This document shows, in pieces, positions 1 to 64,000 of a stretch of DNA of 64,000 nt. The stretch is from a virus. Position 1 is the first letter of the stretch. The number at the start of each line of letters is the position of its first letter. Position numbers and translations under genes: made by a program. The notes below the pieces were generated by a model. The model was not told the DNA's origin and ran no database searches. It worked only from the letters and a program-made list of their open reading frames with translations. The stretch spans positions 1-64,000 of the IMG/VR virus record IMGVR_UViG_3300020469_000041; one strand, 5' to 3'.

Positions 1-1546
1 CTGACATATCAAGGGTGAGGGCTGCGATATTCGAGGATCCGTCATAGCCTTGGAATATAATATCTCTATCTGATACTAGACTTCGAATGTATAAGTCAGT
101 ATTAGCCATGCTTAAAAGTCCTACATCTGTACCACTGTCTCTCAAGTAAACATTTCCCGCATCACTATCAAGTATAATGCTCGAGGCGACATCAATATGT
201 AAGTTTCCAGAAGAAACATCAATCTCATTTGGCATGATAAACATATTTCCTACCTCAAAACCAGTAGGATTACTTACAATTCCAGCAAAAGTTGATTTAC
301 GTGCGGACATGTCCATCGTCAGCATATTGTAAAGAGCAGAACTGTCTCTTCCCTGTACATAAATATCTTGATTGAGAACAGAGTTTGCTAAGTAAGTACT
401 TGATCCGTCACTGTAAATTCGAAAATCTTGATCGTTTCCGAAACGAACAGCTTGACTATCTGCAATACGTACATCATTTCCAAAATGTGCCGCACCACCG
501 TCTGACATATCAAGAGTAAGGGCGGTAATTGCTGAGCCACCATCATTACCTCTAAACACAATATCAGCATTTGAAACTGCACTGTAAAAAGTTGGACTAC
601 TTCCTGAACCTACAGACAATTCAATTATAGAACCACCATTATCTTGAAATCTCCAAGAACCTGAATCAGAATCTAGTTTAATATCTCCTGCGACATCTAC
701 TAATAGATCGCCAGTATCATTTTGTATTGTACCATTGGAACCATCATGTTTAATTCTCATATCAATATCTGCACCAAGGAACAAAGTAGCTCCATCATGG
801 TTCATATTGATTGTTCCAGTTGATGTTATATTACCTACATCTAAACCACCCGTAATATTAACACCAGCTGCATCTGTTTCTAGTTTAGTAACATCATTAT
901 GTCTTAATTGTACAGAACCACCATCAGTCGCTAATAAATATGTTTTATTTGATCCTTGATTATTTAAAGCAATATTTGTCCCTTCTAATCTAAGATTACC
1001 AGTACCTCTATCGGCAACGTAACTGTCTGAACCATCATGATAAATCTGTAAATCTTGTGCATCACCGAATTCTAGCTTTACATTATCACCAAAGCTTAAA
1101 TCATTGTTGACAGATACATCAGACTTATAAGCATGAATTTGTACTAAATCACCAGTAGATGCTCCAGTCGTTAAGACAACTGAAGTTCCATTTGTTGCAG
1201 TATAGTCAGCAGAAGATCCTTCATCGAGAAGAATACCATTCATAAAGACTTGAACTTTTGGAGGAGTGCCAGTGTTATAGGCTAGAGTGTTTGAATAATT
1301 GTCAGATCCAGAAAAAGTAGTTTGAGATGAAGTTGCGGTATACTCAAACGCAGTAAATGTAGATGCAATACTTCCAGTATCTGCTCCTATTTCTACAATA
1401 CTATCGGTACCACCTACACTTTTCTTCATGTAGAGTTTACCGTCAGCAGTATTAAGTGCTAATTCTCCTAAATTTAAATCATTGACTCCGGGTTGGTTAC
1501 CGGATACGGCAGAACGCCGTAGACGAATATCTGTTAATCTGGCCAA
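1..1546 (-). CDS. Tail-fibre-like structural protein (C-terminus outside window)
   Basis: The frame is open from 1546 to the left edge (515 codons), so the protein is truncated by the window. The start is TTG at 1546 (M-A-R-L-T-D-I-R), chosen because AGGAGAA lies just upstream and no ATG fits. The product is a beta-rich repeat protein with recurrent segments of the type F-G-N-D-x-D-x-x-I-Y-x-D-G-S and L-T-L-D-M-S. Such repeats are typical of T4-like marine phage fibres. Its N-terminus resembles that of the next gene (GELA motif). The host-recognition role is inferred from fold style and position in the fibre block. It follows a late promoter at 1627-1634. Confidence 0.8.
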   Translation of the reverse strand, partial: MARLTDIRLRRSAVSGNQPGVNDLNLGELALNTADGKLYMKKSVGGTDSIVEIGADTGSIASTFTAFEYTATSSQTTFSGSDNYSNTLAYNTGTPPKVQVFMNGILLDEGSSADYTATNGTSVVLTTGASTGDLVQIHAYKSDVSVNNDLSFGDNVKLEFGDAQDLQIYHDGSDSYVADRGTGNLRLEGTNIALNNQGSNKTYLLATDGGSVQLRHNDVTKLETDAAGVNITGGLDVGNITSTGTINMNHDGATLFLGADIDMRIKHDGSNGTIQNDTGDLLVDVAGDIKLDSDSGSWRFQDNGGSIIELSVGSGSSPTFYSAVSNADIVFRGNDGGSAITALTLDMSDGGAAHFGNDVRIADSQAVRFGNDQDFRIYSDGSSTYLANSVLNQDIYVQGRDSSALYNMLTMDMSARKSTFAGIVSNPTGFEVGNMFIMPNEIDVSSGNLHIDVASSIILDSDAGNVYLRDSGTDVGLLSMANTDLYIRSLVSDRDIIFQGYDGSSNIAALTLDMS

Positions 1547-1626
1547 TTTTGGCTTCTCCTGTTGTTCAATCTCTATATAGAGCTATAATAAAAGTTAGTA
1601 ATTCTTATGAAAGAATATTATAATAC

Positions 1627-1634
1627 TATTTATA
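1627..1634 (-). promoter_or_regulatory. T4-type late promoter TATAAATA
   Basis: Exact TATAAATA on the minus strand in the 105-nt gap between two fibre genes. By T4 spacing, transcription would start near 1621, giving a 75-nt leader before the TTG start at 1546. Confidence 0.65.
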
Positions 1635-1651
1635 CAACAAGAAAAGCTAGA

Positions 1652-3595
1652 TTAGTAAGTACCACCGTCTATAATGTTAGATACTACTGGAACACCTGAA
1701 GCATTAAACTGTACAATATCTCCAGCAGTTCCTAGAGAACTTGTTAGGCTACTAAGAGCAGTTCCACCAGCGTTTGCTATTAGAATAGAATCACCAGTAA
1801 AGCTTGATACTCCAGTACCACCATGAGCGACAGCAAGATCATTTGTAAGTGTTAATGTTCCGGCACTTAAAGTACCACTTACATCAGCATCACCATTTAC
1901 ATCTAGATCAGCATTTACTTCAACTTCATTAGTATTCGAATCAAGTACTAGCTTACCAGATACAGTAGTTATTGTATTGTCATCAGCAATACCAACTGTG
2001 ATATTACCAAGATCAGCACCAGTACCATAAATGTTTCCAAACTCTGCATCACCCCATGGAGAAGTATAATCTTCGTCAGATGAATTACCTTCCGCAGAAT
2101 CATCAGGTTTAAATACAAATCTTAAAGAAGTTCTATCTAGACCAAAGAAACCATCTTTAACAGCTGAACCATCTCCCCACTTAAATCCGATACCGCGATC
2201 AAGAGCATCAGCTGTTGTTGATGAATTATCAGCTAACATCATAACAGCATCGTCAATTGCTACTACTGTGGATTCAACAGAAGTTTGAGTACCTTGAACT
2301 GTAAGATTACCAGATACAATTACGTTTCCAGTAAGAGTTGGATTCGATACAATGCCGACTGTAATAGTATCGCCAGACACCGAAGTTTCAATTTCGTTTG
2401 CAGTACCAGAAACTGTAAGAGTATCTGTTAGAAGTTGTACACCATCATCAGTTCCAGAGTCAGCTGCAAGGTTTAGAGTTGTAGCAATTGTTGCTGTAGT
2501 AGCTGCTGTTAAACGACCTTGTCTATCAACAGTAATAACTGGAATTGCTGTAGCAGATCCATAGACTCCACTATTGGTCGCAGTCATATCACTAGCAGTA
2601 TCATCTAAATCTATTGAAATTGTATTATTAGGTCCAGCAGAAACTGTAGTTGTAATTCCAGTAAGACCAGCGAAAGTTAATGTTTCACCATTATTGAATA
2701 CATCATTTGAACCAGAATCAGCAGCAAGTGTAAATGAACTTGAGATTGCAACATCAGCTGCAGCTGTTAATCTACCTTGTTGGTCAACTGTGAATGTTGG
2801 AATTGCTGTAGCGGAACCATAACTAGCTGCTGTTACCGCAGTATTATCAAGATCTATAGAAACACTATTTCCAGAAACTGCTGTTGTAATACCCGTGTCA
2901 CCAGCAAAAGTTATTGTTTCTGTATTAAGGTCTATAGCTCCAGTGCCAGAATCACCCGCAATTGCTAGATCAGGAAGATTAGCTTCGGCCGCAGCGGTTA
3001 ATTGTCCTTGAGCATTAACAGTAAATGAAACTGTTTTACCAGTACCACCATAAGAACCAGCTGTCACTGCGGTGTTTGTAATACTTATCGTTGAAGTATT
3101 TGCAGCGTCATCATTAGCAACTGTAATTCCAGTTGAGGCCGTTATAGCACCACCTACTGTGTCGTAAATAAATTCTTGTAATGTGTCAGTTGTTCCATTA
3201 ATGTATGGATTATTAAGAACTGTCTTACCAGTACCATTAGGATCAAGTACAATATTTCCATTAGTATCTGTTGAACTTAATGTATTGGCATCTAAATTTA
3301 AGTTATCAACATTTAACGCGCTTATCTTTCCAGCTGAATCAGTAATAATTGCACTAGATGCTGTAAGTGTACCGTGAACATGATCAAGTAGACCCGTAAA
3401 ATACTTACCACCAATTAAATCGACGCTAGAAGCAACTCCACCAGATTCAGTTCCAGTACCAATGTATAATCTATCACCATTGTTTGCTTGTGTACCAGAT
3501 ACATATGAGTATGCTAATTCACCTGTTTTAATATTACTAGGAGCTGTGGTGGTTGCGCCCGTAGTTAAGATTTTAATCCTTGTTAAATTAGCCAC
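1652..3595 (-). CDS. Repeat-containing tail fibre protein
   Basis: 647 residues, start GTG at 3595. The stop TAG of the upstream gene overlaps the GTG by one base (TAGTG), and an AGGAGG inside the upstream gene's Gly-Gly codons serves as its ribosome site, so translation is coupled. It holds tandem beta modules of the form Y-G-S-A-T-A-I-P-x-x-T-V-D-x-Q-G-R-L-T-A-A, seen about four times between residues 150 and 400. The D-x-x-G-x-x-T-x-A core is common in phage fibres. No enzymatic motif is seen. The C-terminus ends G-G-T-Y, like that of the upstream gene. Role as fibre or fibre-associated protein is inferred. Confidence 0.8.
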   Translation of the reverse strand: MANLTRIKILTTGATTTAPSNIKTGELAYSYVSGTQANNGDRLYIGTGTESGGVASSVDLIGGKYFTGLLDHVHGTLTASSAIITDSAGKISALNVDNLNLDANTLSSTDTNGNIVLDPNGTGKTVLNNPYINGTTDTLQEFIYDTVGGAITASTGITVANDDAANTSTISITNTAVTAGSYGGTGKTVSFTVNAQGQLTAAAEANLPDLAIAGDSGTGAIDLNTETITFAGDTGITTAVSGNSVSIDLDNTAVTAASYGSATAIPTFTVDQQGRLTAAADVAISSSFTLAADSGSNDVFNNGETLTFAGLTGITTTVSAGPNNTISIDLDDTASDMTATNSGVYGSATAIPVITVDRQGRLTAATTATIATTLNLAADSGTDDGVQLLTDTLTVSGTANEIETSVSGDTITVGIVSNPTLTGNVIVSGNLTVQGTQTSVESTVVAIDDAVMMLADNSSTTADALDRGIGFKWGDGSAVKDGFFGLDRTSLRFVFKPDDSAEGNSSDEDYTSPWGDAEFGNIYGTGADLGNITVGIADDNTITTVSGKLVLDSNTNEVEVNADLDVNGDADVSGTLSAGTLTLTNDLAVAHGGTGVSSFTGDSILIANAGGTALSSLTSSLGTAGDIVQFNASGVPVVSNIIDGGTY

Positions 3596-3840
3596 TAATA
3601 TGTGCCTCCTATTATATTCAGATTTTGATTTTCAATCTGAGTTGTAACTTTATATTCTCCAGCAGTCCCATCATAAATCATCATAACACCATCACTAGTT
3701 CCCGATGTATTTACATCAGCTAAATCACCAAGGCTTAATTCACCTGCTTGGATTTTCATAGTTGTGGCCACAATTTCTTGTTGTGCGTTTGCTTTTCCTT
3801 TTAATTTTGCTGCATTTCTAATTTTAGCTCTTATGGTCAT
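3595..3840 (-). CDS. Small structural protein in the fibre block
   Basis: 81 residues, with a basic N-terminus (residues 1-20) followed by a short acidic and beta-rich part. It ends I-I-G-G-T-Y, matching the C-terminus of the neighbouring 647-residue fibre. Its final codons contain the ribosome site for that next gene. I do not recognise a named family. Its position between fibre genes suggests a virion or fibre-attachment role. Confidence 0.7.
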   Translation of the reverse strand: MTIRAKIRNAAKLKGKANAQQEIVATTMKIQAGELSLGDLADVNTSGTSDGVMMIYDGTAGEYKVTTQIENQNLNIIGGTY

Positions 3841-3843
3841 TGC

Positions 3844-4182
3844 TTATGCCCTTGTAACGCCTGGTCTAACTTCTAGTTGTCCTTCGATAATTCTTGTTAT
3901 TTCACTAGTTGAAGTTTTAGTAATTTCAACATCGTATACATATCTTCCAGCTTTTAATGCATTAGTTGTAGTGGCAGATAGAGCAATCTTTACAATACCA
4001 CCAGCTGCACTAAATACCGAAGCTGTAAATGCTGTTGAAGTTGTAGAAGTATAAGTCTTTCTTAACTGACCTTCAACAGTGTATCCAGCAAGATCTAATG
4101 GATCACCACTAGAATCTGTTACATCAATTTCAGCACCAAATGTACTTCCTTGGTCTACTGATAAATTAGAATATATTGCCAT
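3844..4182 (-). CDS. Small beta-sandwich virion protein (fibre/baseplate-associated)
   Basis: 112 residues. The pattern D-Q-G-S-T-F near residue 10, then D-S-S-G-D-P-L-D-L-A-G-Y and a late K-A-G-R-Y-V-Y-D-V-E, looks like the beta-sandwich modules found in phage baseplate-upper and fibre-anchor proteins. That is a resemblance, not an assignment. It has its own late promoter ending 18 nt upstream and an AAGGAA ribosome site in a predicted 12-nt leader. The next gene starts 4 nt after its stop. Confidence 0.75.
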   Translation of the reverse strand: MAIYSNLSVDQGSTFGAEIDVTDSSGDPLDLAGYTVEGQLRKTYTSTTSTAFTASVFSAAGGIVKIALSATTTNALKAGRYVYDVEITKTSTSEITRIIEGQLEVRPGVTRA

Positions 4183-4194
4183 TCTATATTTCCT

Positions 4195-7100
4195 TTAACT
4201 ATTTATATCTTTTAAGCTTTCAATCTCAGCTCTAAGTAATTTATTTTCTTCTTTCAATTCTTTAATTGCTTCGATAAACAACGCTGATAGTTGGTTGTAA
4301 TCTACTGCTTTATGAGTTTCATCTTCAACTTTCAAAGTCTCAACTTCTTTAACTGCACTCGGTAAAACATCTTCTACATTCTGCGCAATTACACCAGCAG
4401 ATTCTTTACCATCTCTAATCCATTCAAAAGTTACACCATCTAATTGACATACTTTATCAAGAGCATTTGTAACTATATTCACATTAGTTTTTAATTTAGC
4501 ATCTGACGCAGTAGTAGTTGAAAATGCTACAACATCTCCATCAGCATGGAAGTCTCCATTATTAGCCATTCTAAATTCATGAGTTGGATTACTACTAGTA
4601 GTAGCTGAAGTATAAAAATCAATATATCCTGTATCTCCACTTGCAACAGCTGAATGTAATTTAATATATGACTTAGCTGTTGCATGAGCATGACCTAAAT
4701 ATATATCACCAGAATAACTACTTCTTCTTTGATCATTATCTAAATCAATTGTTATTTTGTCAGTGCCATCGGTCAAAGTTAAACCAATACCAGCATCTAT
4801 AGTAAATGTATCGGAGTGACTATCAGCGCTATGTAATGTCGTATTAGTTCCATTATTTTGAGCCTGAATATTACTAAATGTAATTTGTTCTCCAGTTGCA
4901 CCAGCCTCAATACCATCAAGCTTAGCTTTATCACTCCTACTCATCGCTCCAGCAAATAACGAAGTTGCAACCAACAAAACTCCATCATTACCAGTACTTG
5001 AATTAATTGTTACTGTATCACTGCCTGATGTTTGTGTGACAGTTATATTAGTACCAACATTTACTTGAGCGCCTGTAGCAATACCATCAAGCTTATCATG
5101 ATGAGTAACTGACATCACACCTGCCGCAGTACTTGAGGCCTCAAATATTTGAGAATTATTACCAGTACTAGAATTAATACCAACAATATTAGTACTTGTT
5201 GTAACATTTAGGTTAGTACCTGGAGTTTCAATAGTAATATTATCATCACTGGTTTTTTGAATTGTTGTAATACCACCTGCAGTTAATTGAATATCATCAG
5301 TACTGCTTGGATTAGTTCCTACTAATTGAATAAATGGGTTGAAATTATTTCCTACAGAACTTTGAGCAACTTTATGTGAATATGTAGTATTTGCAGTATC
5401 ATTTTCCCAAGGAACATTAACAACACCCTGACCAGCAGAATTTACTTGAAGACCATAGGTTCTGCCGGCCGTGTCGGAAATACTCTCAGCTTCTTCAGTT
5501 TGCTCTGTATCATCAATTAATTCAATACCACCTCTTATTGTAGAAGTTGCAGCATCTAAGTTAATAGTTCCAGTCGAAGTTATTGGATTAGAACCTGGTG
5601 AGACTGATAAACCAGTACCAGCTCCAACACTTGTTACTCCACTGCTTGTTGCAAAACCACCATAGTTACCAAGATCGTTACTAAAGTCGCTTAGTGTTAC
5701 AGTTGATATTTTTTTCCTTTTCTGTACACCAGCACCATCTGCAGACCAGTTATCTAGAATTATCATATAATCATCAGCACCTACAACATCCTCAGACATA
5801 TCATCTAATTCAGTTAGATCTAAGTCAACTGTAAACGTTGCACTGCCTGCTTGATCCGCGCTAAATGTAGCAGAACCGTCAAGTCCTTTTGTTGTTGACA
5901 TTGTTAATGTGCCATTGTTTGCACCGGCCGGTGCGCTAGGCATTGTGAATTGAACAGTAGTTACAGTTTCAGCGTGTCCTTGTGTATTAACAGCAACTCC
6001 AGTTACTGCTGAAAACTGTTCTCCAAAGGTTAAAGTATTTGCAGTTCCAGTAGCTTGACCCGTACCAATTCTTTCATCTCCATGAATAATTGATAAAGTA
6101 TGACTATCTCCAGATCGATCACCGGGAAAATCAGTTTTTATTGCAGTACCACCTATTATTCCTAGTGTTTCACTTCCAGTTATTGTTTCACTGTCTATTG
6201 GTTCCGCGCCACCTTTACCATCATCTCTTACATTAAAAGTCATTGCTGCAGGAATTTCACTCGGCCGAGGAATATTTACTTCACTACCGACTACACCATG
6301 TTGCCATCTGTCTGTTGTTTCATTCCATTTTAAACTAGCATTTGTTTGATTATATCTGAATCCTTCGATACCAAGATCAACAAGAGCAGTTGCTCCTTTA
6401 TTAAGAAGAATAATGTTATCTTCTATAGTAACATTTTCAGTATCAAGAGTAGTTGTAGTACCAAGTACTGAAAGATTGCCGGTAATAGTTGCATTTCCAC
6501 TAACTCCCAAGTCTTGATTTACTTGAAGATCACCAGAAATAGTGGTATTTACACTTGCAGAATTACCTATAGTTACATTGCTATCAATTTGTCCGAGTCT
6601 TGTTTCAAGATTACTAACTGATACATCAACATCGGGACTATTTGCACCATGAAAATTAATAGAACCTGAGTTAGTATAAGTTACAGTAACATTACCGCTG
6701 TCTGTAAATCTGACGTTGTTATTAGATCCATCATTGTGTCTAAGTATTGGATCGTTACTATCATCATTAGAATTAACAGCAATAAAAGATGCTGTCTTTT
6801 CATTAGAAGTTAATAAATAACTACCTAAGTTAGCGCTAACAACTACTTTAGTACCAGTTCGTGCTGTAGATATAACTCCACTGCCTTCAATATCAACTGT
6901 TGTACCAGAACCAACTGCGCCCGTTCCACCAGAATCTGCAGTTATATTCCAACTAGAATAATTATCAACTAAATTACCATTCGAAGCACTAGTGATGTGA
7001 CCTCTACTATCAATTGTTAAAGTAGGTATTCTATAACCATCTCCATATATTCCGGAACTTACTCCAGATGTCGGGTGACCATAAGAAACTGTATTGTTTG

Positions 7101-10100
7101 AGCTTGCATATGCTGTTGTTAAGAATGCATCATCAGCAAAGTTAACAACATTATCTCTATCAATGTCTGCCTTTTTTGTACCTTCAACAAAAAGATCCCA
7201 ACCATCAGTATCTGGATCAAAACCAAAATTAGCAAGTGTTAAATTGCGTTTCGTTACATTTAATCCAGTAAGATGACCTTCAGAATTACTTTGAATGTAT
7301 ATATTATCTGGAACCTGAACACCAGTAAATGTTTCATTTTCTAATAGAGCGGTAAGACTTGGATGAACATATGGAGCTGGATTTTCTGCAGTTGTAAAAG
7401 CAGTTACGTGACCAAATGTGTCGAATGTTAAATTTTGTATATAAGTTCTACCAGTATTTGTAGATGATCCAAGTAGAGTTGATGTATCAGCATGAGCTAT
7501 AGTAAAATTACTTGGATCTGATTGATCAGCCGACCAAGTAAGATCTCCAGATAAAGTAATACCAACACCCTGTATAGCAGTTGTAATACCATCTCCTATC
7601 GTTACAGCTGCAGGAACAACAGTAGCTGCTGTTACATGACCAAATGTATCAAAGTCGAAATCAATATCTTGTATAAATGTATTATTACTATTGTTAGATG
7701 TTAAATCAGCAACTGGTGATGTATCAGCATGAGCAACAGTAATTGTAGATGTACCAGAACTATGTGCACTACTGATACTAATACCAGCTCCAGAAGCAAA
7801 GTTGACAATGTCTGTATTACCAACCTGATCTACTTGGTTACCATCTTCTTGTAATACCCAGTATGGATTTGTTGCTTGATATCTAGTATCAAAATTAGCG
7901 GCTGTTACAGCAGTAACGTGACCCTGAGCATTAGTAATAATCGATTTAATATATTGACCATTTTGTGTACCTGTTTGTCCATAAGTATCCGCAGTACCAA
8001 AGTTATCGTGATCAATTGTTAGTGTGTCACTAGTAGCGTTTGTTGTAATTGTAATAGCATCAGCACCAGCTAAAGTTAGAGTATCTGCGTTCGAATCAGC
8101 CACAATACTACTTTGGCCTGAAACAGCTATTGTTTTAAATATGTTTTGTGATGAACCTAAATCTGTATTTGTAATAGTAATAATATTATCACCACTACCA
8201 ATTGTAGAAATACCAGTACCTTGTGTAAGATTCAATGCATCATTATTATTATCAGCAGTTGCAGTTGTACCTGATGAAGGAACTGCACTAGAGAATATAT
8301 TAAGAGCTGCTGCAGCTACAGAACCTCTATCAGTATTAGTATATGTTACAGCAAAGCCCGTTACGCTTTCACTTAGTCCTGCTCCAGCACTAAATGTTAA
8401 ATCATCTGAGGGTCCAAAATCAGCTCCTTCAACCTTAGGAGTATCAAGAGTTGCGGTTGAAAGAATTAATGCTCCATCAGCTTCCCATCTTCCTCCGCCA
8501 GCTGCACCGTAATTGTATACAATACTATGAGCTCCAGTTACTCCAGCAGCAACACCACTTGGACTTGTAATTGGTCCAACTTCTAAACCAAAACCACCTG
8601 TTGTTGGTTCTGATGAAAGGTTATTACCAGCAAGAACTAATGTATCTTCAACAGTTAATGTCTCAGTGTTTAAAACTGTTTGTGTGCCTTCAACTTGTAA
8701 GTTACCACCAACATATAAATTCTTACCAATTGAAGCACCACCGGTTACAATTAATGCTCCGTCTGTTGCACTACTTACAGTTGATTCTGTAGAATTTGTT
8801 ATTGTAGTAATACCGTTGATAGTTACCGCACCTCTTAATGTTGAACTAAGAGCAACATCTAATGTTCCGTCTGTATCAACATTACCTGATATATCTAACG
8901 ATCCAGCATCTAACTCACCAGTAAGTGTAATATTTCTAAATCCTGAAATATCTTTATTTCCATCTACGACTACAGCTTTTGAAGCACTTACTGTACCAGC
9001 TGTTACACTATCAATAGTTTCTAATTCAGCTTCTGATATATTTGCTGAACCTATAACAAAAGAAGTACCTGTTATTGCTCCACCAGTGATTGACGAAGTT
9101 CCAACATTGATATTACCAAAATCTGAAGTAATACTACCAGCGTTTAGAGCACCGACTGTTGTAACATTTGACAATGTATCTAATGCAGATTCAAAGTAGG
9201 TTTCAAAGTTTTGAAGACCAACTTGCTTCATTGTTCCATTATCATTTACGACTAATCTATCAGCATCTACTAATGTTGTAGAAGTTGCTGATGTTCCACC
9301 ATCCATTACATTTAATTCTGTAGCAGTAGCAGTTAATGTTATTCCATTGATTGATAATGCATCAGTTTCCAAAGAGCCATCAATATCAACATTACCAGAT
9401 ATATCTAAGTTTGTAAATACTGAAGTTCCTACTGCAGTAACTGTTCCAGAGAATATAGCATTAGCTCCACTACCTGTAAGCATAGTAGTAGAACCAGATT
9501 TAATAAGTATATTATTAGTACCACTTGCTTTGTCTATTTCTCCGTATTGAGTACCAGCAGCTTTTAATGTTAAATTACCACCGCCAGAATCTAATATAAC
9601 ATCTCCGGCAGAATCAATAGTAAATGTTCCTGATGTTACATTAAATGCATTTGAACCTGCACTAATTTCATATGCCGATGCATCGAAGACACCTTCGATT
9701 TCGTTAATTGCGCCAACTAAGAAATTAGCATCTGTACTTAATGTGACAGAACCTGCTGTATGAATATCATCATATATTTCGTTAATAGCATCTAAGATAG
9801 AAGTTTTGTCTGCAGTTTTAAGATCAGACATTTCTCTTCTTGATCCACCAGATCCGGCATTACCAGCATTAAATAGATCAGCTTCGATTTCATTAATAGC
9901 ATCAACAACGCTTGTATTGGTTGTGTGAAGAGTTGTTAGCGATCCATTTACATTAATATCGTCTTGAGTATTTTTAATTGCAGTTGTAAGATCGGCTCCA
10001 GCATAAGCTGTATCACCAATCTCTGCATCAAGAACTCTGACTGCTCCAGAAAGATCAGTAGAGTTAGCTGCATCAACAGGACCACCTGTTCCAAATACCA

Positions 10101-11898
10101 TGTTACCAATTTGCGATTCATGTTCGTTGATCGCATCTCTTACGTTTTGAGCAGCTGTATTTAATATATAGTTAGAATTAGTTCCTCTTAATACTGTTTC
10201 AAATTCGTTAATCGCTGCAAGAACGTTATTAGCATTTGTGCCTATAACATAACCAGTTCTTTGAGTTGTATCATCTCTTAGAACATTTTCTAATTCGTTA
10301 ATAGCTGCAACAAGATCAGAAGTTGTATTAGTATCTAAACTAGTTACATCACCAACATCTCCTTGTAATTCTTTAATTCCACCAGTGGCTGTTGTTGCAG
10401 TGTAACCTGTAGCATCATCAATTTCTAAATGATCACCAAGTTCAGCTCTTAATTCTCTTACAGCCGCAGATAAATTATTTGCAGTTAAACCAGTAAGTGT
10501 CATATTACCAATATCAGTTTCATGCTCATTAATTGCTGCTGTTAAATCAGTTGCAGAAGTATCTAAACTTAATGAACCAACTTCTGTGTGCAATTGATTA
10601 AGTGCACCAGTAATTGTGTTTGAACCCGAATCAATAGTAGTAATATTTTCATTACCAATTTGATCTTCATGTTCTCTTACTGCAGATGTTAAGTTTGAAG
10701 CTGTTGTTCCTAAATTACCAGATGTAACATTTCCAACTTCTGTATGTAATTGCTCGAGTGCGCCAGTGATATTATCATTAGAACCTGATATGCCAGTAAT
10801 ATCAACATTACCAATCTGTGTTTCATGTTCCGCGATAGCAGTACTTACAGTAGAGGCTGTTGTACCCATAGCTCCAGCTGTAATTGTTCCAAGTTCCGCG
10901 TCATGTTCATTGACCGCTAGAACCAAATCATTAGCAGCTGTTGTTAAGCTTTCAACAGTACCAATGTCGTCTTGTAATTCGTTTATTGCTGCTACAACAT
11001 CTAAAGAGAATATTTTAATTACATCTGATGCGGCAGCTGGAGTTGTTAATTGTATATAAGATCCATAAGTAGAATCAACTGCAGTTAAAGCTCCATGTTG
11101 AGCTCCAGTAATAGTATCACTAGAGCCTAAAGCTCGTATTAAAGTGCCAGCATTTAATGATCCATTAAATGTCTTAAGGCGAATAACTCCATCTGAAATA
11201 GAATGTAATGTTCCATAAAAAGTAGCATTTGCTTCTACATTAGCTTGAGATGTTTGTTCTGATCCCTGATATATTGTTACACCTTCAGTATAATTCGTTA
11301 GTGTTGGAGATCCAGTTTGTGAAATAGTTGCTCTAATATTAGCTGTATGAAAACCTGCAGCAGTGATTCCTTGAGTAAGCTCAGTTCCATTTTTATAAAC
11401 TCTTACAATTCCAACCGGAAAAGATTCAATAACTATTCGAATAACTTTAGCATTAGCAATTGTGTCGGGAGTTGCTCCAACTTTTAAATCAGCTGATGTA
11501 CTAAATGTTCCAGAAGAATCTCTAACTAAAATTTTACTTGTTGATGCTGATACAATTATTGCTGTCCAAGATGGAGTTCCAGAACTTCCTTGATATATTG
11601 TAGCACCAGCAATATAAGAAGAATCTAGAGATGAAACACCTTCTAAAATAATATATCCACCAGTATTGTCTACTGTATGAGCTGGACTTATTTCGAAGCG
11701 AGCTGTTTTTGCTGGACTAGAAGTATCACTACCAGAAAAAAGAACATCTCCTGCAGATGCAGTATAGTTATAAGTCTTATCTGCCATTAAAGCATTGAGT
11801 TGTTCGTTATCACCTAAGTGTAAAGAGATCTCATTCGACTTTTGTCTAAGTTCTTCTAGTGTATTATTTTTTAGAATTCTTGTTTCTTTATTAGCCAT
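4195..11898 (-). CDS. Giant long tail fibre with C-terminal S74 intramolecular chaperone
   Basis: 2567 residues, the longest gene here. After a short N-terminal domain come many ~40-residue helical repeats (roughly residues 300-760) of the type A-I-N-E-H-E-x-x-I-G-N. Beta modules with D-x-x-G-H-V-T cores follow (e.g. D-T-F-G-H-V-T). The last 103 residues (2465-2567) match the peptidase S74 chaperone: S-D-A-K-L-K-T-N-V at 2465, G-V-I-A-Q-N-V, and a terminal coiled coil. In that family a Ser-Lys dyad (here S2465 with K2468 or K2470) cleaves the chaperone after trimer folding. The start ATG overlaps the stop of the upstream 75-residue gene (TAATG). It probably forms a trimeric receptor-binding fibre. 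Confidence 0.9.
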   Translation of the reverse strand: MANKETRILKNNTLEELRQKSNEISLHLGDNEQLNALMADKTYNYTASAGDVLFSGSDTSSPAKTARFEISPAHTVDNTGGYIILEGVSSLDSSYIAGATIYQGSSGTPSWTAIIVSASTSKILVRDSSGTFSTSADLKVGATPDTIANAKVIRIVIESFPVGIVRVYKNGTELTQGITAAGFHTANIRATISQTGSPTLTNYTEGVTIYQGSEQTSQANVEANATFYGTLHSISDGVIRLKTFNGSLNAGTLIRALGSSDTITGAQHGALTAVDSTYGSYIQLTTPAAASDVIKIFSLDVVAAINELQDDIGTVESLTTAANDLVLAVNEHDAELGTITAGAMGTTASTVSTAIAEHETQIGNVDITGISGSNDNITGALEQLHTEVGNVTSGNLGTTASNLTSAVREHEDQIGNENITTIDSGSNTITGALNQLHTEVGSLSLDTSATDLTAAINEHETDIGNMTLTGLTANNLSAAVRELRAELGDHLEIDDATGYTATTATGGIKELQGDVGDVTSLDTNTTSDLVAAINELENVLRDDTTQRTGYVIGTNANNVLAAINEFETVLRGTNSNYILNTAAQNVRDAINEHESQIGNMVFGTGGPVDAANSTDLSGAVRVLDAEIGDTAYAGADLTTAIKNTQDDINVNGSLTTLHTTNTSVVDAINEIEADLFNAGNAGSGGSRREMSDLKTADKTSILDAINEIYDDIHTAGSVTLSTDANFLVGAINEIEGVFDASAYEISAGSNAFNVTSGTFTIDSAGDVILDSGGGNLTLKAAGTQYGEIDKASGTNNILIKSGSTTMLTGSGANAIFSGTVTAVGTSVFTNLDISGNVDIDGSLETDALSINGITLTATATELNVMDGGTSATSTTLVDADRLVVNDNGTMKQVGLQNFETYFESALDTLSNVTTVGALNAGSITSDFGNINVGTSSITGGAITGTSFVIGSANISEAELETIDSVTAGTVSASKAVVVDGNKDISGFRNITLTGELDAGSLDISGNVDTDGTLDVALSSTLRGAVTINGITTITNSTESTVSSATDGALIVTGGASIGKNLYVGGNLQVEGTQTVLNTETLTVEDTLVLAGNNLSSEPTTGGFGLEVGPITSPSGVAAGVTGAHSIVYNYGAAGGGRWEADGALILSTATLDTPKVEGADFGPSDDLTFSAGAGLSESVTGFAVTYTNTDRGSVAAAALNIFSSAVPSSGTTATADNNNDALNLTQGTGISTIGSGDNIITITNTDLGSSQNIFKTIAVSGQSSIVADSNADTLTLAGADAITITTNATSDTLTIDHDNFGTADTYGQTGTQNGQYIKSIITNAQGHVTAVTAANFDTRYQATNPYWVLQEDGNQVDQVGNTDIVNFASGAGISISSAHSSGTSTITVAHADTSPVADLTSNNSNNTFIQDIDFDFDTFGHVTAATVVPAAVTIGDGITTAIQGVGITLSGDLTWSADQSDPSNFTIAHADTSTLLGSSTNTGRTYIQNLTFDTFGHVTAFTTAENPAPYVHPSLTALLENETFTGVQVPDNIYIQSNSEGHLTGLNVTKRNLTLANFGFDPDTDGWDLFVEGTKKADIDRDNVVNFADDAFLTTAYASSNNTVSYGHPTSGVSSGIYGDGYRIPTLTIDSRGHITSASNGNLVDNYSSWNITADSGGTGAVGSGTTVDIEGSGVISTARTGTKVVVSANLGSYLLTSNEKTASFIAVNSNDDSNDPILRHNDGSNNNVRFTDSGNVTVTYTNSGSINFHGANSPDVDVSVSNLETRLGQIDSNVTIGNSASVNTTISGDLQVNQDLGVSGNATITGNLSVLGTTTTLDTENVTIEDNIILLNKGATALVDLGIEGFRYNQTNASLKWNETTDRWQHGVVGSEVNIPRPSEIPAAMTFNVRDDGKGGAEPIDSETITGSETLGIIGGTAIKTDFPGDRSGDSHTLSIIHGDERIGTGQATGTANTLTFGEQFSAVTGVAVNTQGHAETVTTVQFTMPSAPAGANNGTLTMSTTKGLDGSATFSADQAGSATFTVDLDLTELDDMSEDVVGADDYMIILDNWSADGAGVQKRKKISTVTLSDFSNDLGNYGGFATSSGVTSVGAGTGLSVSPGSNPITSTGTINLDAATSTIRGGIELIDDTEQTEEAESISDTAGRTYGLQVNSAGQGVVNVPWENDTANTTYSHKVAQSSVGNNFNPFIQLVGTNPSSTDDIQLTAGGITTIQKTSDDNITIETPGTNLNVTTSTNIVGINSSTGNNSQIFEASSTAAGVMSVTHHDKLDGIATGAQVNVGTNITVTQTSGSDTVTINSSTGNDGVLLVATSLFAGAMSRSDKAKLDGIEAGATGEQITFSNIQAQNNGTNTTLHSADSHSDTFTIDAGIGLTLTDGTDKITIDLDNDQRRSSYSGDIYLGHAHATAKSYIKLHSAVASGDTGYIDFYTSATTSSNPTHEFRMANNGDFHADGDVVAFSTTTASDAKLKTNVNIVTNALDKVCQLDGVTFEWIRDGKESAGVIAQNVEDVLPSAVKEVETLKVEDETHKAVDYNQLSALFIEAIKELKEENKLLRAEIESLKDINS
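4200..4207 (-). promoter_or_regulatory. T4-type late promoter TATAAATA
   Basis: Lies in the last codons of the giant fibre gene. The predicted start at 4194 gives a 12-nt leader carrying AAGGAA before the ATG at 4182, the same arrangement as at 47809-47816. Confidence 0.65.
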
Positions 11899-12125
11899 TA
11901 TTTTCCACCAATTAGTTTCTGTAACATTTTCTTAATTTCGGCAACATCACTTTTTAAATTATCAATATCTTGAGTTTGTTGTTCATCCAGTTTTCTTTTC
12001 ATTTCCGTTGCTTTGATTTGACTTCTTCTAGCTAGATAAGCATCGTTATTAATATTTATAATAGCTGTATTAGCGCTATCTCTTTCTAGGCTAGGATTAC
12101 CTTCAACTTTTATTTTTTTAGCCAT
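11898..12125 (-). CDS. Short coiled-coil protein upstream of giant fibre
   Basis: 75 residues with a basic N-terminus (A-K-K-I-K-V) and a helical, heptad-like C-terminal half (residues 38-72, I-D-N-L-K-S-D-V-A-E-I-K-K-M-L). It overlaps the fibre start by one base, so the two are translationally coupled. No family name is recognised. A fibre-attachment or trimerisation role is a guess from position. Confidence 0.75.
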   Translation of the reverse strand: MAKKIKVEGNPSLERDSANTAIININNDAYLARRSQIKATEMKRKLDEQQTQDIDNLKSDVAEIKKMLQKLIGGK

Positions 12126-12137
12126 TCATATTCTCCA

Positions 12138-15100
12138 TTAAGTAGCAGCTATAGCTCTAAAATCTTTTACTGTTGGTGGCCTTGCAGAATTTTTAGATCT
12201 TAAAATAATCTTAAAGGCCATAGAACCAAATGTTCCAGTTGGATCAATAGCATATTTACTTTCATTATAAATATTCTGATCATCATTAATTGGTATGGCA
12301 TCTACTGGACTTGCTTGAATCCAAGCTATAGAATTAAAATCTACATCACTACCAGAAGGAACTGTTCTATAATAAAAATCAATACTAGATCCTGATGGTC
12401 TGTTTGAAGAAAGATAAACATTAATAACATCTGCTTCTTCAGCCAAATCAATCTTCTTAGTTATATATTTACAAAGTTCAGAACCACCATAAGCATTAGT
12501 CTCAACTACAGTTCCATTATCTCCAATTCTATTTTGAACCGTAATTACTGATAATCTATTAGCATCTAGAACGGGAGTAAGGTGATCTCTAGTAGTTGTT
12601 AAAACTGCCCTTAGTGTAAAGGTTTTAGCTCCTCCAGATTCATTAGCTGTCGAAGATATAACTAATGGATTACTATATTCTTCATTCATATTAGCTTTTA
12701 TTTCTATTTCGTTATTAGTGGAGTATGGTGTTTGAGCACCATCAATAGATCTTTGCGAAGTTGAAGTTAAATAAAATCTAATATCAGTACTAGGAACAAT
12801 CGCCGTAGCTGCTACCAAATGAGATACATCAATTTGAATATTCTCAGTAGCAGTTATTAACGAACCACCACCGGATCCAGCAGCACTAGCGGTATCACTA
12901 TTTAGCGCTGTAATACTATATGTATCATGAGTAATATTTGATATTGTATGTGTACCATTAATATTTGTAGCATCAATACCGTTAAAGGTTATTGCTCCAG
13001 ATATAACAACACTAGAAGTAGTACCATGCATAGCATGGTTTTTATGTCTAACTGTTATAACACCAGATCCACTTGTAGTAGATAGAGCATCAGGTTTTAA
13101 TAATTTTACTGGGTTAGCATCATTGACAAATGTTACTTCTTCAGATGAATTAGTAAATTTTGCTCTCTTAAGAGTAAACTTAAGATCTTTACTTTGATCA
13201 GGTGTCCATGTAGAAGCATTCTGAGAAGTAAAGAATGAACCACCATGAGGCTGCTTATTAATTCTATAGTTTGCATTTGTTACATCTAATCCACCCATTT
13301 CAGCGACCCAAGCTTTATACTCATCACAATCAGATTGAATAACAATAGCGTATTCTTGATCTTGTAATAAGTATACTGGATAATCAAAAGTAAACGTTGT
13401 AGCTGTTGCTGCAGTAGAAGAAACATTAACGCTTCCTGGAAATAATTCTACTTCAGTTCCAGGAATAACTGTTTGTGTAGGTATACCATTTTCAGTAGTA
13501 ACTATGCTTACACAAACTGGAATTTCTGCATCATCTCCTGTTTTAATAGTATACTTAGATTCAAAATATAAATCAAGAGAAGTAACAAATATACCACCGC
13601 TTTTTTCTATTAAAATGCTTTGTGCTAATGGATCAATCCAAGTAGTAACAGTTCTATTAAATGTTTCGCTTACAACTCTGGCGTCGTTAACTCTAGAAAT
13701 TTCTAATCTAGGAACCTTTGTACTAACAACAGTTCTTTGTGTTGATTCAATGAGACCTTGAGAATGAAACTGAGTTTCAGCTGATGTTGCTTCAAGAGAT
13801 CTAGCACCTGTCGAAGAATCACTTAATCTAAATTCTTTAGTTCCACTTTTAAACTTAGTAACAGAATTTCTTGGTATTACAAATGATCCAGTTATCTGGC
13901 CTTTATTATTTGTTATTAAATCACTTGCTCCATCTGGATGTGTAGTAGCTCCAGGATATTGAACAACTCCAGTTGTATCTGACCACTCTTGATATGCCTC
14001 TTCTTTACAATAAGTAGTAACATTAACATCATTAAAGAAAGCATATACTTTAGTATTAGGTTTCATACGAGAAGCTTTAAAGTATATCTTTCTTGATCTC
14101 ATAAATGGTACAAAGTTAGTTTCAACAATTCTATTTCCAGTTTCTTTTGTCACTGTATCAAAAGCAACTTCAGTTCTTAAACCAGACCGTGATTGATTAT
14201 CTGTAACAGTTGTAGCTGTAACAGTTTGAAATTCTCTACTGCCGCCGCGTCTTGTTCTTGTTCTACCAGTGAATCCAGCGCTAACTAGTTCTGTTTCGAT
14301 TTGTCTACCGGCCCAGTTAGTTTCCCATTCATTCCAAACAGTTCCTAATATACCTTCTTCTTCTGCTCTTGCTACAAATTGATCATATTGACCATTATCA
14401 TCAATAACAATATCTGGTCTGATTTCTGTTTCTTTCCATTCATCTGATTCTGGAGAAAGCTGAACTCTACCAGCCCAACTAAAGACTGCATAAGGGTTAA
14501 CGTTAATAGCAACAGATGCGTACGGCTGTTTTGTATGTTCTACTTCAGTATGTGCCATTGTCCAGTTAGAAGACTTTTTAACAGCAGTATTAGATGCCGA
14601 AGATTTAGTAATTAAGTTAACATTTTTAGTTGGACACTCAGGCCTTAATAGACCAAATTGCTTATCAATAGATTCACTACATTCTGGATGAGTCATATCA
14701 GCAACTGATTGATCTTTAAATGAATCAACGACAATACCATTTTTAAATCTACTAAGTCCAGCAACATCAACCATATGAATATCAGCAGCAGATTGCTCTA
14801 GTAAAGATAATGAAGTATAGTATTCTAGATTCTTAATTCTTTTATCTAGTTTACCAATATCTTTCATTGTGTATCTTTTATTATCTTGCATCTCAGGAGC
14901 AACATCAGATAAACTAAATACATATGGACTTAGTTTTAATTGATATAATGTCAAGCCATCTTCTTTATCTGCGGGAGGCTGAGGATATTCTGAAGGGACA
15001 CCTTTTATTATTTCAAAAGCTCCATCTCTTTTCATTATTAATTTATCAGTTCTTGGTAGATAGTAGTTTATATCTGCTGTTAAAGCATGTCCTACTTTAG

Positions 15101-17402
15101 GAGCTCCTGATAAACTAAAGCCAGTACCAGTACTAAATTCCGATCCCGTTGTAGGAGATCCAGAAGAAGATTTAGTTGGTCTAAAATCTATACAATCTCT
15201 TAATTCTAAATTACCAGAGGATCCACTAAACGATGGTATAATAGAATAGTCAGCAGTAGGATATGAATCTACACAGAAATAATCTCCAGCTCCATGCTCA
15301 TAATGCTCAAATATTACAACCATGTTTCCTGTAGGAAGAGCTGCTGTTCCTGCTTTTTTAATAATTTTCCCTTCATCATAAAAATTATCTCGTTGACCGT
15401 TATCTAAAGTAAAGTTTGCTTTTTGATCAACACCTAAAAAATCTGTGATAGAAGTTATTGAAATAATATCTGATTTGTCTAAATTATAAGCTGGATAATT
15501 TCCATTAGTAACATTAATTGTTTTAGAAACTGATACCTTAGTTTTTGACTTTGGAGCAATTGTCTTTTTAACTGTAGCTATAATATTACAAGAAACATTA
15601 TTGCCAATAGCGGTAGCAGCTGAATAAGTAATACCAGTTGTACCGTTACCGCCAGAAGTAATATTCCCGCTTTGTCCAGTCTTTATAGTTGCTCCACCAG
15701 TCGGAGCTATAATAATATCTGAGACATCTTCAAATAATCCAACTGAAGTAGAAAATGATAATGTTCCAGTACTACTTGTAGCAGTTTGGAATATTCTTTT
15801 AATTGAATACGTTGTATCTCTGCTAGGATCTGCTAAAGTTTTAATTGCTGTCTGAGGTAACTGGAAAACACATGTATTATGTCCAACATCAAATCTTGTA
15901 CCATCATCAGCAGCAACAAAATTAGCAGCGAATCCATAAGTTGCTTGTGATACGTTATCGACAGCATTAAATGTTCCAGAAGACATTACAATGTCAAATA
16001 GATATAATCTAGCATGATCACTATAAGCTTCCATTCCTCGAACTCTTGCCGTACCAACTGAAGAGGCCGCGGCTTTTAAAACAATATTAGAAAAGTTTTC
16101 TAAATCAGGAATTCCTGTTAAACCAGTCAAACTTAGTTTAACATAGTTACCAATATTAATTTGTGTATTTGATTCATTTTGAAAAGCTGTAGCATCAGAT
16201 CCTCTAGGCTTTTCAACATCAAGATAAGTTGTACCCACTTTATGATTTCTATAACCTTTTACATAAGCAGTAGATGGTTCAATACCTAATGCTATTTTAT
16301 CAGCACTACCACCTTCAGCAGCGCTATATTTACCAAAGTTACCTGCGCTGTTATTTAAGTGTTCTAAAATTTCTAGTTCAAATGGTTGAACTACATAATC
16401 ACCAGATTCATCATGAGTTCTTTGTGCTAAACGTAATGTTAATCCGGTGTCTTGAGTTTTATCTGTTTTATCAACAGTAACAAGACCATTATCAACAGTT
16501 AGTAAAGTAATATATTTATCTACTGTTCTACTATCAATATCTATTGGCTGTTTAATAAGCGTAGTAGCAATTTGATATCTATTTGCACCAGGTGCAGAAG
16601 TGTTTGGAACACCTTGAGCATTATCAACTAATGATGCATCTGTTGAAGAAGATACTTCATTCTCAGCAATTTGTAGACCAATAATATACGAAGGGTTATT
16701 ACTATACTTGTCTAAAATAATAGTAGAAGCACCAACATATACAAAGCATCCTGATATAAAGTAAACGCCTTCAGATATCGATACAGAAGATCCTTGACCT
16801 ACTGCATTTGCAATATTAGACGCGTCATTAGTTCCATTAACATTTGATCCACCGCCAACCATACCATATTTTACTGGACTAGCATTAGATTGAAATACTT
16901 CTCCTACTCCAAACTTGTCAACAGTATTAGTTCCACTACTAACATCATCACCAGATTTTAGATATCTAATATAAAGTGTATCTGGATTACTAGCATCAAC
17001 TGCACTTACTGCTTGTAGAACTGTTGCAGTTACTTGATTACCACTACTTGATGTACCAGTAATAATAGTTCCAACAAAGCTTTGTAAATCGGCTGAAGTA
17101 TACGTTACGCTACTATGAACAAATGAAGCTTCGACTTTTAAATAATCATATTCTATGTTAAGAGATAATTCTCCATTTACAACTCGTGATCCATCTTTAA
17201 AAGCGTATTGGCCATGCCTATCAATTTGAGCTTGAAGCATAGTCTGTAACTGCGTAAGCTCTCTAGCTTGCACGGCATATCCTGGACGGAATAAAATTCT
17301 ATGATAATTTTTTGTTTCGACATTAGTCAGATCGCCAATTTCACCAAAATAATCATCATAGTATGGCTCTGATTTAAATGCTTTTATATTCGTAGTTGTC
17401 AT
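12138..17402 (-). CDS. DUF4815-like large virion protein (baseplate/fibre connector)
   Basis: 1754 residues. The N-terminus, with Y-Y-D-D-Y, the R-I-L-F-R-P-G-Y-A-V-Q-A-R-E-L-T-Q-L-Q motif at about residues 35-55, then the run Q-I-D-R-H-G, is the signature of the DUF4815 structural proteins of T4-like cyanophages and pelagiphages. The middle and C-terminal parts are beta-rich with no enzymatic motif. It lies directly after gp8, where T4 has gp9/gp10/gp11, so it probably takes their place joining fibres to the baseplate. That replacement is inferred from position. Confidence 0.85.
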   Translation of the reverse strand: MTTTNIKAFKSEPYYDDYFGEIGDLTNVETKNYHRILFRPGYAVQARELTQLQTMLQAQIDRHGQYAFKDGSRVVNGELSLNIEYDYLKVEASFVHSSVTYTSADLQSFVGTIITGTSSSGNQVTATVLQAVSAVDASNPDTLYIRYLKSGDDVSSGTNTVDKFGVGEVFQSNASPVKYGMVGGGSNVNGTNDASNIANAVGQGSSVSISEGVYFISGCFVYVGASTIILDKYSNNPSYIIGLQIAENEVSSSTDASLVDNAQGVPNTSAPGANRYQIATTLIKQPIDIDSRTVDKYITLLTVDNGLVTVDKTDKTQDTGLTLRLAQRTHDESGDYVVQPFELEILEHLNNSAGNFGKYSAAEGGSADKIALGIEPSTAYVKGYRNHKVGTTYLDVEKPRGSDATAFQNESNTQINIGNYVKLSLTGLTGIPDLENFSNIVLKAAASSVGTARVRGMEAYSDHARLYLFDIVMSSGTFNAVDNVSQATYGFAANFVAADDGTRFDVGHNTCVFQLPQTAIKTLADPSRDTTYSIKRIFQTATSSTGTLSFSTSVGLFEDVSDIIIAPTGGATIKTGQSGNITSGGNGTTGITYSAATAIGNNVSCNIIATVKKTIAPKSKTKVSVSKTINVTNGNYPAYNLDKSDIISITSITDFLGVDQKANFTLDNGQRDNFYDEGKIIKKAGTAALPTGNMVVIFEHYEHGAGDYFCVDSYPTADYSIIPSFSGSSGNLELRDCIDFRPTKSSSGSPTTGSEFSTGTGFSLSGAPKVGHALTADINYYLPRTDKLIMKRDGAFEIIKGVPSEYPQPPADKEDGLTLYQLKLSPYVFSLSDVAPEMQDNKRYTMKDIGKLDKRIKNLEYYTSLSLLEQSAADIHMVDVAGLSRFKNGIVVDSFKDQSVADMTHPECSESIDKQFGLLRPECPTKNVNLITKSSASNTAVKKSSNWTMAHTEVEHTKQPYASVAINVNPYAVFSWAGRVQLSPESDEWKETEIRPDIVIDDNGQYDQFVARAEEEGILGTVWNEWETNWAGRQIETELVSAGFTGRTRTRRGGSREFQTVTATTVTDNQSRSGLRTEVAFDTVTKETGNRIVETNFVPFMRSRKIYFKASRMKPNTKVYAFFNDVNVTTYCKEEAYQEWSDTTGVVQYPGATTHPDGASDLITNNKGQITGSFVIPRNSVTKFKSGTKEFRLSDSSTGARSLEATSAETQFHSQGLIESTQRTVVSTKVPRLEISRVNDARVVSETFNRTVTTWIDPLAQSILIEKSGGIFVTSLDLYFESKYTIKTGDDAEIPVCVSIVTTENGIPTQTVIPGTEVELFPGSVNVSSTAATATTFTFDYPVYLLQDQEYAIVIQSDCDEYKAWVAEMGGLDVTNANYRINKQPHGGSFFTSQNASTWTPDQSKDLKFTLKRAKFTNSSEEVTFVNDANPVKLLKPDALSTTSGSGVITVRHKNHAMHGTTSSVVISGAITFNGIDATNINGTHTISNITHDTYSITALNSDTASAAGSGGGSLITATENIQIDVSHLVAATAIVPSTDIRFYLTSTSQRSIDGAQTPYSTNNEIEIKANMNEEYSNPLVISSTANESGGAKTFTLRAVLTTTRDHLTPVLDANRLSVITVQNRIGDNGTVVETNAYGGSELCKYITKKIDLAEEADVINVYLSSNRPSGSSIDFYYRTVPSGSDVDFNSIAWIQASPVDAIPINDDQNIYNESKYAIDPTGTFGSMAFKIILRSKNSARPPTVKDFRAIAAT

Positions 17403-17423
17403 ATGTTCTCTCTTTTAAAATAA

Positions 17424-17431
17424 TATTTATT
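17424..17431 (-). promoter_or_regulatory. Possible late promoter (AATAAATA, one mismatch)
   Basis: One mismatch from TATAAATA, in the 30-nt gap before the DUF4815-like gene. The predicted leader is about 16 nt and contains AAGAGAGAA. This is weak evidence in an AT-rich genome. Confidence 0.35.
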
Positions 17432-17432
17432 A

Positions 17433-18824
17433 TTAGAATTCTATAATAATTTTAATGTCTTCAATTTGCGATGCTGTTCTATCAATAGGATTTCTGTTTT
17501 CTAGAAAGATAATATCTCCTGAATGTCTTTCAACTTCTGGATTTATATTGAATCCAGATCCTGGAGGAGTTCCTACAGCACCTGATGTAGCTCCACTAAC
17601 ATTTGAACCAGATACGAAATTACCATATCCAGTTTTAGAGTTTTGAGCGTAATAAACATATCCCGTACCAGAATCTATTTCTACGACGAATGCTTGAGCT
17701 AATGTTGCACCAGTTCCTTGAGTAATTAATTCATCAACAGCAAAAGCACCAGATATTGAACTAAAGTTAAGTGCTGCAGTTGCTTTAAGAGTTGCTGAAG
17801 TTGATATTGTTGATGTGCCAAAGTTAAATGGATTTTTAACTAAAGTAATTTGTCTAAAATCGTTACCGACGGTAAGATCAGAACCTGATCCACCAGATCC
17901 TTCTAGCAAAGTATTGACAGCTGCAAAAAAGCCTCCCAGCTCTTTTACTGGATCTGTACCATGTCCATTTTCTGGAGAAATAACAGCTCGTGCTGTAGCA
18001 TCAGAACCACCTCCACCGGAAATTACAACATGTGCAGCTGAATAATCAGTACCTTTTGCACTGACAGTAATACTTGTTACAGCTGTACCAGTTCGAACAG
18101 CTGTTGCAGTGGCCTGAGTACCAGCCCCAGTAATAAAGACACTTGGATCAGAACTGTATCCAGTTCCACCAGCAGTGACTTCAAATCTTTCAATACCACC
18201 AGCAGTTGTTGAATCTCTAGAAGCTTTTTGGTTTAAATATTGTGCGTAGTCTCCTTCAGATAAACCAGCTTCTGCTGCGGCATCATCAGCAAAAGATTCA
18301 ACATTAATAGTTTTTACAGGCATGTAAGAAGTTGTGAGGAATTTTTCTGCATCGGCGACGGCTACCGTATACATATATTTCCAAATATAACTATCTGATT
18401 CTGCAGTTGGTGCAGTTAGTGTCTGTGTTGGCTCTTGACTAGAAGCTGTACCAGGAGAGTATATACATTTATATACTTTAAATTCTGATGTGATGACATA
18501 AAAAGCTTTATCAAAAATATCTGCGTCGTCAGAATCCCATGCAACATAGCTAGTACCGGTAGTCCAAGTATGTCTTGGAATTACGTGTGATACATCTGCT
18601 GATCCTAAAAGCTTTAAAGCAAATACATTTTCTCTTGCTTCTACTAAAGAATCTAGTGTGTCATATGGAGTGAATGGAGTGGTGTCTGTTGTATCAGAAG
18701 TTGAATTAGACCAAGCATCAGTTTTACCTATAGCTACAAATACACTTGTGCCAGATGCTGCGATGTCTTCTTTGAAATTTTCTGCATTCAAAGTTCTGAA
18801 TTTAGAAGTTACTATTGCCGTCAT
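17433..18824 (-). CDS. 8: Baseplate wedge subunit gp8
   Basis: 463 residues. Recognised by I-V-T-S-K-F-R-T at residues 4-11, V-I-P-R-H-T-W near residue 81, a Y-I-W-K-Y-M-Y block, and the C-terminal R-H-S-G-D-I-I-F-L-E-N-R-N-P-I segment from about residue 433, all conserved with T4 gp8 (334 residues). It is about 130 residues longer because residues ~215-290 carry inserted G-x-G-Y-S repeat modules with G-G-G-G-S-x-A-T-A loops. gp8 is a wedge component in the T4 baseplate. It follows a late promoter at 18872. Confidence 0.93.
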   Translation of the reverse strand: MTAIVTSKFRTLNAENFKEDIAASGTSVFVAIGKTDAWSNSTSDTTDTTPFTPYDTLDSLVEARENVFALKLLGSADVSHVIPRHTWTTGTSYVAWDSDDADIFDKAFYVITSEFKVYKCIYSPGTASSQEPTQTLTAPTAESDSYIWKYMYTVAVADAEKFLTTSYMPVKTINVESFADDAAAEAGLSEGDYAQYLNQKASRDSTTAGGIERFEVTAGGTGYSSDPSVFITGAGTQATATAVRTGTAVTSITVSAKGTDYSAAHVVISGGGGSDATARAVISPENGHGTDPVKELGGFFAAVNTLLEGSGGSGSDLTVGNDFRQITLVKNPFNFGTSTISTSATLKATAALNFSSISGAFAVDELITQGTGATLAQAFVVEIDSGTGYVYYAQNSKTGYGNFVSGSNVSGATSGAVGTPPGSGFNINPEVERHSGDIIFLENRNPIDRTASQIEDIKIIIEF

Positions 18825-18836
18825 TTTTATTTCCTA

Positions 18837-21440
18837 TTAATTATTGTGAATAAAAGAATTCACGTTATATTTATTTATATCACTTATAGAAGTACTTTGT
18901 AATTCTACGTTACCTAATACCTCTAAAGTTTCATTAAAATCATAAAGCATATTATTAGTTAAAATATTAGTTTTTTGACTATAATAATCGTTTGCTGGTT
19001 GAGTCCTATATCCAGCTGGAACTACCGTCACTTCATAACCACCCATAAATTTGTCTGATACGGGGGTGGACTCTGTCACAGTCCAATTTTGACCAGATGT
19101 TAATACACCTTTCTGTAAAAGATTACCATTGTATAATTGTCTGCCTCTAACAGAAGCGGATCCTTGTACTGGATTCGTAACTTTATTAAATACTGGATCT
19201 ACATCGCTATGATTCAATTCAAGTATTCTTGTAAGAGGAATGTTTTTAGCTCTATTTTCATTTTTAGCTATTGAAGCAATATAAACTTGTGGAGTAATAA
19301 CATAACCAAATCCAGGATTTACTATAGAGGCCGAAGCTATTTCAGATGGAACAAGCTGTGCTACTGCAGTAGCATTACCAGTAACTGTAACAGTTGGAAC
19401 TTCAGTAAATCCAGATCCTTGATTAACAATTTCAATATGAGATACTGATCCATTTTCTATGTGTGCTATTGCTGTAGCACTTGAACCTCCACCACCGCTT
19501 ATTGTAACATCAGGTCTAGCAGAATATCCTGATCCACCATTCAACATTTCAATATGAGATACTTTAGTAGCTTGTAATACATATTTACCAGTTGCAGTAA
19601 TATTACTAGATAAAGGTACTCCAAGATTATCAACTGATGTTGGTGCTGTAAATATAAGTGCTGGAGGTGTTGAATACTTTTTATTAGTATCTGGTACTAC
19701 ATTAATATTAGCAATCTTAGATAAATTAGGATTCGCAGCAACATTAGCAAAGGCCGAAGAGTAATTTGCTCCAGCTGCAGTAACTGTGGCTCCATTAATT
19801 TTACCATCAGAATCTATAGTACATGTAACAGTTGCTTGAGAAATTGTTTGGCCAGTTACTGCTACACCATTTACTGTAATTACTGGAGCAACTGAATATC
19901 CAAACCCAGCATCAGCGATCGTAACTGCTGTTACTTTATGAGCATTTACTCCAGTCGTGGGAACCGTAAGAGATAGTCTACCAGATTTATGTATGTCTAC
20001 AGAAGTAAATGGTAAGAATTGTGAAACAAACATTTCTACTAAGAGAGGTATGTCCTCAATACCAATAACACCAGGTTGTAAGTCGGGCATAGAAGAAAAA
20101 GTAAATCTATTTGTTCTACCATATCCAAAATAGCTTTCACCCGTTAGTTGACCATGCTTTGGTCCACCAACGTGTCTAAGTTCTCTTAGTAATTTTTGAT
20201 CATCACCAAGCTGATCTCGTGTACCAAATAATTGAATTAAGATTTCAGCAAAATATTTAAATCCAGCTGGATGTACTAATCTATTATAGAAATAATTCCA
20301 TGTAGATATATTTTGTCCAGTACGAATAAGATAAGAAAACTTTTGAAATCTTAAACTATCTTGAAGTTTAATTGTATCTGATAAGAATCCTTTTTTATCT
20401 AAATAAATACCACCTTTTGGTAATGAAGAGTTTATTTCCCAATTACCAGAAGAAGGTATAAGAGTTTTATCCCATGGAAAATCTACTTCAACTTCATCAT
20501 CAAATAAAAGTCTAAAGAATATTTCAATAGAATCTGACGATCCACGTATTTTATAATAATTAATAATTGTTTTATAAAGATTCTTTTTATTAACTTGAAT
20601 TGATCTTGGAACTACTGCGGCAATTTCTTTTTGTATTAACTCTAAATATGCTGCAGTAGTTTTATCTATATCCATCGCATCTTCAATTGTATTTAAAGTA
20701 TACGAAGCACCAGGACCAGCCCAATATTTTACAATTGTTGTAAGCGTTGCTGTTTTAGTATTATTAGAAAACGTAATGGATGCTCCATTACTTATTGAAG
20801 CCGCTGCAGATAATACTAATGTAGTTCCATTTATAGAATGAACTGTTGTATTAGCTGGAATACCTACACCTGTTACAGGCATTCCTACTGTAATAGTAGA
20901 ATCACTTGAAGCAAGAGTTACATTAACACTATTTGATACTGTTCCATTAACTTGTATAATAGATTTTAATTGACTTACAGTAAAAGTCTTACCAATGTCC
21001 GAAGTTGAATTAGCAAGAGATCCCGGCAAATTATTACCATTCGTAATATTAACATTTGAAGCTGTTAATGTAAATGTAGTAACTGAACCATCATTATCTG
21101 TCAAAGTTAATGTTGAATTAGATCCATCGTCATCTGTAAAGAAATGATCATTTTCATTTCTTGGATCACTTACTCTAAATACAGCTCTATCATCTAAAAT
21201 AATATCAGTATATGTTTCTGTTTCCTGATATATGAACTCTTCTAAGTTCATGTACTTATAATAAGCTTCTAATAATAATTGTAGGCCCGCTGAATTATTT
21301 AAAATTTCAGATGCAACTAATTCTTCAGTTCTTAAATTTTCTTTTGTTCTAGACTTTGAAGAAGCGACAGATTCAATATATCCTGGAGAGGACATACTTG
21401 AACTATAAAGCTTATTATCTGGACGGTAAGTTCCTGGCAT
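18837..21440 (-). CDS. Baseplate wedge protein, gp7 position
   Basis: 867 residues, between gp6 and gp8, exactly where T4 encodes gp7. The conserved block L-Y-K-T-I-I-N-Y-Y-K-I-R-G-S-S-D-S near residue 290 recurs, from memory, in marine T4-like baseplate proteins. From about residue 500 to 740 there are at least four beta repeats with G-S-G-Y or G-F-G-Y and one G-G-G-G-S-S-A-T-A loop, the same repeat type as in the adjacent gp8. The gp7 assignment rests on synteny. Sequence similarity to T4 gp7 itself is not evident to me. Confidence 0.75.
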   Translation of the reverse strand: MPGTYRPDNKLYSSSMSSPGYIESVASSKSRTKENLRTEELVASEILNNSAGLQLLLEAYYKYMNLEEFIYQETETYTDIILDDRAVFRVSDPRNENDHFFTDDDGSNSTLTLTDNDGSVTTFTLTASNVNITNGNNLPGSLANSTSDIGKTFTVSQLKSIIQVNGTVSNSVNVTLASSDSTITVGMPVTGVGIPANTTVHSINGTTLVLSAAASISNGASITFSNNTKTATLTTIVKYWAGPGASYTLNTIEDAMDIDKTTAAYLELIQKEIAAVVPRSIQVNKKNLYKTIINYYKIRGSSDSIEIFFRLLFDDEVEVDFPWDKTLIPSSGNWEINSSLPKGGIYLDKKGFLSDTIKLQDSLRFQKFSYLIRTGQNISTWNYFYNRLVHPAGFKYFAEILIQLFGTRDQLGDDQKLLRELRHVGGPKHGQLTGESYFGYGRTNRFTFSSMPDLQPGVIGIEDIPLLVEMFVSQFLPFTSVDIHKSGRLSLTVPTTGVNAHKVTAVTIADAGFGYSVAPVITVNGVAVTGQTISQATVTCTIDSDGKINGATVTAAGANYSSAFANVAANPNLSKIANINVVPDTNKKYSTPPALIFTAPTSVDNLGVPLSSNITATGKYVLQATKVSHIEMLNGGSGYSARPDVTISGGGGSSATAIAHIENGSVSHIEIVNQGSGFTEVPTVTVTGNATAVAQLVPSEIASASIVNPGFGYVITPQVYIASIAKNENRAKNIPLTRILELNHSDVDPVFNKVTNPVQGSASVRGRQLYNGNLLQKGVLTSGQNWTVTESTPVSDKFMGGYEVTVVPAGYRTQPANDYYSQKTNILTNNMLYDFNETLEVLGNVELQSTSISDINKYNVNSFIHNN
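18872..18879 (-). promoter_or_regulatory. T4-type late promoter TATAAATA
   Basis: Exact match within the last codons of the gp7-position gene. Predicted start near 18866, 42 nt upstream of the gp8 ATG. Confidence 0.55.
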
Positions 21441-21444
21441 AATC

Positions 21445-23304
21445 TTATCTCATTCTTGAAGTCGTTGTGTAATCGATTGTACCCGAAGAACCAGATACAG
21501 AAATTGTATCGATGCTTGGAGTGATTTGTACTCTTAATGGATCAATACTGATTAATTGATCTCTCTTTGGAGCAAGGTCTAATGAATTAGGTACCACTGT
21601 AATTCGAATAGTACTTCCAGTCCAACCAATATCAGGTATAAAGTTGTTTAGTGTAATTGTTCCATTTGTTATATCTACTAATCCAGCATCATTTATGACA
21701 GTTACATTTACTGAATTCACAATCTTATAAACAATTACTTGTCTATTTGTAGAACCAGCAATTGGAATATCTCCAAAGTATACATTATCTCCATTAAGCT
21801 GAAAAACAGTTGATGTAATAATAAAATTAGTAGAAGAACCCGAACTAAAGAACGGAGCTGTAAAGTTTAGTTTAAAATTGTTTGCTGACGTTTTACTTGG
21901 AGTAATCGTCATAAACATATTTGGCCTTACACTACTATTTTGTATTGAAGGATCAGCATTATCAATCGCTTTTAATAATTGTGAATGTCTAAATACTCCA
22001 TCAAACTTATTTAATTCATTAAAGTTATAATCAGAAATTGTATCTCTTACAACTGAAGTTAATTCAACTGGAGATCGATCTGTTAAATTTGGATTATATT
22101 TAAATCCAACATCTAAATCTAGATACGTAAAGTTAGGATCAACAATATATGGAGTAATTGATACAACACTCTTACCTTTTAATATTGTATTTTTAATTTG
22201 TATTTTTTCTGCATCAGTCAATGTTTCATTTACAATTGGCTTGATCGCGATATAAACAGAACCATAATCTGGTGGATCATTATCTTCTCCACCCCAGGTA
22301 GAAATCGAATTAATATTTGTAAACTCTTTCTTAAGAATTGCTCTATAATCGTCTGACGTCACAGCTCTATTTTGAGATGTAAAAGTAAGAGGAGCATTAA
22401 ATCGAATTGATTCATTTGTTTCTTTTGGAGAACCACCAGCCGCTTTTGTAACAAGTGTAATTGTATTTGTTGCAAATCCACCAATGTTATCTACCATTTT
22501 AAATTCATTTGCTCCATTTGAATCTTCTCCATTTGTGAAGATATAATCAAGAGTAACAATATTATTATTTAAGGGTTTCTTACCCGTTACACCATCTCCA
22601 AAATATACTTCATAATATTCATTTGAATTTTCTTGGAGATAATATACTCGACTCGCAGAATCAACATTAATCAATGATTCAAATTGTGTATAGTTATCAA
22701 ATGAAGTTGATTGCTCGTTTGCTTGTATTAAAACTTTTAGTGTAGAGGTATCGACATCATCATCTGATATTTGAAACTTTTGATTCTCAATATCGTTATC
22801 AACTCGATATAAAAGCTTTTTACGAGTACCTTCGACAATGACTACATTTGCAAATGTAAATGTATTTGCTGAAGTATCTAAAACTGCAGATTGCTCACTT
22901 AAAACTACATATCTAAATAGTCTTCCATCAACCTCTGTTGAAAGTTTAGCACCTCGAGAAAGAGTTAATGTAGATGGTATAGTACCTGATTCTCCAGAAA
23001 CATCAACTGTAATATTAATTGTTGCACGTGGTGCTAAAACAGATCGAGGAATATAACCTAACAATTTCGCACGTGTGACAATGTTACCACGTATCTGAGC
23101 TGAATCTAGAAATGCTTCATTAAGTGCGAAGTGCGCAGTCATCGCATTATAGTGTGTATTATATGCTAAGATATCTAAGAGAGAAGATAAACCTGATCCT
23201 TCAAAGTCATGACTATTAAAAGCTGTCTGTGTCTTTAAATAGTTCTTTAAATTCTTTTTGATTTGATCGAAATCAAGTTCGGTTACATTTAAATTAGTTG
23301 CCAT
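21445..23304 (-). CDS. 6: Baseplate wedge subunit gp6 (baseplate J-like)
   Basis: 619 residues. The N-terminal L-D-F-D-Q-I-K-K-N-L-K-N-Y-L, then S-S-L-L-D-I-L-A-Y-N-T-H-Y-N and the helix A-R-L/K-L-L-G-Y-I-P-R-S are hallmarks of T4 gp6. gp6 dimerises into the iris ring that holds the six wedges together. Length is close to T4 gp6 (660). The gene lies 6 nt after gp25 and 4 nt before the gp7-position gene, inside one baseplate operon. Confidence 0.95.
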   Translation of the reverse strand: MATNLNVTELDFDQIKKNLKNYLKTQTAFNSHDFEGSGLSSLLDILAYNTHYNAMTAHFALNEAFLDSAQIRGNIVTRAKLLGYIPRSVLAPRATINITVDVSGESGTIPSTLTLSRGAKLSTEVDGRLFRYVVLSEQSAVLDTSANTFTFANVVIVEGTRKKLLYRVDNDIENQKFQISDDDVDTSTLKVLIQANEQSTSFDNYTQFESLINVDSASRVYYLQENSNEYYEVYFGDGVTGKKPLNNNIVTLDYIFTNGEDSNGANEFKMVDNIGGFATNTITLVTKAAGGSPKETNESIRFNAPLTFTSQNRAVTSDDYRAILKKEFTNINSISTWGGEDNDPPDYGSVYIAIKPIVNETLTDAEKIQIKNTILKGKSVVSITPYIVDPNFTYLDLDVGFKYNPNLTDRSPVELTSVVRDTISDYNFNELNKFDGVFRHSQLLKAIDNADPSIQNSSVRPNMFMTITPSKTSANNFKLNFTAPFFSSGSSTNFIITSTVFQLNGDNVYFGDIPIAGSTNRQVIVYKIVNSVNVTVINDAGLVDITNGTITLNNFIPDIGWTGSTIRITVVPNSLDLAPKRDQLISIDPLRVQITPSIDTISVSGSSGTIDYTTTSRMR

Positions 23305-23310
23305 AGTTTA

Positions 23311-23763
23311 TTACCTTAAACGTCTTAATACGATTTCAACTTCGCTTTGAGAATCGAATTCTTTTATTCTGAATTTAACGAGAATTCGATATGAATTTGT
23401 ATCTCTCTCGTCGACTATATTAATGAAAATTAATTCCACTCTTCTTTCATGTTCTGTCAAACATCGCTCTATATTTTCTTTGAGTGCAGACTTTGTAATT
23501 TCATCTGCCGGTTCAAAGAGAAGAGCTCTGAGATTGGCTCCAACACCATGATTAAATGGTCGCTCAAAAAAGTTAGTCAAAAGCAAATTCTTGACTGCAT
23601 ACTTAATTGCTTCATCATCTTTCAGAGGAACAATATCTTTTCGAATTGGATGAAGAGTTAAATTCAAATTTAAATCAGTCCATGGTTTAACACGAGAAGC
23701 CTTCGAAGCTTTTTTCGTATCTCCGATAACTGAGTAATCTGATAATATGTTTTGTATTGCCAT
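23311..23763 (-). CDS. 25: Baseplate wedge subunit gp25
   Basis: 150 residues. The diagnostic stretch runs from F-F-E-R-P-F-N-H-G-V-G at residue 65 to L-L-F-E-P at 81-85, matching the gp25/GpW lysozyme-like wedge family that starts sheath polymerisation. A TATAAATA box places the predicted transcription start on the A of the ATG, so the late mRNA may be leaderless. No Shine-Dalgarno sequence lies at normal distance. Confidence 0.93.
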   Translation of the reverse strand: MAIQNILSDYSVIGDTKKASKASRVKPWTDLNLNLTLHPIRKDIVPLKDDEAIKYAVKNLLLTNFFERPFNHGVGANLRALLFEPADEITKSALKENIERCLTEHERRVELIFINIVDERDTNSYRILVKFRIKEFDSQSEVEIVLRRLR

Positions 23764-23768
23764 ATAAC

Positions 23769-23776
23769 TATTTATA
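23769..23776 (-). promoter_or_regulatory. T4-type late promoter, predicted leaderless start
   Basis: TATAAATA followed by GTTAT and then the gp25 ATG. With T4 late spacing (box at -13 to -6) the +1 base is the A of ATG. The same box-to-codon sequence, identical for 20 bases, occurs at 28187. Confidence 0.65.
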
Positions 23777-23777
23777 C

Positions 23778-24467
23778 CTATAATCCTGTTGATTCGTCAG
23801 CAACGGAGGTTAATTGCTTCGCTGGATTTGGTGAGCTCGCGCCACCAGTTCCTGGAACCTCAACGTGTTTATGTGTTGCGAGTGTTGGTTTATTTCCTGC
23901 ATCGGTTGAGATATCACCTGTTGCATGTATTGTACCTGTCACTGTTGTGTTACCAATAATGTTGACGGTCTGATTTGAGGACGACATATTAATTGTACCA
24001 TCAGACTCCATACGAAGAAAGGTACCAGACTTGTGCTTGATAGAAATACGTTCAGCACCGGATGTATTGTCGAGCTCAATCGTATGGCCGGCTTCGGTTT
24101 TATGTACCTTATTGGTCGGAGGATTGAGTTGAGCCTCGAGAGGAATGTCTATTGTTCCATTGGTAGAGGAAGCGATTGAACCGAGTATGATTGCGTCCTG
24201 TGCCGAGGGTCCATCACGAAAGAATCCGACAACCCAAGATCCAACCATGAGCTCATGATTCGAGCCGAACCCTTTATAGGAAGCGGAGGTATTTGGCATG
24301 AGCACTGTCGACCATGGCAGCTTCGCCGTCTCAATCTTTGTATCATAATAACCATAGGGAAGAACCTTTACTCTGTTGGATAAGAGAGGATCATTAATAT
24401 CTTTGATCTCTCCGATAAACCAGGAAAATTCACTTCCAATAAACTGATCCATACTAGGCACTTGCAT
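23778..24467 (-). CDS. 5: gp5-like baseplate hub / central spike without lysozyme domain
   Basis: 229 residues. The N-terminal half (about 12-105) is an OB fold typical of gp5/VgrG, with W-F-I-G-E-I-K-D, R-V-K-V-L-P-Y-G and G-S-W-V-V-G-F-F-R-D-G. The C-terminal half (125-190) has the short beta repeats of a spike helix, then an H-K-H near residue 205 that may bind metal at the tip. T4 gp5 (575 residues) carries a lysozyme between these parts. It is absent here, as in many marine T4-like phages, so local peptidoglycan cutting during infection must come from another protein or be dispensable. Confidence 0.85.
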   Translation of the reverse strand: MQVPSMDQFIGSEFSWFIGEIKDINDPLLSNRVKVLPYGYYDTKIETAKLPWSTVLMPNTSASYKGFGSNHELMVGSWVVGFFRDGPSAQDAIILGSIASSTNGTIDIPLEAQLNPPTNKVHKTEAGHTIELDNTSGAERISIKHKSGTFLRMESDGTINMSSSNQTVNIIGNTTVTGTIHATGDISTDAGNKPTLATHKHVEVPGTGGASSPNPAKQLTSVADESTGL

Positions 24468-24639
24468 TCTCCATATAACAATTATGTTGTTGATGTATTA
24501 CCCAAGAGAGTTCTTGTATCATACGCTGATACCATTGCTTGTCATATGAATTCGAAGTCTTATTCATATCCTCGGTGAGTTGCTCAATTCTCATCTTGAC
24601 ATACATATTTAGATTGGGTTTTTCTTTTCTTCTTCTCAT
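24454..24639 (-). CDS. Conserved small protein upstream of gp5
   Basis: 61 residues, basic N-terminus followed by a helical region ending M-I-Q-E-L-S-W-V-I-H-Q-Q-H. It overlaps gp5 by 14 nt and has a good GAGGTGAG ribosome site 6 nt before the ATG. It probably belongs to the baseplate operon. Function is unknown to me. Confidence 0.7.
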   Translation of the reverse strand: MRRRKEKPNLNMYVKMRIEQLTEDMNKTSNSYDKQWYQRMIQELSWVIHQQHNCYMENASA

Positions 24640-24726
24640 TCTCGCTCACCTCTCAGAGTCAAATTTTCTGGAGAAAAATTTTTTTACCGAAACGGTTTGA
24701 AACTTTTTCTCAGTTTTTAAAATTAG
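24640..24726 (-). other. Short intergenic spacer with weak hairpin
   Basis: 87 nt between the gp27-like gene and the small gene before gp5. It contains an ACCG-TTT-CGGT hairpin flanked by A/T runs, too weak to call a terminator. No promoter box is seen. Confidence 0.4.
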
Positions 24727-26055
24727 TCAGATTGTTACATTCTGGCTAGTTGGTAAATCTATCTTATCTAATGATTCTATAAAGGAATCTTTCTTACACA
24801 ATAGTTTCATTTTATATTCTTCTTCAAAGGTATGTTCTATTGAAGCAACAATATACTTACCAGATAAGTACTTGTCTCGACCACGTTCTTCCTCAGAGTT
24901 ATCAATCGAAACAATCACAGATAAATTAATGGTCATACCACAAGAGAGTTGAAAATCACCATAGACCTCTAGAGTGACTTCTAGTGTATCCATATTCTCT
25001 ATATAGGCATTTGCGTGAAGTATATCTAAGTCAATCGGAGCATGGTAGTTAGACCCGCCTGTGATGGCCGAACCGTTGAGGCTCATATAAAAGTTAGTCG
25101 ATTCACTATAGTCCTTTATGGCACGATCATCTAATTCCATCTGAGTGGTCAAGACACCCTCTTTATTCAACTTCAACTGCGAGCCATCATAACTATATGT
25201 CTTTGTCTTATAGGTCTTAGAAGCAATATCGAGTGTATGGAGAGTGGATGAATAAGCACCATTTGCCATATTGATATACTTCGACATATTAAACTCAGAG
25301 GAAAGCTTCAGCACTTTATTCGCAAGTTTGTTTTCATTCTCCTCAGACCCTATTGTCGTGTCCATAGAGGGCGCGTGTTGATACTCTCTGTGCGCTTCCT
25401 TATTAATCATGTTCTCATAGGAATTAAAGTGTATACCATCACTCAGTGTCTCGTAGAAGAAGAACGGAGTACCATTATCATAGGATCTCTTTGTTAACCA
25501 ATTGATAAGATATAAAGGTCTCATACGAGGATATACACCAGTAATTGTTTGTTTTGTCTCTGTACTTATATTCAACTTCTTTGAATCGATCTTGAGTTCG
25601 TCTGTACATATATCTTTGATTAGCTTACCAGGTACGTTATTGAATGGCTTAGATATTGTCTTCGCCTGATTGATAAACGCATGATCTGATATACATCTGA
25701 ACACATACGTATTGGTACCAGGGCTTAGCTTGGCCATACTATGAATCTCTGCGATACGGAATATAGGCTTATACTTCTCTAATGTGCCGTCCATAAGGCT
25801 TCTCTTCACGATGAACGTTAACCTCTCACCACTCACACATTTCACTTTTTCGAGCAGATTGGCAGAATCTAACACATTGACCTCAGCTTGCAATGCTGTA
25901 CTATATAGAGACTCTGATACACGTATCTGTGCTATCATGTCTGTGATATTATAGATATTACCATTGGTAGCTTTGATATACACACTATCGAGTTCATACG
26001 ATGATGGTACAAGTGCCTCTGATCCGTTTGCTAGCTTACTACTATACCTACTCAT
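24727..26055 (-). CDS. Baseplate hub protein, gp27-like
   Basis: 442 residues. It lies directly upstream of gp5 (which binds gp27 in T4) and downstream of gp53. The sequence has the mixed beta style of a VgrG/gp27 hub: an early V-Y-I-K-A-T-N-G-N-I-Y-N-I-T-D-M segment and a late I-V-A-S-I-E-H-T-F-E-E-E-Y-K-M-K strand pair, as in phage late-control proteins. The assignment is from position plus fold-like pattern, and direct similarity to T4 gp27 is weak. It overlaps gp53 by 8 nt. Confidence 0.75.
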   Translation of the reverse strand: MSRYSSKLANGSEALVPSSYELDSVYIKATNGNIYNITDMIAQIRVSESLYSTALQAEVNVLDSANLLEKVKCVSGERLTFIVKRSLMDGTLEKYKPIFRIAEIHSMAKLSPGTNTYVFRCISDHAFINQAKTISKPFNNVPGKLIKDICTDELKIDSKKLNISTETKQTITGVYPRMRPLYLINWLTKRSYDNGTPFFFYETLSDGIHFNSYENMINKEAHREYQHAPSMDTTIGSEENENKLANKVLKLSSEFNMSKYINMANGAYSSTLHTLDIASKTYKTKTYSYDGSQLKLNKEGVLTTQMELDDRAIKDYSESTNFYMSLNGSAITGGSNYHAPIDLDILHANAYIENMDTLEVTLEVYGDFQLSCGMTINLSVIVSIDNSEEERGRDKYLSGKYIVASIEHTFEEEYKMKLLCKKDSFIESLDKIDLPTSQNVTI

Positions 26056-26872
26056 TATTGATTATTGCCTCATATTTTTCTGCAAATTGTGTGATATACT
26101 TAGGATCGACTACCTTGATTTGTGATCTTGCCTCATTTATATTGAATATATGTGTACGATTCGTATCAAAGGATAGCTGTCCGGCTGGCTCTCCTCCAGA
26201 TATGAATATATCGTTTGTCACAAGTCGCTTCTCGTCCGAGTCGTCAGTACGATAGTAGTTATGTGGTGCATCGATATATGGATATACATCATATGTATTC
26301 ACTGAATCTAGTGATATGTTTCCTGTAATGGACTCTGTGGCATTTGATGGTCCGGGTGCAGAATTACCAATGAATATTCCTACCACATTTTGCAAGATCA
26401 GTTGATTCATGTCCGCTGACTTCTTGACTAGTGTACCTGTTGCACCGTTTGTTGCTCCTGTAATGGTCTCTCCTAACTGAAATCGACCTGATAGACTATT
26501 CGGATATGATGATATCACGCCTGGATCGCCGGTCTCGTCCACACTTGGATTGGTTGTGATGGCAACTCCCTCGAACTCCTCATCCATATAGTCATGTAGC
26601 TTCTCTTGACTCATAGGCCATCCGGCAAGACCATCATGTAGAAAGTCATTGATGATAAAGAATGTCCAGTAGTACTGTGTTGTACCATATAGACGTTGAC
26701 TCACGATGTCTGGACGTTCACCATTCTTGACACTATAGAAGCTATAGGCATTTGCATCATCGGCGAATGCAGCAAGAGGTCTTGCACCTCGATAGATATC
26801 AACCACATTTTGCAAGATTCCATTTCGATCGAAATCATATTGCAACGTTGGAAATTGTCGAAAATAACTCAT
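26048..26872 (-). CDS. 53: Baseplate wedge subunit gp53
   Basis: 274 residues. The N-terminus (F-P-T-L-Q-Y-D-F then V-V-D-I-Y-R-G-A-R) and a LysM-like segment (G-E-R-P-D-I-V-S-Q-R-L-Y-G-T-T-Q-Y-Y-W-T-F-F) at about residues 52-75 are the gp53 signature. It is longer than T4 gp53 (196) through a beta insert around residues 110-190 containing G-x-T-G-A-T-N-G-A-T-G-T-L. gp53 attaches to the assembled wedge before the hub joins. Overlaps the gp48-like gene by 4 nt. Confidence 0.9.
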   Translation of the reverse strand: MSYFRQFPTLQYDFDRNGILQNVVDIYRGARPLAAFADDANAYSFYSVKNGERPDIVSQRLYGTTQYYWTFFIINDFLHDGLAGWPMSQEKLHDYMDEEFEGVAITTNPSVDETGDPGVISSYPNSLSGRFQLGETITGATNGATGTLVKKSADMNQLILQNVVGIFIGNSAPGPSNATESITGNISLDSVNTYDVYPYIDAPHNYYRTDDSDEKRLVTNDIFISGGEPAGQLSFDTNRTHIFNINEARSQIKVVDPKYITQFAEKYEAIINNE

Positions 26873-27684
26873 GAGCCTACTCCTGTATTAGATTGCGGCT
26901 CTTCCTCAGAGCCACCATCGGGTGATGATGGAAAGACTCCTGCTGCATCATAATTTGTATTATAACCAAGGCCTTGCTCATCGTATAGATCTTGTCTTGT
27001 AATTGATCGTACCTCTTGAAATGTCATATTCAAATCGATTTCTACAGGAGGTGCACCTAATTTTCCATCATTCTCATGAAAGGAATTGCCTGTTGCATTA
27101 TAGTTTGTAGTCATTGCAATCAGATATGTATCAATAATCTTTGGCATATACTTATTTATTTGACCGCCTGCCATGAATTTGATACGAAACGTGGGCGGAT
27201 ACTCTAATGAACTCAGACCAATACGTAATGGATACATATACTTACGAAATGAATTCTCAATCTCATGAGCTGTCTTTGATTCATCTAATGAAGAGGGAAC
27301 AAGCTTAAATGCAAACTCAAATTGTCTTACGTTGACACCTTCAAAGGTCACTGCTGTATAAGGGTTTACTATCACACCTGATTGTAATTCTGCAACCTGG
27401 CCAGCTCCACCCATTGAAGTCTTTAGTCTTTTTGTAATATTTGAAACAATATCTTCTGCTCCAACTGCTGTACCTGAAGCTTTAGCATTTGCTAGAGCAC
27501 CAAACGCACCAAGCTCGCTACTACCATAGTTCATACCATCTGAAGTGGCAATTCCTGATGGAATAAACAAATGAATTTGATTGAATTCTGGCTGATTCTT
27601 TCTTGCCATCGTAAATGATACGTGTGGAAATCCCTTCTCTGATATCCTAGACCTGAGTGTTTCAGGGAACGTTAATATTTTCAT
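26869..27684 (-). CDS. 48: Tail-tube cap / baseplate protein gp48-like
   Basis: 271 residues. The central part (F-E-F-A-F-K-L-V-P-S-S near residue 125, then I-E-N-S-F-R-K-Y-M-Y-P, and the late V-E-I-D-L-N-M-T-F-Q-E-V-R-S-I-T-R) corresponds to the conserved C-terminal half of T4 gp48 (364 residues). gp48 with gp54 starts the tail tube on the baseplate. It is first in the leftward baseplate operon and follows a late promoter at 27733. AAGGGT lies 11 nt before the ATG. Confidence 0.85.
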   Translation of the reverse strand: MKILTFPETLRSRISEKGFPHVSFTMARKNQPEFNQIHLFIPSGIATSDGMNYGSSELGAFGALANAKASGTAVGAEDIVSNITKRLKTSMGGAGQVAELQSGVIVNPYTAVTFEGVNVRQFEFAFKLVPSSLDESKTAHEIENSFRKYMYPLRIGLSSLEYPPTFRIKFMAGGQINKYMPKIIDTYLIAMTTNYNATGNSFHENDGKLGAPPVEIDLNMTFQEVRSITRQDLYDEQGLGYNTNYDAAGVFPSSPDGGSEEEPQSNTGVGS

Positions 27685-27699
27685 GTGTCTGATTACCCT

Positions 27700-27707
27700 T
27701 ATAAATA
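27700..27707 (+). promoter_or_regulatory. Rightward T4-type late promoter TATAAATA
   Basis: Predicted start near 27713, 27 nt before the gp4 ATG at 27740. It overlaps in operation with the leftward promoter at 27733-27740. Confidence 0.65.
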
Positions 27708-27732
27708 GAAATACATTTAATAACTATAGATC

Positions 27733-27740
27733 TATTTATA
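27733..27740 (-). promoter_or_regulatory. Leftward T4-type late promoter TATAAATA
   Basis: Box overlaps the gp4 start codon. Predicted start near 27727, 43 nt before the gp48-like ATG. It is the head of the leftward baseplate operon. Confidence 0.6.
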
Positions 27741-28186
27741 TGGCTTACAAAGGTAAATACACAGTAAAGAACAAAAAGAAATATGTCGGAGATCCTACCA
27801 AGGTAACATATCGTTCTCTATGGGAGCGTAATGCTTTTCGTTGGGCCGAATCAAATCCAAAGGTACGTGCATGGAATAGCGAAGAGATTGTTGTTCCCTA
27901 CAAATGCAAGACAGATAATAGGCTGCACCGATACTTTGTTGATATGTTGATTGAAATGAGTAATGGTGAGGTGATATTAATTGAAATTAAGCCAAAGAAG
28001 CAGACGATACCTCCTAAGTCAAGTGCACGAAAGACGAAGAAGCATTTGAATGAAGTGACTACATATATCAAGAACACCTCTAAGTGGAATGCCGCGCAAC
28101 AATATGCAAAGCACAAAGGATGGAAGTTTCAAATCTGGACCGAAGATACTTTAAAGAATTTAGGTATCAAAGTGCTGAAAGGATGA
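27740..28186 (+). CDS. 4: Head completion protein gp4 (nuclease-like)
   Basis: 148 residues from the ATG at 27740. The motifs Y-R-S-L-W-E-R-N-A-F-R-W, V-R-A-W-N-S-E-E, R-Y-F-V-D-M and the E-V-I-L-I-E-I-K-P-K-K block align with T4 gp4 (150 residues). This family has a TnsA-like restriction-endonuclease core: E31, D72 and the E-I-K pair around residues 85-87. gp4 completes DNA-filled heads. An in-frame longer start exists upstream, but it would lie within the promoter region and has no conserved residues. Confidence 0.92.
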   Translation: MAYKGKYTVKNKKKYVGDPTKVTYRSLWERNAFRWAESNPKVRAWNSEEIVVPYKCKTDNRLHRYFVDMLIEMSNGEVILIEIKPKKQTIPPKSSARKTKKHLNEVTTYIKNTSKWNAAQQYAKHKGWKFQIWTEDTLKNLGIKVLKG

Positions 28187-28194
28187 TATAAATA
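28187..28194 (+). promoter_or_regulatory. T4-type late promoter, predicted leaderless start
   Basis: TATAAATAGTTAT followed immediately by the ATG at 28200. The predicted +1 equals the A of the start codon. Same layout as upstream of gp25. Confidence 0.65.
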
Positions 28195-28199
28195 GTTAT

Positions 28200-28790
28200 A
28201 TGGCAAGTTTATTTGATACACTACAAGCACAAGCATTTAGAGCTGGCGTTTCTCCTCGCACGAAGGAATCACAGCAATGGTTTCAGCGTAATGTTAAGAA
28301 GTTAGCTGATGTAAATAGAAGATCTGTACTGAAAGATGATGCATTAGATCCTACTACAAAGCCAAGAGTTGGTGATATGATTATGTATTTCTATGATCCA
28401 AAGCATAAAGCAACATTACCATACTATGATAGATTTCCTCTTACGATTATGGTCGAACCAGCACCTGGTGGATTCTATGGATTGAATCTACATTACCTAT
28501 CACCGGGTGTACGTGCAAGATTCCTTGACGAGCTCATGAAGTTAGGCCCAAGCAAGGTTGGTGAAACATCACGCTTGGCAAGATTACGATATAAGACTCT
28601 TGCAAGTGTAAGGAAATTCAAAGAATTCGAACCGTGTTATAAGCATTATCTAATGCCTCATGTTAAATCAAAGATGGTAAGAGTCCCAATGACTGAATGG
28701 GAAATTGCTATCTTCTTACCAACAGAGCAATTTGTAAAAGTCAAAGCAGCTTCTGTATGGAGATACTCAAGGAAACAATACGCATCATGA
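28200..28790 (+). CDS. Conserved phage assembly/structural protein of unknown function
   Basis: 196 residues. Features include K-P-R-V-G-D-M-I-M-Y-F-Y-D-P-K near residue 58, Y-D-R-F-P-L-T-I-M-V near residue 80 and G-F-Y-G-L-N-L-H-Y-L-S-P near residue 95, then basic C-terminal segments. It sits between gp4 and the tail-tube-fold protein, in a head/tail completion region, and is expressed from its own late promoter. I do not recognise a T4 homologue with confidence. DNA end protector gp2 is one candidate by neighbourhood only. No catalytic motif is seen. Confidence 0.8.
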   Translation: MASLFDTLQAQAFRAGVSPRTKESQQWFQRNVKKLADVNRRSVLKDDALDPTTKPRVGDMIMYFYDPKHKATLPYYDRFPLTIMVEPAPGGFYGLNLHYLSPGVRARFLDELMKLGPSKVGETSRLARLRYKTLASVRKFKEFEPCYKHYLMPHVKSKMVRVPMTEWEIAIFLPTEQFVKVKAASVWRYSRKQYAS

Positions 28791-29449
28791 ACAGCATAGA
28801 TAACCTCAAGTCAGTGATATCTAAGAAAGGCGGAGTTGCAATGCAAAATCGCTTTCAGGTATTTTTTACACCTCCTTCTGCAAATAGCTTAAAATCATTA
28901 CTTAACACCGATACAAGATCATTAGTTGGTGATCTTGCAAAAAACGCAATTACTGGTGGAAGTATAAAGAATCTTATACCAGATCCACGTGATATATCGA
29001 TATTATGTGAGTCAGTAAGTCTACCAGGACGAGCAATTACAACTCTTGATTACATAGCTGAAAGACAAGCAATTAAGATACCATACAGTGTAATTAATGA
29101 AGATATTACCATGACATTCATATTAACAAATGATTACTTTATAAAGAAGTTATTTGATTCATGGCTGACTAGTATTTTCGATGTTGAAAACTATAGAGCA
29201 GGTTATAAGAAAGACTTTACGTGTGATATTATCATACAACAACTAAATGAACAAAATATTCCAGTTTACGGTGTGAAACTAGAAGGTGCATTCCCCATCA
29301 CCGTCAATGCAATAAACATGGACAACAACGCAGAAAATACTGTCCAGAAAATGAGTGTGACAATGAGTTACGAAAACTATGTACCAGAAGATATATTTGA
29401 TAGCGTTAAATCAGCTGTCACTTCTGCTGCTGGTGCCCTTGGTATTTAA
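28787..29449 (+). CDS. Tail-tube-fold baseplate protein (gp54/gp19-like)
   Basis: 220 residues from the ATG at 28787, which overlaps the previous stop (ATGA) and has AAGGAAA upstream. A longer in-frame start 30 codons earlier lies inside the previous gene and is not used. Motifs S-I-L-C-E-S-V-S-L-P-G-R near residue 80, then D-I-T-M-T-F-I-L-T-N-D-Y-F and late M-S-V-T-M-S-Y-E-N-Y are typical of the phage tail-tube fold shared by gp19, gp48 and gp54. A role as tube initiator (gp54) is my preferred reading from position before gp26. Confidence 0.75.
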   Translation: MNSIDNLKSVISKKGGVAMQNRFQVFFTPPSANSLKSLLNTDTRSLVGDLAKNAITGGSIKNLIPDPRDISILCESVSLPGRAITTLDYIAERQAIKIPYSVINEDITMTFILTNDYFIKKLFDSWLTSIFDVENYRAGYKKDFTCDIIIQQLNEQNIPVYGVKLEGAFPITVNAINMDNNAENTVQKMSVTMSYENYVPEDIFDSVKSAVTSAAGALGI

Positions 29450-29468
29450 TATAATATAGGAGAATATA

Positions 29469-30173
29469 ATGGCGTTACCAAAAATAAGTGTTCCACGGTA
29501 TGATGTAGAATTACCATCTACCGGTAAAACATTAAAGATGAGACCTTATCTAGTTAAAGAAGAAAAGGTTTTAATGATTGCATTAGAGTCTAGTGATCCT
29601 GGACAAATTGCAAATGCTGTAAGAAGCGTTATTCAAGAATGTTACAGTTTAGATGATGTTAATAGTCTAACTACATTTGATATAGAATATCTATTTTTAC
29701 AACTAAGAGGAAAGTCTGTAGGTGAAGAAATGGAACTACAGATTAAATGTGAACACTGTGAAGAGTTAAATCCTCTACACATAAATGTAAATGATATTAA
29801 AATAACTAACGTTAATGAAGATCACAAAATTGTAATGCTAACTGATAAAATTGGTGTTAAAATGCGATGGCCATCGGTTAAAACATTTAGTGAATTAAAT
29901 GTTGAAAAATTAAATTCTGTAGAAGGTTTAATGGATCTTATTATTGAGTGCATTGAAAGTATATTTGATGATGACGCAGTATATGATAATACACAAACAA
30001 GTAAAGAGGAAATGGAAGGATTTATAGAAAATCTTAACTCTTCGCAGTTTAAGAAAGTTCAAGCTTTCTTTCAAGATATGCCTATTGTTGAATATACGCA
30101 CGATATGATATGTAGTAGTTGTGGTGAAAAAAGTAAAATAGAGCTAAGAGGACTACAAAGTTTTTTTTCGTAG
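29469..30173 (+). CDS. 26: Baseplate hub / tail assembly chaperone gp26
   Basis: 234 residues. L-P-S-T-G-K-T-L-K-M-R-P-Y at residues 15-27, two CxxC pairs (C-E-H-C near 95, C-S-S-C-G-E-K near 218) and overall pattern fit the T4 baseplate protein family that includes gp26. The gene ends Q-S-F-F-S at a run of eight T (30161-30168). Directly after it, in the -1 frame, is a conserved-looking gp51-like stretch with no start codon. This recalls the frameshifting chaperone pair that precedes tape-measure genes in other tailed phages. AGGAG lies 8 nt before the ATG. Confidence 0.85.
   Translation: MALPKISVPRYDVELPSTGKTLKMRPYLVKEEKVLMIALESSDPGQIANAVRSVIQECYSLDDVNSLTTFDIEYLFLQLRGKSVGEEMELQIKCEHCEELNPLHINVNDIKITNVNEDHKIVMLTDKIGVKMRWPSVKTFSELNVEKLNSVEGLMDLIIECIESIFDDDAVYDNTQTSKEEMEGFIENLNSSQFKKVQAFFQDMPIVEYTHDMICSSCGEKSKIELRGLQSFFS
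30161..30168 (+). promoter_or_regulatory. Candidate -1 ribosomal frameshift site (T8)
   Basis: In the gp26 frame the ribosome reads AGT TTT TTT TCG TAG. The heptamer T TTT TTT allows P- and A-site tRNAs to re-pair one base back, continuing TTC GTA GGC into the gp51-like frame. The 0-frame stop is only one codon past the slip. Confidence 0.65.
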
Positions 30174-30355
30174 GCCTTTCACATGAGAGTTTAGTTAATT
30201 ATTATAAGACTAATTTTGCATTAATACAGCATCACAAATATAGTTTAACTGAGCTGGAAAATATGTTACCGTGGGAAAGGCAGATATATGTTAGCCTATT
30301 ACAGCAACATATTGAAGACGAAAACGAAAAGATTAAACAAAGGAAAACAAGATGA
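30167..30355 (+). CDS. 51: gp51-like hub assembly extension (via -1 frameshift from gp26)
   Basis: 62 codons in the -1 frame relative to gp26, reading F-V-G-L-S-H-E-S-L-V-N-Y-Y-K and later M-L-P-W-E-R-Q-I-Y. That compact helical peptide style matches gp51-type hub chaperones that follow gp26. The frame is open from 30137 but has no ATG, GTG or TTG before the Met of M-L-P-W, so most of it can be translated only by frameshifting, giving a 295-residue fusion. Its TGA overlaps the next ATG. Confidence 0.65.
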   Translation, partial: FVGLSHESLVNYYKTNFALIQHHKYSLTELENMLPWERQIYVSLLQQHIEDENEKIKQRKTR

Positions 30356-30675
30356 CAGAAGAAATAAAAGCAAGTGGACATCATCCAGCTGATACCAATG
30401 GTGATGGCAAGGTAAGTAGAAAAGAGCAAGATATGTATATGGAGTTTAAAAGAAAAGAACTCGAAGATGCAGATGCAATGCGAGATGCACAGCGTAAAAT
30501 GGCATGGTTCTCTTTATTTGGTATGTTACTATATCCATTCTCTGTCGTGCTAGCAAGCTTATTTGGGTTAGATGAAGCACAAAAAACATTAGGTAGTATG
30601 GCACCAACATACTTTGTTGCTGTTGCTGGTATCGTAGCAGCATTCTTTGGTGCACAGGCATTCAGTAAAAAATAG
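30352..30675 (+). CDS. EF-hand membrane protein in the tail operon
   Basis: 107 residues. Residues 14-25 form a complete 12-residue calcium loop (D14, N16, D18, K20, S22, E25). A charged helix (26-48) and two hydrophobic segments (about 49-70 and 84-102) follow. It overlaps the gp51-like frame by ATGA and sits 9 nt before the putative tape-measure gene. No family name is recognised. A membrane-acting tail component, or a holin-like protein gated by calcium, are both conceivable. Location in the tail operon favours the former. Confidence 0.8.
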   Translation: MTEEIKASGHHPADTNGDGKVSRKEQDMYMEFKRKELEDADAMRDAQRKMAWFSLFGMLLYPFSVVLASLFGLDEAQKTLGSMAPTYFVAVAGIVAAFFGAQAFSKK

Positions 30676-30684
30676 GAATAAATC

Positions 30685-32559
30685 ATGGCAGACGATAATT
30701 CAATAAACTTTCAAGAACTAATAAACTTAATGGCCGAAAATAATCGGTCTACAGTCGAAATTGAACGTGATGGTCGTAATACTCGTCGTCATCTTTTAGA
30801 AATGAAAAAACTACAAACTACTGCCCTTGAAACATCAAAAAATATGACAGCAATATTTGATAACTTTTTCGAATCTATGGATGCAAGTGCTTTACAAAAA
30901 GCTGAAACAGAAATGGAAAGAGCTTCTATATTTGAAGAAATTAGAGATTCTCTTAATGATGGTATACAAGTAGAAAATACAAGTAGCAATAGCTCTGGCA
31001 GTGGCAGTGGCATGATTAGCAAGCTTGGTGGTATGATGGGCGGAGCTGCTATGGCCGCTGGCGCATTACTTGCGGGTGTGGGTATAGGTGCAGCTGGTCT
31101 TACATATGCTATGGGCAAGATGGAAGAGCTAGACACTAAGAAGATTAAAGAAAACGTTGATGATCTATTGTCAATGGCCGAATCTGATAGAATGACTGTA
31201 GGTAATGTTGCGGCTGTAACTGCAACAATGACTGCATTAGGCGTTGGCTTAGCTGCATTTACTATAGGCGAAGGCGCATCAAAAGCTGTTGCTAAATTCT
31301 CTGAAGGTAGTGACTGGCCACAAGATATTAAAGATAACGTAGAAACATTATTATCTATTGGTGATATACCAGGCATGGGTGGAAATGCAGCAGCTGTAAG
31401 CTTAACATTAACTGGTCTAGGAGTTGGACTAGCCGCTTTTGGTATAGGTAAAGCTGCAGACGGTGTTGGTACTGCAATATCATCATTTAGTGAAGGTAAC
31501 TTTGCTGATAACATTAAGAAAGAAGTAGAGACTCTACTATCGATAGATACTGGTAAAGACGGCCAAGTTGGTGACTTTATGAAAACTATGTCTGGCTTAG
31601 GTTTAGGCTTAGCAGCATTTGGCATAGGTAAAGCTGTTGGTGGTACGGGTGATGCTATTACAAAGTTCTCCAGCGGTGATAACTTTGCACAAGGTATTAA
31701 AGACGAAGTAGAGACACTGTTATCTATTGATACAACATCAGGTATAGACGTAGAAAACTTTAAAAAGACACTAGGCGGATTAGGAGTTGGCTTAGCTGCA
31801 TTTGGTATAGGTTCATTCTTTGCTAGTGGAGATGGTGTTGCTGATGGAGTTAAGAAAGAAGTAGAAACATTATTAACCATTGGCGATGGCGCTGATATGG
31901 ACAGAACACTAGCAGCTACTGGATCTCTTGCTGCACTAGGTGTTGGTCTTACTGCATTCGGCGCTGGTAAAGGTGTCAATGCTCTTGCTGACCTAGGGTC
32001 TTCTATTGTTGGATTCTTTACTGGATCTAAGAGTCCTGTAGAACAAGCAATTGAAGTAGGTGAAAAGGCTGATACAATTCAAGCTGGTGCAGATGCATTT
32101 AGTGCTTTTGCTGATGTATTTCAACGAATGAGTGAAATGGGTAATATATCACTTGATTTAGATGATGCTATAGAAGAAATGGTTGAGTATTCTAAAGTGT
32201 TAGAAACTGTATTACAAGGTGGTAAAATTACTATCGGTAAAAACTTTAAAACTGATGGTTTAGCAAATTTAACAGAAGACGTTGACAAAGCAGTATCTAA
32301 TATTAATCGTGTTCGTGATGTATTACAATTGCAATCAGACAATGGTGCTGATGTTCAAGGCACAGATAATAAACAAGGTGATAAAGTTATTCACTTATCA
32401 GCTGAAAACATAGAATTAAGATTACCAGAAAATAATCAATCTGCGGGTGAAAATATTACTTTAGCAAGCGCTAATAATAGTAAACAATCTAATGTAAATG
32501 TTATACAAACTGCGCCTATTAATAGAATCAATGCGACCGCAGCGGGTGCATACGCATAA
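30685..32559 (+). CDS. Putative tail tape-measure protein built from 60-residue repeats
   Basis: 624 residues. After a coiled N-terminal part (1-100) and a Ser/Gly linker, residues ~157-450 hold five tandem repeats of almost exactly 60 residues, each with E-V-E-T-L-L-S-I and L-G-V-G-L-A-A-F-G-I-G (the latter at about 185, 245, 305, 366 and 418). The repeats are Gly/Ala-rich and hydrophobic. Position after gp26/gp51 and length close to T4 gp29 (590) suggest the tape measure, which sets tail length and may insert in the membrane. Direct similarity to gp29 is not obvious, so this is inference. Confidence 0.7.
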   Translation: MADDNSINFQELINLMAENNRSTVEIERDGRNTRRHLLEMKKLQTTALETSKNMTAIFDNFFESMDASALQKAETEMERASIFEEIRDSLNDGIQVENTSSNSSGSGSGMISKLGGMMGGAAMAAGALLAGVGIGAAGLTYAMGKMEELDTKKIKENVDDLLSMAESDRMTVGNVAAVTATMTALGVGLAAFTIGEGASKAVAKFSEGSDWPQDIKDNVETLLSIGDIPGMGGNAAAVSLTLTGLGVGLAAFGIGKAADGVGTAISSFSEGNFADNIKKEVETLLSIDTGKDGQVGDFMKTMSGLGLGLAAFGIGKAVGGTGDAITKFSSGDNFAQGIKDEVETLLSIDTTSGIDVENFKKTLGGLGVGLAAFGIGSFFASGDGVADGVKKEVETLLTIGDGADMDRTLAATGSLAALGVGLTAFGAGKGVNALADLGSSIVGFFTGSKSPVEQAIEVGEKADTIQAGADAFSAFADVFQRMSEMGNISLDLDDAIEEMVEYSKVLETVLQGGKITIGKNFKTDGLANLTEDVDKAVSNINRVRDVLQLQSDNGADVQGTDNKQGDKVIHLSAENIELRLPENNQSAGENITLASANNSKQSNVNVIQTAPINRINATAAGAYA

Positions 32560-32562
32560 AAA

Positions 32563-32584
32563 AAAGGGACTCGAAAGTCCCTTT
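32563..32584. terminator. Bidirectional intrinsic terminator
   Basis: AAAGGGACT-CGAA-AGTCCCTTT hairpin. On the minus strand it is followed by eight T, ending the small 32599-32763 unit. On the plus strand it follows the tape-measure stop and is followed by TTTATAT. Confidence 0.85.
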
Positions 32585-32598
32585 ATATCATCTACAAA

Positions 32599-32763
32599 TT
32601 ATGCAGACCAAGCAAAACCTCGGTATATACCTGATTTAGCCTTTTCACGCTTTTCAATTGATGATGATACGTAATCAACACCACGATACTTCAAAGATCG
32701 CTCTTGTGGCTTAATTACTGTGTTGTCGACGTATGTTACGCCTCTATACATTTTGATAGTCAT
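32599..32763 (-). CDS. 54-residue YRGxxY-type small protein
   Basis: Reads M-T-I-K-M-Y-R-G-V-T-Y and later L-K-Y-R-G-V-D-Y, then G-I-Y-R-G-F-A at the C-terminus: three Y-R-G repeats. This resembles small DUF4278-like proteins of cyanobacteria and their phages. An ideal AGGAGG lies 7 nt before the ATG. It is a monocistronic unit between two terminators, behind a late promoter and a structured leader. Function is unknown. High expression is implied by the strong signals. Confidence 0.75.
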   Translation of the reverse strand: MTIKMYRGVTYVDNTVIKPQERSLKYRGVDYVSSSIEKREKAKSGIYRGFAWSA

Positions 32764-32882
32764 ATGACACCTCCTAAATTAAGAGATGCGTTCCTTCAGC
32801 TGTATTGCCTACTTCCGTTCACATATCGTGAATGAACGATTGTAGTCTTTTCAACCATGACTTATGGTGTTCAGAACTGAAC
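32764..32882 (-). ncRNA. Structured 119-nt 5' leader of the YRGxxY gene
   Basis: Predicted transcription start (32882) coincides with the first base of a hairpin GTTCA-GTTC-TGAAC. Next come ACCAT-AAGTC-ATGGT, then a two-tier stem over 32809-32845: outer CTAC/GTAG, internal loop, inner CGTTCA/TGAACG. The leader ends in AGGAGG. A 20-codon open frame without ribosome site lies inside. I recall similar leaders in marine cyanophages, but cannot check a named RNA family. Confidence 0.6.
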
Positions 32883-32887
32883 AATAT

Positions 32888-32895
32888 TATTTATA
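32888..32895 (-). promoter_or_regulatory. T4-type late promoter TATAAATA
   Basis: Immediately follows the T-run of the gp32 terminator. Drives the structured leader and the 54-residue gene. Confidence 0.65.
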
Positions 32896-32918
32896 AAAAA
32901 AGGGACCCGAAGGTCCCT
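32896..32918 (-). terminator. Intrinsic terminator with TTCG tetraloop
   Basis: Minus strand reads AGGGACC-TTCG-GGTCCCT followed by seven T, 85 nt beyond the gp32 stop. Stable C(UUCG)G loop. Ends the gp32 transcript. Confidence 0.85.
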
Positions 32919-33002
32919 AAAAGATTTTATAATAGTCACCTTAATTTATTGCCGGTGCTTCTTATGTTCTCCTTTGGTTATTATGTGGGGCTACAAACTA
33001 TC

Positions 33003-33908
33003 TTAGCCTTGTTGCGCCAACTTATCGAAGTAAGACAAAGTATCCTCTTCGGCTTCATCGCTAGTATTGAATGGAGCGCTGTCAACCGCAGACATTGAAG
33101 GCTGTTCCACTACTGGAGCAGATTCCATCATTGGAGCAGTATCCATAGACATGTGACCAGCGTCAACACCTAACACTTTATTCAACTTAGCTTTGAGTTC
33201 ATCATAAGACTTGTAATTGTTAGGATCAGTGAAGTCAGATAGAGAGTATAACTTATTGTATACTTCTTCTAGTCTTTCTTCATCTCCATTATATAAAGAG
33301 GCTGCTGCAGAAAACTCTGATTTATCATAGTTTACCCAACCTTCAACCTTGCGAATTTTAATCTTAAAATCTGCACCTTCCCAAAAATCATAAGGATTTA
33401 CTGGATCTTCATCTGCAAATTGTGGTTGCATTACATCCATGATTTTATCAAAGATCTTTTTACCAAATTTGTAAAGAAATACCTTACCTTCGTTATCAGG
33501 GTTTGCAGGATCAGAAACGACTAAGACATTTGATACATAGTGTAGACGTCTTTTCCTCTCCCTTGCTGTAGCTTTATCCTCATCACGGCCAGTGTTCCAA
33601 AGCACTGAATTTGCTTCAGATACTGGATCATCTTGTCCAATTGAGGTCAAACTATTTTCAATATACCACAGTCCAGTAGAACCTTTGAATCCATGATCCC
33701 AATACCTTACCCAAGGAAGATCTTCACCTTCTTTGGCTGGTAAGAATCGGACTACGGCATAACCATTTCCTGCTTTATCCCTGGTGGGTTTCCAAAACCT
33801 ATCATCGTCGTATGACTTTGTTTCAGTTTTAGTAGACACAGCTTCAGCTGCTTTTACGAGTTGGTCGATTGACGAGCCTCGTGTGCTCTTTAGATTTGCA
33901 AATGACAT
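33003..33908 (-). CDS. 32: Single-stranded DNA-binding protein gp32
   Basis: 301 residues. The core (F-W-K-P-T-R-D near 39, V-V-R-F-L-P, V-R-Y-W-D-H-G-F, then N-V-L-V-V-S-D-P-A-N-P-D-N-E-G-K-V-F-L-Y-K-F-G-K-K-I-F-D-K-I) aligns with T4 gp32. The T4 zinc ligands (His64, Cys77, Cys87, Cys90) are not conserved: the equivalent region, L-W-Y-I-E-N-S-L, has no cysteines. The C-terminal tail is acidic, D-E-A-E-E-D. It coats ssDNA and recruits gp59 and other replication proteins. Gene order gp33-gp59-gp32 is as in T4. Confidence 0.95.
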   Translation of the reverse strand: MSFANLKSTRGSSIDQLVKAAEAVSTKTETKSYDDDRFWKPTRDKAGNGYAVVRFLPAKEGEDLPWVRYWDHGFKGSTGLWYIENSLTSIGQDDPVSEANSVLWNTGRDEDKATARERKRRLHYVSNVLVVSDPANPDNEGKVFLYKFGKKIFDKIMDVMQPQFADEDPVNPYDFWEGADFKIKIRKVEGWVNYDKSEFSAAASLYNGDEERLEEVYNKLYSLSDFTDPNNYKSYDELKAKLNKVLGVDAGHMSMDTAPMMESAPVVEQPSMSAVDSAPFNTSDEAEEDTLSYFDKLAQQG

Positions 33909-33934
33909 ATATTTTCTCCGTATTGCATTGTATT

Positions 33935-33950
33935 AAGACGTAATTGTCTT
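33935..33950 (-). promoter_or_regulatory. Hairpin in gp32 leader (possible autoregulatory element)
   Basis: AAGAC-AATTAC-GTCTT, 27 nt upstream of the gp32 ATG. T4 gp32 represses its own mRNA through leader structure. Whether this hairpin does the same is inference. Confidence 0.35.
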
Positions 33951-33998
33951 TTCTATTTTTATTTCTGAATTATCCACTTTATACATTATATAATCTAT

Positions 33999-34027
33999 AT
34001 TATAACACATTTTCATGTGTTTGTAAA
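33999..34027 (-). promoter_or_regulatory. Early-type promoter of gp32
   Basis: -35 TTTACA (34022-34027), 17-nt spacer, extended -10 TGTTATAAT (TATAAT at 33999-34004). It lies at the gp59 3' end and gives gp32 its own transcript with a leader of about 85 nt. Confidence 0.8.
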
Positions 34028-34603
34028 CTCTTTTCTTAATAAACATACACATTTATTATGATCAAAGCTTACGAAGGGTGTATATTTTTCGATCTTTCTT
34101 TGAGTATCAGGCCATATAATGGTATCTGATATGTTCTTAGATTCACGAGATATAAACCCAAATATGGCATTAAGAATAACAATAGTTTCTAAACTAATTT
34201 CTTCTTGCAACCATAATTTAATGATCAGAGGATGCTGGCCATCTATGGCTTGAAACATACTGTTAAAAGATACATCCTCCTCTCCTAACCTATTTATATC
34301 TATTGAAAACACTCGATGAATACTTTCTTGTATTCTTTTGTGATCTCTATAGTTTTGTTCTCCCTCTTCATCCATCATATCTCCAACATAGCTGAGTCCA
34401 GCTTTAAAGTTAGAAATGTAGTAATCCTTTAAGTTACCATTATGTTTTTTAGCAAGTTTTGCAAAGAAATACTTATCTTTTCTTTTGAAAAAAGACTTAG
34501 GTGAAACATTAGACTTAAAGTTATATTTTACAGCATCATATCCAGATTCAAAATGTAACTTTAAAGCGTTATACAATTGATAAGATTCAAATGGATCAGT
34601 CAT
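34013..34603 (-). CDS. 59: DNA helicase loader gp59
   Basis: 196 residues against 217 in T4. Recognisable by G-Y-D-A-V-K-Y-N-F near 21-29, K-R-K-D-K-Y-F-F-A-K-L near 40-50, Y-I-S-N-F near 62 and the late D-T-I-I-W-P-D segment. gp59 loads the gp41 helicase onto gp32-coated forks. Its ATG overlaps the stop of a 37-codon frame upstream. Order gp33-gp59-gp32 is preserved. Confidence 0.9.
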   Translation of the reverse strand: MTDPFESYQLYNALKLHFESGYDAVKYNFKSNVSPKSFFKRKDKYFFAKLAKKHNGNLKDYYISNFKAGLSYVGDMMDEEGEQNYRDHKRIQESIHRVFSIDINRLGEEDVSFNSMFQAIDGQHPLIIKLWLQEEISLETIVILNAIFGFISRESKNISDTIIWPDTQRKIEKYTPFVSFDHNKCVCLLRKEFTNT

Positions 34604-34713
34604 TGTGGTATTATTTCCAAATACATCATATATATAGTAAGTATAGTGCTACAGATTAAAATCCATACTCCTAGTTTAAAAAAACCGTTTACTATTGCTG
34701 TTAAAAATTTCAT
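34600..34713 (-). CDS. Possible 37-residue membrane peptide between gp33 and gp59
   Basis: M-K-F-L-T-A-I-V-N-G-F-F-K-L-G-V-W-I-L-I-C then a further hydrophobic run: a single membrane segment at about residues 10-32. It fills the 116-nt gap and its TGA overlaps the gp59 ATG, giving coupling. The ribosome site is poor, so this is a tentative gene. Confidence 0.45.
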   Translation of the reverse strand: MKFLTAIVNGFFKLGVWILICSTILTIYMMYLEIIPQ

Positions 34714-34719
34714 ATAATT

Positions 34720-34962
34720 TTAAATTGGTAATTTATTACCTTTTTTACCTCTAATTAGATTAAGTCTCAATGCTTCTGCTTCCATTTTATCTTTGAGAGA
34801 ATCAGTAAGTAATTTTTTTAAGTTACTGTAATCCATTCCTCTTTCCTCTATGATAAAAGAAGCTGCATCGATGTAAGACATATTTCCCTTTGCTACTAAC
34901 TGCTCAACAGCATTGGAGAATCGTTTTCTTGTCATGATTTTTTGCTCTATATCTATTTTCAT
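34720..34962 (-). CDS. 33: Late transcription coactivator gp33
   Basis: 80 residues. The pattern V-E-Q-L-V-A-K-G-N-M-S-Y-I-D-A-A-S-F-I-I-E-E matches T4 gp33 (V-E-E-F-G-M-S-Y-L-E-A-T). gp33 bridges RNA polymerase flap and the sliding clamp to activate TATAAATA promoters together with gp55. Its presence agrees with the late boxes found here. Overlaps the upstream gene by ATGA. Confidence 0.85.
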   Translation of the reverse strand: MKIDIEQKIMTRKRFSNAVEQLVAKGNMSYIDAASFIIEERGMDYSNLKKLLTDSLKDKMEAEALRLNLIRGKKGNKLPI

Positions 34963-36116
34963 ATTACCCTAAGTAGTATACAATCAACATTGATTCTACC
35001 ATTTGGAACACTTACTTTTGTAGTAATAGTATCCCATACTTGTTTGTCGATTTGTTTAATTGTTTTACTTAAGATCAATGGAAGTATATCTTCTGGTTTA
35101 CGCAAGGTAGTCGTCCTACTTTGAGTTTCACAGATATTCTTTATGGTAGTACCACTTACCTCAAATCCTTTTGTTGAATTTGTTATAAACTGAGAAAGCT
35201 TTCTTGTCTTAGTGTTATACACATATAACATTTCTTTTCCTGGAATCATAACAGGATTAATAGACATTAATTTAGCATCAATGTCTTCAACCTTATATTT
35301 AAGGTTTTTGATTTGCACGTCAGAAGCTTTCGGCTTTTTGATCCTTGGAATTTTAGCTGCTTTGGTTGCAACTTTTAGTTTATCTAAATCTGCAAAGATA
35401 TTTTCCATAAGCTTGATCATTTTGCTTAGATCAGTTCTTTTAATATGTGAATAACTTTCAACAGCTTGATCACATGTTTTATCATATGCGTCTTTTACCG
35501 GTTGATATTCTTGCATTACAAGATCTTTAAACATATTAAGAGTACTACCCTTAAGTTGATATTGCTTAAATAGCTTATAAGCATCAAACTTATTATTGAA
35601 TTCTCCATCCATCCAACCGTCAACAATAAAGTCCCAATCTTCCCACACAGTTTCTATTAACTTTGCTCTTTGTCTTTCTTGGATAGATAATGGTGCAGGT
35701 TTAGAAGCTTCGCTATCTTCAAGGTCTTCAACTGTAATCAAAGCTTTTTGATATATACCTTCAAGGATGTTACCCCATCTCTTTAATTCCGGCTTAGTAT
35801 ACTCATAACCTCTTGTAAAGATCTTGGCAACTTTACCTAGTTCCATCGTAAGTTCCCAATCTTTAAGTTTTTTAAGAGTCTTAATTTTTTCTTTATCATA
35901 ACCATATTGATCAGTGGCCAAAGATAAAACCGCTTGAGTATAGTCTTTTGGCTTTAAGTAATAGTTATACCATGTTGCAGCTCCAGCCCATAAGTTACTG
36001 CGCTGTGGGTTATCAATTGTTTCTCCTTTTTGAAAAACTGGTTCAAACCCCATATGAGATTGATCAATACTTGTTCGATTCTTTCTCATTTTATTTCTTG
36101 CTTTATTCTCAGCCAT
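34959..36116 (-). CDS. Conserved hypothetical protein at the dsbA position
   Basis: 385 residues, basic N-terminus (K-A-R-N-K-M-R-K-N-R), helical centre with W-E-D-W-D-F-I-V-D-G-W near residue 160, K-I-P-R-I-K-K-P-K basic linker near 258, and a beta C-terminal part (M-L-Y-V-Y-N-T-K-T-R-K-L). T4 has the DNA-binding protein DsbA just upstream of gp33. This gene is there, but is far longer and not recognisably related. A nucleic-acid role is a guess from charge and neighbours. Confidence 0.8.
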   Translation of the reverse strand: MAENKARNKMRKNRTSIDQSHMGFEPVFQKGETIDNPQRSNLWAGAATWYNYYLKPKDYTQAVLSLATDQYGYDKEKIKTLKKLKDWELTMELGKVAKIFTRGYEYTKPELKRWGNILEGIYQKALITVEDLEDSEASKPAPLSIQERQRAKLIETVWEDWDFIVDGWMDGEFNNKFDAYKLFKQYQLKGSTLNMFKDLVMQEYQPVKDAYDKTCDQAVESYSHIKRTDLSKMIKLMENIFADLDKLKVATKAAKIPRIKKPKASDVQIKNLKYKVEDIDAKLMSINPVMIPGKEMLYVYNTKTRKLSQFITNSTKGFEVSGTTIKNICETQSRTTTLRKPEDILPLILSKTIKQIDKQVWDTITTKVSVPNGRINVDCILLRVI

Positions 36117-36125
36117 ATTAAACTC

Positions 36126-36353
36126 CTAATCTCTATGATAATTTTTGATACCTAGTACATAGTTTTCAGCTGCACTATCTGCATATATTTCATTATGTCC
36201 ATTGTACCATTCGATACCTAACGACTCACCGTCGATATACATACGTATACCATAGTGAGGATAATCTCCAAATGATCTTAATGTTTCAGCCTTGCGATTC
36301 TTAAATTCTCCAGAACCATGATATTCGCTAAGTAACATATATTTATTTGACAT
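36126..36353 (-). CDS. Hypothetical protein, 75 residues
   Basis: Beta-like sequence with Y-G-I-R-M-Y-I-D-G-E-S-L-G-I-E-W-Y-N-G-H-N-E-I-Y-A-D in the middle. First 11 bases overlap the preceding membrane-protein gene. Part of an early cluster of small genes. No family recognised. Confidence 0.65.
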   Translation of the reverse strand: MSNKYMLLSEYHGSGEFKNRKAETLRSFGDYPHYGIRMYIDGESLGIEWYNGHNEIYADSAAENYVLGIKNYHRD

Positions 36354-36549
36354 TATTTTCTTCCTTAACTTCTTGGTTAAATTTTTTTCTAGCTAATTGT
36401 TTTATTTCTAATCTAGACATTTTTGGATTTTTCTTTTTCAGGTCTTTACTAATATGAAATAGTTTCTCAGAATCTTCTAGTAAGAGATACGCTCCTGATA
36501 TTAGTACCATAAAAAAACCAAGAGCAAATATTCCTAACAACATATCCAT
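36343..36549 (-). CDS. Small membrane protein, 68 residues
   Basis: One N-terminal hydrophobic segment (about residues 3-24) followed by a strongly charged, lysine-rich cytoplasmic tail (30-68). It is the type of small membrane-anchored early protein often seen in phage accessory clusters. GGGAAAT precedes the start. Function unknown. Confidence 0.7.
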   Translation of the reverse strand: MDMLLGIFALGFFMVLISGAYLLLEDSEKLFHISKDLKKKNPKMSRLEIKQLARKKFNQEVKEENNVK

Positions 36550-36550
36550 A

Positions 36551-36856
36551 CTATTTCCCTATATGTTCTACATCTTTTCGTGGGATAACTTGATATGCAC
36601 CTTTATTATAAGCAGGTGCAACTGTAAAATTCTTAGAAGCTTCAGCTTTCCAAGAGTTATCAACAGGTGTTTCACGACAAGAGACACCCGTATAAGAAGG
36701 ATACTTTTCATTGAATTCATCAATTCGTTGCTGAGCATAAGTTTTTCGAACTTCCATCGGCTTAAATTCTTGTTTGATTTTACGTCTTGGAGTAAGAGCT
36801 TTTGTTTTGCGTTTACGGCCGTAGTGATCGTAACGTATCGATCCTATGTAGTTCAT
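36551..36856 (-). CDS. Hypothetical basic protein, 101 residues
   Basis: N-terminal half rich in Lys/Arg (K-R-K-T-K-A-L-T-P-R-R-K-I-K at about 15-28), then V-R-K-T-Y-A-Q-Q-R-I-D-E-F-N-E-K-Y-P. Overlaps the upstream gene by ATGA, so coexpressed. A nucleic-acid-binding role is possible. No family recognised. Confidence 0.7.
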   Translation of the reverse strand: MNYIGSIRYDHYGRKRKTKALTPRRKIKQEFKPMEVRKTYAQQRIDEFNEKYPSYTGVSCRETPVDNSWKAEASKNFTVAPAYNKGAYQVIPRKDVEHIGK

Positions 36857-37071
36857 ATATTACCTGGAGCCTCTATGAGTAATAACGCCATATCCTTAGA
36901 TTCTTCTATTACTTCGAATTTGCCATTATGATGTTCTCTCGTAACTAATCCTGAGTTATAAGCTTTTTCAATATAGCTGTTTTGACCTAGAATATATACA
37001 ATTTCTCCAGCCCATTTTTCGACTGCCATTTTACGCTTTTGATATTCTACTTGATCAGTGTATTGTGTCAT
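36853..37071 (-). CDS. Hypothetical protein, 72 residues
   Basis: Start taken at M-T-Q-Y-T-D-Q (37071) because TAGGAG lies 7-10 nt upstream. An in-frame ATG 7 codons earlier would place that ribosome site inside the gene. Contains E-K-W-A-G-E-I-V-Y-I-L-G-Q. Function unknown. Confidence 0.65.
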   Translation of the reverse strand: MTQYTDQVEYQKRKMAVEKWAGEIVYILGQNSYIEKAYNSGLVTREHHNGKFEVIEESKDMALLLIEAPGNI

Positions 37072-37213
37072 CTGAACTCCTACCATTTTCAACCAACTCC
37101 ATGTATTGTTTAAGTTTTAAATCCCAGATTAATTTAAACTCTGGGTTTTTAGCTTTGTCTCTAGCATTTCTTAGTGCGATTACTCTACGCAAAATCCTAG
37201 TAGTCCCAATCAT
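37055..37213 (-). CDS. Small basic protein, 52 residues
   Basis: Reads M-I-G-T-T-R-I-L-R-R-V-I-A-L-R-N-A-R-D-K-A-K-N-P-E-F and then K-L-I-W-D-L-K-L-K-Q-Y-M. The ATG overlaps the end of the upstream 90-residue gene and has GAAGG 6 nt before it. The 3' end overlaps the next gene by 17 nt. It exactly fills an otherwise empty gap. Confidence 0.55.
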   Translation of the reverse strand: MIGTTRILRRVIALRNARDKAKNPEFKLIWDLKLKQYMELVENGRSSDDTIH

Positions 37214-37469
37214 TTTTGCCTTCATTGTAAGCATCCATAAGTGAAGAACCCGCGATATAATCTTGAGTTTCTTTATCAGTATAATACATGTTTTCTTCTT
37301 TAAAGCACTCTAAACTTCCTGGTGCTTGGTGACCTGCCTTTTTGACAGTGGCTGTAAGCTTGTTGTAATAGTTTTTTGGCTTTGAATAAACCCTCTTAAC
37401 AGCACTTTTAAATTCTTTTTCAGCTCGAGCTTTTTCTGCTGCGGCCTTGATCATTTGCATTCTATCCAT
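37197..37469 (-). CDS. Hypothetical basic protein, 90 residues
   Basis: Start chosen at M-D-R-M-Q (37469), 6 nt after GAGGA. The ATG two codons earlier abuts the ribosome site. Lys/Ala-rich helical N-terminus, then Y-Y-T-D-K-E-T-Q-D-Y-I-A-G-S-S. First gene of an early unit with a consensus promoter. Function unknown. Confidence 0.7.
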   Translation of the reverse strand: MDRMQMIKAAAEKARAEKEFKSAVKRVYSKPKNYYNKLTATVKKAGHQAPGSLECFKEENMYYTDKETQDYIAGSSLMDAYNEGKNDWDY

Positions 37470-37494
37470 ATACATTCCTCACTAAATAATATAT

Positions 37495-37523
37495 ATTATA
37501 ACATACTTTAAACAAAAAGTAAA
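37495..37523 (-). promoter_or_regulatory. Early-type promoter
   Basis: TTTACT (37518-37523), 17 nt, TGTTATAAT (TATAAT 37495-37500). Drives the 37469-to-36126 small-gene unit, possibly continuing to gp33/gp59. Confidence 0.8.
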
Positions 37524-37541
37524 GGTTTTTTTTCAATTATT

Positions 37542-37787
37542 TTAAACTTCTTCAATAGTAATTCGATATTGCTTACCGTTTACATCTTTACACAAAATAG
37601 TTTTTCGTGTAGACTGCATCCAACCGGTTTTATGAAGATCCATTTTTACATTGTCAACATGACTAATTAAACCATGAGTATTTTCAGAATCTGATTGTAA
37701 TCCTGGCTTAATAATTGTGTGAGCAATATAGTCGCAATATGCCATACTTACTCTAGGCGTATTCATTTTAGTAAAATCCTGTATCAT
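37542..37787 (-). CDS. Hypothetical protein, 81 residues
   Basis: Start M-I-Q-D-F-T-K at 37787, 8 nt after GGGAGG and overlapping the upstream stop (ATGA). Contains Y-C-D-Y-I-A-H-T-I and a C-terminal beta pair C-K-D-V-N-G-K-Q-Y-R-I-T. Function unknown. Confidence 0.7.
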   Translation of the reverse strand: MIQDFTKMNTPRVSMAYCDYIAHTIIKPGLQSDSENTHGLISHVDNVKMDLHKTGWMQSTRKTILCKDVNGKQYRITIEEV

Positions 37788-37993
37788 ACTACTGCCTCCC
37801 CGAACATGGATTTCCAACAAGTTGGAGTACAACCTGAGATCAAAAACTCTCTTTGATCCACAGTTGCCTCTGGAAGAAGATCTTGAATAAGACCATCTCC
37901 ACGCAGGTACGACATGTACTGATCTTCAGTACATGCAATGTCCATTCCGTTTTGCTCGCCCGTTACGGGACTTGTTTTAATTACAGTTACCAT
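37784..37993 (-). CDS. Conserved small hypothetical protein (69 residues)
   Basis: Start at M-V-T-V-I-K-T-S-P-V-T-G (37993), with AGGAGA 9 nt upstream. A start 11 codons earlier is possible but has no ribosome site. The pattern T-S-P-V-T-G-E...G-L-I-Q-D-L-L-P...D-Q-R-E-F-L-I-S-G-C-T-P is one I have seen in small phage and bacterial proteins of unknown function. Confidence 0.7.
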   Translation of the reverse strand: MVTVIKTSPVTGEQNGMDIACTEDQYMSYLRGDGLIQDLLPEATVDQREFLISGCTPTCWKSMFGEAVV

Positions 37994-38027
37994 CGCGTCA
38001 TATTCTCCTGTGTATCCGCCGCACATA

Positions 38028-38249
38028 TTATTTTACCCATACTTTATTGTATTTGGAAGGAAGATCATCACAAGAGTAATCATCACCATTTGCATAATTT
38101 ACAACACCTACGCATTCATTAGTAGTATTAGACCAATAAACATCTGGCATATCTAATGCGCTTTCTACAGCATTGACTGCCACTCCAAAAATACCACCAG
38201 CCAATGCACCAATTACTACAGCTTTTACTTTATCTTTATTACTCAACAT
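38028..38249 (-). CDS. Small membrane-anchored protein, 73 residues
   Basis: Hydrophobic segment at about residues 9-27 (A-V-V-I-G-A-L-A-G-G-I-F-G-V-A-V) then a likely periplasmic tail with two cysteines (C46, C59) and Y-S-C-D-D-L-P-S-K-Y-N-K-V-W-V. The two cysteines could form a disulfide outside the cytoplasm. Function unknown. Confidence 0.7.
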   Translation of the reverse strand: MLSNKDKVKAVVIGALAGGIFGVAVNAVESALDMPDVYWSNTTNECVGVVNYANGDDYSCDDLPSKYNKVWVK

Positions 38250-38524
38250 TACGCCGCCTCAATAATAGTTAGTGGACAATTCCAAAGATGACCATCAATT
38301 CTTACAACCGCTTTAGTTCGATTAATTTTAGTAACCTCACCAAATTGAACACCATTTCTAGATCCGTTAACTTTTACTTTAGAACCAACTGAAAGAGTAG
38401 ATTTAACGGATCGAGCTTTCAAAGATCTTAGCTGCTTTTGCTTAGCATTTATCAAAGTAATAGCTTGATTCATTTCTTCAGTAGATGAAATGCTGTTGAT
38501 TGCGTTTATTAGAGATTTTTTCAT
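38249..38524 (-). CDS. KOW/SH3-like small protein, 91 residues
   Basis: N-terminal helix pair (1-40), then a small beta barrel: L-S-V-G-S-K-V-K-V-N-G-S-R-N-G-V-Q-F-G-E-V-T-K-I-N, followed by A-V-V-R-I-D-G. This is the KOW/Tudor-type pattern of nucleic-acid or protein-binding SH3 barrels. First gene behind an early promoter at 38561. Precise role unknown. Confidence 0.75.
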   Translation of the reverse strand: MKKSLINAINSISSTEEMNQAITLINAKQKQLRSLKARSVKSTLSVGSKVKVNGSRNGVQFGEVTKINRTKAVVRIDGHLWNCPLTIIEAA

Positions 38525-38560
38525 AAAGTTTTTCCTTTCCTTATCATTTAATATAGGTAT

Positions 38561-38589
38561 ATTCTATCATAGTTTTAAGCAAATGTAAA
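38561..38589 (-). promoter_or_regulatory. Early-type promoter
   Basis: TTTACA (38584-38589), 17 nt, TGATAGAAT (TAGAAT 38561-38566), about 37 nt before the KOW-like gene. Confidence 0.78.
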
Positions 38590-38644
38590 CAGTTTTTTTC
38601 ATTTATTTTACACTTTGTGTGACCAAAATTCAATATTGGGTACT

Positions 38645-39058
38645 CTAAAAACATTTGTCATATAGTTTTTTTTCAAGCTCGTATGCTTCTTGCTCCCATG
38701 GCGCTGTTTTGTATTGATTATCACTACACTCTTGACCTTTCCATTCAAGTGAATATCCATTAAGTTCACCACGAAGATATTGTTTAGCATGTACCATTTC
38801 ATGAGCAAGAGTTTGCATCATCATTTCGTATGGGATTTTTTCTCCATCAGACTTTCTAGCTATCTGTATCGTGACATAACCTTCTTTTGTATCACCCCAA
38901 CATAAACCCTGTGATTCATCATCTAATACTGTTTGAAATTTAACAAATATAACTTTAGACCACATACGATCAATTTTTAATTCTTTTGAAAGTTTTTGGA
39001 CATAAGCCATTACTTTCTTCTTATGCTTAATTTGTCCTTTAAGAACAAATATGTTCAA
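38645..39058 (-). CDS. SprT-like zinc metallopeptidase
   Basis: 137 residues with TTG start at 39058, which overlaps the upstream TGA (TTGA) and has GGAG 8 nt before it. An ATG 13 codons earlier would run through the upstream gene. The zinc motif H-E-M-V-H sits at about residues 99-103 (A-H-E-M-V-H-A-K-Q-Y), with G-Y-S-L-E-W-K-G downstream. SprT/Spartan-type enzymes cleave proteins on DNA. The phage substrate is unknown. Confidence 0.85.
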   Translation of the reverse strand: MNIFVLKGQIKHKKKVMAYVQKLSKELKIDRMWSKVIFVKFQTVLDDESQGLCWGDTKEGYVTIQIARKSDGEKIPYEMMMQTLAHEMVHAKQYLRGELNGYSLEWKGQECSDNQYKTAPWEQEAYELEKKLYDKCF

Positions 39059-39243
39059 GCGGCAGCTCCAATAAAGGCATAACGTGGGTTGGCACAAGAA
39101 ATCATACTGACTTCATCAAAACCTAACAGAACAAAACCGTCCATAGGGTCGGTACCTGCTTCAAACATAACCAGGTCGTAACCGGCACGGAACTCTTTAA
39201 CTTCTTTGATGTCTACTGGGATAACGTTCATTGTGATATTCAT
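39055..39243 (-). CDS. Conserved small protein, 62 residues
   Basis: Centre reads G-Y-D-L-V-M-F-E-A-G-T-D-P then D-G-F-V-L-L-G-F-D-E-V-S. First gene of an early unit, overlapping the SprT-like gene. No known domain. Good promoter and compact charged sequence support a real gene. Confidence 0.7.
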   Translation of the reverse strand: MNITMNVIPVDIKEVKEFRAGYDLVMFEAGTDPMDGFVLLGFDEVSMISCANPRYAFIGAAA

Positions 39244-39276
39244 TTTGAGCCTTTCTGTATTAGTTAATATAAGTAT

Positions 39277-39305
39277 ATTCTATCACAGTTTTACACATAT
39301 GTAAA
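39277..39305 (-). promoter_or_regulatory. Early-type promoter
   Basis: TTTACA (39300-39305), 17 nt, TGATAGAAT (TAGAAT 39277-39282), in the gap after the cyclase gene. Marks the border between the late operon and the early small-gene region. Confidence 0.78.
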
Positions 39306-39336
39306 GGTTTATTTTCACTTTTTTTAGATCTTTTTG

Positions 39337-41160
39337 TTATAGCCCATATAACTTTGGTGAATATATGGTTATAAGCTCGTCTTTTCCTTTCACTTTGATA
39401 TTACCTATTTCATCGCATCTATATCCAGGAGGTAGTTGATTCTTAGTGAACGATGATATAATTGTTTTGTATTCTATATACTCATGCCGCGCTGCTGTAG
39501 CCTCAAGTCTAGCGGCAAGATTGACTGCATCTCCAATAACTGAATAGTCAAATCTGGATTCACTACCCATGTTACCAACAATACAATCACCGGTGTTAAC
39601 GCCAGTACCAACATTAATGTCAGGCAAACCCCTGGCAGAATATAACTTTTTAAGTTCATTTGTTTTAGCCTCTATTTCTATCGCTGATTTAACTGCCATT
39701 TCAGCATGATTTTCGCACGGTAATGGCGCGTTCCAAAATGCCATTATACAGTCACCCATATATTTGTCGATGGTTCCACCGTTTGCCAATATGATCTTTG
39801 TCATAGCATCAAGGAATTCATTGACTAATTCTACTAATCCTTCAGGATCATCATTATTTTTATAGTGTTCAGATATAGGAGTAAACCCACATATATCCAT
39901 AAATAAAAATGTCATTTCTTTTCTATCACCACCAAGCTTCAAAAGAGATGGATCATCTTGTAATTTTTGAACCATGTCGGGTGATAAGTATGTACCAAAT
40001 TGTTTTTTGATTTCTTCTTTTAATTTAAATGTTACATAAAATCTATTAAAAGAAGCATGTGCAAATACTAAAACTGAAGCCATAATAGGATATAAAACAT
40101 CTAATAGTATTAATGATTCCATCCAATACCAATAACCTATTGAAAACCAGCCAGCCATTAAACCTATAGATCCAATTGCAGAAAACCATATTGGAGTTTT
40201 ATAAACAATAAGAAGAATTAGTAAACATGAAAGTAAAATAACAAATAGTTCTAATTGATCAGCATACCACGGTCTCTGGATTTGTATACCATTGACAACA
40301 GTTGAAATTAAATGCGCTTGTATATCATGAGGTAACATTGCACCAGTCGGTGTGGCTACGGGATTTATCAGGCCTCCAGCGCTAAGGCCAAGGATAATTA
40401 TTTTATCGTTTGGTATTGGATCTCCAAATGATACTCGCTCATATTCGTTCCAGTAAGCTATTTGAACATTTGAATTTGGTGTTGTATACATAGGAGGAAG
40501 TGATCCCATTCGAACCCACTCGACTCCAGCTTCTTTTATTTTAATTGCTAAATTGGGTTGAAATTCAAATACTCTTAATACTTCTAATGCTACTGATGGA
40601 TGTAAATAATTATTAGCTAATATGACTAATGGTGATTCTCTTACAATACCATCAACTGAAGGAGCAGTTGTAACTGTTCCAACTCCCTGTGCATTTTCTT
40701 TTATAATTGGATTACGTATACCTTTGTACGAGTATAGCCAATCAGAAGAAACTCCTTTACCAAGTTTACCAAATCCAATTGATGGTTTATCGCCTTGTGG
40801 TTGATTGCTTAATAATGCTGATAAAATCACATCTCGATTTAACATTGCTTCAGATAGTGTAGCATCTTGATCAAATCGATCTGGTTCGGTAAATCCCATA
40901 TTAAAAACATATACGTTATTTTCTGGAGAATTGTTTAACCAATCAGCATAAATATTTCTACTAAATGGAAACTGACCATAAAAATTTAAAGCCTTTTCAT
41001 CGATATCGACAATGACTATATTATCAGATTTAATAGGTTCTTGGTAAGATTGAAGAGAATCAAAATAGTTTAAACGAAATTGTTCAACTAGTTTGGGATC
41101 TAAAACTCTAGTTGATAATAATAAAGCTATGGTAAGTAAAACTACTTTCCAATTGTGCAT
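39337..41160 (-). CDS. CHASE2-domain adenylate cyclase
   Basis: 607 residues. An N-terminal membrane helix is followed by an extracytoplasmic CHASE2 sensor (about 25-300: V-I-V-D-I-D-E-K-A-L near 50, D-G-I-V-R at 170), three membrane helices (about 302-370), a short linker and a class III cyclase domain (415-603). Catalytic residues seen: D422 and D470 (metals), K466 (adenine), N547 and R551 (transition state). S540 replaces the Asp/Thr of the second base-selecting site. The full set predicts cAMP synthesis from ATP in the host cytoplasm, controlled by an envelope signal. Last gene of a late operon, 1 nt after a small membrane protein. Confidence 0.92.
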   Translation of the reverse strand: MHNWKVVLLTIALLLSTRVLDPKLVEQFRLNYFDSLQSYQEPIKSDNIVIVDIDEKALNFYGQFPFSRNIYADWLNNSPENNVYVFNMGFTEPDRFDQDATLSEAMLNRDVILSALLSNQPQGDKPSIGFGKLGKGVSSDWLYSYKGIRNPIIKENAQGVGTVTTAPSVDGIVRESPLVILANNYLHPSVALEVLRVFEFQPNLAIKIKEAGVEWVRMGSLPPMYTTPNSNVQIAYWNEYERVSFGDPIPNDKIIILGLSAGGLINPVATPTGAMLPHDIQAHLISTVVNGIQIQRPWYADQLELFVILLSCLLILLIVYKTPIWFSAIGSIGLMAGWFSIGYWYWMESLILLDVLYPIMASVLVFAHASFNRFYVTFKLKEEIKKQFGTYLSPDMVQKLQDDPSLLKLGGDRKEMTFLFMDICGFTPISEHYKNNDDPEGLVELVNEFLDAMTKIILANGGTIDKYMGDCIMAFWNAPLPCENHAEMAVKSAIEIEAKTNELKKLYSARGLPDINVGTGVNTGDCIVGNMGSESRFDYSVIGDAVNLAARLEATAARHEYIEYKTIISSFTKNQLPPGYRCDEIGNIKVKGKDELITIYSPKLYGL

Positions 41161-41161
41161 A

Positions 41162-41329
41162 TCACCAATCCTTTATTATATTTACCATTATTAGTATACC
41201 ACACAATATATTTATTCCTACTATAATTGTTCGAACAACAGCTATAGCATTTTCACTATCAGGATTATACCCGTCTTCTTCATCAAAAGCGCCTAAAGAA
41301 TGCTTCCATATTTGCCAATACTTTTTCAT
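41162..41329 (-). CDS. Small membrane protein, 55 residues (paralogue at 48272)
   Basis: Reads M-K-K-Y-W-Q-I-W-K-H-S-L-G, an acidic stretch, then A-I-A-V-V-R-T-I and a membrane helix (about 33-50). It overlaps the curlin gene by ATGA and ends 1 nt before the cyclase ATG, so the three are translationally linked. It clearly resembles the 59-residue protein at 48272-48451 (W-x-I-W-x-x-S-L-G and A-V-x-R-T-I). Possibly a partner of the cyclase. Function unknown. Confidence 0.8.
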   Translation of the reverse strand: MKKYWQIWKHSLGAFDEEDGYNPDSENAIAVVRTIIVGINILCGILIMVNIIKDW

Positions 41330-42099
41330 TGTTGTGTGACTGCAACATTACATCCACCTATTGTCAAACAATTTTGCATAAGATTGTATGACTGAGTTGG
41401 ACCACCAGTTTGTATTAAATTTAAGTTTGTGGGTGATGTACCATCAAGAGTAACTGTTGCATTGTGTGCTCCATAATGTTGATGAATACTAACTTGATTT
41501 CCATCGTTATTAATCGTTAAATCTAAATCTTTATCACCAGAGCCAGCTTGAGTAAACCATACACTATTATTATCACTATTAATATCAATTTTTAATTCAT
41601 GATTGGGATCAGCTGTACCAGACTTTTGTCCTCCTTTTACCCAATTATTGTCTCCAGTAATATTAATTTCCATTTCATGCCCAGGATCTTCATGTGTATC
41701 TCTGCTACAAGTTGTACTTGTAGAATATATAAATTTACATCCTTGACCTACATCAACGCTGTTTGAATCACCGTCAACATCTATCCAAATTTTATTAATA
41801 TCAGTACTATTAGTATTATTCCATTGTTCTACTACAATTTGATTATAATCACCATCTATTCCTTGATTTTTTTTAAGTACTTGATTGTTATTTCCTTCTT
41901 GTAAAACTGCAGTATCTAGTTGATAACCAGATAATACTGTATCAATCAAATTATAATCGCCCTTTTGCTGATATTCTAATTTAAGATTATCACCAGTTTG
42001 AGTTAAATATATTTCATTATCAGCCCAAACTACTCTAAAACTACCAATTACAACAAAAGCTACTAAAGCTAAAATAGTTGTTAATAAAATTCTTTTCAT
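41326..42099 (-). CDS. Secreted curlin-repeat protein (CsgA/B-like)
   Basis: 257 residues. Signal peptide 1-26 (cut after V-V-W-A). The mature start D-N-E-I-Y-L-T-Q-T-G-D-N matches the other curlin-like protein at 43195. Repeats of the type G-D-x-N-x-V-x-x-x-Q continue: G-D-Y-N at 48 and 83, G-D-S-N at 110, G-D-N-N at 149, S-D-N-N at 175, N-D-G-N at 198. Each can form a strand-turn-strand of an amyloid beta solenoid, as in curli. C121/C131 and C244/C250 could form disulfides. Likely cargo of the CsgG/CsgF pore upstream. Overlaps both neighbours. Confidence 0.82.
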   Translation of the reverse strand: MKRILLTTILALVAFVVIGSFRVVWADNEIYLTQTGDNLKLEYQQKGDYNLIDTVLSGYQLDTAVLQEGNNNQVLKKNQGIDGDYNQIVVEQWNNTNSTDINKIWIDVDGDSNSVDVGQGCKFIYSTSTTCSRDTHEDPGHEMEINITGDNNWVKGGQKSGTADPNHELKIDINSDNNSVWFTQAGSGDKDLDLTINNDGNQVSIHQHYGAHNATVTLDGTSPTNLNLIQTGGPTQSYNLMQNCLTIGGCNVAVTQQ

Positions 42100-43265
42100 T
42101 ATTGCACCTGTGTTATATTAATAATAATACCCTGTCCGTCTCCTAATATTATTTCAGATTCTTTTTGATCTGTAATAGTTCTAAGTGTTGCGTTTTGAGA
42201 CAATAACATTGTTATGCTAATAACTCCATCAACATCTCTAAAAAATTTAACTGTTCCATCACCTTTATCTAATAAAGTATTATATTGACTATCAACGTCG
42301 AATCCTAATTTCGTTCCATCGAGAGCTACTTCACTAGATAAAGCACTTCTATCTAATGCAGTCTTTTTATCTAAGTCTAATACTATATCTAATATATCTT
42401 GTAAAAAGTCAACATCTAAATAATCTATATCTAATTCTGAAAACTCTAATTCGTCATAAGCCAAATAATCTGTTTCTAGTTCATTAAATTCTAAAAAGTC
42501 TACATCTAATATATTGTCACTTTCGTTTTCATTTAGTATACCTTCTTCAGCTTTAACTTCTTTTATTTCTTTTGGTTCTGATACAATAAAAATATTACTG
42601 ATCATATTATTATCTATACCAGAAAGAACTACTGGTCTACTTGGAGCTGTATCATATGAAGATATGACTGATGCTTGATATGCCTCTTCTAAAGTGACAG
42701 TACCACCAGCATTAGATATTATTATTTTGCCAGAAGCCTTTCCAGTTTCTTCATCGGGTAAAAGTATGATCAACGATTGACCTATTTCATCAATCGTCGT
42801 TGTAAAATCTGTACCCAGTATAGCTATTTCTGCCGTGGGTGTTGATAAATTAATATTAGATTTATTTATTCTTTTACCACGACCAGATGAAAATCTAGCC
42901 GTGCCTTGTACCATACGAATAGCCATCTCAGACTTAGATGGATCTGGATCGTAATAAGCCTTATCAATATAAATTTTTGTGTGTTCTATAATTGATAATT
43001 CTTCTTCATCTAAAAACTCAATTAATATTCTACCATTACCAGTAATGGCTGTATCTTTTAACTCAATTCCTGGAGTAGAAACTTTAGATACTATTATTTC
43101 TTCGCCTCCGGTGCGAATAAGAGAAGCTACTCCAGTCTGTTCAGTTATATCTCCTATAAATTCGGCTGCAGTAGCCGAACTTATAAGAAATAAATTAGTT
43201 AGCGTCAGACTGAATAATATTAATATCCGAACGATCTGTAATGAAGGTTGCATCAAGTATTGCAT
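42099..43265 (-). CDS. Periplasmic FecR-domain protein with acidic repeats
   Basis: 388 residues. Signal peptide 1-34 (A-T-A-A end). FecR domain about 36-160, with V-Q-G-T-A-R-F-S-S-G-R-G at 119-130 and the signature T-P-T-A-E-I-A-I-L-G-T-D-F at 142-154. Residues 254-290 are an acidic run of D-F-L/D-Y-L units. The C-terminus (G-D-G-Q-G-I-I-I-N-I) looks curlin-like. FecR modules next to CHASE2 cyclases occur in bacterial genomes. They are thought to sense or bind the envelope, not to act with FecI here, since no sigma or TonB gene is present. GGAG lies 9 nt before the ATG, inside the upstream curlin gene (71-nt overlap). Confidence 0.85.
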   Translation of the reverse strand: MQYLMQPSLQIVRILILFSLTLTNLFLISSATAAEFIGDITEQTGVASLIRTGGEEIIVSKVSTPGIELKDTAITGNGRILIEFLDEEELSIIEHTKIYIDKAYYDPDPSKSEMAIRMVQGTARFSSGRGKRINKSNINLSTPTAEIAILGTDFTTTIDEIGQSLIILLPDEETGKASGKIIISNAGGTVTLEEAYQASVISSYDTAPSRPVVLSGIDNNMISNIFIVSEPKEIKEVKAEEGILNENESDNILDVDFLEFNELETDYLAYDELEFSELDIDYLDVDFLQDILDIVLDLDKKTALDRSALSSEVALDGTKLGFDVDSQYNTLLDKGDGTVKFFRDVDGVISITMLLSQNATLRTITDQKESEIILGDGQGIIINITQVQ

Positions 43266-44052
43266 TATTGGTAACTCCAGTTGTGGAACCAGTATTTTGT
43301 CCTACAAAAATAAAGTTGTAGTCACCAGTTACACCAACTGTTTGATTATTATCTGCGCCATCTTCCATTGTAGTTTGAACCCAGTTATCTGATCCAATTA
43401 TATCCCAATTAAAAGTCGCATTAGTTGAATTAACAAATACATTTGTTGTATTATCGTCTCCTTGTATATCTAAATCCATGTCTAAAGAATCAGCTGATCC
43501 AGCAGTAGGATTCCAAGAACCCCAAAACGCAGTTTGGCCGCTATTAGTTCTTGACCACGTAGTTCCATTTACAGTCCAAAATTGTTCTGCATTGGATTGA
43601 TTCCAAAGAGGAGTAGATATATTATAAACATCATCGTCATTACCAGCTCTAAATACAACTTCGTTAGTATTACCAACTATTGCAGAATCAATAGTTATAG
43701 TATCAGCAGTAGTTGCGACGCCAATTTTTTGATTCCATTTGTTATAGTTACCAGTAATAAAGTTATTAATAGTAGATCCAGTAGTAGCAATTGTACCAAA
43801 CATTTTATTATAATCACCATCAAGTTTTAAGTCTAAATATGAATTAGAAACAGACATGGTCATATCTATTGACGTACCAGTAAAATCGTCTCCACCATAT
43901 TTGTTACCAGCACCAATTTGCTGAATAGTAAGCTCAACATTGTCACCAGTTTGAGCTATCCATATTTCATTATCATTTGCATCGCTAAATGCATTTGACG
44001 TTAATATAATTCCTAATATTGCGAACAATCCACTTTTATTCATGTTCATCAT
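43195..44052 (-). CDS. Secreted curlin-repeat protein (CsgA/B-like)
   Basis: 285 residues. Signal peptide about 1-23, then D-N-E-I-W-I-A-Q-T-G-D-N-V-E-L-T-I-Q-Q-I-G, a curlin-type strand pair shared with the protein at 41326. Further G-D-Y-N (79, 243), G-N-Y-N (101), G-N-T-N (127), G-D-D-N (198) and G-S-D-N (220) turns mark a beta solenoid. Its start overlaps csgG by 17 nt and its 3' end encodes the FecR signal peptide in another frame. An extracellular amyloid-like fibre or surface coat is predicted from family knowledge. Which of the two is the nucleator is not clear. Confidence 0.82.
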   Translation of the reverse strand: MMNMNKSGLFAILGIILTSNAFSDANDNEIWIAQTGDNVELTIQQIGAGNKYGGDDFTGTSIDMTMSVSNSYLDLKLDGDYNKMFGTIATTGSTINNFITGNYNKWNQKIGVATTADTITIDSAIVGNTNEVVFRAGNDDDVYNISTPLWNQSNAEQFWTVNGTTWSRTNSGQTAFWGSWNPTAGSADSLDMDLDIQGDDNTTNVFVNSTNATFNWDIIGSDNWVQTTMEDGADNNQTVGVTGDYNFIFVGQNTGSTTGVTNNAILDATFITDRSDINIIQSDAN

Positions 44053-44929
44053 TTTCTCCTGTTAACGGATGTTTTTCGTTTACCCCATCGTGCTGATGAG
44101 GATGCCTATGTCCATCCTTTATTACCCAAAGGCCTCTATCATGCCCTTGGTAAATTAACTCTAATACAGCTTCTTCAATTGCAGCTCGCGTAGCGTAAGT
44201 CACACTTTCGTTAAAGCCTATACCGTCTTCAATCTCGATAAGTTTAGTATCCATATCAACAAATCGAAATACATCATATCCACCACCTACAGACAAGATA
44301 GATTTTTTAGTCTGTACGTTCAACAAAATTTCACCCGTAAGAGTAGAGGTAGCTCTTAAACTTACGATTACCGAATCTCTTTTATACTGAGTTGAAGAAC
44401 CAATACCTAAGTATCTAGCTCCTCTACCTCCAGTCTCTAAGTTGGTATCATATCCTATAATACCACCTTCTAAAATTATCCCTGCAAAAAGCATAGGTTG
44501 AAGTTTTTTATCTTCAGCTGTTTTTTCAAACTCTTCTCTAGCTGATCTAATAATCTGTCTTTCTTTAACTAAATTATCAAGTCCAGCTCTTTCAACTACT
44601 CTAAACCATGTACCTTTACCGGCGGTTTTAAGTGCGTCAATAACAAATGCTTCAGCACCTTGTGTTACAGCAGTAGAAAAATCAGCTAAATTTTCTCTAC
44701 TTTTTCTTTGTCCAGTTAAATCTTGAAACTCATAAACAGCAACAATGGGCTTAAATTTTGCTGCAGGTAAATTTGCTAATCTTTTAGAAGCTGGTAATGT
44801 TACAACTACTGCCTCTTCTACACATTCTCCATATTGTTTCATAAATGTCATAGTGCAACTATCTGTCATACTCGGAAAGCTTGAGCATCCAGTTAAAAAT
44901 AACAATCCAATAACGAAAATATATTTCAT
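44036..44929 (-). CDS. csgG: Curli secretion lipoprotein CsgG
   Basis: 297 residues (E. coli CsgG 277). Lipobox F-L-T-G-C puts the acylated cysteine at C15. Core motifs include P-I-V-A-V-Y-E-F-x-D-L-T-G-Q, F-R-V-V-E-R-A-G-L-D-N-L-V-K-E-R-Q-I-I-R, I-L-E-G-G-I-I-G-Y-D-T-N and V-S-L-R-A-T-S-T-L-T-G-E-I-L: a full CsgG nonameric outer-membrane channel. The C-terminal ~30 residues are an added His-rich tail (D-G-H-R-H-P-H-Q-H-D-G). Directly follows CsgF with a one-base overlap. Confidence 0.95.
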   Translation of the reverse strand: MKYIFVIGLLFLTGCSSFPSMTDSCTMTFMKQYGECVEEAVVVTLPASKRLANLPAAKFKPIVAVYEFQDLTGQRKSRENLADFSTAVTQGAEAFVIDALKTAGKGTWFRVVERAGLDNLVKERQIIRSAREEFEKTAEDKKLQPMLFAGIILEGGIIGYDTNLETGGRGARYLGIGSSTQYKRDSVIVSLRATSTLTGEILLNVQTKKSILSVGGGYDVFRFVDMDTKLIEIEDGIGFNESVTYATRAAIEEAVLELIYQGHDRGLWVIKDGHRHPHQHDGVNEKHPLTGENDEHE

Positions 44930-45453
44930 TAGAAAGATCCAGCACCTATAGGAACATCAAGTGTTGTTGTTGTTCCATCCTCGCTCGTAACAGTAATCCT
45001 AATAATATCTGTTCCATCTTCTCCGCCTCCTACAATTGTTTCGTAAGTAATTGAATTGCCTTCTATATCGAAGGTTCCATATGTTGATGCAGTTTCATTA
45101 CCAAACATATTGTCTACCAATTGCTTAGCAATTTGAGCATATATTCTACTTTCTAAATTTCTTAAAAATTTAGCTTGTGTTGTATTATTTGCAGCTCTTT
45201 CAGCTTTATCAATTGCTGCTTGTATATCTTCTCTAATTTTATCTTTTCTAGATTTCTCTTGATTTTCAATAGTTAACCAATGAGCTGAAGTTCCAACTCC
45301 ACTAAATGACGGATTCTTAAATTTAAAAGTAATTCCATCTGCATTTGCGAGTGGACTTAACAATAGTGCTAAAATAAGTGCTGGCCAAAACAATATTGAA
45401 AACCAAACTAATGTTTTAATACTCCATTCATTTAATTTATCTAATATACTCAT
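44929..45453 (-). CDS. csgF: Curli pore partner CsgF
   Basis: 174 residues (E. coli 138). A hydrophobic segment ends A-N-A-D-G at about 40. The mature N-terminus G-I-T-F-K-F-K-N-P-S-F-S-G matches the CsgF segment that inserts in the CsgG channel. Then a helical linker and a C-terminal beta part with E-T-I-V-G-G, ending in G-T-T-T-T-L-D-V-P-I-G. In E. coli CsgF forms a second constriction in CsgG and anchors the nucleator at the surface. A longer N-terminal cytoplasmic stretch than usual precedes the signal helix. Overlaps the upstream membrane protein by 4 nt. Confidence 0.88.
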   Translation of the reverse strand: MSILDKLNEWSIKTLVWFSILFWPALILALLLSPLANADGITFKFKNPSFSGVGTSAHWLTIENQEKSRKDKIREDIQAAIDKAERAANNTTQAKFLRNLESRIYAQIAKQLVDNMFGNETASTYGTFDIEGNSITYETIVGGGEDGTDIIRITVTSEDGTTTTLDVPIGAGSF

Positions 45454-45719
45454 TTCTTTTTCTTTTTCCTCTCGTTTTCTTTATATTCTAATACTACATT
45501 TACTTTTTGTTGTAGTCTAATCATATCTTGATCAAGCATACGAGTTTGATCAATTACTCTTATAAGAGCAAAATGCATTTCTTCTAGTTTTGGCTCAATC
45601 TTTTCACCAATAAACCACCATACATAATATATAAAATAACCTAACCCAACCATCATTACAATAGGAAATCCATATTGTTGTATTGCGTCAACTAAGCTAA
45701 ATTCTACTACAACTTCCAT
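45450..45719 (-). CDS. Small single-TM coiled-coil protein (holin-like candidate)
   Basis: 89 residues. One membrane helix (about 17-37, V-M-M-V-G-L-G-Y-F-I-Y-Y-V-W-W-F), then a helical tail with D-M-I-R-L-Q-Q-K-V-N-V-V-L-E and a basic end (K-K-K-K-K). Similar in layout and in the D-M-I...V...L-E motif to the 98-residue protein at 45880. Between lysozyme and CsgF. A holin/BhlA-like role is possible but unproved. Confidence 0.75.
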   Translation of the reverse strand: MEVVVEFSLVDAIQQYGFPIVMMVGLGYFIYYVWWFIGEKIEPKLEEMHFALIRVIDQTRMLDQDMIRLQQKVNVVLEYKENERKKKKK

Positions 45720-45722
45720 TAT

Positions 45723-45896
45723 CTATTTCCAATTATAATATGGATTATCAAACCATCCCATATAGTAAGATAATACAAATATTCCACAAAAAATAATGAC
45801 TATGGCTAACCCTTTCCAAGTGTCTGAATCACTCCAATCTTGTCCCGCTTGTATTTTTTTCCACGTTTTTCCATTTATTCTAGTCTCTTCTGACAT
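45723..45896 (-). CDS. Small membrane protein, 57 residues
   Basis: Reads M-S-E-E-T-R-I-N-G-K-T-W-K-K-I-Q-A-G-Q-D-W, then a membrane helix (about 29-46) and a short aromatic tail N-P-Y-Y-N-W-K. Overlaps the upstream gene by 17 nt and ends 3 nt before the next ATG. It fills the space of the late operon exactly. Topology suggests cytoplasmic N-terminus. Function unknown. Confidence 0.75.
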   Translation of the reverse strand: MSEETRINGKTWKKIQAGQDWSDSDTWKGLAIVIIFCGIFVLSYYMGWFDNPYYNWK

Positions 45897-46176
45897 CCAA
45901 TTTCCCGTCCTCTACAAAATTTTCTGCACGGGCTATTCTTTCAATGTCTGGAGTTAACTCTAAAGCACTACTCACCAATAAATCTATTTTAATCATGTCG
46001 TTATTCATCGCTCTAGCGCGATTCTCCAGTGATTTACAAAACATGGTAAGTGTTCCTATTTGTTCTACTATACCATTTAATATTTGTTTTATCACTAAAA
46101 ATATAAAAAAGCCCATGACAATACTTCCGGCGATAGGTGCACCCACATCGCCTATTAAATTAAATACTTCACCCAT
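45880..46176 (-). CDS. Small single-TM coiled-coil protein (holin-like candidate)
   Basis: 98 residues. Gly-rich start, membrane helix about 14-35 (A-P-I-A-G-S-I-V-M-G-F-F-I-F-L-V-I), then N-N-D-M-I-K-I-D-L-L-V-S-S-A-L-E. Probable paralogue of the 89-residue protein two genes downstream. Both lie next to lysozyme in the late operon. Confidence 0.75.
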   Translation of the reverse strand: MGEVFNLIGDVGAPIAGSIVMGFFIFLVIKQILNGIVEQIGTLTMFCKSLENRARAMNNDMIKIDLLVSSALELTPDIERIARAENFVEDGKLDVRRD

Positions 46177-46177
46177 A

Positions 46178-46423
46178 TTAGGTTGAAGTTGCTACACTTA
46201 CTACTTTAAGTCCAGCGCCACCTTCTAAAGTTTCTGCGGGTAGTTTTTTTACAAGTTCAATTGTTTTAGATTGAACTGTCATTGTACCAACTACTGTTGA
46301 TCCAGTTTTATGAGTCATAACTAAATCTCCTGCAGTACTATTATATACTCGTACTAATGTAGCATTACCTACTGCAGTTGCTGATGTTAAGTTAGTCTCA
46401 CTTCCCATTAATCTGATTTTCAT
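46178..46423 (-). CDS. Small beta-rich virion-type protein, 81 residues
   Basis: All-beta pattern (A-T-L-V-R-V-Y-N-S-T-A-G-D-L-V-M-T-H) followed by V-K-K-L-P-A-E-T-L-E-G-G. This type occurs as a small conserved structural protein in marine T4-like phages, possibly head decoration. AGGAG is ideally placed before the ATG. The specific role is not known. Confidence 0.7.
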   Translation of the reverse strand: MKIRLMGSETNLTSATAVGNATLVRVYNSTAGDLVMTHKTGSTVVGTMTVQSKTIELVKKLPAETLEGGAGLKVVSVATST

Positions 46424-46435
46424 TCTTATCTCCTA

Positions 46436-46900
46436 TTAGATATTTTCTAAGCGTGACATAAGTCTTTCCGCTCTGTTTGTTACTTGCTTATGCCATCTAG
46501 AATCTCTTCCTTCAACAGCTGCTTTTTTCCAGTCACCACTTTGCAAAGCCGCATTGTGATTTTTGAATTTACTTAATCTGGTTCTACCCATATTAAACAT
46601 CATATTAGCAATTACTTGCTTTACTTCTTGAGGATATCCATCCCATGCTTCATGTAAGATCTTACAGTCTCTGATGACTGATTCAACGTCTCGTTCGAAA
46701 CATTCAATTGTTCGTTCCTCTGACACTGCGGTTCCCACATCCATTCCAAACTCTGGATCAGATTTAAGGACCAGGTGGCCAATTCCAAATGTTGCGTACC
46801 CCAGATGATCTTTATAAATTTCATTAACCTGACCCTCGTCGATTATTAATTGTTCTCTTAATTGATCTATGTCAATATCAGTTTCTTTATTCCAAAACAT
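46436..46900 (-). CDS. e: Endolysin, T4 lysozyme family (GH24)
   Basis: 154 residues. Catalytic triad of T4 lysozyme is intact: E22, D31, T37 (T4 E11, D20, T26 with identical spacing) in D-E-G...Y-K-D...Y-A-T-F-G-I-G-H. The C-terminal half, with W-K-K-A-A-V-E...S-R-W-H-K-Q-V-T-N-R-A-E-R, also aligns. It cuts N-acetylmuramyl bonds in peptidoglycan at lysis. No signal peptide, so a holin is required. The neighbouring small membrane proteins are candidates. Confidence 0.95.
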   Translation of the reverse strand: MFWNKETDIDIDQLREQLIIDEGQVNEIYKDHLGYATFGIGHLVLKSDPEFGMDVGTAVSEERTIECFERDVESVIRDCKILHEAWDGYPQEVKQVIANMMFNMGRTRLSKFKNHNAALQSGDWKKAAVEGRDSRWHKQVTNRAERLMSRLENI

Positions 46901-46919
46901 AATTTACTCTCCGTTATAA

Positions 46920-47528
46920 TTAAAATAATTCTAAAAAGTTAGATATAGGACTTTCAACTTCAGTTCCAAAATGATCAGCAAATGCAAATGGTGCACCACC
47001 AGGCGATCCTGAATAAAGCCAACTTGCTATTGCGTTACTTGTTCCATTATTATATAATTGAAAATCAGTAGCATCAGTTCGATTAAATGACGAATTTGGT
47101 GATCCTGAATTGTTACTCTGATCAACATAAAAATCTACTCGTGACCATCCACTATTAGTAAATGTGACAGAACCACTTGTTGCTTTTAATGTAAATACGA
47201 ATGTAGCAGTATTTATATTACTAATAACACTAATTGCGACATTTCCTGATCCATAAGGACTGCTAAAGTTACCTAGTGGTCCACCACTAAGTGTACTAGT
47301 AGTCATATTCACAGGATTGCTGTAAAATTGAGTGACAGCAGTCCAGGTTGAACTAAATAAAACACTAGATGTTCCATAAAAATCAGAAACTTGGATTTCG
47401 CCAGAACTAGGAACCGCTGCTGGTCCTAAGCCTCCAGAATAGTATTCAGATAAAGATATTGGATTTGATCCTCCAAATTCAGTTTGAATATCACTAAAAG
47501 CTACTTGTCCAGTTGATACTATAGCCAT
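46920..47528 (-). CDS. Tail-fibre/virion protein with conserved phage N-terminus
   Basis: 202 residues. The N-terminal S-T-G-Q-V-A-F-S-D-I-Q-T-E-F-G-G and S-L-S-E-Y-Y motif is frequent at the start of small marine phage tail or head-fibre proteins. A Ser/Asn-rich beta C-terminal domain follows, possibly carbohydrate-binding. Overlaps the upstream gene by one base in the late operon. Confidence 0.75.
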   Translation of the reverse strand: MAIVSTGQVAFSDIQTEFGGSNPISLSEYYSGGLGPAAVPSSGEIQVSDFYGTSSVLFSSTWTAVTQFYSNPVNMTTSTLSGGPLGNFSSPYGSGNVAISVISNINTATFVFTLKATSGSVTFTNSGWSRVDFYVDQSNNSGSPNSSFNRTDATDFQLYNNGTSNAIASWLYSGSPGGAPFAFADHFGTEVESPISNFLELF

Positions 47529-47791
47529 TATTTAATAATCTCCGTAATTAGATTTTCGAATTGTTCTATTTTTTCTACTCTATTAGGCCAAAGAATATAT
47601 TCTTTCTCTGGATTTTTCTTTAAATTTGATAATAAAGGAAGAATTGAATTATATAGCTTATTTAGCTTTTCTTCTGTGACGGCAAGTTCTGCAGTTTTAC
47701 TATCTGCAGTTTTTATAGTGGACTGTACCGCTTCTAGCTCGTTTTCATCAACGGCAGTAAATCCAAAATCGAAATTTAGTAAATCACTCAT
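47528..47791 (-). CDS. Conserved small T4-like phage protein, 87 residues
   Basis: Helical, with the motif I-L-P-L-L-S-N-L-K-K-N-P-E-K-E-Y-I-L-W-P-N-R near residues 50-71, which I recognise from marine T4-like genomes as a conserved protein of unknown role. First gene of the late operon, with AAGGAG in a predicted 12-nt leader. Confidence 0.78.
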   Translation of the reverse strand: MSDLLNFDFGFTAVDENELEAVQSTIKTADSKTAELAVTEEKLNKLYNSILPLLSNLKKNPEKEYILWPNRVEKIEQFENLITEIIK

Positions 47792-47808
47792 ATTTATCTC
47801 CTTACTGT

Positions 47809-47816
47809 TATTTATA
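47809..47816 (-). promoter_or_regulatory. T4-type late promoter of the lysozyme-curli-cyclase operon
   Basis: Exact TATAAATA, predicted start at 47803, 12-nt leader carrying AAGGAG before the ATG at 47791. No gap over 20 nt separates genes from here to 39337, and no other convincing promoter lies between. Confidence 0.75.
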
Positions 47817-47839
47817 CAAGTAAAGAAGCTAAAAGAGGA

Positions 47840-48172
47840 TTATGAGGTGGTTTGATGATATTCTGGCATTTGATAACTAAGAGTTAGTTCTTCTCCCGCT
47901 TTAATATCTTTAGATGTAATTAAATAATATTCTGGATCTTTTAACTCAGAATTATGAAGAATATTTTTACAAGATGGATTTTCACTATGATTTATAAATG
48001 CTCCAAGTGCAGTTCTTATCCATTCACCATGATAAAAAATTCTCATGAGTCCTAGATTAGTACCTTCTGATATATCATCAGTAGCAAAAGCTCCGAGACC
48101 GTCAATAGTACTTTCCTTTATTGTAACACAACTGGGTAATGGTCTCCATGTATTAGAAAAATCAATCGTCAT
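47840..48172 (-). CDS. SET-domain protein (putative lysine methyltransferase)
   Basis: 110 residues, a near-minimal SET domain. G-L-G-A-F-A at 25-30 (SAM-binding start), A-F-I-N-H-S-E-N-P-S-C at 58-68 and A-G-E-E-L-T-L-S-Y at 92-100 with the terminal Tyr100. Such stand-alone SET proteins methylate lysines in proteins. Bacterial and viral targets are mostly unknown. No post-SET zinc cluster. Last gene of an early-type unit starting at 49210. Overlaps the upstream small gene by 11 nt. Confidence 0.85.
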   Translation of the reverse strand: MTIDFSNTWRPLPSCVTIKESTIDGLGAFATDDISEGTNLGLMRIFYHGEWIRTALGAFINHSENPSCKNILHNSELKDPEYYLITSKDIKAGEELTLSYQMPEYHQTTS

Positions 48173-48275
48173 CTCGAGCTTCCTTTATTTGCTTTAGTAT
48201 TTCTATTAATTCTTCTATAGTATTTACGTCTGTGGAATTTTCAGTATCTATCTCAACATTTATATTTATTTTCAT
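48162..48275 (-). CDS. 37-residue acidic peptide
   Basis: M-K-I-N-I-N-V-E-I-D then a helical E-E-L-I-E-I-L-K-Q-I-K-E-A end. ATG overlaps the upstream stop (ATGA). A longer in-frame start exists but would lie wholly inside the upstream membrane-protein gene. Function unknown. Confidence 0.55.
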   Translation of the reverse strand: MKININVEIDTENSTDVNTIEELIEILKQIKEARDDD

Positions 48276-48451
48276 AATCCAATTAATGCCCAGCCATGAT
48301 TGGCTATCGCATTTAGAATAATAAACCAACAAGTTGCCATATGAGTTATCCACCATATAGTGCGTATAACTGCTACAGCGTCAGCTTGATTATCAGTTTC
48401 TCCTACTTTCTGACCTAAACTTTTAGCCCAGATTCTCCACCATTTATACAT
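48272..48451 (-). CDS. Small membrane protein, 59 residues (paralogue of 41162)
   Basis: Reads M-Y-K-W-W-R-I-W-A-K-S-L-G, a short polar stretch, A-V-A-V-I-R-T-I-W-W, then a membrane helix containing C-W-F-I-I-L-N-A-I and ending G-W-A-L-I-G-L. Shares the W-x-I-W-x-x-S-L-G and R-T-I motifs with the small protein next to the cyclase. Overlaps both neighbours. Function unknown. Confidence 0.78.
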   Translation of the reverse strand: MYKWWRIWAKSLGQKVGETDNQADAVAVIRTIWWITHMATCWFIILNAIANHGWALIGL

Positions 48452-48614
48452 TACCGCGTCTTACAAGTTCATTACGAATTTTTTGCTTTTGTTTTGGTTG
48501 AGTATTATTATTATCTAATGCTGCTTGCAACACATCAGTTGAAGTTGATCTCATGTAATAGTTTTGGACATTACCTTTGCGATCTTTTGTTGTTTCTTTA
48601 AATTTTACTGGCAT
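48444..48614 (-). CDS. Small basic protein, 56 residues
   Basis: Start M-P-V-K-F-K-E-T-T-K at 48614: TAATG overlap with the upstream stop and GGAGA 7 nt before. Ends with K-Q-K-Q-K-I-R-N-E-L-V-R-R-G. The N-terminal K-E-T-x-K-D-R-x-G style is seen in small cyanophage proteins. Function unknown. Confidence 0.65.
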   Translation of the reverse strand: MPVKFKETTKDRKGNVQNYYMRSTSTDVLQAALDNNNTQPKQKQKIRNELVRRGNV

Positions 48615-49210
48615 TACATTTCTCCAATAATATGTTTGTATATTTCTTTCCATTTCCAATATCTTGGAATATGACCGTTAAATGGATAATAAGCATTATG
48701 ATCATGAGCCACAAGAATAGATCGTAATCCGTAACTATCACCAAGTTCAGCATTTACTGGTTTATCTTCGATCCACCAACATTTACTATTTGCGTATTCT
48801 AGTAAAGCATCATCTTTATCTGCACCGCATGGTAAATATATATAATCATCCCATATTTCTTCACCAAATAAAAGATTCAAGTTTTGTGTTCTTAATCTTT
48901 GAGCATATTTATTGCTACTTAAAGATGATATACAATGAAACTTAAATCCGTGCAACATGTTTAATCTTTTCATGTAGTACACAGCATCTCTTAATGGCGG
49001 TAAAAATGCAATGGCAGCAGAATCGTTAAATTCAGCAACCATTGCTTTACCTAATTCTTTCGATATTCCAAATCTTTGACCAACGTTGTATTGTCGATCA
49101 TCAACTGTTGGATAACCTTTGTGATTCATATATTGAGTAAATGAATATTCCCAATCACATAAAACACCATCACAATCAACTAAAATTATATTGTCTTTCA
49201 TTTCCTTCAT
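48614..49210 (-). CDS. HAD-family 5'-nucleotidase-like phosphatase
   Basis: 198 residues. HAD motif I is V-D-C-D-G-V-L-C-D-W at 11-20 (D12 nucleophile, D14 acid/base), and W-W-I-E-D-K-P near 145 corresponds to the acidic motif of deoxyribonucleotidases. The overall length suits a 5'(3')-deoxyribonucleotidase. This would adjust nucleotide pools during replication. Preceded by an early promoter at 49235. Substrate is inferred. Confidence 0.78.
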   Translation of the reverse strand: MKEMKDNIILVDCDGVLCDWEYSFTQYMNHKGYPTVDDRQYNVGQRFGISKELGKAMVAEFNDSAAIAFLPPLRDAVYYMKRLNMLHGFKFHCISSLSSNKYAQRLRTQNLNLLFGEEIWDDYIYLPCGADKDDALLEYANSKCWWIEDKPVNAELGDSYGLRSILVAHDHNAYYPFNGHIPRYWKWKEIYKHIIGEM

Positions 49211-49234
49211 AAGTCCTTACCAGTTTATATGTAT

Positions 49235-49263
49235 ATTATAACACACTTTCTGGTAAAAGTAAA
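49235..49263 (-). promoter_or_regulatory. Early-type promoter
   Basis: TTTACT (49258-49263), 17 nt, TGTTATAAT (TATAAT 49235-49240). Drives the HAD-to-SET gene unit. Confidence 0.8.
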
Positions 49264-49276
49264 CAGTTATTTTCAT

Positions 49277-50416
49277 TTATTTCAATATCTCTGATATTTC
49301 ATATCCTAAATTTAAAAACCAATTCATATCCCTGCCTCGTGTAACTTCCGCTGCAGTACCTAAACGAATACCACTTGTTTCAGCAAAACTTCGGGGATCA
49401 TTCGGTACTCCGTTTTTGTTTACAGTAATTCCATGCTTTTCTAATAGATCGGCAGCTTCTCTTCCGCTGATTTCTTTATCACTTAAATCTACAAGAACAA
49501 TATGACTGTCTGTTCCTCCAGTAGCAATACTATAGCCACCCATTTTAAGACCATCAGCAAGTAATTTAGCACTGTTTTTTACTGCTGTAATATAGTCACG
49601 AAACTCTTGAGTATTTGCTTCTATAAAGCATTGTGCTTTTGCAGCAATAATATTCATAAGAGGGCCGCCTTGTGTTCCTGGAAATATTGCACCATTTATT
49701 TTCTTTGTTAGCTCAGGATTATTCCACAGTATCATACCACCACGAGGACCACGAAGTGTCTTATGTGTTGTACTCGTTACCGCATGAGCATAGGGCAAAG
49801 GACTAGGGTACTGTCCTCCAGCAATCAGTCCACTATAGTGTGCCATATCGCACACAAGATATGCGTTTACTTCTTTTGCGATATCTCTGAATGTAGACCA
49901 CTCAATTTCTCTTGGATACGCACTTGCTCCTGCAACAATAACTTCAGGATTATATCTTTTGGCAAGACTTCGTACTTGTTCATAATCAATCCAACCTCTG
50001 TCGTTTACTCCGTAAGTATATGCGTTGTAATACTTTCCGCTATGCGTTGGAGGTGCTCCATGACTAAGGTGTCCACCACTTGCAAGATCCATGCCAAGAA
50101 TCGTATCTCCTGGTTGCATCAGTGCTTGGTAGACTGCTGAGTTTGCATTGACCCCGCTGTGAGGTTGTACATTTGCAAACTTGCATCCATATAGCTTTTT
50201 CACTTCTTCTATCGCAAGAGTTTCTATTTCGTCCATGTATTCACAGCCGTTATAGTATCTCTTGCCTGGATAACCTTCTGCATATTTATTTGTAAAGACA
50301 CTACCACAAAGCTCGCGAACAGCGTCACTCGCAAAGTTTTCACTTGCTATTAATTCAATAGTAGAAGCTTGTCTATTGTATTCTTGGTTTAAAATTGAAC
50401 GTATCTTATTGTCCAT
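49277..50416 (-). CDS. glyA: Serine hydroxymethyltransferase
   Basis: 379 residues (bacterial GlyA about 417). N-terminal Q-A-S-T-I-E-L-I-A-S-E-N, the cofactor strand G-M-D-L-A-S-G-G-H-L-S-H-G, and the PLP lysine K219 in T-S-T-T-H-K-T-L-R-G-P-R-G-G are present. It converts serine and THF to glycine and methylene-THF, the one-carbon donor for thymidylate synthesis. The enzyme looks complete but lacks some C-terminal length. Preceded by small conserved phage genes and located 9 nt after its neighbour in the PhoH unit. Confidence 0.95.
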   Translation of the reverse strand: MDNKIRSILNQEYNRQASTIELIASENFASDAVRELCGSVFTNKYAEGYPGKRYYNGCEYMDEIETLAIEEVKKLYGCKFANVQPHSGVNANSAVYQALMQPGDTILGMDLASGGHLSHGAPPTHSGKYYNAYTYGVNDRGWIDYEQVRSLAKRYNPEVIVAGASAYPREIEWSTFRDIAKEVNAYLVCDMAHYSGLIAGGQYPSPLPYAHAVTSTTHKTLRGPRGGMILWNNPELTKKINGAIFPGTQGGPLMNIIAAKAQCFIEANTQEFRDYITAVKNSAKLLADGLKMGGYSIATGGTDSHIVLVDLSDKEISGREAADLLEKHGITVNKNGVPNDPRSFAETSGIRLGTAAEVTRGRDMNWFLNLGYEISEILK

Positions 50417-50424
50417 AATAATTC

Positions 50425-50634
50425 CTATTTTAAATATTTTTCAATAATATTTAATTGACCATCAATAACAGACATAGCATCTACTTGTGATTCTACTGTT
50501 CCAACAATATCTGAGTGATCAGCAAGTCCTACATGAGAACCTAATAAAACTTCAATGTTTGTTTGGTGTCTTCTAAGCTTAGCTCTAAGAGATTCTTCTA
50601 CTGTTGTTAATATTTCTTTTCGATAATTGTGCAT
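50425..50634 (-). CDS. Conserved small protein, 69 residues
   Basis: Helical, with L-L-G-S-H-V-G-L-A-D-H-S-D-I-V-G-T near 30-46, a pattern I associate with a conserved T4-like marine phage protein of unknown role. Located 5 nt after the nuclease gene. Confidence 0.72.
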   Translation of the reverse strand: MHNYRKEILTTVEESLRAKLRRHQTNIEVLLGSHVGLADHSDIVGTVESQVDAMSVIDGQLNIIEKYLK

Positions 50635-50639
50635 TTTAT

Positions 50640-51323
50640 TTACCTCCCAAATAATTTTCTACGTTTATATTCTGCTATTGTTTCTAATAGCTTTTTAGTC
50701 CAATTGTCTCTGTGTTCTACAAATACTTGTGGACCTTCATCACCAGCGATTAACGTGACTAATTGTGTTATTGGCATACCAGTTCTTTCTTCCCACATAA
50801 TAGCATATGCAGTTTCTTGTACAAAGTATCCTTCACACCATTCTTTCTTCTTAGTTTTAGCTGCTGTCTTATAATCAATAATAGAATTTTTACCATCAAA
50901 AACTCCAACGCAATCAACTCGGCCAGCAACACCAAGATGAGAAGAATACAATGGAGCTTCTTGAGCATATACTTTAGATAATCTTTTATCTAGTATATCT
51001 TTAACCTCCATAAAATTAGATTTTATAAGTGGCATTACACCTTCATCAAAAGATTCATCGTTATCAACATACTTTTCTAGCATTTCATGAACAGCTGTAC
51101 CACGTCCTGAAGCTCTACGAGAAATACGATTTGCTTCTTCTTCGCCTACTCTTTGGCGCCAGGCTCTTATATGATCTTCGCTTAATATCGAAAGTACTGT
51201 TGTAATAGAAGGATAGTTAACACCGTCAGGAGCAGCATAGGTTCTACCAGTTGATAACGTTGTAGCAACCATGTCTTTATATCCAATATCAATTGGTTCA
51301 TGTTTAAAGTTTCCCGCTTTCAT
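50640..51323 (-). CDS. RecB/Cas4-type PD-(D/E)XK exonuclease
   Basis: 227 residues. Active-site elements of the RecB nuclease family: H79 (A-V-H-E), E122, D137 in G-R-V-D, D150-x-K152 in I-I-D-Y-K-T, and Q-E-T-A-Y at 169-173, the Q-x-x-x-Y motif. Likely digests or processes DNA ends, perhaps host DNA recycling or recombination. No iron-sulfur cysteines of the Cas4 type are seen. Overlaps PhoH by 20 nt. Confidence 0.88.
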   Translation of the reverse strand: MKAGNFKHEPIDIGYKDMVATTLSTGRTYAAPDGVNYPSITTVLSILSEDHIRAWRQRVGEEEANRISRRASGRGTAVHEMLEKYVDNDESFDEGVMPLIKSNFMEVKDILDKRLSKVYAQEAPLYSSHLGVAGRVDCVGVFDGKNSIIDYKTAAKTKKKEWCEGYFVQETAYAIMWEERTGMPITQLVTLIAGDEGPQVFVEHRDNWTKKLLETIAEYKRRKLFGR

Positions 51324-51987
51324 ATAATTCCTTTGTCATGATAAAGTCACGAACAAAGCCGCTTCGTACAATATCTTCCCACTTAAATTCCACATGATCA
51401 AAAGAGTTCATATGTTTTATAATATTAATAAATTCTTTAATACCGTCTTGATCACCCTTACGAGTAAAATCTGATTGATAATAATCACCCGACATAATAA
51501 ATCTACAATCTTCTCCAAGACGAGTTATTACTGAACAAAGCTCATGATAATTACAATTTTGAGATTCATCAACGATTATTATAGCATTTTTAATTGTGAT
51601 TCCTCTTATAAATGAAGTTGTTAAGAACTCTATAGATTTACTTTGTATCATTTTAGACCATCCATCTAAGTCTTGAAATAAATCATTTATAATAGCTTTA
51701 TATGGAGATGTGTAAGCATCTTCTTTTTCTTCTTGTGTTCCAGGAAGAAATCCCATATCTCTTGTTGGAACAGCAGATCTTACTATAATAACCTTTTGAT
51801 ATTCTTTCTTTAATACTGCTTCTAAAGCTAGGTATAAAGAAATAAAAGTTTTACCAGTTCCTGCTGAACCATCTAAACACAAATGATTACCAGAAGCAAA
51901 TCCATCAAAAGCTAATTTTTGATTATGTGTTAATGGCTCCAATTTAACCAAATGCTCTAATCTTAGACGTGAAGGTTTTTTGTTCAT
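51304..51987 (-). CDS. phoH: PhoH-like ATPase
   Basis: 227 residues. Walker A G-S-A-G-T-G-K-T at 40-47 and Walker B A-I-I-I-V-D-E-S-Q-N at 135-144, plus S-G-D-Y-Y-Q-S-D-F, identify the PhoH family. PhoH is very common in marine phages. In bacteria it is linked to phosphate stress and RNA metabolism, but its role in phages is unsettled. Overlaps neighbours on both sides. Confidence 0.92.
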   Translation of the reverse strand: MNKKPSRLRLEHLVKLEPLTHNQKLAFDGFASGNHLCLDGSAGTGKTFISLYLALEAVLKKEYQKVIIVRSAVPTRDMGFLPGTQEEKEDAYTSPYKAIINDLFQDLDGWSKMIQSKSIEFLTTSFIRGITIKNAIIIVDESQNCNYHELCSVITRLGEDCRFIMSGDYYQSDFTRKGDQDGIKEFINIIKHMNSFDHVEFKWEDIVRSGFVRDFIMTKELYESGKL

Positions 51988-52226
51988 TTTGTATTAATAT
52001 TTCCTCTTAATCTTGGTGGTAGTCCTTTTTGAATTCTTTGTTGTACTTCTTTCCAGCCATCACCAGCCTTTTTAAGTACTTGTCCATCTTTTGCAGTTAG
52101 AACTTTTGGTGCAGTAATGACTTGCTGAATATTTGGATCTTTTACATATTTTTCCATATCAGAAATAGACATCATTTTAGTTTCTATTTCTTCAGTTTCT
52201 AAATTTTTAAAATCATACAATGGCAT
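51984..52226 (-). CDS. Small conserved phage protein, MPLYDF type
   Basis: 80 residues from M-P-L-Y-D-F-K-N at 52226. GGAG lies 7 nt upstream and the gene overlaps the end of the preceding one by 14 nt. A start 33 codons earlier would be nested in that gene. Begins like FmdB-type zinc-ribbon regulators but lacks their cysteines. Ends with basic L-P-P-R-L-R-G. Unknown role. Confidence 0.72.
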   Translation of the reverse strand: MPLYDFKNLETEEIETKMMSISDMEKYVKDPNIQQVITAPKVLTAKDGQVLKKAGDGWKEVQQRIQKGLPPRLRGNINTK

Positions 52227-52782
52227 TAAACCACTCCGGTTGTTGTCTTTTAGTCCAAACCATTTTGAACCTATCTTGTTTAGTTTGATAAAAATTTCTA
52301 TAAGATTTAACAGCGTCTGTACCACCTAAGTTATTAACGATACATTCCGGATTAGAACTCATTGCTAACTTATAAGGTGTTCGAACTAATGTTCGTTTTA
52401 TGTTGTTTGGTAAATCTTTCAATATTTTTCGTAGCTTGCTGTCTGTTGCATGGACTTTGCCATATCTATATGTATATTCATCGCACAAAGCAATAAAATG
52501 TTGATAATGCCAAGTATAATTACAACAACCTTCACGAGTCCAGACTGTAGACGGATGATTATAATGACATGCTTTATACAGTATATCTTCTCGGTGGTCA
52601 TCTAGTTTATAATATTGTAACATAGAGCCAGATTTAGATGGTCTACGTTCCATGATACCATCAACCATTCTATGAACAGTTGATAGCATTTGTGCAGATT
52701 CTACAATCATTTTTACAACGTGTTTATCGCATTGTTGTTGAGCTGCTTCGACGGGATCTTCTGATAAAATAAAAATATTCAT
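52213..52782 (-). CDS. Conserved phage protein with DKHVVKM motif
   Basis: 189 residues. N-terminal M-N-I-F-I-L-S-E-D-P-V-E-A-A-Q-Q-Q-C-D-K-H-V-V-K-M-I-V-E-S-A-Q-type sequence (see residues 1-31), then Y-N-H-P-S-T-V-W near 95. I have seen this D-K-H-V-V-K-M pattern in T4-like marine phages and some bacteria. Conserved His, Cys and Asp hint at an enzyme, possibly a DNA-repair enzyme, but I cannot name the activity. First gene of an early unit (promoter 52790). Confidence 0.78.
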   Translation of the reverse strand: MNIFILSEDPVEAAQQQCDKHVVKMIVESAQMLSTVHRMVDGIMERRPSKSGSMLQYYKLDDHREDILYKACHYNHPSTVWTREGCCNYTWHYQHFIALCDEYTYRYGKVHATDSKLRKILKDLPNNIKRTLVRTPYKLAMSSNPECIVNNLGGTDAVKSYRNFYQTKQDRFKMVWTKRQQPEWFNAIV

Positions 52783-52789
52783 AATATAT

Positions 52790-52818
52790 ATTATAACACA
52801 ATTTCATTCAAATGTAAA
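52790..52818 (-). promoter_or_regulatory. Early-type promoter
   Basis: TTTACA (52813-52818), 17 nt, TGTTATAAT (TATAAT 52790-52795). Heads the unit running to glyA. The -35 element abuts the terminator-like hairpin at 52819. Confidence 0.8.
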
Positions 52819-52846
52819 CCCCTTAATAAAAAATTTTACTAAGGGG
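52819..52846 (-). terminator. Probable intrinsic terminator
   Basis: CCCCTTA ... TAAGGGG, 7-bp stem with a 14-nt AT loop, followed on the minus strand by TTTACATTT. It lies 7 nt beyond the 56-residue gene stop. Moderate T-tract, so medium confidence. Confidence 0.55.
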
Positions 52847-52853
52847 TCACGAT

Positions 52854-53024
52854 TTAGTGTATTTTGCTTATTGCCTCCATATCATCAAGGTATTGGTTTA
52901 AATGTACTATTTTCTTTTCCATTTTGTATGCTAATACATTTTTACCTTTTTTTATTAATTTTCGTTGATAGTATAATGCCTCATTTCTGTCTTTCTTTAG
53001 GCGTTCAATTTGTATATAACTCAT
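52854..53024 (-). CDS. Small helical basic protein, 56 residues
   Basis: Start M-S-Y-I-Q-I-E-R-L-K-K at 53024 with GGAG 7 nt upstream. An earlier in-frame ATG has none. Charged helices throughout (Y-Y-Q-R-K-L-I-K-K-G-K-N). Last gene before a terminator. Function unknown. Confidence 0.65.
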   Translation of the reverse strand: MSYIQIERLKKDRNEALYYQRKLIKKGKNVLAYKMEKKIVHLNQYLDDMEAISKIH

Positions 53025-53090
53025 AAGCAATCTCCAGGTTAAAGTGAATTGAAAAACTATCATGATATAGACTGTGTCGTTATCTTTCTC

Positions 53091-53516
53091 CTATTTTTTT
53101 ATTAGATTAGGAAATGCACCTTTAATTAACGCCTTTGTAATATATTTGAGTTTGAGTTTTTTATCTTTGGCATCGCAAAAAAGTTGTGCATCATCCGGGT
53201 GAATTGATTCAAGTAAATCTATAAAAGCTGTTTCTCTTTTGAATTGATTTAAATTTGGAGAGGCAACTTTAACAAAGTTTCTAAACTTTGGATATTCAAA
53301 TCTAAGCTCTCGCGGTTCTTTTTTTGTAGATGTATCGAATTTTTTATAAGGTGGTTGACCTTCGGGTAATGATAATTTAATAGTATCATCTAATCCGATA
53401 CGTAAGATATCTCGAAGCGCAGTACAATCTTGCTCTTTAAGATATTGGATCCTTTTATCTCGAGATCCTAATTTGTTTGTATTTTTTAATATTTCTGATA
53501 TTAATGGTTTAACCAT
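53091..53516 (-). CDS. Conserved T4-like phage protein, 141 residues
   Basis: Start M-V-K-P-L-I-S at 53516, overlapping the RNase H gene by 8 nt and using GGAGG inside it. Contains R-D-I-L-R-I-G-L-D-D-T-I near 40 and L-P-E-G-Q-P-P-Y-K near 52. A conserved marine-myovirus type. I do not know its function. Placement after RNase H suggests a DNA-related role. Confidence 0.75.
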   Translation of the reverse strand: MVKPLISEILKNTNKLGSRDKRIQYLKEQDCTALRDILRIGLDDTIKLSLPEGQPPYKKFDTSTKKEPRELRFEYPKFRNFVKVASPNLNQFKRETAFIDLLESIHPDDAQLFCDAKDKKLKLKYITKALIKGAFPNLIKK

Positions 53517-54363
53517 TATAAAATTCCTCCACACTTTCAATCAATAGATTGCATCGTTTTTTAATTAAATAGTTTAATACTTTCATTTTCATTGGAACTT
53601 TTTGTCCATTAAAAGTATTTATAACATTATTCTGAATTGATTCCGGTATTTGAGATAAATCTATAAGAGTCTTATTTCTTTGATAATTTCTAAACTCTTC
53701 GTGCGTCATAACATCTTTTAAGTTATCTATATTATCAGCCCAGTATTGTATTTTAGCTTTTGTCATAGGTGATTGGCGAATTTCATCCATAATAGAATTA
53801 TCAGCTGATAAAACATTAGGTATACCATCGCTTTTATCTCCTTTACATATGTGCTCAAAACAATATGTTCTAGGATTAGAATCACTTACCATTTTCTTTT
53901 GAATAGGAGAGAATTGTTTAACATTGTTGAATTTGTGTAATTGTATAAAATCTTTATCTGAAGAAATAATCATGACTGGTTCATGCTGACCAAACTCTTG
54001 TGTTTGCATTGTTAACGTACCGATGATATCATCAGCTTCGCATCCTTCTAAATGAATAACCTTGTAAGGCAGGTTTTCTCTAATTTCTTCTCTTACCAAA
54101 TTTAATATCCTAAAAATTTCTGTCCAATCTTGAGATGATTCATCTCTTTTCTTTTTACGATGTGCTTTATATAGAGGAAAATATTCTTTACGCCAAGTAT
54201 TCATACCATCAACACAAATTACCATTTGACCGTACTCATTACGATATTTTTTATTGTACATACGAATACTGTTTAGTATCATATGTCGTATCATGTTTTC
54301 ATCATTTAGTTTTTGTACTATAATATTAGATAGCGCAATCTGGCTATAATCAAGTAAAATCAT
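53509..54363 (-). CDS. rnh: RNase H / 5'-3' flap exonuclease (T4 Rnh family)
   Basis: 284 residues (T4 305). FEN-type metal ligands: D5 region, V-C-V-D-G, E-A-D-D-I-I-G near 112-118, S-S-D-K-D-F near 138-143, and the helix-hairpin G-D-K-S-D-G-I-P-N-V near 180. T4 Rnh removes RNA primers from Okazaki fragments together with gp32 and clamp. Overlaps both neighbours. Confidence 0.93.
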   Translation of the reverse strand: MILLDYSQIALSNIIVQKLNDENMIRHMILNSIRMYNKKYRNEYGQMVICVDGMNTWRKEYFPLYKAHRKKKRDESSQDWTEIFRILNLVREEIRENLPYKVIHLEGCEADDIIGTLTMQTQEFGQHEPVMIISSDKDFIQLHKFNNVKQFSPIQKKMVSDSNPRTYCFEHICKGDKSDGIPNVLSADNSIMDEIRQSPMTKAKIQYWADNIDNLKDVMTHEEFRNYQRNKTLIDLSQIPESIQNNVINTFNGQKVPMKMKVLNYLIKKRCNLLIESVEEFYNG

Positions 54364-54691
54364 TCTTTTTATCCATTATTAATTCATGTAATACTTCGAA
54401 GTAATCGTGTAAAAAATGATTAACTCCTCCGTGTCTCATTAGCATTGAAGAAATCATATTTACAATTACAATCATATCTTTAGCTTCTGGCAATGTTTCA
54501 TCTCTAAAATCCATTGCATCGAAATAACCACTTTCATTAAGTAATAACTCTTCAATTTGTAATAATATTATTCGAGAAACATCTCTGCATTCATCAGTAA
54601 ATTCTTCATATTCTTGTCTTAGAAATTCTCTTTCTTCTTCAACTTCTTGTATACGAAATTTAGTTGGAAATTGTATAATATTATCTTTCAT
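54350..54691 (-). CDS. Conserved acidic helical protein, 113 residues
   Basis: Charged, helical sequence (E-V-E-E-E-R-E-F-L-R-Q-E-Y-E-E-F at 16-31) and H-H-like C-terminus (V-N-H-F-L-H-D-Y-F). First gene of the RNase H unit. The nucleotide-pyrophosphohydrolase-like helical look is not enough for a call. Function unknown. Confidence 0.72.
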   Translation of the reverse strand: MKDNIIQFPTKFRIQEVEEEREFLRQEYEEFTDECRDVSRIILLQIEELLLNESGYFDAMDFRDETLPEAKDMIVIVNMISSMLMRHGGVNHFLHDYFEVLHELIMDKKNDFT

Positions 54692-54700
54692 AATGTATAT

Positions 54701-54729
54701 ATTATATCATACTTTTAAGCAAATGTAAA
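54701..54729 (-). promoter_or_regulatory. Early-type promoter
   Basis: TTTACA (54724-54729), 17 nt, TGATATAAT (TATAAT 54701-54706), about 10 nt before the RNase H unit. Confidence 0.8.
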
Positions 54730-54732
54730 CAA

Positions 54733-55158
54733 TTATTTTGAAAAGTTTTTAATTGAATTGCCACCAATTCTACAATTAATAATGCCATTATAATAATCGT
54801 CCGTTAATAATACTTCTCTATCAAACTGTTCTTTTGTTTCCATGTAAGCGCATTCAGATTTAGTTTTACACATATGTAAAATTTCTCTATAGAAACAATC
54901 TTGACCCATTGATAAAACATCTTCTTGTAAATGTTTATTTGAACCCCAATATTCTCGCCATTCGGATTCAACTAATATTTTCTTTCTTCTCTTGCGAGTC
55001 TTGGTTATTGGTAGAGTCTTTTGGCTCCAAAAAAACTTCTTTCCTATATACTTCTTCCCTGTAGCTCGATTCGTTATCATGTAAACAAATCCATACACGT
55101 CTTTGGGATTGAATTCTTCTGGTGGCAGCCATTTTGTGCCTTTGTAATGCCATGTCAT
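54733..55158 (-). CDS. GIY-YIG-like putative endonuclease
   Basis: 141 residues. G-F-V-Y-M-I-T-N-R-A-T-G-K-K-Y-I-G-K-K at about 23-41 is a GIY-YIG-type motif pair (V-Y-M...Y-I-G), followed by a W-R-E-Y-W-G-S segment near 70 that could supply the conserved Arg. A T4-like small nuclease, related to the Seg/DNA-processing type or a domesticated form. Not obviously a homing element: it sits neatly within the nrd operon and overlaps nothing essential. Confidence 0.78.
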   Translation of the reverse strand: MTWHYKGTKWLPPEEFNPKDVYGFVYMITNRATGKKYIGKKFFWSQKTLPITKTRKRRKKILVESEWREYWGSNKHLQEDVLSMGQDCFYREILHMCKTKSECAYMETKEQFDREVLLTDDYYNGIINCRIGGNSIKNFSK

Positions 55159-55159
55159 A

Positions 55160-55300
55160 TTACTCGTTAAAGTCTAGTTCTTCTAGATCTTCATCCTGAT
55201 GTTCACCACAAAGAGGACAAAATAAAATAATTTCATCGTCTTCGTGCCCTATGATAGTTTTATTATAACAAGATTCGCAGTTAACCACAGTACGTTTCAT
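55160..55300 (-). CDS. Zinc-ribbon mini-protein, 46 residues
   Basis: Two CxxC pairs (C-E-S-C at 8-11, C-P-L-C at 28-31) in a 46-residue protein with acidic C-terminus (D-L-E-E-L-D-F). Starts 3 nt after glutaredoxin and ends 2 nt before the GIY-YIG-like gene. Likely binds zinc. Partner unknown. Confidence 0.78.
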   Translation of the reverse strand: MKRTVVNCESCYNKTIIGHEDDEIILFCPLCGEHQDEDLEELDFNE

Positions 55301-55302
55301 AG

Positions 55303-55536
55303 TTAACCAATATCCTTGAATTTATCCCACCCACCTATTGATTTACCGTCTAATTTTATTTGAGGAAATGTTCTAGCAGTTGGAAATAATTCCATCATTT
55401 CTTCTCTATTAAAATCCTCTCCCAATTTTTTAACTGTGTAACTATGTTTATTTGTTTCTTGTACCATAGCTTGTGCTTTATGTATTGCCATATCACAAAA
55501 TGGACAATGGTCTTTACTATAAATTTCTATAATCAT
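55303..55536 (-). CDS. grx: Glutaredoxin
   Basis: 77 residues. Redox motif C-P-F-C at 11-14, cis-proline motif T-F-P-Q-I at 56-60 and G-G-W near 68. T4 NrdC analogue: reduces ribonucleotide reductase. Located one codon after cytochrome c in the nrd operon. Confidence 0.93.
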   Translation of the reverse strand: MIIEIYSKDHCPFCDMAIHKAQAMVQETNKHSYTVKKLGEDFNREEMMELFPTARTFPQIKLDGKSIGGWDKFKDIG

Positions 55537-56010
55537 TTACAATCCTTCGATATAATTTGATAAAACTTTAATATCGTTTTGAGATAAAATAGAAGCTTGA
55601 GACCACATAATTTGAGATCTTTTTCCTCTTTGTTCTCTATTTTGATATTGTTTTAATGCTGTTTCTATATATAAGGATGTATTACCCGCCAATGCTGGAA
55701 ATATTCCCATACCCTCGCCTTTCATTCCATGACATCCAGCGCATCCATTCCATGATGCTGGTGTAGGATCTATTTCAACTACTGGAGCCTCAATAACACC
55801 TGCTGCAATTAATCTTTCTTCTTCTAACTTTGCGAGTCGAGCAACCTCGCGTCTTTCTAATAATTGTTCATAGCACTCATTTATACATGCACTTTGTGGA
55901 TTATGTCCTCTTTGTGGTGCATGACTAAACGCAACTGAGATGATAAAAGCTGCAGCACAGGATATTAAAAAAGGAAATAATATATGTGGATTCACGTCTT
56001 TATGACTCAT
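55537..56010 (-). CDS. Membrane-anchored class I cytochrome c
   Basis: 157 residues. Membrane helix 10-29, periplasmic linker with C42/C46 and a charged helix (50-70), then the heme motif C90-A-G-C93-H94, G-E-G-M-G-x-F-P-A-L-A-G-N, and M135 as the likely sixth ligand. Size and pattern fit a c5/c553-type electron carrier facing the periplasm. Heme attachment would rely on host Ccm machinery. Overlaps nrdB by 4 nt and glutaredoxin follows directly, so it is a bona fide operon member. A role in respiration during infection is inferred. Confidence 0.9.
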   Translation of the reverse strand: MSHKDVNPHILFPFLISCAAAFIISVAFSHAPQRGHNPQSACINECYEQLLERREVARLAKLEEERLIAAGVIEAPVVEIDPTPASWNGCAGCHGMKGEGMGIFPALAGNTSLYIETALKQYQNREQRGKRSQIMWSQASILSQNDIKVLSNYIEGL

Positions 56011-57080
56011 AGACTTAATCCTGCTAATGTATTATTATCCATGTCTTGTTTTACTCCTCCAATAACATATGAACTAATTTCAGTTTCTTGTGGTGCAACT
56101 TGTACATTACCTCCACCTATCCATTTTTCAGTCCAAGGTAATGGATTAGCTTTTGGTGTTACGTATGGACATTGTAATCCAACCGCTCTCATTCTTTTAC
56201 AGCCTATCCATTCTATATAATCACATAGAATTTTTTCATTAAGGCCAATCATAGAACCATTTGCAAATAGATATCTGGCCCAAGATTTTTCTTGCTCAAT
56301 TACGTCTAAATATAATTGAACTGATTCTTGTTCTGTTTTCTTAGCTATTTTTTCGTAGTCTTTATCTTCTTTTTTCAAAAGCTTAAGCATTGTGGTAGTA
56401 CTAGCCAAATGTAAATTTTCATCTCGAGCAATGAATTTAATAATTTTAGCATTACCTTCCATTTTCTTTAATTCAGCAAAAGCCCAACTACATGCAAATG
56501 ATACATAGAACCTTATACCTTCTAAAGCATTTGCCGATTGCATAGCCATCCAAATTGCTGTCTTATGATCTATTTTATTTACAGGATTATGATTATAATC
56601 CATCAAATCATCGTAATATTTAGATATACTTGATCCACACTCAACAATTTCTTTATTATCTAATATTCCATCAAATACATGTGAAGGATCTGCATACACA
56701 TTTCTTATAATATGTGTATAACTTCTGCTGTGAATAGTTTCTGAAAATGACCATGTTTCAATCCAGTTTTCAACTTCTGGTAATGATACAATTGGTAAAA
56801 ATGCTAGATTTGGAGCTCGACCTTGAACACTGTCGAGTACTATTTGTCTTTTAAGATTACTTGTAAAAATGTGTTGTTCATTTTCAGTTAATCCATTAAA
56901 GTCTTTTTTATCTTTAGAAACATCTACTTCTTCTGGTCTCCAAAAGAATCCTAGTTGTTTATCTGTAATTTTGTCTAACTGAGGATATTTAACTTCATCA
57001 TATCTTTGAATATCTACCGCCTCATCCAAAAACATATTTCTAGTCATATGAGACTTTTTATTCTTTTTCAATACTGACAT
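56007..57080 (-). CDS. nrdB: Ribonucleotide reductase class I small subunit
   Basis: 357 residues from the ATG at 57080 (a GTG one codon earlier is possible), with AAGGA upstream. Counting from that GTG, the di-iron ligands D84, E115, H118 fall at E. coli numbers, with the tyrosyl radical in S-R-S-Y122-T-H. E-G-I-R-F and D-E-N-L-H-L supply the remaining ligands. Forms the radical cofactor needed by NrdA. Follows iscU in the operon. Confidence 0.96.
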   Translation of the reverse strand: MSVLKKNKKSHMTRNMFLDEAVDIQRYDEVKYPQLDKITDKQLGFFWRPEEVDVSKDKKDFNGLTENEQHIFTSNLKRQIVLDSVQGRAPNLAFLPIVSLPEVENWIETWSFSETIHSRSYTHIIRNVYADPSHVFDGILDNKEIVECGSSISKYYDDLMDYNHNPVNKIDHKTAIWMAMQSANALEGIRFYVSFACSWAFAELKKMEGNAKIIKFIARDENLHLASTTTMLKLLKKEDKDYEKIAKKTEQESVQLYLDVIEQEKSWARYLFANGSMIGLNEKILCDYIEWIGCKRMRAVGLQCPYVTPKANPLPWTEKWIGGGNVQVAPQETEISSYVIGGVKQDMDNNTLAGLSL

Positions 57081-57104
57081 CACGTTTTTCCTTGTTTTTA
57101 ATAT

Positions 57105-57485
57105 TTAAATTTGTTTTTCTCTTACTGCTTTCACTGCACTTTTTATAGCATCCTCCGCCAAAACAGAACAATGTATTTTTACTGGAGGTAATGCTAATTC
57201 TTCAGCAAGTTCAGTGTTCTTTATTTTTTCAGCATCATTTATGTGTTTACCTTTAACCCATTCAGTCAATAAAGAACTAGAAGCTATTGCTGAACCGCAT
57301 CCATAGGTTTTAAATTTAGCATCAACAATAACATCATCATCGTTTATTCTAATTTGTAACCTCATTACATCGCCACAGGCTGGAGCTCCAACCATTCCTG
57401 TACCTACGTTTTTATCTGAATCATCCATGACTCCAACATTTCTTGGATTTTCATAGTGATCAATAACTTTCTCGCTGTAAGGCAT
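57105..57485 (-). CDS. iscU: Fe-S cluster scaffold IscU
   Basis: 126 residues, full-length. Cluster-binding cysteines C37 (A-P-A-C-G-D), C63 (Y-G-C-G-S-A) and C106 (K-I-H-C-S), D39, and the chaperone-recognition motif L-P-P-V-K at 99-103 are all present. IscU assembles 2Fe-2S clusters from host cysteine desulfurase and passes them on. Encoded between nrdB and iscA. No iscS, hscA or ferredoxin gene is in the window, so host factors must cooperate. Confidence 0.94.
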   Translation of the reverse strand: MPYSEKVIDHYENPRNVGVMDDSDKNVGTGMVGAPACGDVMRLQIRINDDDVIVDAKFKTYGCGSAIASSSLLTEWVKGKHINDAEKIKNTELAEELALPPVKIHCSVLAEDAIKSAVKAVREKQI

Positions 57486-57494
57486 AGTTTACTC

Positions 57495-57815
57495 CTATGC
57501 AACGTAAAAACTTTCTCCACAACCACACTTACTTGTTTCATTTGGATTCACAAACTCAAATCCTTCTTGAAACTGTTCTACCTTATACTGTAACTCTGAA
57601 CCAAATAAAAAAATTGAACTTTTATTATCTATGTATACAGTTACAGGAAGGTCTAAAAGAACGTGGTCTCCTTCTTCCTCTTTATATGCCCATTCCATTA
57701 CATAAGCATGTCCATTACATCCAGCGCTTTGTACTTTAATACGAATACCTATAGAATTTGCTGGTAATATTAGTTGAGCAAGAGCTTTTTCTGCTGACTC
57801 GTGTATTTCTATCAT
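57495..57815 (-). CDS. iscA: A-type Fe-S carrier (IscA/ErpA family)
   Basis: 106 residues. Three conserved cysteines: C33 in A-G-C-N-G and C97/C99 in K-C-G-C-G-E-S-F. It receives clusters or iron from IscU and delivers them to targets. Starts 3 nt after nrdA. Complete, so likely active. Confidence 0.93.
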   Translation of the reverse strand: MIEIHESAEKALAQLILPANSIGIRIKVQSAGCNGHAYVMEWAYKEEEGDHVLLDLPVTVYIDNKSSIFLFGSELQYKVEQFQEGFEFVNPNETSKCGCGESFYVA

Positions 57816-57818
57816 TAC

Positions 57819-60131
57819 TTATATCTTACAACTATCGCAATCTTCTTCTTCATAAGCTTCGCTTTCACCGTCATAAGAATGATGAGTTTCTCCATCGGTC
57901 ATTTCGCCAGCTCCGTCGAACGTATTGAAATAATAAAGCTGTTTTAAACCATATCTATAAGCAGTTACTAGATCTGTAATCATTTGTGACATGGGTATCT
58001 TATTATCTTCAAAAAACTCTGGATTATAAGATGTATTTACACTAATGCCTTGATCTATGTACTTTTGAAGTATAGCACAGATCTTAAGATAACCATCGGG
58101 AGATTTTTGATCCCACAATAAGTCATACTTATTTTTTAAGTTGCGATAACCCGGAACTACTTGAGCCATCACTCCGTCTTTACTTTGTTTGTAACTAACT
58201 AATGCGCGTGGAGGTTCTATACCATTCGTACTGTTAGATATTTGTGCACTTGTTTCAGCAGGCATTAATGCCATCAGAGTAGAATTGCGAGTACCTGTTT
58301 CTAAGAGCTTATGTCTTAGCTCGTTCCACGGTAGTCTTTCTTTATGCTCTATTAAATTATTTATTGCACCTTTATATGTATCAATTGGTAACACTCCACA
58401 TGCATATTTTGTGTGATTTTTTAAATTAATTTCACCCTTTTCAACAGCTAATTGCTGAGAAGCCTTAATTAAATAATAAGACCACGCTTCAGCATATTCA
58501 TCTACAGTTTCAAACGCGCCTTCATCATATTTAAGGCCTCGTTTTGCTAAGAAATATGCTAAATTAATAATTCCAATACCCAAGGGTCTTCTATTCATAG
58601 TACCCCTTTCTGCAGCTTTTACTGGATAATCTTGATAATCTAATAATTCATCTAGTGCTCTTACTGAAAGATCACAGTATTTTTCGAATTCACTAGGATC
58701 ATTTATTAAACCCCAATTGATTGCTGAAAGGGTACACAGTGATATTTCACCTTCTTCTGGATCAGCACCCATTGGGCTTGTAGGTAGATCTATTTCGCAA
58801 CAAAGATTACTCATACGAATTGGAGCAACCTTAGCATCAAATGCTCCGTGATCATTTGCATGATCTACATTCATAATATATATTCTTCCAGTATCTTTCC
58901 TTTGTTGAATTACTGTAGAAAATACTTCAGATGCAGATAATGACTTTTTACGAATTGAATAAGCTCTTTCATATTTTTCATATAACTCTTTAAATTTATC
59001 TTGATCACTAAAGAAAGATTCATATAGGCCTGGTACGTCATTAGGATCAAAGAAGGTTATATTTCCACCTGTTAATAATCTTTCGTACATTAGTTTATTG
59101 ACTTGAAAAGCATAATCCATATGACGAACTCTATTTTCTTCTGTACCTTTATTATTTTTAAGTACAACTAAATCTTCAAACTCATAGTGCCACATTGGTA
59201 AATATACAGTAGCTGCTCCACCACGAACACCGCCTTGAGAACATGATTTTACTGCTGATTGGAAATATTTTAAAAATGGAATTAGTCCAGTATGAACTAC
59301 TGAACCATCACCAACTTTAGCTCCTTCAGCTCTAATAGAGCCAGCTCCAATACCAATACCTGCTTTTTTAGATATGTATTTTACAATGGAAGTTGCAGTT
59401 GCGTTGATAGAATCAAGAGAATCGCCAGATTCGATAAGAACACAACTCGAAAACTGACGGGTCGGTGTACGTACACCAGCCATAATAGGCGTAGGTAACG
59501 ATATATAGAATTGAGAAATTGCATCGTAGTAATCCTTTACATATTTCATACGAGTTGTTTTTGGATAATCTGAAAACAACGTTGCTGAAATCATCATATA
59601 CAAAACTTGTGGAGTTTCGAAATGTTGTTTTGTTCTTCTATCTTGAACTAGATATTTACCTCTAAATTGTTCCATTCCTGCGTAAGTAAAAGTATCATCT
59701 CGATCGTGTTTAATATATTTACCTAGCTCGTCTATTTCATCACGAGAATAAGATTTCATTATAGATCCATCATAAACTTCTCTATCAACGTTATCGATAA
59801 TAACTTGGGCTAATGAATGCGGTTCATAATCACCGTATACCTCTTTGCGTAATTTGTAAGAAACAAGTCTTGCAGCAACATATTGATAATTTGGAGTATA
59901 ATCTGAAATTAATTCAGCAGCACTTTTTATAAGAAGTTCGTGAATATCGTAAGCTGGAATTTTATCGTATAATTGTATATTAGCCTTTAGTTCTATTTCA
60001 GAAATAGATACTCCAGAAACATTTTCTGTCGCCCATTCTAATACTTTGTGTACTTTTTCTAAGTCAAAGTCTTGTGCAGTACCATCACGCTTTGTTACGT
60101 GCATTGTCATAAAGTTTTGTCCGTCAGTCAT
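57819..60131 (-). CDS. nrdA: Ribonucleotide reductase class I large subunit
   Basis: 770 residues. N-terminal ATP-cone (about 12-95), active-site cysteines C230 and C466, radical-site N442/C444/E446 in S-N-L-C-C-E-I, the Y-Y pair near the C-terminus for radical transfer, and the shuttle cysteines C-D-S-C-K-I at the very end. Makes dNDPs for phage DNA. First gene of the operon, behind an early promoter at 60158. Confidence 0.97.
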   Translation of the reverse strand: MTDGQNFMTMHVTKRDGTAQDFDLEKVHKVLEWATENVSGVSISEIELKANIQLYDKIPAYDIHELLIKSAAELISDYTPNYQYVAARLVSYKLRKEVYGDYEPHSLAQVIIDNVDREVYDGSIMKSYSRDEIDELGKYIKHDRDDTFTYAGMEQFRGKYLVQDRRTKQHFETPQVLYMMISATLFSDYPKTTRMKYVKDYYDAISQFYISLPTPIMAGVRTPTRQFSSCVLIESGDSLDSINATATSIVKYISKKAGIGIGAGSIRAEGAKVGDGSVVHTGLIPFLKYFQSAVKSCSQGGVRGGAATVYLPMWHYEFEDLVVLKNNKGTEENRVRHMDYAFQVNKLMYERLLTGGNITFFDPNDVPGLYESFFSDQDKFKELYEKYERAYSIRKKSLSASEVFSTVIQQRKDTGRIYIMNVDHANDHGAFDAKVAPIRMSNLCCEIDLPTSPMGADPEEGEISLCTLSAINWGLINDPSEFEKYCDLSVRALDELLDYQDYPVKAAERGTMNRRPLGIGIINLAYFLAKRGLKYDEGAFETVDEYAEAWSYYLIKASQQLAVEKGEINLKNHTKYACGVLPIDTYKGAINNLIEHKERLPWNELRHKLLETGTRNSTLMALMPAETSAQISNSTNGIEPPRALVSYKQSKDGVMAQVVPGYRNLKNKYDLLWDQKSPDGYLKICAILQKYIDQGISVNTSYNPEFFEDNKIPMSQMITDLVTAYRYGLKQLYYFNTFDGAGEMTDGETHHSYDGESEAYEEEDCDSCKI

Positions 60132-60157
60132 AGTTAGTTAATTAAAATATAGTATAT

Positions 60158-60186
60158 ATTATAACACAAAATTCAACAATTGTAAA
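60158..60186 (-). promoter_or_regulatory. Early-type promoter of the nrd operon
   Basis: TTTACA (60181-60186), 17 nt, TGTTATAAT (TATAAT 60158-60163), about 20 nt before nrdA. Confidence 0.82.
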
Positions 60187-60189
60187 CAG

Positions 60190-60444
60190 TTATTTTTTAT
60201 TAATTTTTGAAACTTGTTCTTCTAAATCAGTAATTCTTTTTGCTAATCTTGGATATTGCTTTAACCATTTATCTTCGCGGGTAGCAATTTCTATATCATA
60301 TTTATTTGCTATCCAGTCCATGGCATTGTCCATTTTTACTTGGAACCACACACCCATCTTAGTATTTTTAAACCAAGCATAAAACGAACTTCCTATAATT
60401 GAACCGAGTATGGACTTTAATGTTAATATGAATAGCCAATACAT
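60190..60444 (-). CDS. Small membrane protein with coiled-coil tail
   Basis: 84 residues. N-terminal membrane helix (about 3-23), then K-M-G-V-W-F-Q-V-K and a C-terminal heptad (I-T-D-L-E-E-Q-V-S-K-I). Directly follows the lipase gene and could anchor or partner it. No family recognised. Confidence 0.72.
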   Translation of the reverse strand: MYWLFILTLKSILGSIIGSSFYAWFKNTKMGVWFQVKMDNAMDWIANKYDIEIATREDKWLKQYPRLAKRITDLEEQVSKINKK

Positions 60445-60446
60445 TT

Positions 60447-61220
60447 TTATACCTCTTCTATCGGAAGCTTTCTTTTAAGCTTCGATAATGCTTTTACATA
60501 ATTTGGCATACCATGATCTACAACACCATCAAAGAATTTCCATCTTTTCCATGAGTTCCATATACCATAGAACATATCTGCCCATGTTGGACCAACTGCT
60601 TTATTTCCAAATCTATCAAAATAAATCATTTCTCCATGGTGTCTAAATCCAAGAAATGCTGGAGGAATTCTACACACAATATCGTTATTATTCATAAATC
60701 TATAATGATCTGAATTTATGTTTTTAACAAAGTGTTTTCCACCAACTCTTGGTGAACCAAATGTAAAAAGCTCTTGAGGTTGATATCTTGTAGTAGCAAT
60801 TGTTGCCATTGCAGCACCTAAACTATGGCCTGTAAAATATACATCTTTTCGTACTTTAAGTTGATCATTGTGATCTAATTCTTTTACAATGTCCATCCAT
60901 AAGTCATCTACTTCTTCTTGAAAACCACCATGTACTTTACCACCGGCTTTAGCTGTATTTTTGATTATTTTAAGATCAGCCATAACATCATTTAATTTAG
61001 AAGGTTCAGTTCCTCTAAAAGCAAACCACATATCATTTCTATCTTTTGCTATGAGTACTTCTGCACCATCTCTACTTATAATTTTACCAGACGCAAATCC
61101 TAGTTTTTTACAAGCAGTCTCTGCTGGTTTTGGATTCATATAAGCAATCGCAGATAACTTAGCTGCTATTTCTGCTCTTTCCCATAAGGTTAATTGTTCT
61201 TTCATTCTAGTTGTCGCCAT
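60447..61220 (-). CDS. Class 3 lipase (alpha/beta hydrolase)
   Basis: 257 residues from the ATG at 61220 (GGAGAA just upstream, inside the o-spanin 3' end). Nucleophile elbow G-H-S-L-G with S133, F-T-F-G-S-P-R-V-G, N-N-D-I-V with D180, and H-H-G-E-M with H195 form the lipase_3 catalytic set. W-F-A-F-R-G-T-E is the oxyanion region. No signal peptide is evident, so it may act on the inner membrane from inside, or be released at lysis. Neighbour of the spanins, hence a lysis-stage membrane role is plausible. Confidence 0.88.
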   Translation of the reverse strand: MATTRMKEQLTLWERAEIAAKLSAIAYMNPKPAETACKKLGFASGKIISRDGAEVLIAKDRNDMWFAFRGTEPSKLNDVMADLKIIKNTAKAGGKVHGGFQEEVDDLWMDIVKELDHNDQLKVRKDVYFTGHSLGAAMATIATTRYQPQELFTFGSPRVGGKHFVKNINSDHYRFMNNNDIVCRIPPAFLGFRHHGEMIYFDRFGNKAVGPTWADMFYGIWNSWKRWKFFDGVVDHGMPNYVKALSKLKRKLPIEEV

Positions 61221-61707
61221 TTTTTTTCTCCAATTTAATTTCAACTGCTCCAGCATCTTCATCATTTATTGTCACATTCCTATAGTAAACTATCACCTCA
61301 CCGAGTTGATTAATATATCTTTTAATTTCTTGCGTATTATAAGACATTAGCTCATAATCAGCAACACTCATGGCAACAAAAACAATATCACCTCCGTGTT
61401 TCTTTTTAATATCATCGATAAACTTATCGAGATATGTATACCCTTCAGGGTACAAATCTTCTCTACCTAATTTACAGTTTGATTTTTTAGTTTCAGGATC
61501 CTTAAGACAATTCTCAATTATTTTTGTATCTGAAACTACATACCATTTAGGTTCTTTTAAATCTATTGCTCTTGGCATCACTGGCTGAACAATATCGATT
61601 TTAATTGGTTTTGTTATTATTTCAACTTCTCTGGGAGGTTGCTGTAATAGACTACAACCACTAATCGTTAAGAGAGCTAATACGCTTGCTATCTGCTTCA
61701 ATCGCAT
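61207..61707 (-). CDS. Outer-membrane spanin lipoprotein (o-spanin, Rz1-type)
   Basis: 166 residues from the ATG at 61707 (AAGGAGG upstream, within the i-spanin gene). Lipobox T-I-S-G-C is followed by a proline-containing stretch (Q-Q-P-P-R). The later part has V-A-M-S-V-A-D-Y-E-L-M near 120. It starts inside the preceding gene, a nested Rz/Rz1-like arrangement. It would bridge outer membrane to the i-spanin and fuse membranes at lysis. Longer than lambda Rz1, so the C-terminal domain may have another role. Confidence 0.72.
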   Translation of the reverse strand: MRLKQIASVLALLTISGCSLLQQPPREVEIITKPIKIDIVQPVMPRAIDLKEPKWYVVSDTKIIENCLKDPETKKSNCKLGREDLYPEGYTYLDKFIDDIKKKHGGDIVFVAMSVADYELMSYNTQEIKRYINQLGEVIVYYRNVTINDEDAGAVEIKLEKKNGDN

Positions 61708-62053
61708 CAAAGACCTCCTTCGTTTGAGCATTTGCTCGTGTTTCTATCATACCAGGTTTTGCACTAGCAAGTTTAGCAATATTATGTCTTCTAAATATAT
61801 CTAGATAATCTGACATTTGTGTTTCGTATTGTTGATTTTGTACTTGTAAGCCAGAAAGTGCTTGAGTGGTTTTTTGAAGATTGCCTTGAATGGCCTCAAT
61901 AGTAGCTTTTTGTTCTTGATCTCTAAGATCTTGAGCAGCAATAACTTTTATTTGCTCTTCTAGCTTGTTCTTCATAGGAACAATTGAGAATTGATAATAT
62001 AAAAATCCTGATAAACCCATAGCAACAATAATTCCAATCAATAATTTAGACAT
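61661..62053 (-). CDS. Inner-membrane spanin (i-spanin, Rz-type)
   Basis: 130 residues. N-terminal signal-anchor helix (about 4-22) and a long periplasmic coiled coil (27-85, Q-E-Q-K-A-T-I-E-A-I-Q-G-N-L-Q-K). Overlaps the lipoprotein gene by 47 nt. Topology and nesting support an i-spanin. No sequence match to lambda Rz is claimed. Confidence 0.72.
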   Translation of the reverse strand: MSKLLIGIIVAMGLSGFLYYQFSIVPMKNKLEEQIKVIAAQDLRDQEQKATIEAIQGNLQKTTQALSGLQVQNQQYETQMSDYLDIFRRHNIAKLASAKPGMIETRANAQTKEVFDAIEADSKRISSLND

Positions 62054-62057
62054 AATA

Positions 62058-62258
62058 TTATTTCTCTATTTTTTTAGACTCAGCAGCTTTCCTTCTTGCA
62101 AGAATTCTTTCAACAAATTTACGGCCCTCTTTCGTTCGACCATCGTAAAGATCTTTTTTCTTTTTCTTTCTTCTTACTGCATCAGCAGGCATTGATACTC
62201 CGCCTCCACCTACTGAATTTGCAGCTGCGTCTTCCCACATATCTTTAAATGTTTTCAT
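62058..62258 (-). CDS. Conserved small basic protein, 66 residues
   Basis: G-G-G-G-V-S-M-P-A-D-A-V-R-R-K-K-K-K-K at 17-35, then G-R-T-K-E-G-R-K-F-V-E-R-I-L. The Gly-rich/basic linker pattern is one I have seen in marine T4-like genomes next to assembly genes. Possibly an internal or scaffold peptide. Function unknown. Confidence 0.7.
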   Translation of the reverse strand: MKTFKDMWEDAAANSVGGGGVSMPADAVRRKKKKKDLYDGRTKEGRKFVERILARRKAAESKKIEK

Positions 62259-62602
62259 GAGTCCTTCTTCGAAGCTTTTGCTTTAGCTAATCGTTCTTTA
62301 GCCTTTTTAAGATTATCTTTAGCTTTGCGCTGCCTTTCGATTTTATCAGCTTTCTTATTAGCAGCATCTGCACGGCCTTGTGGTGTTAAACGTTTAACAC
62401 CAGCTTTAGCGCCTTTAAACGCTAGCTTTCCACCAGCCTTAGCGGCTTTACCAGCTAACTTAGCAGTTCCTTTTACAAGTTTCCTAATAAGTTCATCGAT
62501 TTGCTCTTCGCTTAATGTGTCAATATGAGCTAATTGATCAGCTTCAGACATGTCAATAAGATTATCAATGTCTATTTCTCGTATTTCTTTAAATTTTTTC
62601 AT
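62255..62602 (-). CDS. Ala/Lys-rich protein, 115 residues
   Basis: Acidic helical N-terminal part (1-40), then A-K-A-G-G-K-L-A-F-K-G-A-K-A-G repeats and a very basic helix (75-115). H1-like composition suggests DNA or capsid-interior binding. ATGA-type overlaps on both sides. No family recognised. Confidence 0.7.
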   Translation of the reverse strand: MKKFKEIREIDIDNLIDMSEADQLAHIDTLSEEQIDELIRKLVKGTAKLAGKAAKAGGKLAFKGAKAGVKRLTPQGRADAANKKADKIERQRKAKDNLKKAKERLAKAKASKKDS

Positions 62603-63192
62603 CTTTTTAAATCCGCACTCGTTACGAGTATTTTTTGTTTTGTTAAAACATGTTCTACTTGGTATACATTTAAACCAAAGATAGAACCGGTAGGCTTTGT
62701 AAAATCTATCACACTAACAATATTATTTATATGTGCAATAACTTCAGCTGTCTTTGGAGATACTATATCTTGTATTAGCTTATATTTACCAGGAGCTAGT
62801 TTATTATCTTTTTCAAACCATGCTGAATTTTCAGATAAATCAATTGTTTCTTCTAAATCATCAAAAATATTACTGATAATATCACGTATTTCTGTATCAG
62901 TTAAATTTGTACTTTCTTTAATTAAAAATAAAGCTGAAGCATAAGAAGCTAATCTAGTTTTACCAAACGGCAATTTATTAAGTAATCTTTTTACATTAAA
63001 AACTAATCTATGAAAAACTGTATAAGCAGATTTTTCTTGAGGAGTTTTTCTATCTGCTGCTTTCTTTAATACTTTACCATTATCATCTATTACACCAAGA
63101 TCAAAAGCTTCCATCTTATCCCAAGGCGTAACAAGCAATTTTAGAAACCTAAACGCGTAAAATAAATCTGCTGTTCTAGATACTACACTCAT
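62599..63192 (-). CDS. Conserved T4-like phage protein, 197 residues
   Basis: N-terminus F-R-F-L-K-L-L-V-T-P-W near 15-25 and F-H-R-L-V-F-N-V-K-R-L-L-N-K near 60-73, then A-S-Y-A-S-A-L-F-L-I-K-E. This is a widely conserved T4-like marine protein by pattern, perhaps an assembly or capsid-vertex factor, but I cannot assign a function. One-base overlap with the gene upstream. Confidence 0.78.
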   Translation of the reverse strand: MSVVSRTADLFYAFRFLKLLVTPWDKMEAFDLGVIDDNGKVLKKAADRKTPQEKSAYTVFHRLVFNVKRLLNKLPFGKTRLASYASALFLIKESTNLTDTEIRDIISNIFDDLEETIDLSENSAWFEKDNKLAPGKYKLIQDIVSPKTAEVIAHINNIVSVIDFTKPTGSIFGLNVYQVEHVLTKQKILVTSADLKR

Positions 63193-63563
63193 TAAATATT
63201 CCTTAGTTTTCCTATAATTATTTTATCTAAAGGGATTTCAACCTTATAATCTTCTGGTAAATAATGTAAGAATACTAAAAATGTTTTTAATGTTGAATAA
63301 TGTTCTGGTTCAACTTTAAACCACATCATTCTATTCGCAGCATTAATACCAAACACGTTATAAATTACAATAATATGATTTAATATCAATCGTTCTTGTA
63401 AATCACCAGATTGCTCATAACGTCTAAGTAATCGTTTTAGATACTTAAATCTTTTTAAATCTTCTTTGAACTCTTCTATGTCTGTACATTCTGGATTATT
63501 GTAATGTTGTGACGCAAAGAGCTCAAAGTTCCGAGCCGTAAGCTTATCAAATACTTTCATCAT
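63192..63563 (-). CDS. Conserved T4-like phage protein, 123 residues
   Basis: Helical, basic (F-K-Y-L-K-R-L-L-R-R-Y), then N-H-I-I-V-I-Y-N-V-F-G-I-N-A-A-N-R-M-M-W-F-K near 62-83, a motif conserved in T4-like phages. Unknown function. Upstream and downstream genes overlap or abut, so part of one operon. Confidence 0.78.
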   Translation of the reverse strand: MMKVFDKLTARNFELFASQHYNNPECTDIEEFKEDLKRFKYLKRLLRRYEQSGDLQERLILNHIIVIYNVFGINAANRMMWFKVEPEHYSTLKTFLVFLHYLPEDYKVEIPLDKIIIGKLRNI

Positions 63564-63589
63564 ATATTATATATAACAACCTCTAAAGA

Positions 63590-64000
63590 TTAATCTGATT
63601 CGTTATCAGCCTCGTAATTCTTATCTACATAATCAAAGAATTCTTTTTTCTTATCACCTTCGAGCTCACCTGGTGAAGTTACACCAAACTTTTTCAAAGC
63701 TGCTTTAAAGAATTTTTGATATCTTTCTTTATCTTCTTGCATTTTAGATTTAGCTTCGTTCATTGCATGAGCTTCTGCTACAACTTCTTCACTAACTTCT
63801 TCATTAGCCATTTGTAAAGCAGCTTTTACTTCAGGATCGTCAGATAAACCTTTCTTCATTTTTTCAATTTTATTTACAGCACCAGTCATATTACCGCTCA
63901 TTTTAAGAGCAAGATCAGTTGCTTTTTTAACTAAAGCTTTAGGAAACTTACCTTCTTCAATAGTTTCTTCTTCAACTTCTTCCTTCATTGTTTCAACAGC
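63590..64000 (-). CDS. Charged helical protein, N-terminus possibly outside window
   Basis: The frame is open past the right edge; the first ATG inside the window is at 63988 (132 residues). Acidic start (E-E-E-T-I-E-E-G-K-F-P-K), Glu/Lys-rich helices, and an end motif of K-K-F-G-V-T-S-P-G-E-L then K-K-K-E-F-F-D-Y-V-D. That C-terminal style is common in marine T4-like structural or scaffold proteins. Role unknown. Confidence 0.7.
   Translation of the reverse strand, partial: AVETMKEEVEEETIEEGKFPKALVKKATDLALKMSGNMTGAVNKIEKMKKGLSDDPEVKAALQMANEEVSEEVVAEAHAMNEAKSKMQEDKERYQKFFKAALKKFGVTSPGELEGDKKKEFFDYVDKNYEADNESD

Follow-up and report, generated by a model that had tools for sequence, protein, structure and literature searches.

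One gene of a marine T4-like bacterial virus almost certainly yields both a short and a long tail assembly chaperone through a -1 slip

The gp26 locus and its reading frames

The window, that is, the whole stretch of DNA analysed here, comprises positions 1-64000 of the 67.4-kb IMG/VR virus record IMGVR_UViG_3300020469_000041, which may be a fragment and which holds a single gp26-like gene within its 67.4 kb; a second, long gp26-like gene may lie elsewhere in the genome. The following features lie at and around that gene.

29469..30173, + strand: TAC-N, putative gp26-like tail assembly chaperone (TAC), short form, 234 aa (PF12322, phrog_150, AlphaFold model)
30147..30152, + strand: Shine-Dalgarno-like AGAGGA, 8 nt 5' of the heptamer, possible frameshift stimulator, weakly suggested by anti-SD pairing
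30161..30167, + strand: slippery heptamer T TTT TTT within T8 (30161-30168), codons AGT TTT TTT (direct reading; register conservation)
30167..30355, + strand: TAC-C, predicted -1 frame extension with a gp51-like domain, 62 aa plus stop (phrog_634, phrog_150, pN/pS, alignment)
30171..30173, + strand: gp26 stop TAG, one codon past the slip site (direct reading)
30176..30189, + strand: small hairpin CUUUC-ACAU-GAGAG, 8 nt 3' of the heptamer, possible stimulator, weak in the window, with one G-U pair
30352..30675, + strand: 107-aa ORF with an EF-hand-like loop and two hydrophobic stretches
30685..32559, + strand: presumed tape measure protein, 624 aa (position; relatives' ORFs at the same place)

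By direct reading, the 3' end of gp26 runs CAA AGT TTT TTT TCG TAG (AGT beginning at 30159, TAG at 30171), and T TTT TTT sits in the register that a tandem -1 slip requires. Between 30137 and 30355 the -1 frame is open from stop to stop, with its TGA at 30353-30355. After a -1 slip the codons would be TTC GTA GGC CTT TCA..., and the protein would continue F-V-G-L-S-H-E-S-L-V-N-Y-Y-K.... The first ATG, GTG or TTG of this frame in the window is the ATG at 30263, which lies inside a conserved block and leaves only 30 aa. The predicted fusion comprises 233 + 62 = 295 residues. On all these points the sequence bears out an earlier note on this DNA, which had described a slippery T8 with T TTT TTT at the end of gp26, a slip one codon before the gp26 stop, a -1 frame without a start codon until well inside it and a fusion of ~295 residues.

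The same note had placed the pair just before the tape measure gene. The presumed tape measure ORF does lie downstream, with the 107-aa ORF intervening; the start ATG of the latter at 30352 overlaps the TAC-C TGA (ATGA). In close relatives gp26 and TAC-C precede tape-measure-like genes, and in HTVC008M and Melnitz the ORFs in the tape measure position have matches to tape measure families (E 3.6e-12 and 2.1e-8). The window's own 624-aa ORF gave no family match in PHROG and Pfam profile searches.

The EF-hand-like loop of the 107-aa ORF reads DTNGDGKVSRKE and is followed by the two hydrophobic stretches. This ORF is present in 54 of the 80 IMG/VR loci found with the window query and has homologues in Melnitz (79%) and HTVC008M (64%), being absent from the other annotated relatives; phrog_27150, a family of unknown function, is matched by the copy in HTVC008M (E 2e-4). 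On the 5' side of gp26, an ORF at 28697-29449 has weak tail tube family matches (PF06841 gp19, E 9e-5, below the cut-off), and the HTVC008M ORF at the equivalent place is labelled a putative baseplate tail tube initiator.

Conservation of the slip site

Four IMG/VR scans (80, 80, 2 and 15 loci), 25 annotated phage regions and the window gave 203 loci, a survey skewed to marine phages because its queries were skewed in the same way. The gp26 stop can be read in 202 of these, one contig ending before it. A T TTT TTN heptamer is found in register in 181 of the 202, its first full codon 2-4 codons 5' of the gp26 stop, and in 80 of 80 loci of the window's own clade. The 21 loci that do not have it are T4, Vibrio K397, Aeromonas phiA8-29 and 18 loci of Ackermannviridae type. 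The -1 frame stays open for at least 120 nt beyond the gp26 stop in 201 of the 202 loci, T4 among them, although there the open frame belongs to gene 25 and not to TAC-C; the one exception is cut by its contig end.

Counted as distinct contexts, 146 of 163 have the heptamer, and since these relatives are not independent we attach no p-value to its conservation. The first Phe codon of the heptamer is TTT in 146/146 contexts, compared with 1057 TTT to 468 TTC elsewhere in gp26, and the codon preceding the slip codons ends in T in every one of the 146. Judged from these alignments, the slip site is conserved beyond chance and synonymous constraint acts on the slip codons. The earlier note had proposed aligning relatives to see whether T8 and the frame relation are kept. 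Register and frame relation are; the T-run itself varies in length from 6 to 8 and reads T8, T7A or T6C by lineage.

All 18 Ackermannviridae-type loci keep TAC-C in the -1 frame without the tandem heptamer, and all carry ATTTTCAT[TC]TAA at the junction. The Kuttervirus-type loci among them lack an ATG at the gp26 stop, so these may shift by slippage of a single tRNA on T TTC.

Selection on the extension and start codons in its frame

By its substitution pattern, the -1 region is under protein-level purifying selection. With 46 distinct relatives each compared with the window, pN/pS is 0.17 in the -1 frame versus 1.07 and 2.93 in the other two frames, and substitutions fall 347/144/852 at -1 frame codon positions 1/2/3. 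Among the distinct loci of the window's clade the -1 frame contains a stop in 0 of 47, and each of the other frames in 47 of 47. Profile matches link the -1 segment to phrog_634 ('baseplate hub assembly catalyst') at E 2e-28 and also to columns 237-280 of phrog_150, the family of gp26 itself. In the alignment, conservation of the first part of TAC-C, which in the window precedes every start codon of this frame, can be recognised as far out as Straboviridae and Rhizobium phages.

The earlier note had set a normal start codon for the second frame in relatives against frameshifting, an objection that largely fails. In the window's clade, no ATG precedes stop+53 in this frame (from the 50 distinct contexts grouped under the window query), and an internal TTG stands at stop+20 in 25 of the 50. 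Further afield an ATG does occur close to the stop: at stop+2 in 2 of the 50 (AF3 and T4, both distant) and in 3 of 4 Val-type contexts, at stop+5 with nothing earlier in 37 of 92 cyanophage-type contexts, and in general at stop+2 to stop+14 in many cyanophages and in Vibrio and Rhizobium relatives. Six loci combine the heptamer with a -1 frame ATG at stop+2 or stop+5 (TAATG, TGATG, TAAGTATG). Given these ATGs, free TAC-C by reinitiation is possible in such relatives, though not in the window, and lineages with both heptamer and ATG could make it alongside the fusion.

Predicted fold of gp26 and its relation to T4 gp26 and gp51

The gp26 protein matches PF12322 T4_baseplate (E 7e-66, 222 bits, curated cut-off 24.5) and phrog_150 (E 3e-70, 238 bits). 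Its AlphaFold2 model, built with 73 sequences, has a pLDDT of 91.0 and a pTM of 0.83. By VIA-align, model residues 1-93 match 3fgx (Z 7.8, rmsd 3.6 over 84), 3klu YqbN (Z 7.3, rmsd 3.9 over 84), the HK97 tail assembly chaperone 2ob9 (Z 7.2, rmsd 3.6 over 82) and 5ir0 (Z 5.2, rmsd 4.4 over 80); the first unrelated protein after these ranks at Z 3.5. The solved structures matched at Z 7.2-7.8 are HK97 gp13, YqbN and rbstp2171, and the relevant passage of PMC9603447 terms 2ob9, 3klu and 3fgx phage tail assembly chaperones. As the Z values stay below 8, the fold match is supportive and is not proof of homology. Plain Foldseek with the gp26 model gave no row with E < 0.001, and searching PDB sequences with profiles of gp26 and of TAC-C gave no convincing match. 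VIA-align of a T4-type gp51 model returned no TAC row and no Z >= 5, so the TAC fold match is that of the gp26 model alone.

In the gp26 model two CxxC knuckles, CEHC near residue 94 and CSSC near residue 215, sit at the turns of two beta hairpins. Similar CxxC pairs occur in T4 gp26 and gp51; cyanophages have CPDD and NPxT at those places, and a zinc site may have been lost.

T4 gp51 spans phrog_150 columns 13-280 (E 1e-87), that is, the gp26 part plus the extension, and T4 gp26 spans columns 14-235. With hhalign, T4 gp51 is matched by the gp26 profile at E 2.6e-5 and by the TAC-C profile at E 1.1e-4. The T4-type gp51 model (pLDDT 92.1) has an order of elements similar to that of gp26, plus three C-terminal helices. 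T4 gp51 is an in-frame long paralogue of gp26, and these profile spans and models indicate that in T4 each of the two forms, short and long, has its own gene, gp26 being TAC-N and gp51 a gp26-like part with a TAC-C domain. Unlike in the window, the two are separate genes on opposite strands, and T4 gp26 has no slippery heptamer. Frameshifting appears to be the means by which most of the other T4-like groups examined encode the two forms. A published abstract reportedly states that several T4-like groups retain the frameshift and that in T4 the genes concerned are 26 and 51; our results agree with this, and the phrog_150 and hhalign matches independently support the equation with genes 26 and 51. 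The modelled fold match to HK97 gp13-type chaperones and the in-frame T4 gp51 paralogue together support a chaperone role for gp26.

Comparison with known frameshifted chaperones

Frameshift pairs are known from phage lambda (G/GT), HK97 (gp13/14) and P2 (E/E+E'), and the gp26/"gp51" of the window is a TAC-N/TAC-NC pair of the lambda G/GT type. Its slip site is poly-T, in contrast to the G GGA AAG of lambda. The N-terminal fold of gp26 matches HK97 gp13, but the window protein is about twice as long and has a second, beta-rich part.

Vladimirov, Gautam and Davidson (Virology 2022) identified the TAC genes of T4-like phages, as related in the passages of two papers that cite them. PMC10885494 there describes T4-like phages with one short and one long fusion gene, and PMC12846349 poly-T -1 signals in TAC-N genes. 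Going by these passages, those genes resemble the window's in giving short and long chaperones with a poly-T -1 site in TAC-N; the window differs in representing an uncultivated marine lineage, its gp26 being at most 86% identical to any of 80 IMG/VR relatives among the matches listed. The part of PMC12846349 on Pakpunavirus Adele and the Vandenendeviridae likewise reports a -1 frameshift, at GTTTTT, with the -1 frame open in all genomes and the TAC extension misannotated as a separate hypothetical gene. These phages belong to another family, and their likeness to the window is by description only. In the light of the citing passages, the earlier note's remark that no T4-like case was established is out of date. 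The finding in the window is sound and, so far as these passages go, of a kind already known: the frameshifted TAC is real, well conserved and has precedent in T4-like phages. Our literature search, which covered sources other than the full text of the 2022 paper, met no description in pelagiphages or cyanophages by name, and we make no claim that one is absent from print.

Other explanations for the split gene

Homopolymers such as T8 are error-prone in some sequencing chemistries, and a sequencing or assembly error could in principle have split one long gene. We exclude this reading, which the earlier note had also raised as an error removing one T: 79 other IMG/VR contigs of the clade keep the same frame relation, the isolates HTVC008M, Melnitz, P-SSM2 and syn9 share it, and the stand-alone gp26 of T4 stops at the same column of the family. 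A T8 run is also long enough to be slippery for some RNA polymerases, which could add or remove a base so that the long form arises by normal translation. Relatives with only T6 followed by C have the same register, however, and the constraint is on codon register and not on run length, which favours tandem tRNA slippage on X XXY YYZ; polymerase slippage is scarcely credible and we reject it.

We likewise reject, as very unlikely, the reading of TAC-C as a separate protein made by termination-reinitiation or from a non-standard start. Several relatives do have a -1 frame ATG that overlaps the gp26 stop or lies just past it, and the GenBank regions fetched annotate a separate CDS and never a joined one: of the 21 loci measured, 20 have an annotated downstream CDS that begins in the -1 frame between stop+2 and stop+56. 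The window, though, has no such start, and the starts annotated at stop+50 to +56 (in Melnitz, HTVC008M, S-RIM8, syn9 and others) remove the conserved first part of the domain, several annotated starts deleting its first third. The heptamer is moreover retained even where an ATG is present, as is often the case in distant cyanophages. It is also unlikely that gp26 and its extension are structural parts of the baseplate hub, whose stoichiometry the frameshift would set in place of tape measure coating. This is what the PHROG and Pfam family names imply, and older T4 work, as cited in a passage of PMC3004832, puts gp26 in the hub; yet that same review counts gp26 and gp51 among the hub assembly chaperones and describes gp51 as missing from the particle, and the N-terminal part of gp26 is predicted to have a TAC fold.

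Possible frameshift stimulators

Anti-SD pairing peaks 8-10 nt upstream of the slip site, with a mean of -6.1 kcal/mol at 8 nt versus -5.1 under synonymous resampling (135 contexts); because the SD-like stretch is mostly fixed by conserved [ERK]-G-L residues, this argues only weakly for a stimulator. Downstream RNA folds better than synonymous resampling in the window's clade (mean z -1.9 over 8 codons, n=40) and in cyanophages (mean z -2.0 over 13 codons, n=88; -0.9 over 8 codons), and not clearly better in six other sequences (mean z 0.1 and -0.7). The window's own downstream fold ranks 17 and 41 of 100 against synonymous resampling, which is not significant, and its 81 nt fold no better than shuffles (z 0.29). 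RNAalifold on 83 cyanophage sequences gave no consensus structure.

Covariation in the clade's hairpin is marginal. One of its five pairs varies with standard pairs, and the score, from 30 chosen of the 80 clade loci, is matched by 15 of 500 shuffles and lies little above slid controls. Fisher's p is 0.03 for 29 of 32 distinct contexts (3 GAT/GAC contexts left out), uncorrected for relatedness.

The slip site is well supported, and stimulators are a possible and reasonable addition. We suggest tentatively, and with more doubt than confidence, that marine T4-like phages carry a dnaX-like cassette of three parts, an SD-like stretch ~8-10 nt 5', an invariant T TTT TT[TC] and a lineage-specific stem-loop (for example GGTCC-ATAT-GGACC, GTATGGCTCA...TGAGTCATAC or CTCTC-NCAT-GAGAG). 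The stem-loop would be fast-changing, begin a few nt past the heptamer and be written in TAC-C codons. Lineages keeping an ATG at the gp26 stop may make free TAC-C too, and on this view stimulation in the window would be weak and its T-run longer.

A model for two chaperones from one gene

The programmed -1 frameshift that the earlier note had proposed as joining gp26 to a gp51-like extension is strongly supported by its frame, its slip site and the missing start codon, and by conservation and selection. It is highly probable that one gene gives two tail assembly chaperones, TAC-N and TAC-NC, via a -1 slip on T TTT TTT. Most ribosomes would terminate at 30171 and release TAC-N (gp26, 234 aa); a minority would slip back by one as two Phe-tRNAs re-pair on T TTT TTT, and their product, TAC-NC (295 aa), would carry the additional, helical TAC-C domain. 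That slippage takes place in the cell, how efficient it is, and that the window's pair acts as chaperones are inferred. By analogy with lambda gpG/gpGT, many copies of TAC-N and few of TAC-NC would coat the tape measure protein, TAC-C would bring in tail tube protein for the tube to polymerise to its correct length, and both forms would then leave.

Implications for annotation and tail length control

In many cyanophage and pelagiphage records the second half of this gene is either left unannotated or entered, in truncated form, as an independent 'baseplate hub assembly catalyst', and none of the annotated phage records fetched has a CDS joined across the slip site; joining the two frames correctly would mend that annotation. 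The switch in T4 from frameshift to gene duplication becomes testable in laboratory phages. The finding would also mean that uncultivated ocean phages obey the lambda rule for tail length control, to which a 2016 recoding review, in the passage that describes G-T frameshifting as conserved in long-tailed phages 'except T4', listed T4 as the exception.

Follow-up and report, generated by a model that had tools for sequence, protein, structure and literature searches.

Seven genes running from csgF to a CHASE2 adenylate cyclase lie on the minus strand of the window (the whole 64-kb stretch of DNA analyzed here, which belongs to a 67.4-kb IMG/VR virus record), and nearly all of them overlap (Table 1). 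The order and coordinates given for these genes in the first-pass annotation were borne out by the ORF positions and Pfam families. The run is also longer than the 39337-45453 span originally assigned to it, continuing nearly gapless on the minus strand from 46176 to 39337. CsgG, CsgF, FecR, CHASE2, and the cyclase domain all passed the curated Pfam cut-offs (25.8 bits for PF10614, 20.8 bits for PF03783, and 24 bits for PF04773). The closest relatives of the baseplate wedge protein, at ∼40% identity, are those of the Pelagibacter phages Mosig and HTVC008M and of the Methylophilales phage Melnitz, which makes this a T4-like marine phage.

Table 1. Features of the curli-type operon and its upstream region in the 64-kb window
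Feature	Position	Strand	Basis or remark
T4-type late-promoter-like TATAAATA	47809..47816	-	Consensus match only
hk2, small membrane protein, 98 aa, phrog_18771	45880..46176	-	N-terminal TM helix and helical tail
Membrane ORF, 57 aa	45723..45896	-	Overlaps the end of the preceding gene (hk2)
hk1, small membrane protein, 89 aa, phrog_18771	45450..45719	-	Paralogue of hk2
csgF	44929..45453	-	PF10614, 55 bits
csgG, outer-membrane pore lipoprotein, lipobox LTGC	44036..44929	-	PF03783, 167 bits
Curlin-like protein 1, 285 aa, predicted beta-solenoid	43195..44052	-	Turns, family profile, model
FecR protein, predicted exported	42099..43265	-	PF04773, 34.6 bits
Curlin-like protein 2, 257 aa	41326..42099	-	Curlin structures by family profile
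Single-TM protein, 55 aa, phrog_1679	41162..41329	-	Present in only some relatives
CHASE2 sensor and class III adenylate cyclase	39337..41160	-	PF05226, 107 bits; PF00211, 70 bits

The identification of csgG and csgF holds, because PF03783 and PF10614 score above their cut-offs and a CsgG family profile compared with solved structures recovered CsgG structures at an E value of 1e-67. The CsgF family could be aligned to the CsgF chains of 6l7a and 6lqh over the N-terminal plug stretch, with a weak E value of 0.02, and the phage CsgF retains the N-terminal F-x-N-P-x-F segment. In Escherichia coli, the N-terminal segment of CsgF inserts into CsgG and plugs the barrel. The retention of this segment speaks, short of disproof, against a proposed loss of pairing between CsgF and CsgG in the phage (PMC9004378). 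Both the CsgG pore and the CsgF component of type VIII (curli) secretion were thus found, by Pfam and by family profile or alignment. The module contains no CsgE gene, i.e., no CsgE gate.

Neither curlin-like protein was recognized in a Pfam scan. The only solved structures matched by the family profile of curlin-like protein 2 were the curlins 8c50 (E value of 2e-7) and 8enq (E value of 2e-4), placing this protein among the curlin-repeat subunits of type VIII secretion. The same two curlins were the sole matches for the family profile of curlin-like protein 1, where they scored weakly (E values of 0.009 and 0.044). Curlin-like protein 1 contains seven G-D/N-x-N turns, compared to 1.4 expected, a number reached by none of 2,000 shuffles, and its family is dominated by repeats spaced 22, 26, and 48 residues apart. 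Its structural model is a beta-solenoid with a mean pLDDT of 76; a fold search with this model returned only beta-helix proteins, which were numerous and not specific, and listed no curli structure. Signal sequences and turn motifs are kept in both curlin-like proteins.

The first report of csgF and csgG in phages came from pelagimyophages (PMC7029224; 2020). CsgF, CsgG, CsgA/B, FecR, a second CsgA/B, and an adenylate cyclase were later described as one operon of conserved order in pelagimyophages and pelagipodophages, which are phages of SAR11 bacteria, and its expression was reported in marine metatranscriptomes (PMC9599517; 2022). The present phage and, by their GenBank records, HTVC008M and Melnitz all have this gene order, the Melnitz record listing csgF, csgG, curlin repeat, FecR, curlin repeat, and cyclase. 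The first-pass annotation had taken the complete sensory module to be undescribed; since the whole set has already been described as one system, that claim is refuted. The present copy shares its genes, their order, and the leading position of the small gene(s) with the pelagiphage type VIII secretion module of myo- and podophages (PMC9599517 and PMC7029224), whereas the 55- and 57-aa membrane ORFs are additions and the sequence is new (52% identity of CsgG to HTVC008M by tblastn). The 57-aa ORF had no match in a PHROG search. Relative to the E. coli curli system (csgBAC/csgDEFG), the phage operon has the CsgG pore, CsgF, and curlin repeats in common, lacks CsgC, CsgD, and CsgE, and adds FecR and the cyclase. 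It is a type VIII (curli) secretion set of the pelagiphage kind, a known system. The points that apparently go beyond the published accounts, namely, the small membrane pair, a cellular operon without that pair, the architecture of FecR, and the missing cAMP receptor, are useful corrections and not a new kind of system. As a separate observation, Melnitz was said to have no csgA/csgB and an incomplete pathway (PMC9004378), whereas its record itself names two curlin-repeat proteins.

Of the 599 matches listed in a CsgG pattern search of IMG/VR, 596 were relatives. Among viral loci with enough contig, the gene for curlin-like protein 1 was present in 130/130, fecR in 109/109, the gene for curlin-like protein 2 in 87/89, and the cyclase gene in 34/34, although these loci are the closest relatives and some contigs also occur in the set found through the small membrane proteins, so that these and the following counts are not independent. 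Both hk1 and hk2 were present in 155/155 IMG/VR loci with room upstream of csgF. Given this near-invariant presence, the conserved unit comprises eight genes, including both small membrane proteins. The first-pass picture of a CsgG/CsgF exporter, two curlin-like proteins, a putatively exported FecR protein, and an apparently active CHASE2 cyclase as one conserved operon is upheld. The same counts bear on the possibility that CsgG is mainly an outer-membrane channel for small-molecule uptake or leak during infection, with the curlin-like proteins playing a minor part or being vestigial. Uptake has been proposed (PMC7029224 and PMC9599517), and the lack of a gene for the CsgE gate counts in favor of this view. 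However, csgF and both curlin-like genes are near-invariant companions of csgG, and the curlin-like proteins have kept both their turn motifs and their signal sequences; if CsgG were a mere channel, these genes would not have been retained, and we consider this explanation unlikely.

In the proteins encoded by hk1 and hk2, a single membrane helix at the N terminus is followed by a charged helical tail, and members of their family are mostly shorter than 105 aa. In searches with the small proteins only, csgG was present in 64/65 loci with room for it, and only six of 50,697 phage records contained the small proteins, all six of them also carrying the curli operon. Thus, hk1 and hk2 are obligatory to the module, which apparently goes beyond published descriptions. 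In the published account, the csgF-to-cyclase module always follows one or two genes labeled histidine kinase, and this histidine kinase was placed among the sequences, whether short, diverged, or paralogous, that were omitted from the trees (PMC9599517). By position and number, on which the equation rests, hk1 and hk2 seem to occupy that slot. At 89 and 98 aa, they are too small for the catalytic domain of a histidine kinase and cannot be such enzymes; no HisKA or HATPase match was found in 15 hk1 relatives, and hk2 of the window lacks any Pfam match. No histidine kinase therefore precedes the module here, and the small membrane proteins have apparently been mistaken for one.

A concrete cellular counterpart of the phage operon is found in two Caulobacteraceae metagenome-assembled genomes (MAGs; loci L091 and L092), which bear a chromosomal csgF-csgG-curlin-curlin-FecR-CHASE2 cyclase operon. 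Its CsgG is 51 to 53% identical to the phage protein, and the L092 operon is flanked by cellular genes (acyl-CoA dehydrogenase, TetR-type regulator, amidohydrolase, and cytochromes, assigned by eye from the translations). Unlike the phage module, the Caulobacteraceae operon lacks both small membrane proteins. Because a cellular version exists without them, the role of the small pair can be sought in needs that a phage has and a cell does not. In 385 alphaproteobacterial genomes, homologues of the small proteins were limited to partial matches (best E value of 9e-4), and the other genome contigs that carry them probably represent, for the most part, phage DNA that was binned into MAGs. Inspection of 17 other alphaproteobacterial csgF-csgG regions turned up neither a phage-type FecR nor a phage-type cyclase. 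In CsgG trees, the Caulobacteraceae operon falls inside the phage rows, with a single phage clade not rejected (p-AU of 0.077), and the cyclase tree leaves its placement open; Caulobacteraceae are thus not established as a clear donor.

The first-pass annotation assigned the operon to the late stage of infection. The sequence TATAAATA, which resembles a T4-type late promoter, lies 18 nt ahead of the first gene (47791) of the codirectional run that ends in the cyclase, and the genes at 27684, 23763, 18824, and 4182 likewise have the TATAAAT form in the 60 nt that precede them. The promoter sequence ahead of the run agrees with the assignment, although the window shows no excess of the motif, with 15 occurrences versus 13.3 expected; scans for sigma-70 promoters and terminators found nothing clearly above chance. 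Late expression is plausible from the consensus match. Controlled lysis, one of the uses initially suggested and also proposed for Melnitz (PMC9004378), would have the module time or aid lysis, with CsgG in a pinholin- or secretin-like role and the small membrane pair resembling holins. The small proteins do possess a single TM helix and, in a comparison with holin families, gave weak matches (phrog_4898 with an E value of 0.14 and YvrJ with a best E value of 0.006), and a lysozyme-family gene lies just upstream of the module here. This gene, however, is found upstream in only 29/128 loci, so that an endolysin was rejected as a fixed partner of the module, and it may be structural, since among PHROGs it is most similar to a baseplate lysozyme. 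The phage encodes its own Rz-like spanin pair besides the lysozyme-family gene, and CsgG belongs to the outer rather than the inner membrane. The spanin pair and the inconstancy of the lysozyme-family gene weaken the lysis hypotheses, and a lytic role seems improbable.

In the model of the FecR protein, a signal helix (residues 8 to 26) is followed by the FecR domain (residues ∼34 to 231), an acidic disordered linker, and C-terminal beta strands (residues 321 to 385). The FecR domain of sigma regulators is recognizable both from its Pfam score and from its fold, as residues 68 to 231 of the model match the PupR cell-surface signaling domain with a Z score of 15.1. The phage protein shares this fold with the FecR/PupR regulators; these possess a cytoplasmic anti-sigma domain, in place of which the phage protein has a signal sequence. 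In sequence and model, only the signal/TM helix precedes the FecR domain, and no sigma factor gene was seen near the phage gene. Because of the signal helix and the lack of a cytoplasmic domain ahead of the FecR fold, the published iron-citrate regulator picture does not fit. Residues 34 to 133 of the model also match the cell-surface anchoring domain 5ix9 (73 of 76 residues; rmsd of 1.9) with a Z score of 7.0, which is too low to set aside a shared arrangement only. The domain 5ix9 is the retention domain of a giant Marinomonas adhesin. The C terminus of the model consists of short strands ∼10 residues apart with a final Q, resembling curlin repeats; a profile search gave no curlin match for it and a fold search listed none, and it was not accepted as curlin. 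From these features one could picture a self-reporting amyloid exporter in which the 5ix9-like N-terminal part of FecR anchors at the CsgG pore, the C-terminal strands cap or nucleate the fiber, the CHASE2 cyclase reads export, and the small membrane pair ties the system to the phage cycle, a scheme that we regard as unlikely.

A hand count over the sampled alphaproteobacterial genomes gave 14 in which a FecR domain and a CHASE2 cyclase are encoded no more than 3.1 kb apart; FecR/CHASE2 cyclase is thus a wider pair that also occurs without curli. The phage enzyme combines CHASE2 with a class III adenylate cyclase domain, in which D422, K466, D470, S540, N547, and R551 are conserved in 39 to 40 of 40 aligned cyclases. 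The alignment indicates that the two metal aspartates, the lysine and serine for substrate, and the asparagine and arginine for catalysis are kept, a pattern that is presumably that of ATP-using class IIIb enzymes. Domains that bind cyclic nucleotides (PF00027) were found in 9/147 Pelagibacteraceae genomes, the MAGs among them being incomplete, and none was found in HTVC008M, Melnitz, or the present record, which is a fragment. Three of the same 147 Pelagibacteraceae genomes gave matches to class III cyclase domains; the match in genome G582 has the coordinates of the phage-like locus L104, and genome G581 harbors another phage-like locus, L096. Judging from these searches, the Pelagibacteraceae, the likely host family, would mostly lack recognizable cyclic nucleotide-binding proteins. 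With such domains rare in this family and none found in the related phages, the cAMP is left without a known target. The proposed coupling of an envelope signal to cAMP has an apparently active cyclase on its side, but neither the likely host nor the related phages offer it a known receptor. The same scarcity tells against a module centered on the cyclase, by which the phage would sense the envelope (e.g., superinfection or stress) and set host cAMP with the fiber as an antenna. Despite the intact active site, the presence of the cyclase in all loci with enough contig, and the widespread FecR/CHASE2 pair in Alphaproteobacteria, we hold a cyclase-centered module to be very unlikely.

On balance, we think it fairly probable that the locus is a pelagiphage-type curli secretion operon joined to a FecR/CHASE2-cyclase sensory pair and that it works as follows. 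Signal sequences would bring the curlin-like proteins and FecR into the periplasm, and CsgG would form the outer-membrane pore with the CsgF N terminus seated inside. The curlins would leave through this pore and stack as a beta-solenoid amyloid on the infected cell, so that the most likely product is an amyloid coat exported late in infection. FecR would remain periplasmic as an anchor or reporter and be read by the periplasmic CHASE2 domain, upon which the cytoplasmic cyclase would produce cAMP; the two small inner-membrane proteins would be a phage-specific addition. The most likely benefit would be an altered surface of the infected cell, through aggregation or the exclusion of rival phages. 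Against this model stand the missing CsgE, the weak sequence link of curlin-like protein 1 to curlins and its nonspecific predicted solenoid, the cAMP without a known target, and the published cytograms and transmission electron microscopy of cells infected with Melnitz, neither of which showed clumping (PMC9004378). In the literature, we found no paper showing the function of the marine-phage curli-type export genes. These genes are widespread in marine phages, and viral Curli proteins were reported at all 65 GOV2.0 stations (PMC9599517).

Curli contigs of phage type were also present in MAG bins (loci L084-L090, L094-L099, and L104, fetched from genome contigs), under labels that span Synechococcus, Sphingobacteriales, Flavobacteriaceae, Planctomycetaceae, Rhodobacteraceae, and Pelagibacter. 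The presence of these phage-like contigs in MAGs is probably the result of binning contamination. In Alphaproteobacteria, many of the FecR-domain matches (loci L108-L131) fall within very long open frames of 900 to 6900 aa, which suggests that the domain is carried there by giant exported proteins.

Within the window, the lysozyme-family protein encoded upstream of the curli module had a baseplate tail lysozyme as its top match in the PHROG comparison and, thus, is perhaps a structural protein and not an endolysin. Overlapping genes encode an Rz-like spanin pair, which is adjoined by a class 3 lipase gene. The phage also encodes a cytochrome c, and a 110-aa protein, judged by eye, resembles a minimal SET-domain methyltransferase.

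Additional genes in the window and their family assignments
Feature	Position	Family or match
Lysozyme-family protein	46436-46900	
110-aa protein	47840-48172	phrog_28741 (annotated as unknown function)
Serine hydroxymethyltransferase gene	49277-50416	PF00464, 478 bits
Small cytochrome c protein, N-terminal membrane anchor	55537-56010	PF00034
Ribonucleotide reductase genes	56007-60131	
Class 3 lipase gene	60447-61265	
Spanin pair	61207-62053	phrog_812 (lipoprotein); phrog_739 (inner-membrane partner)
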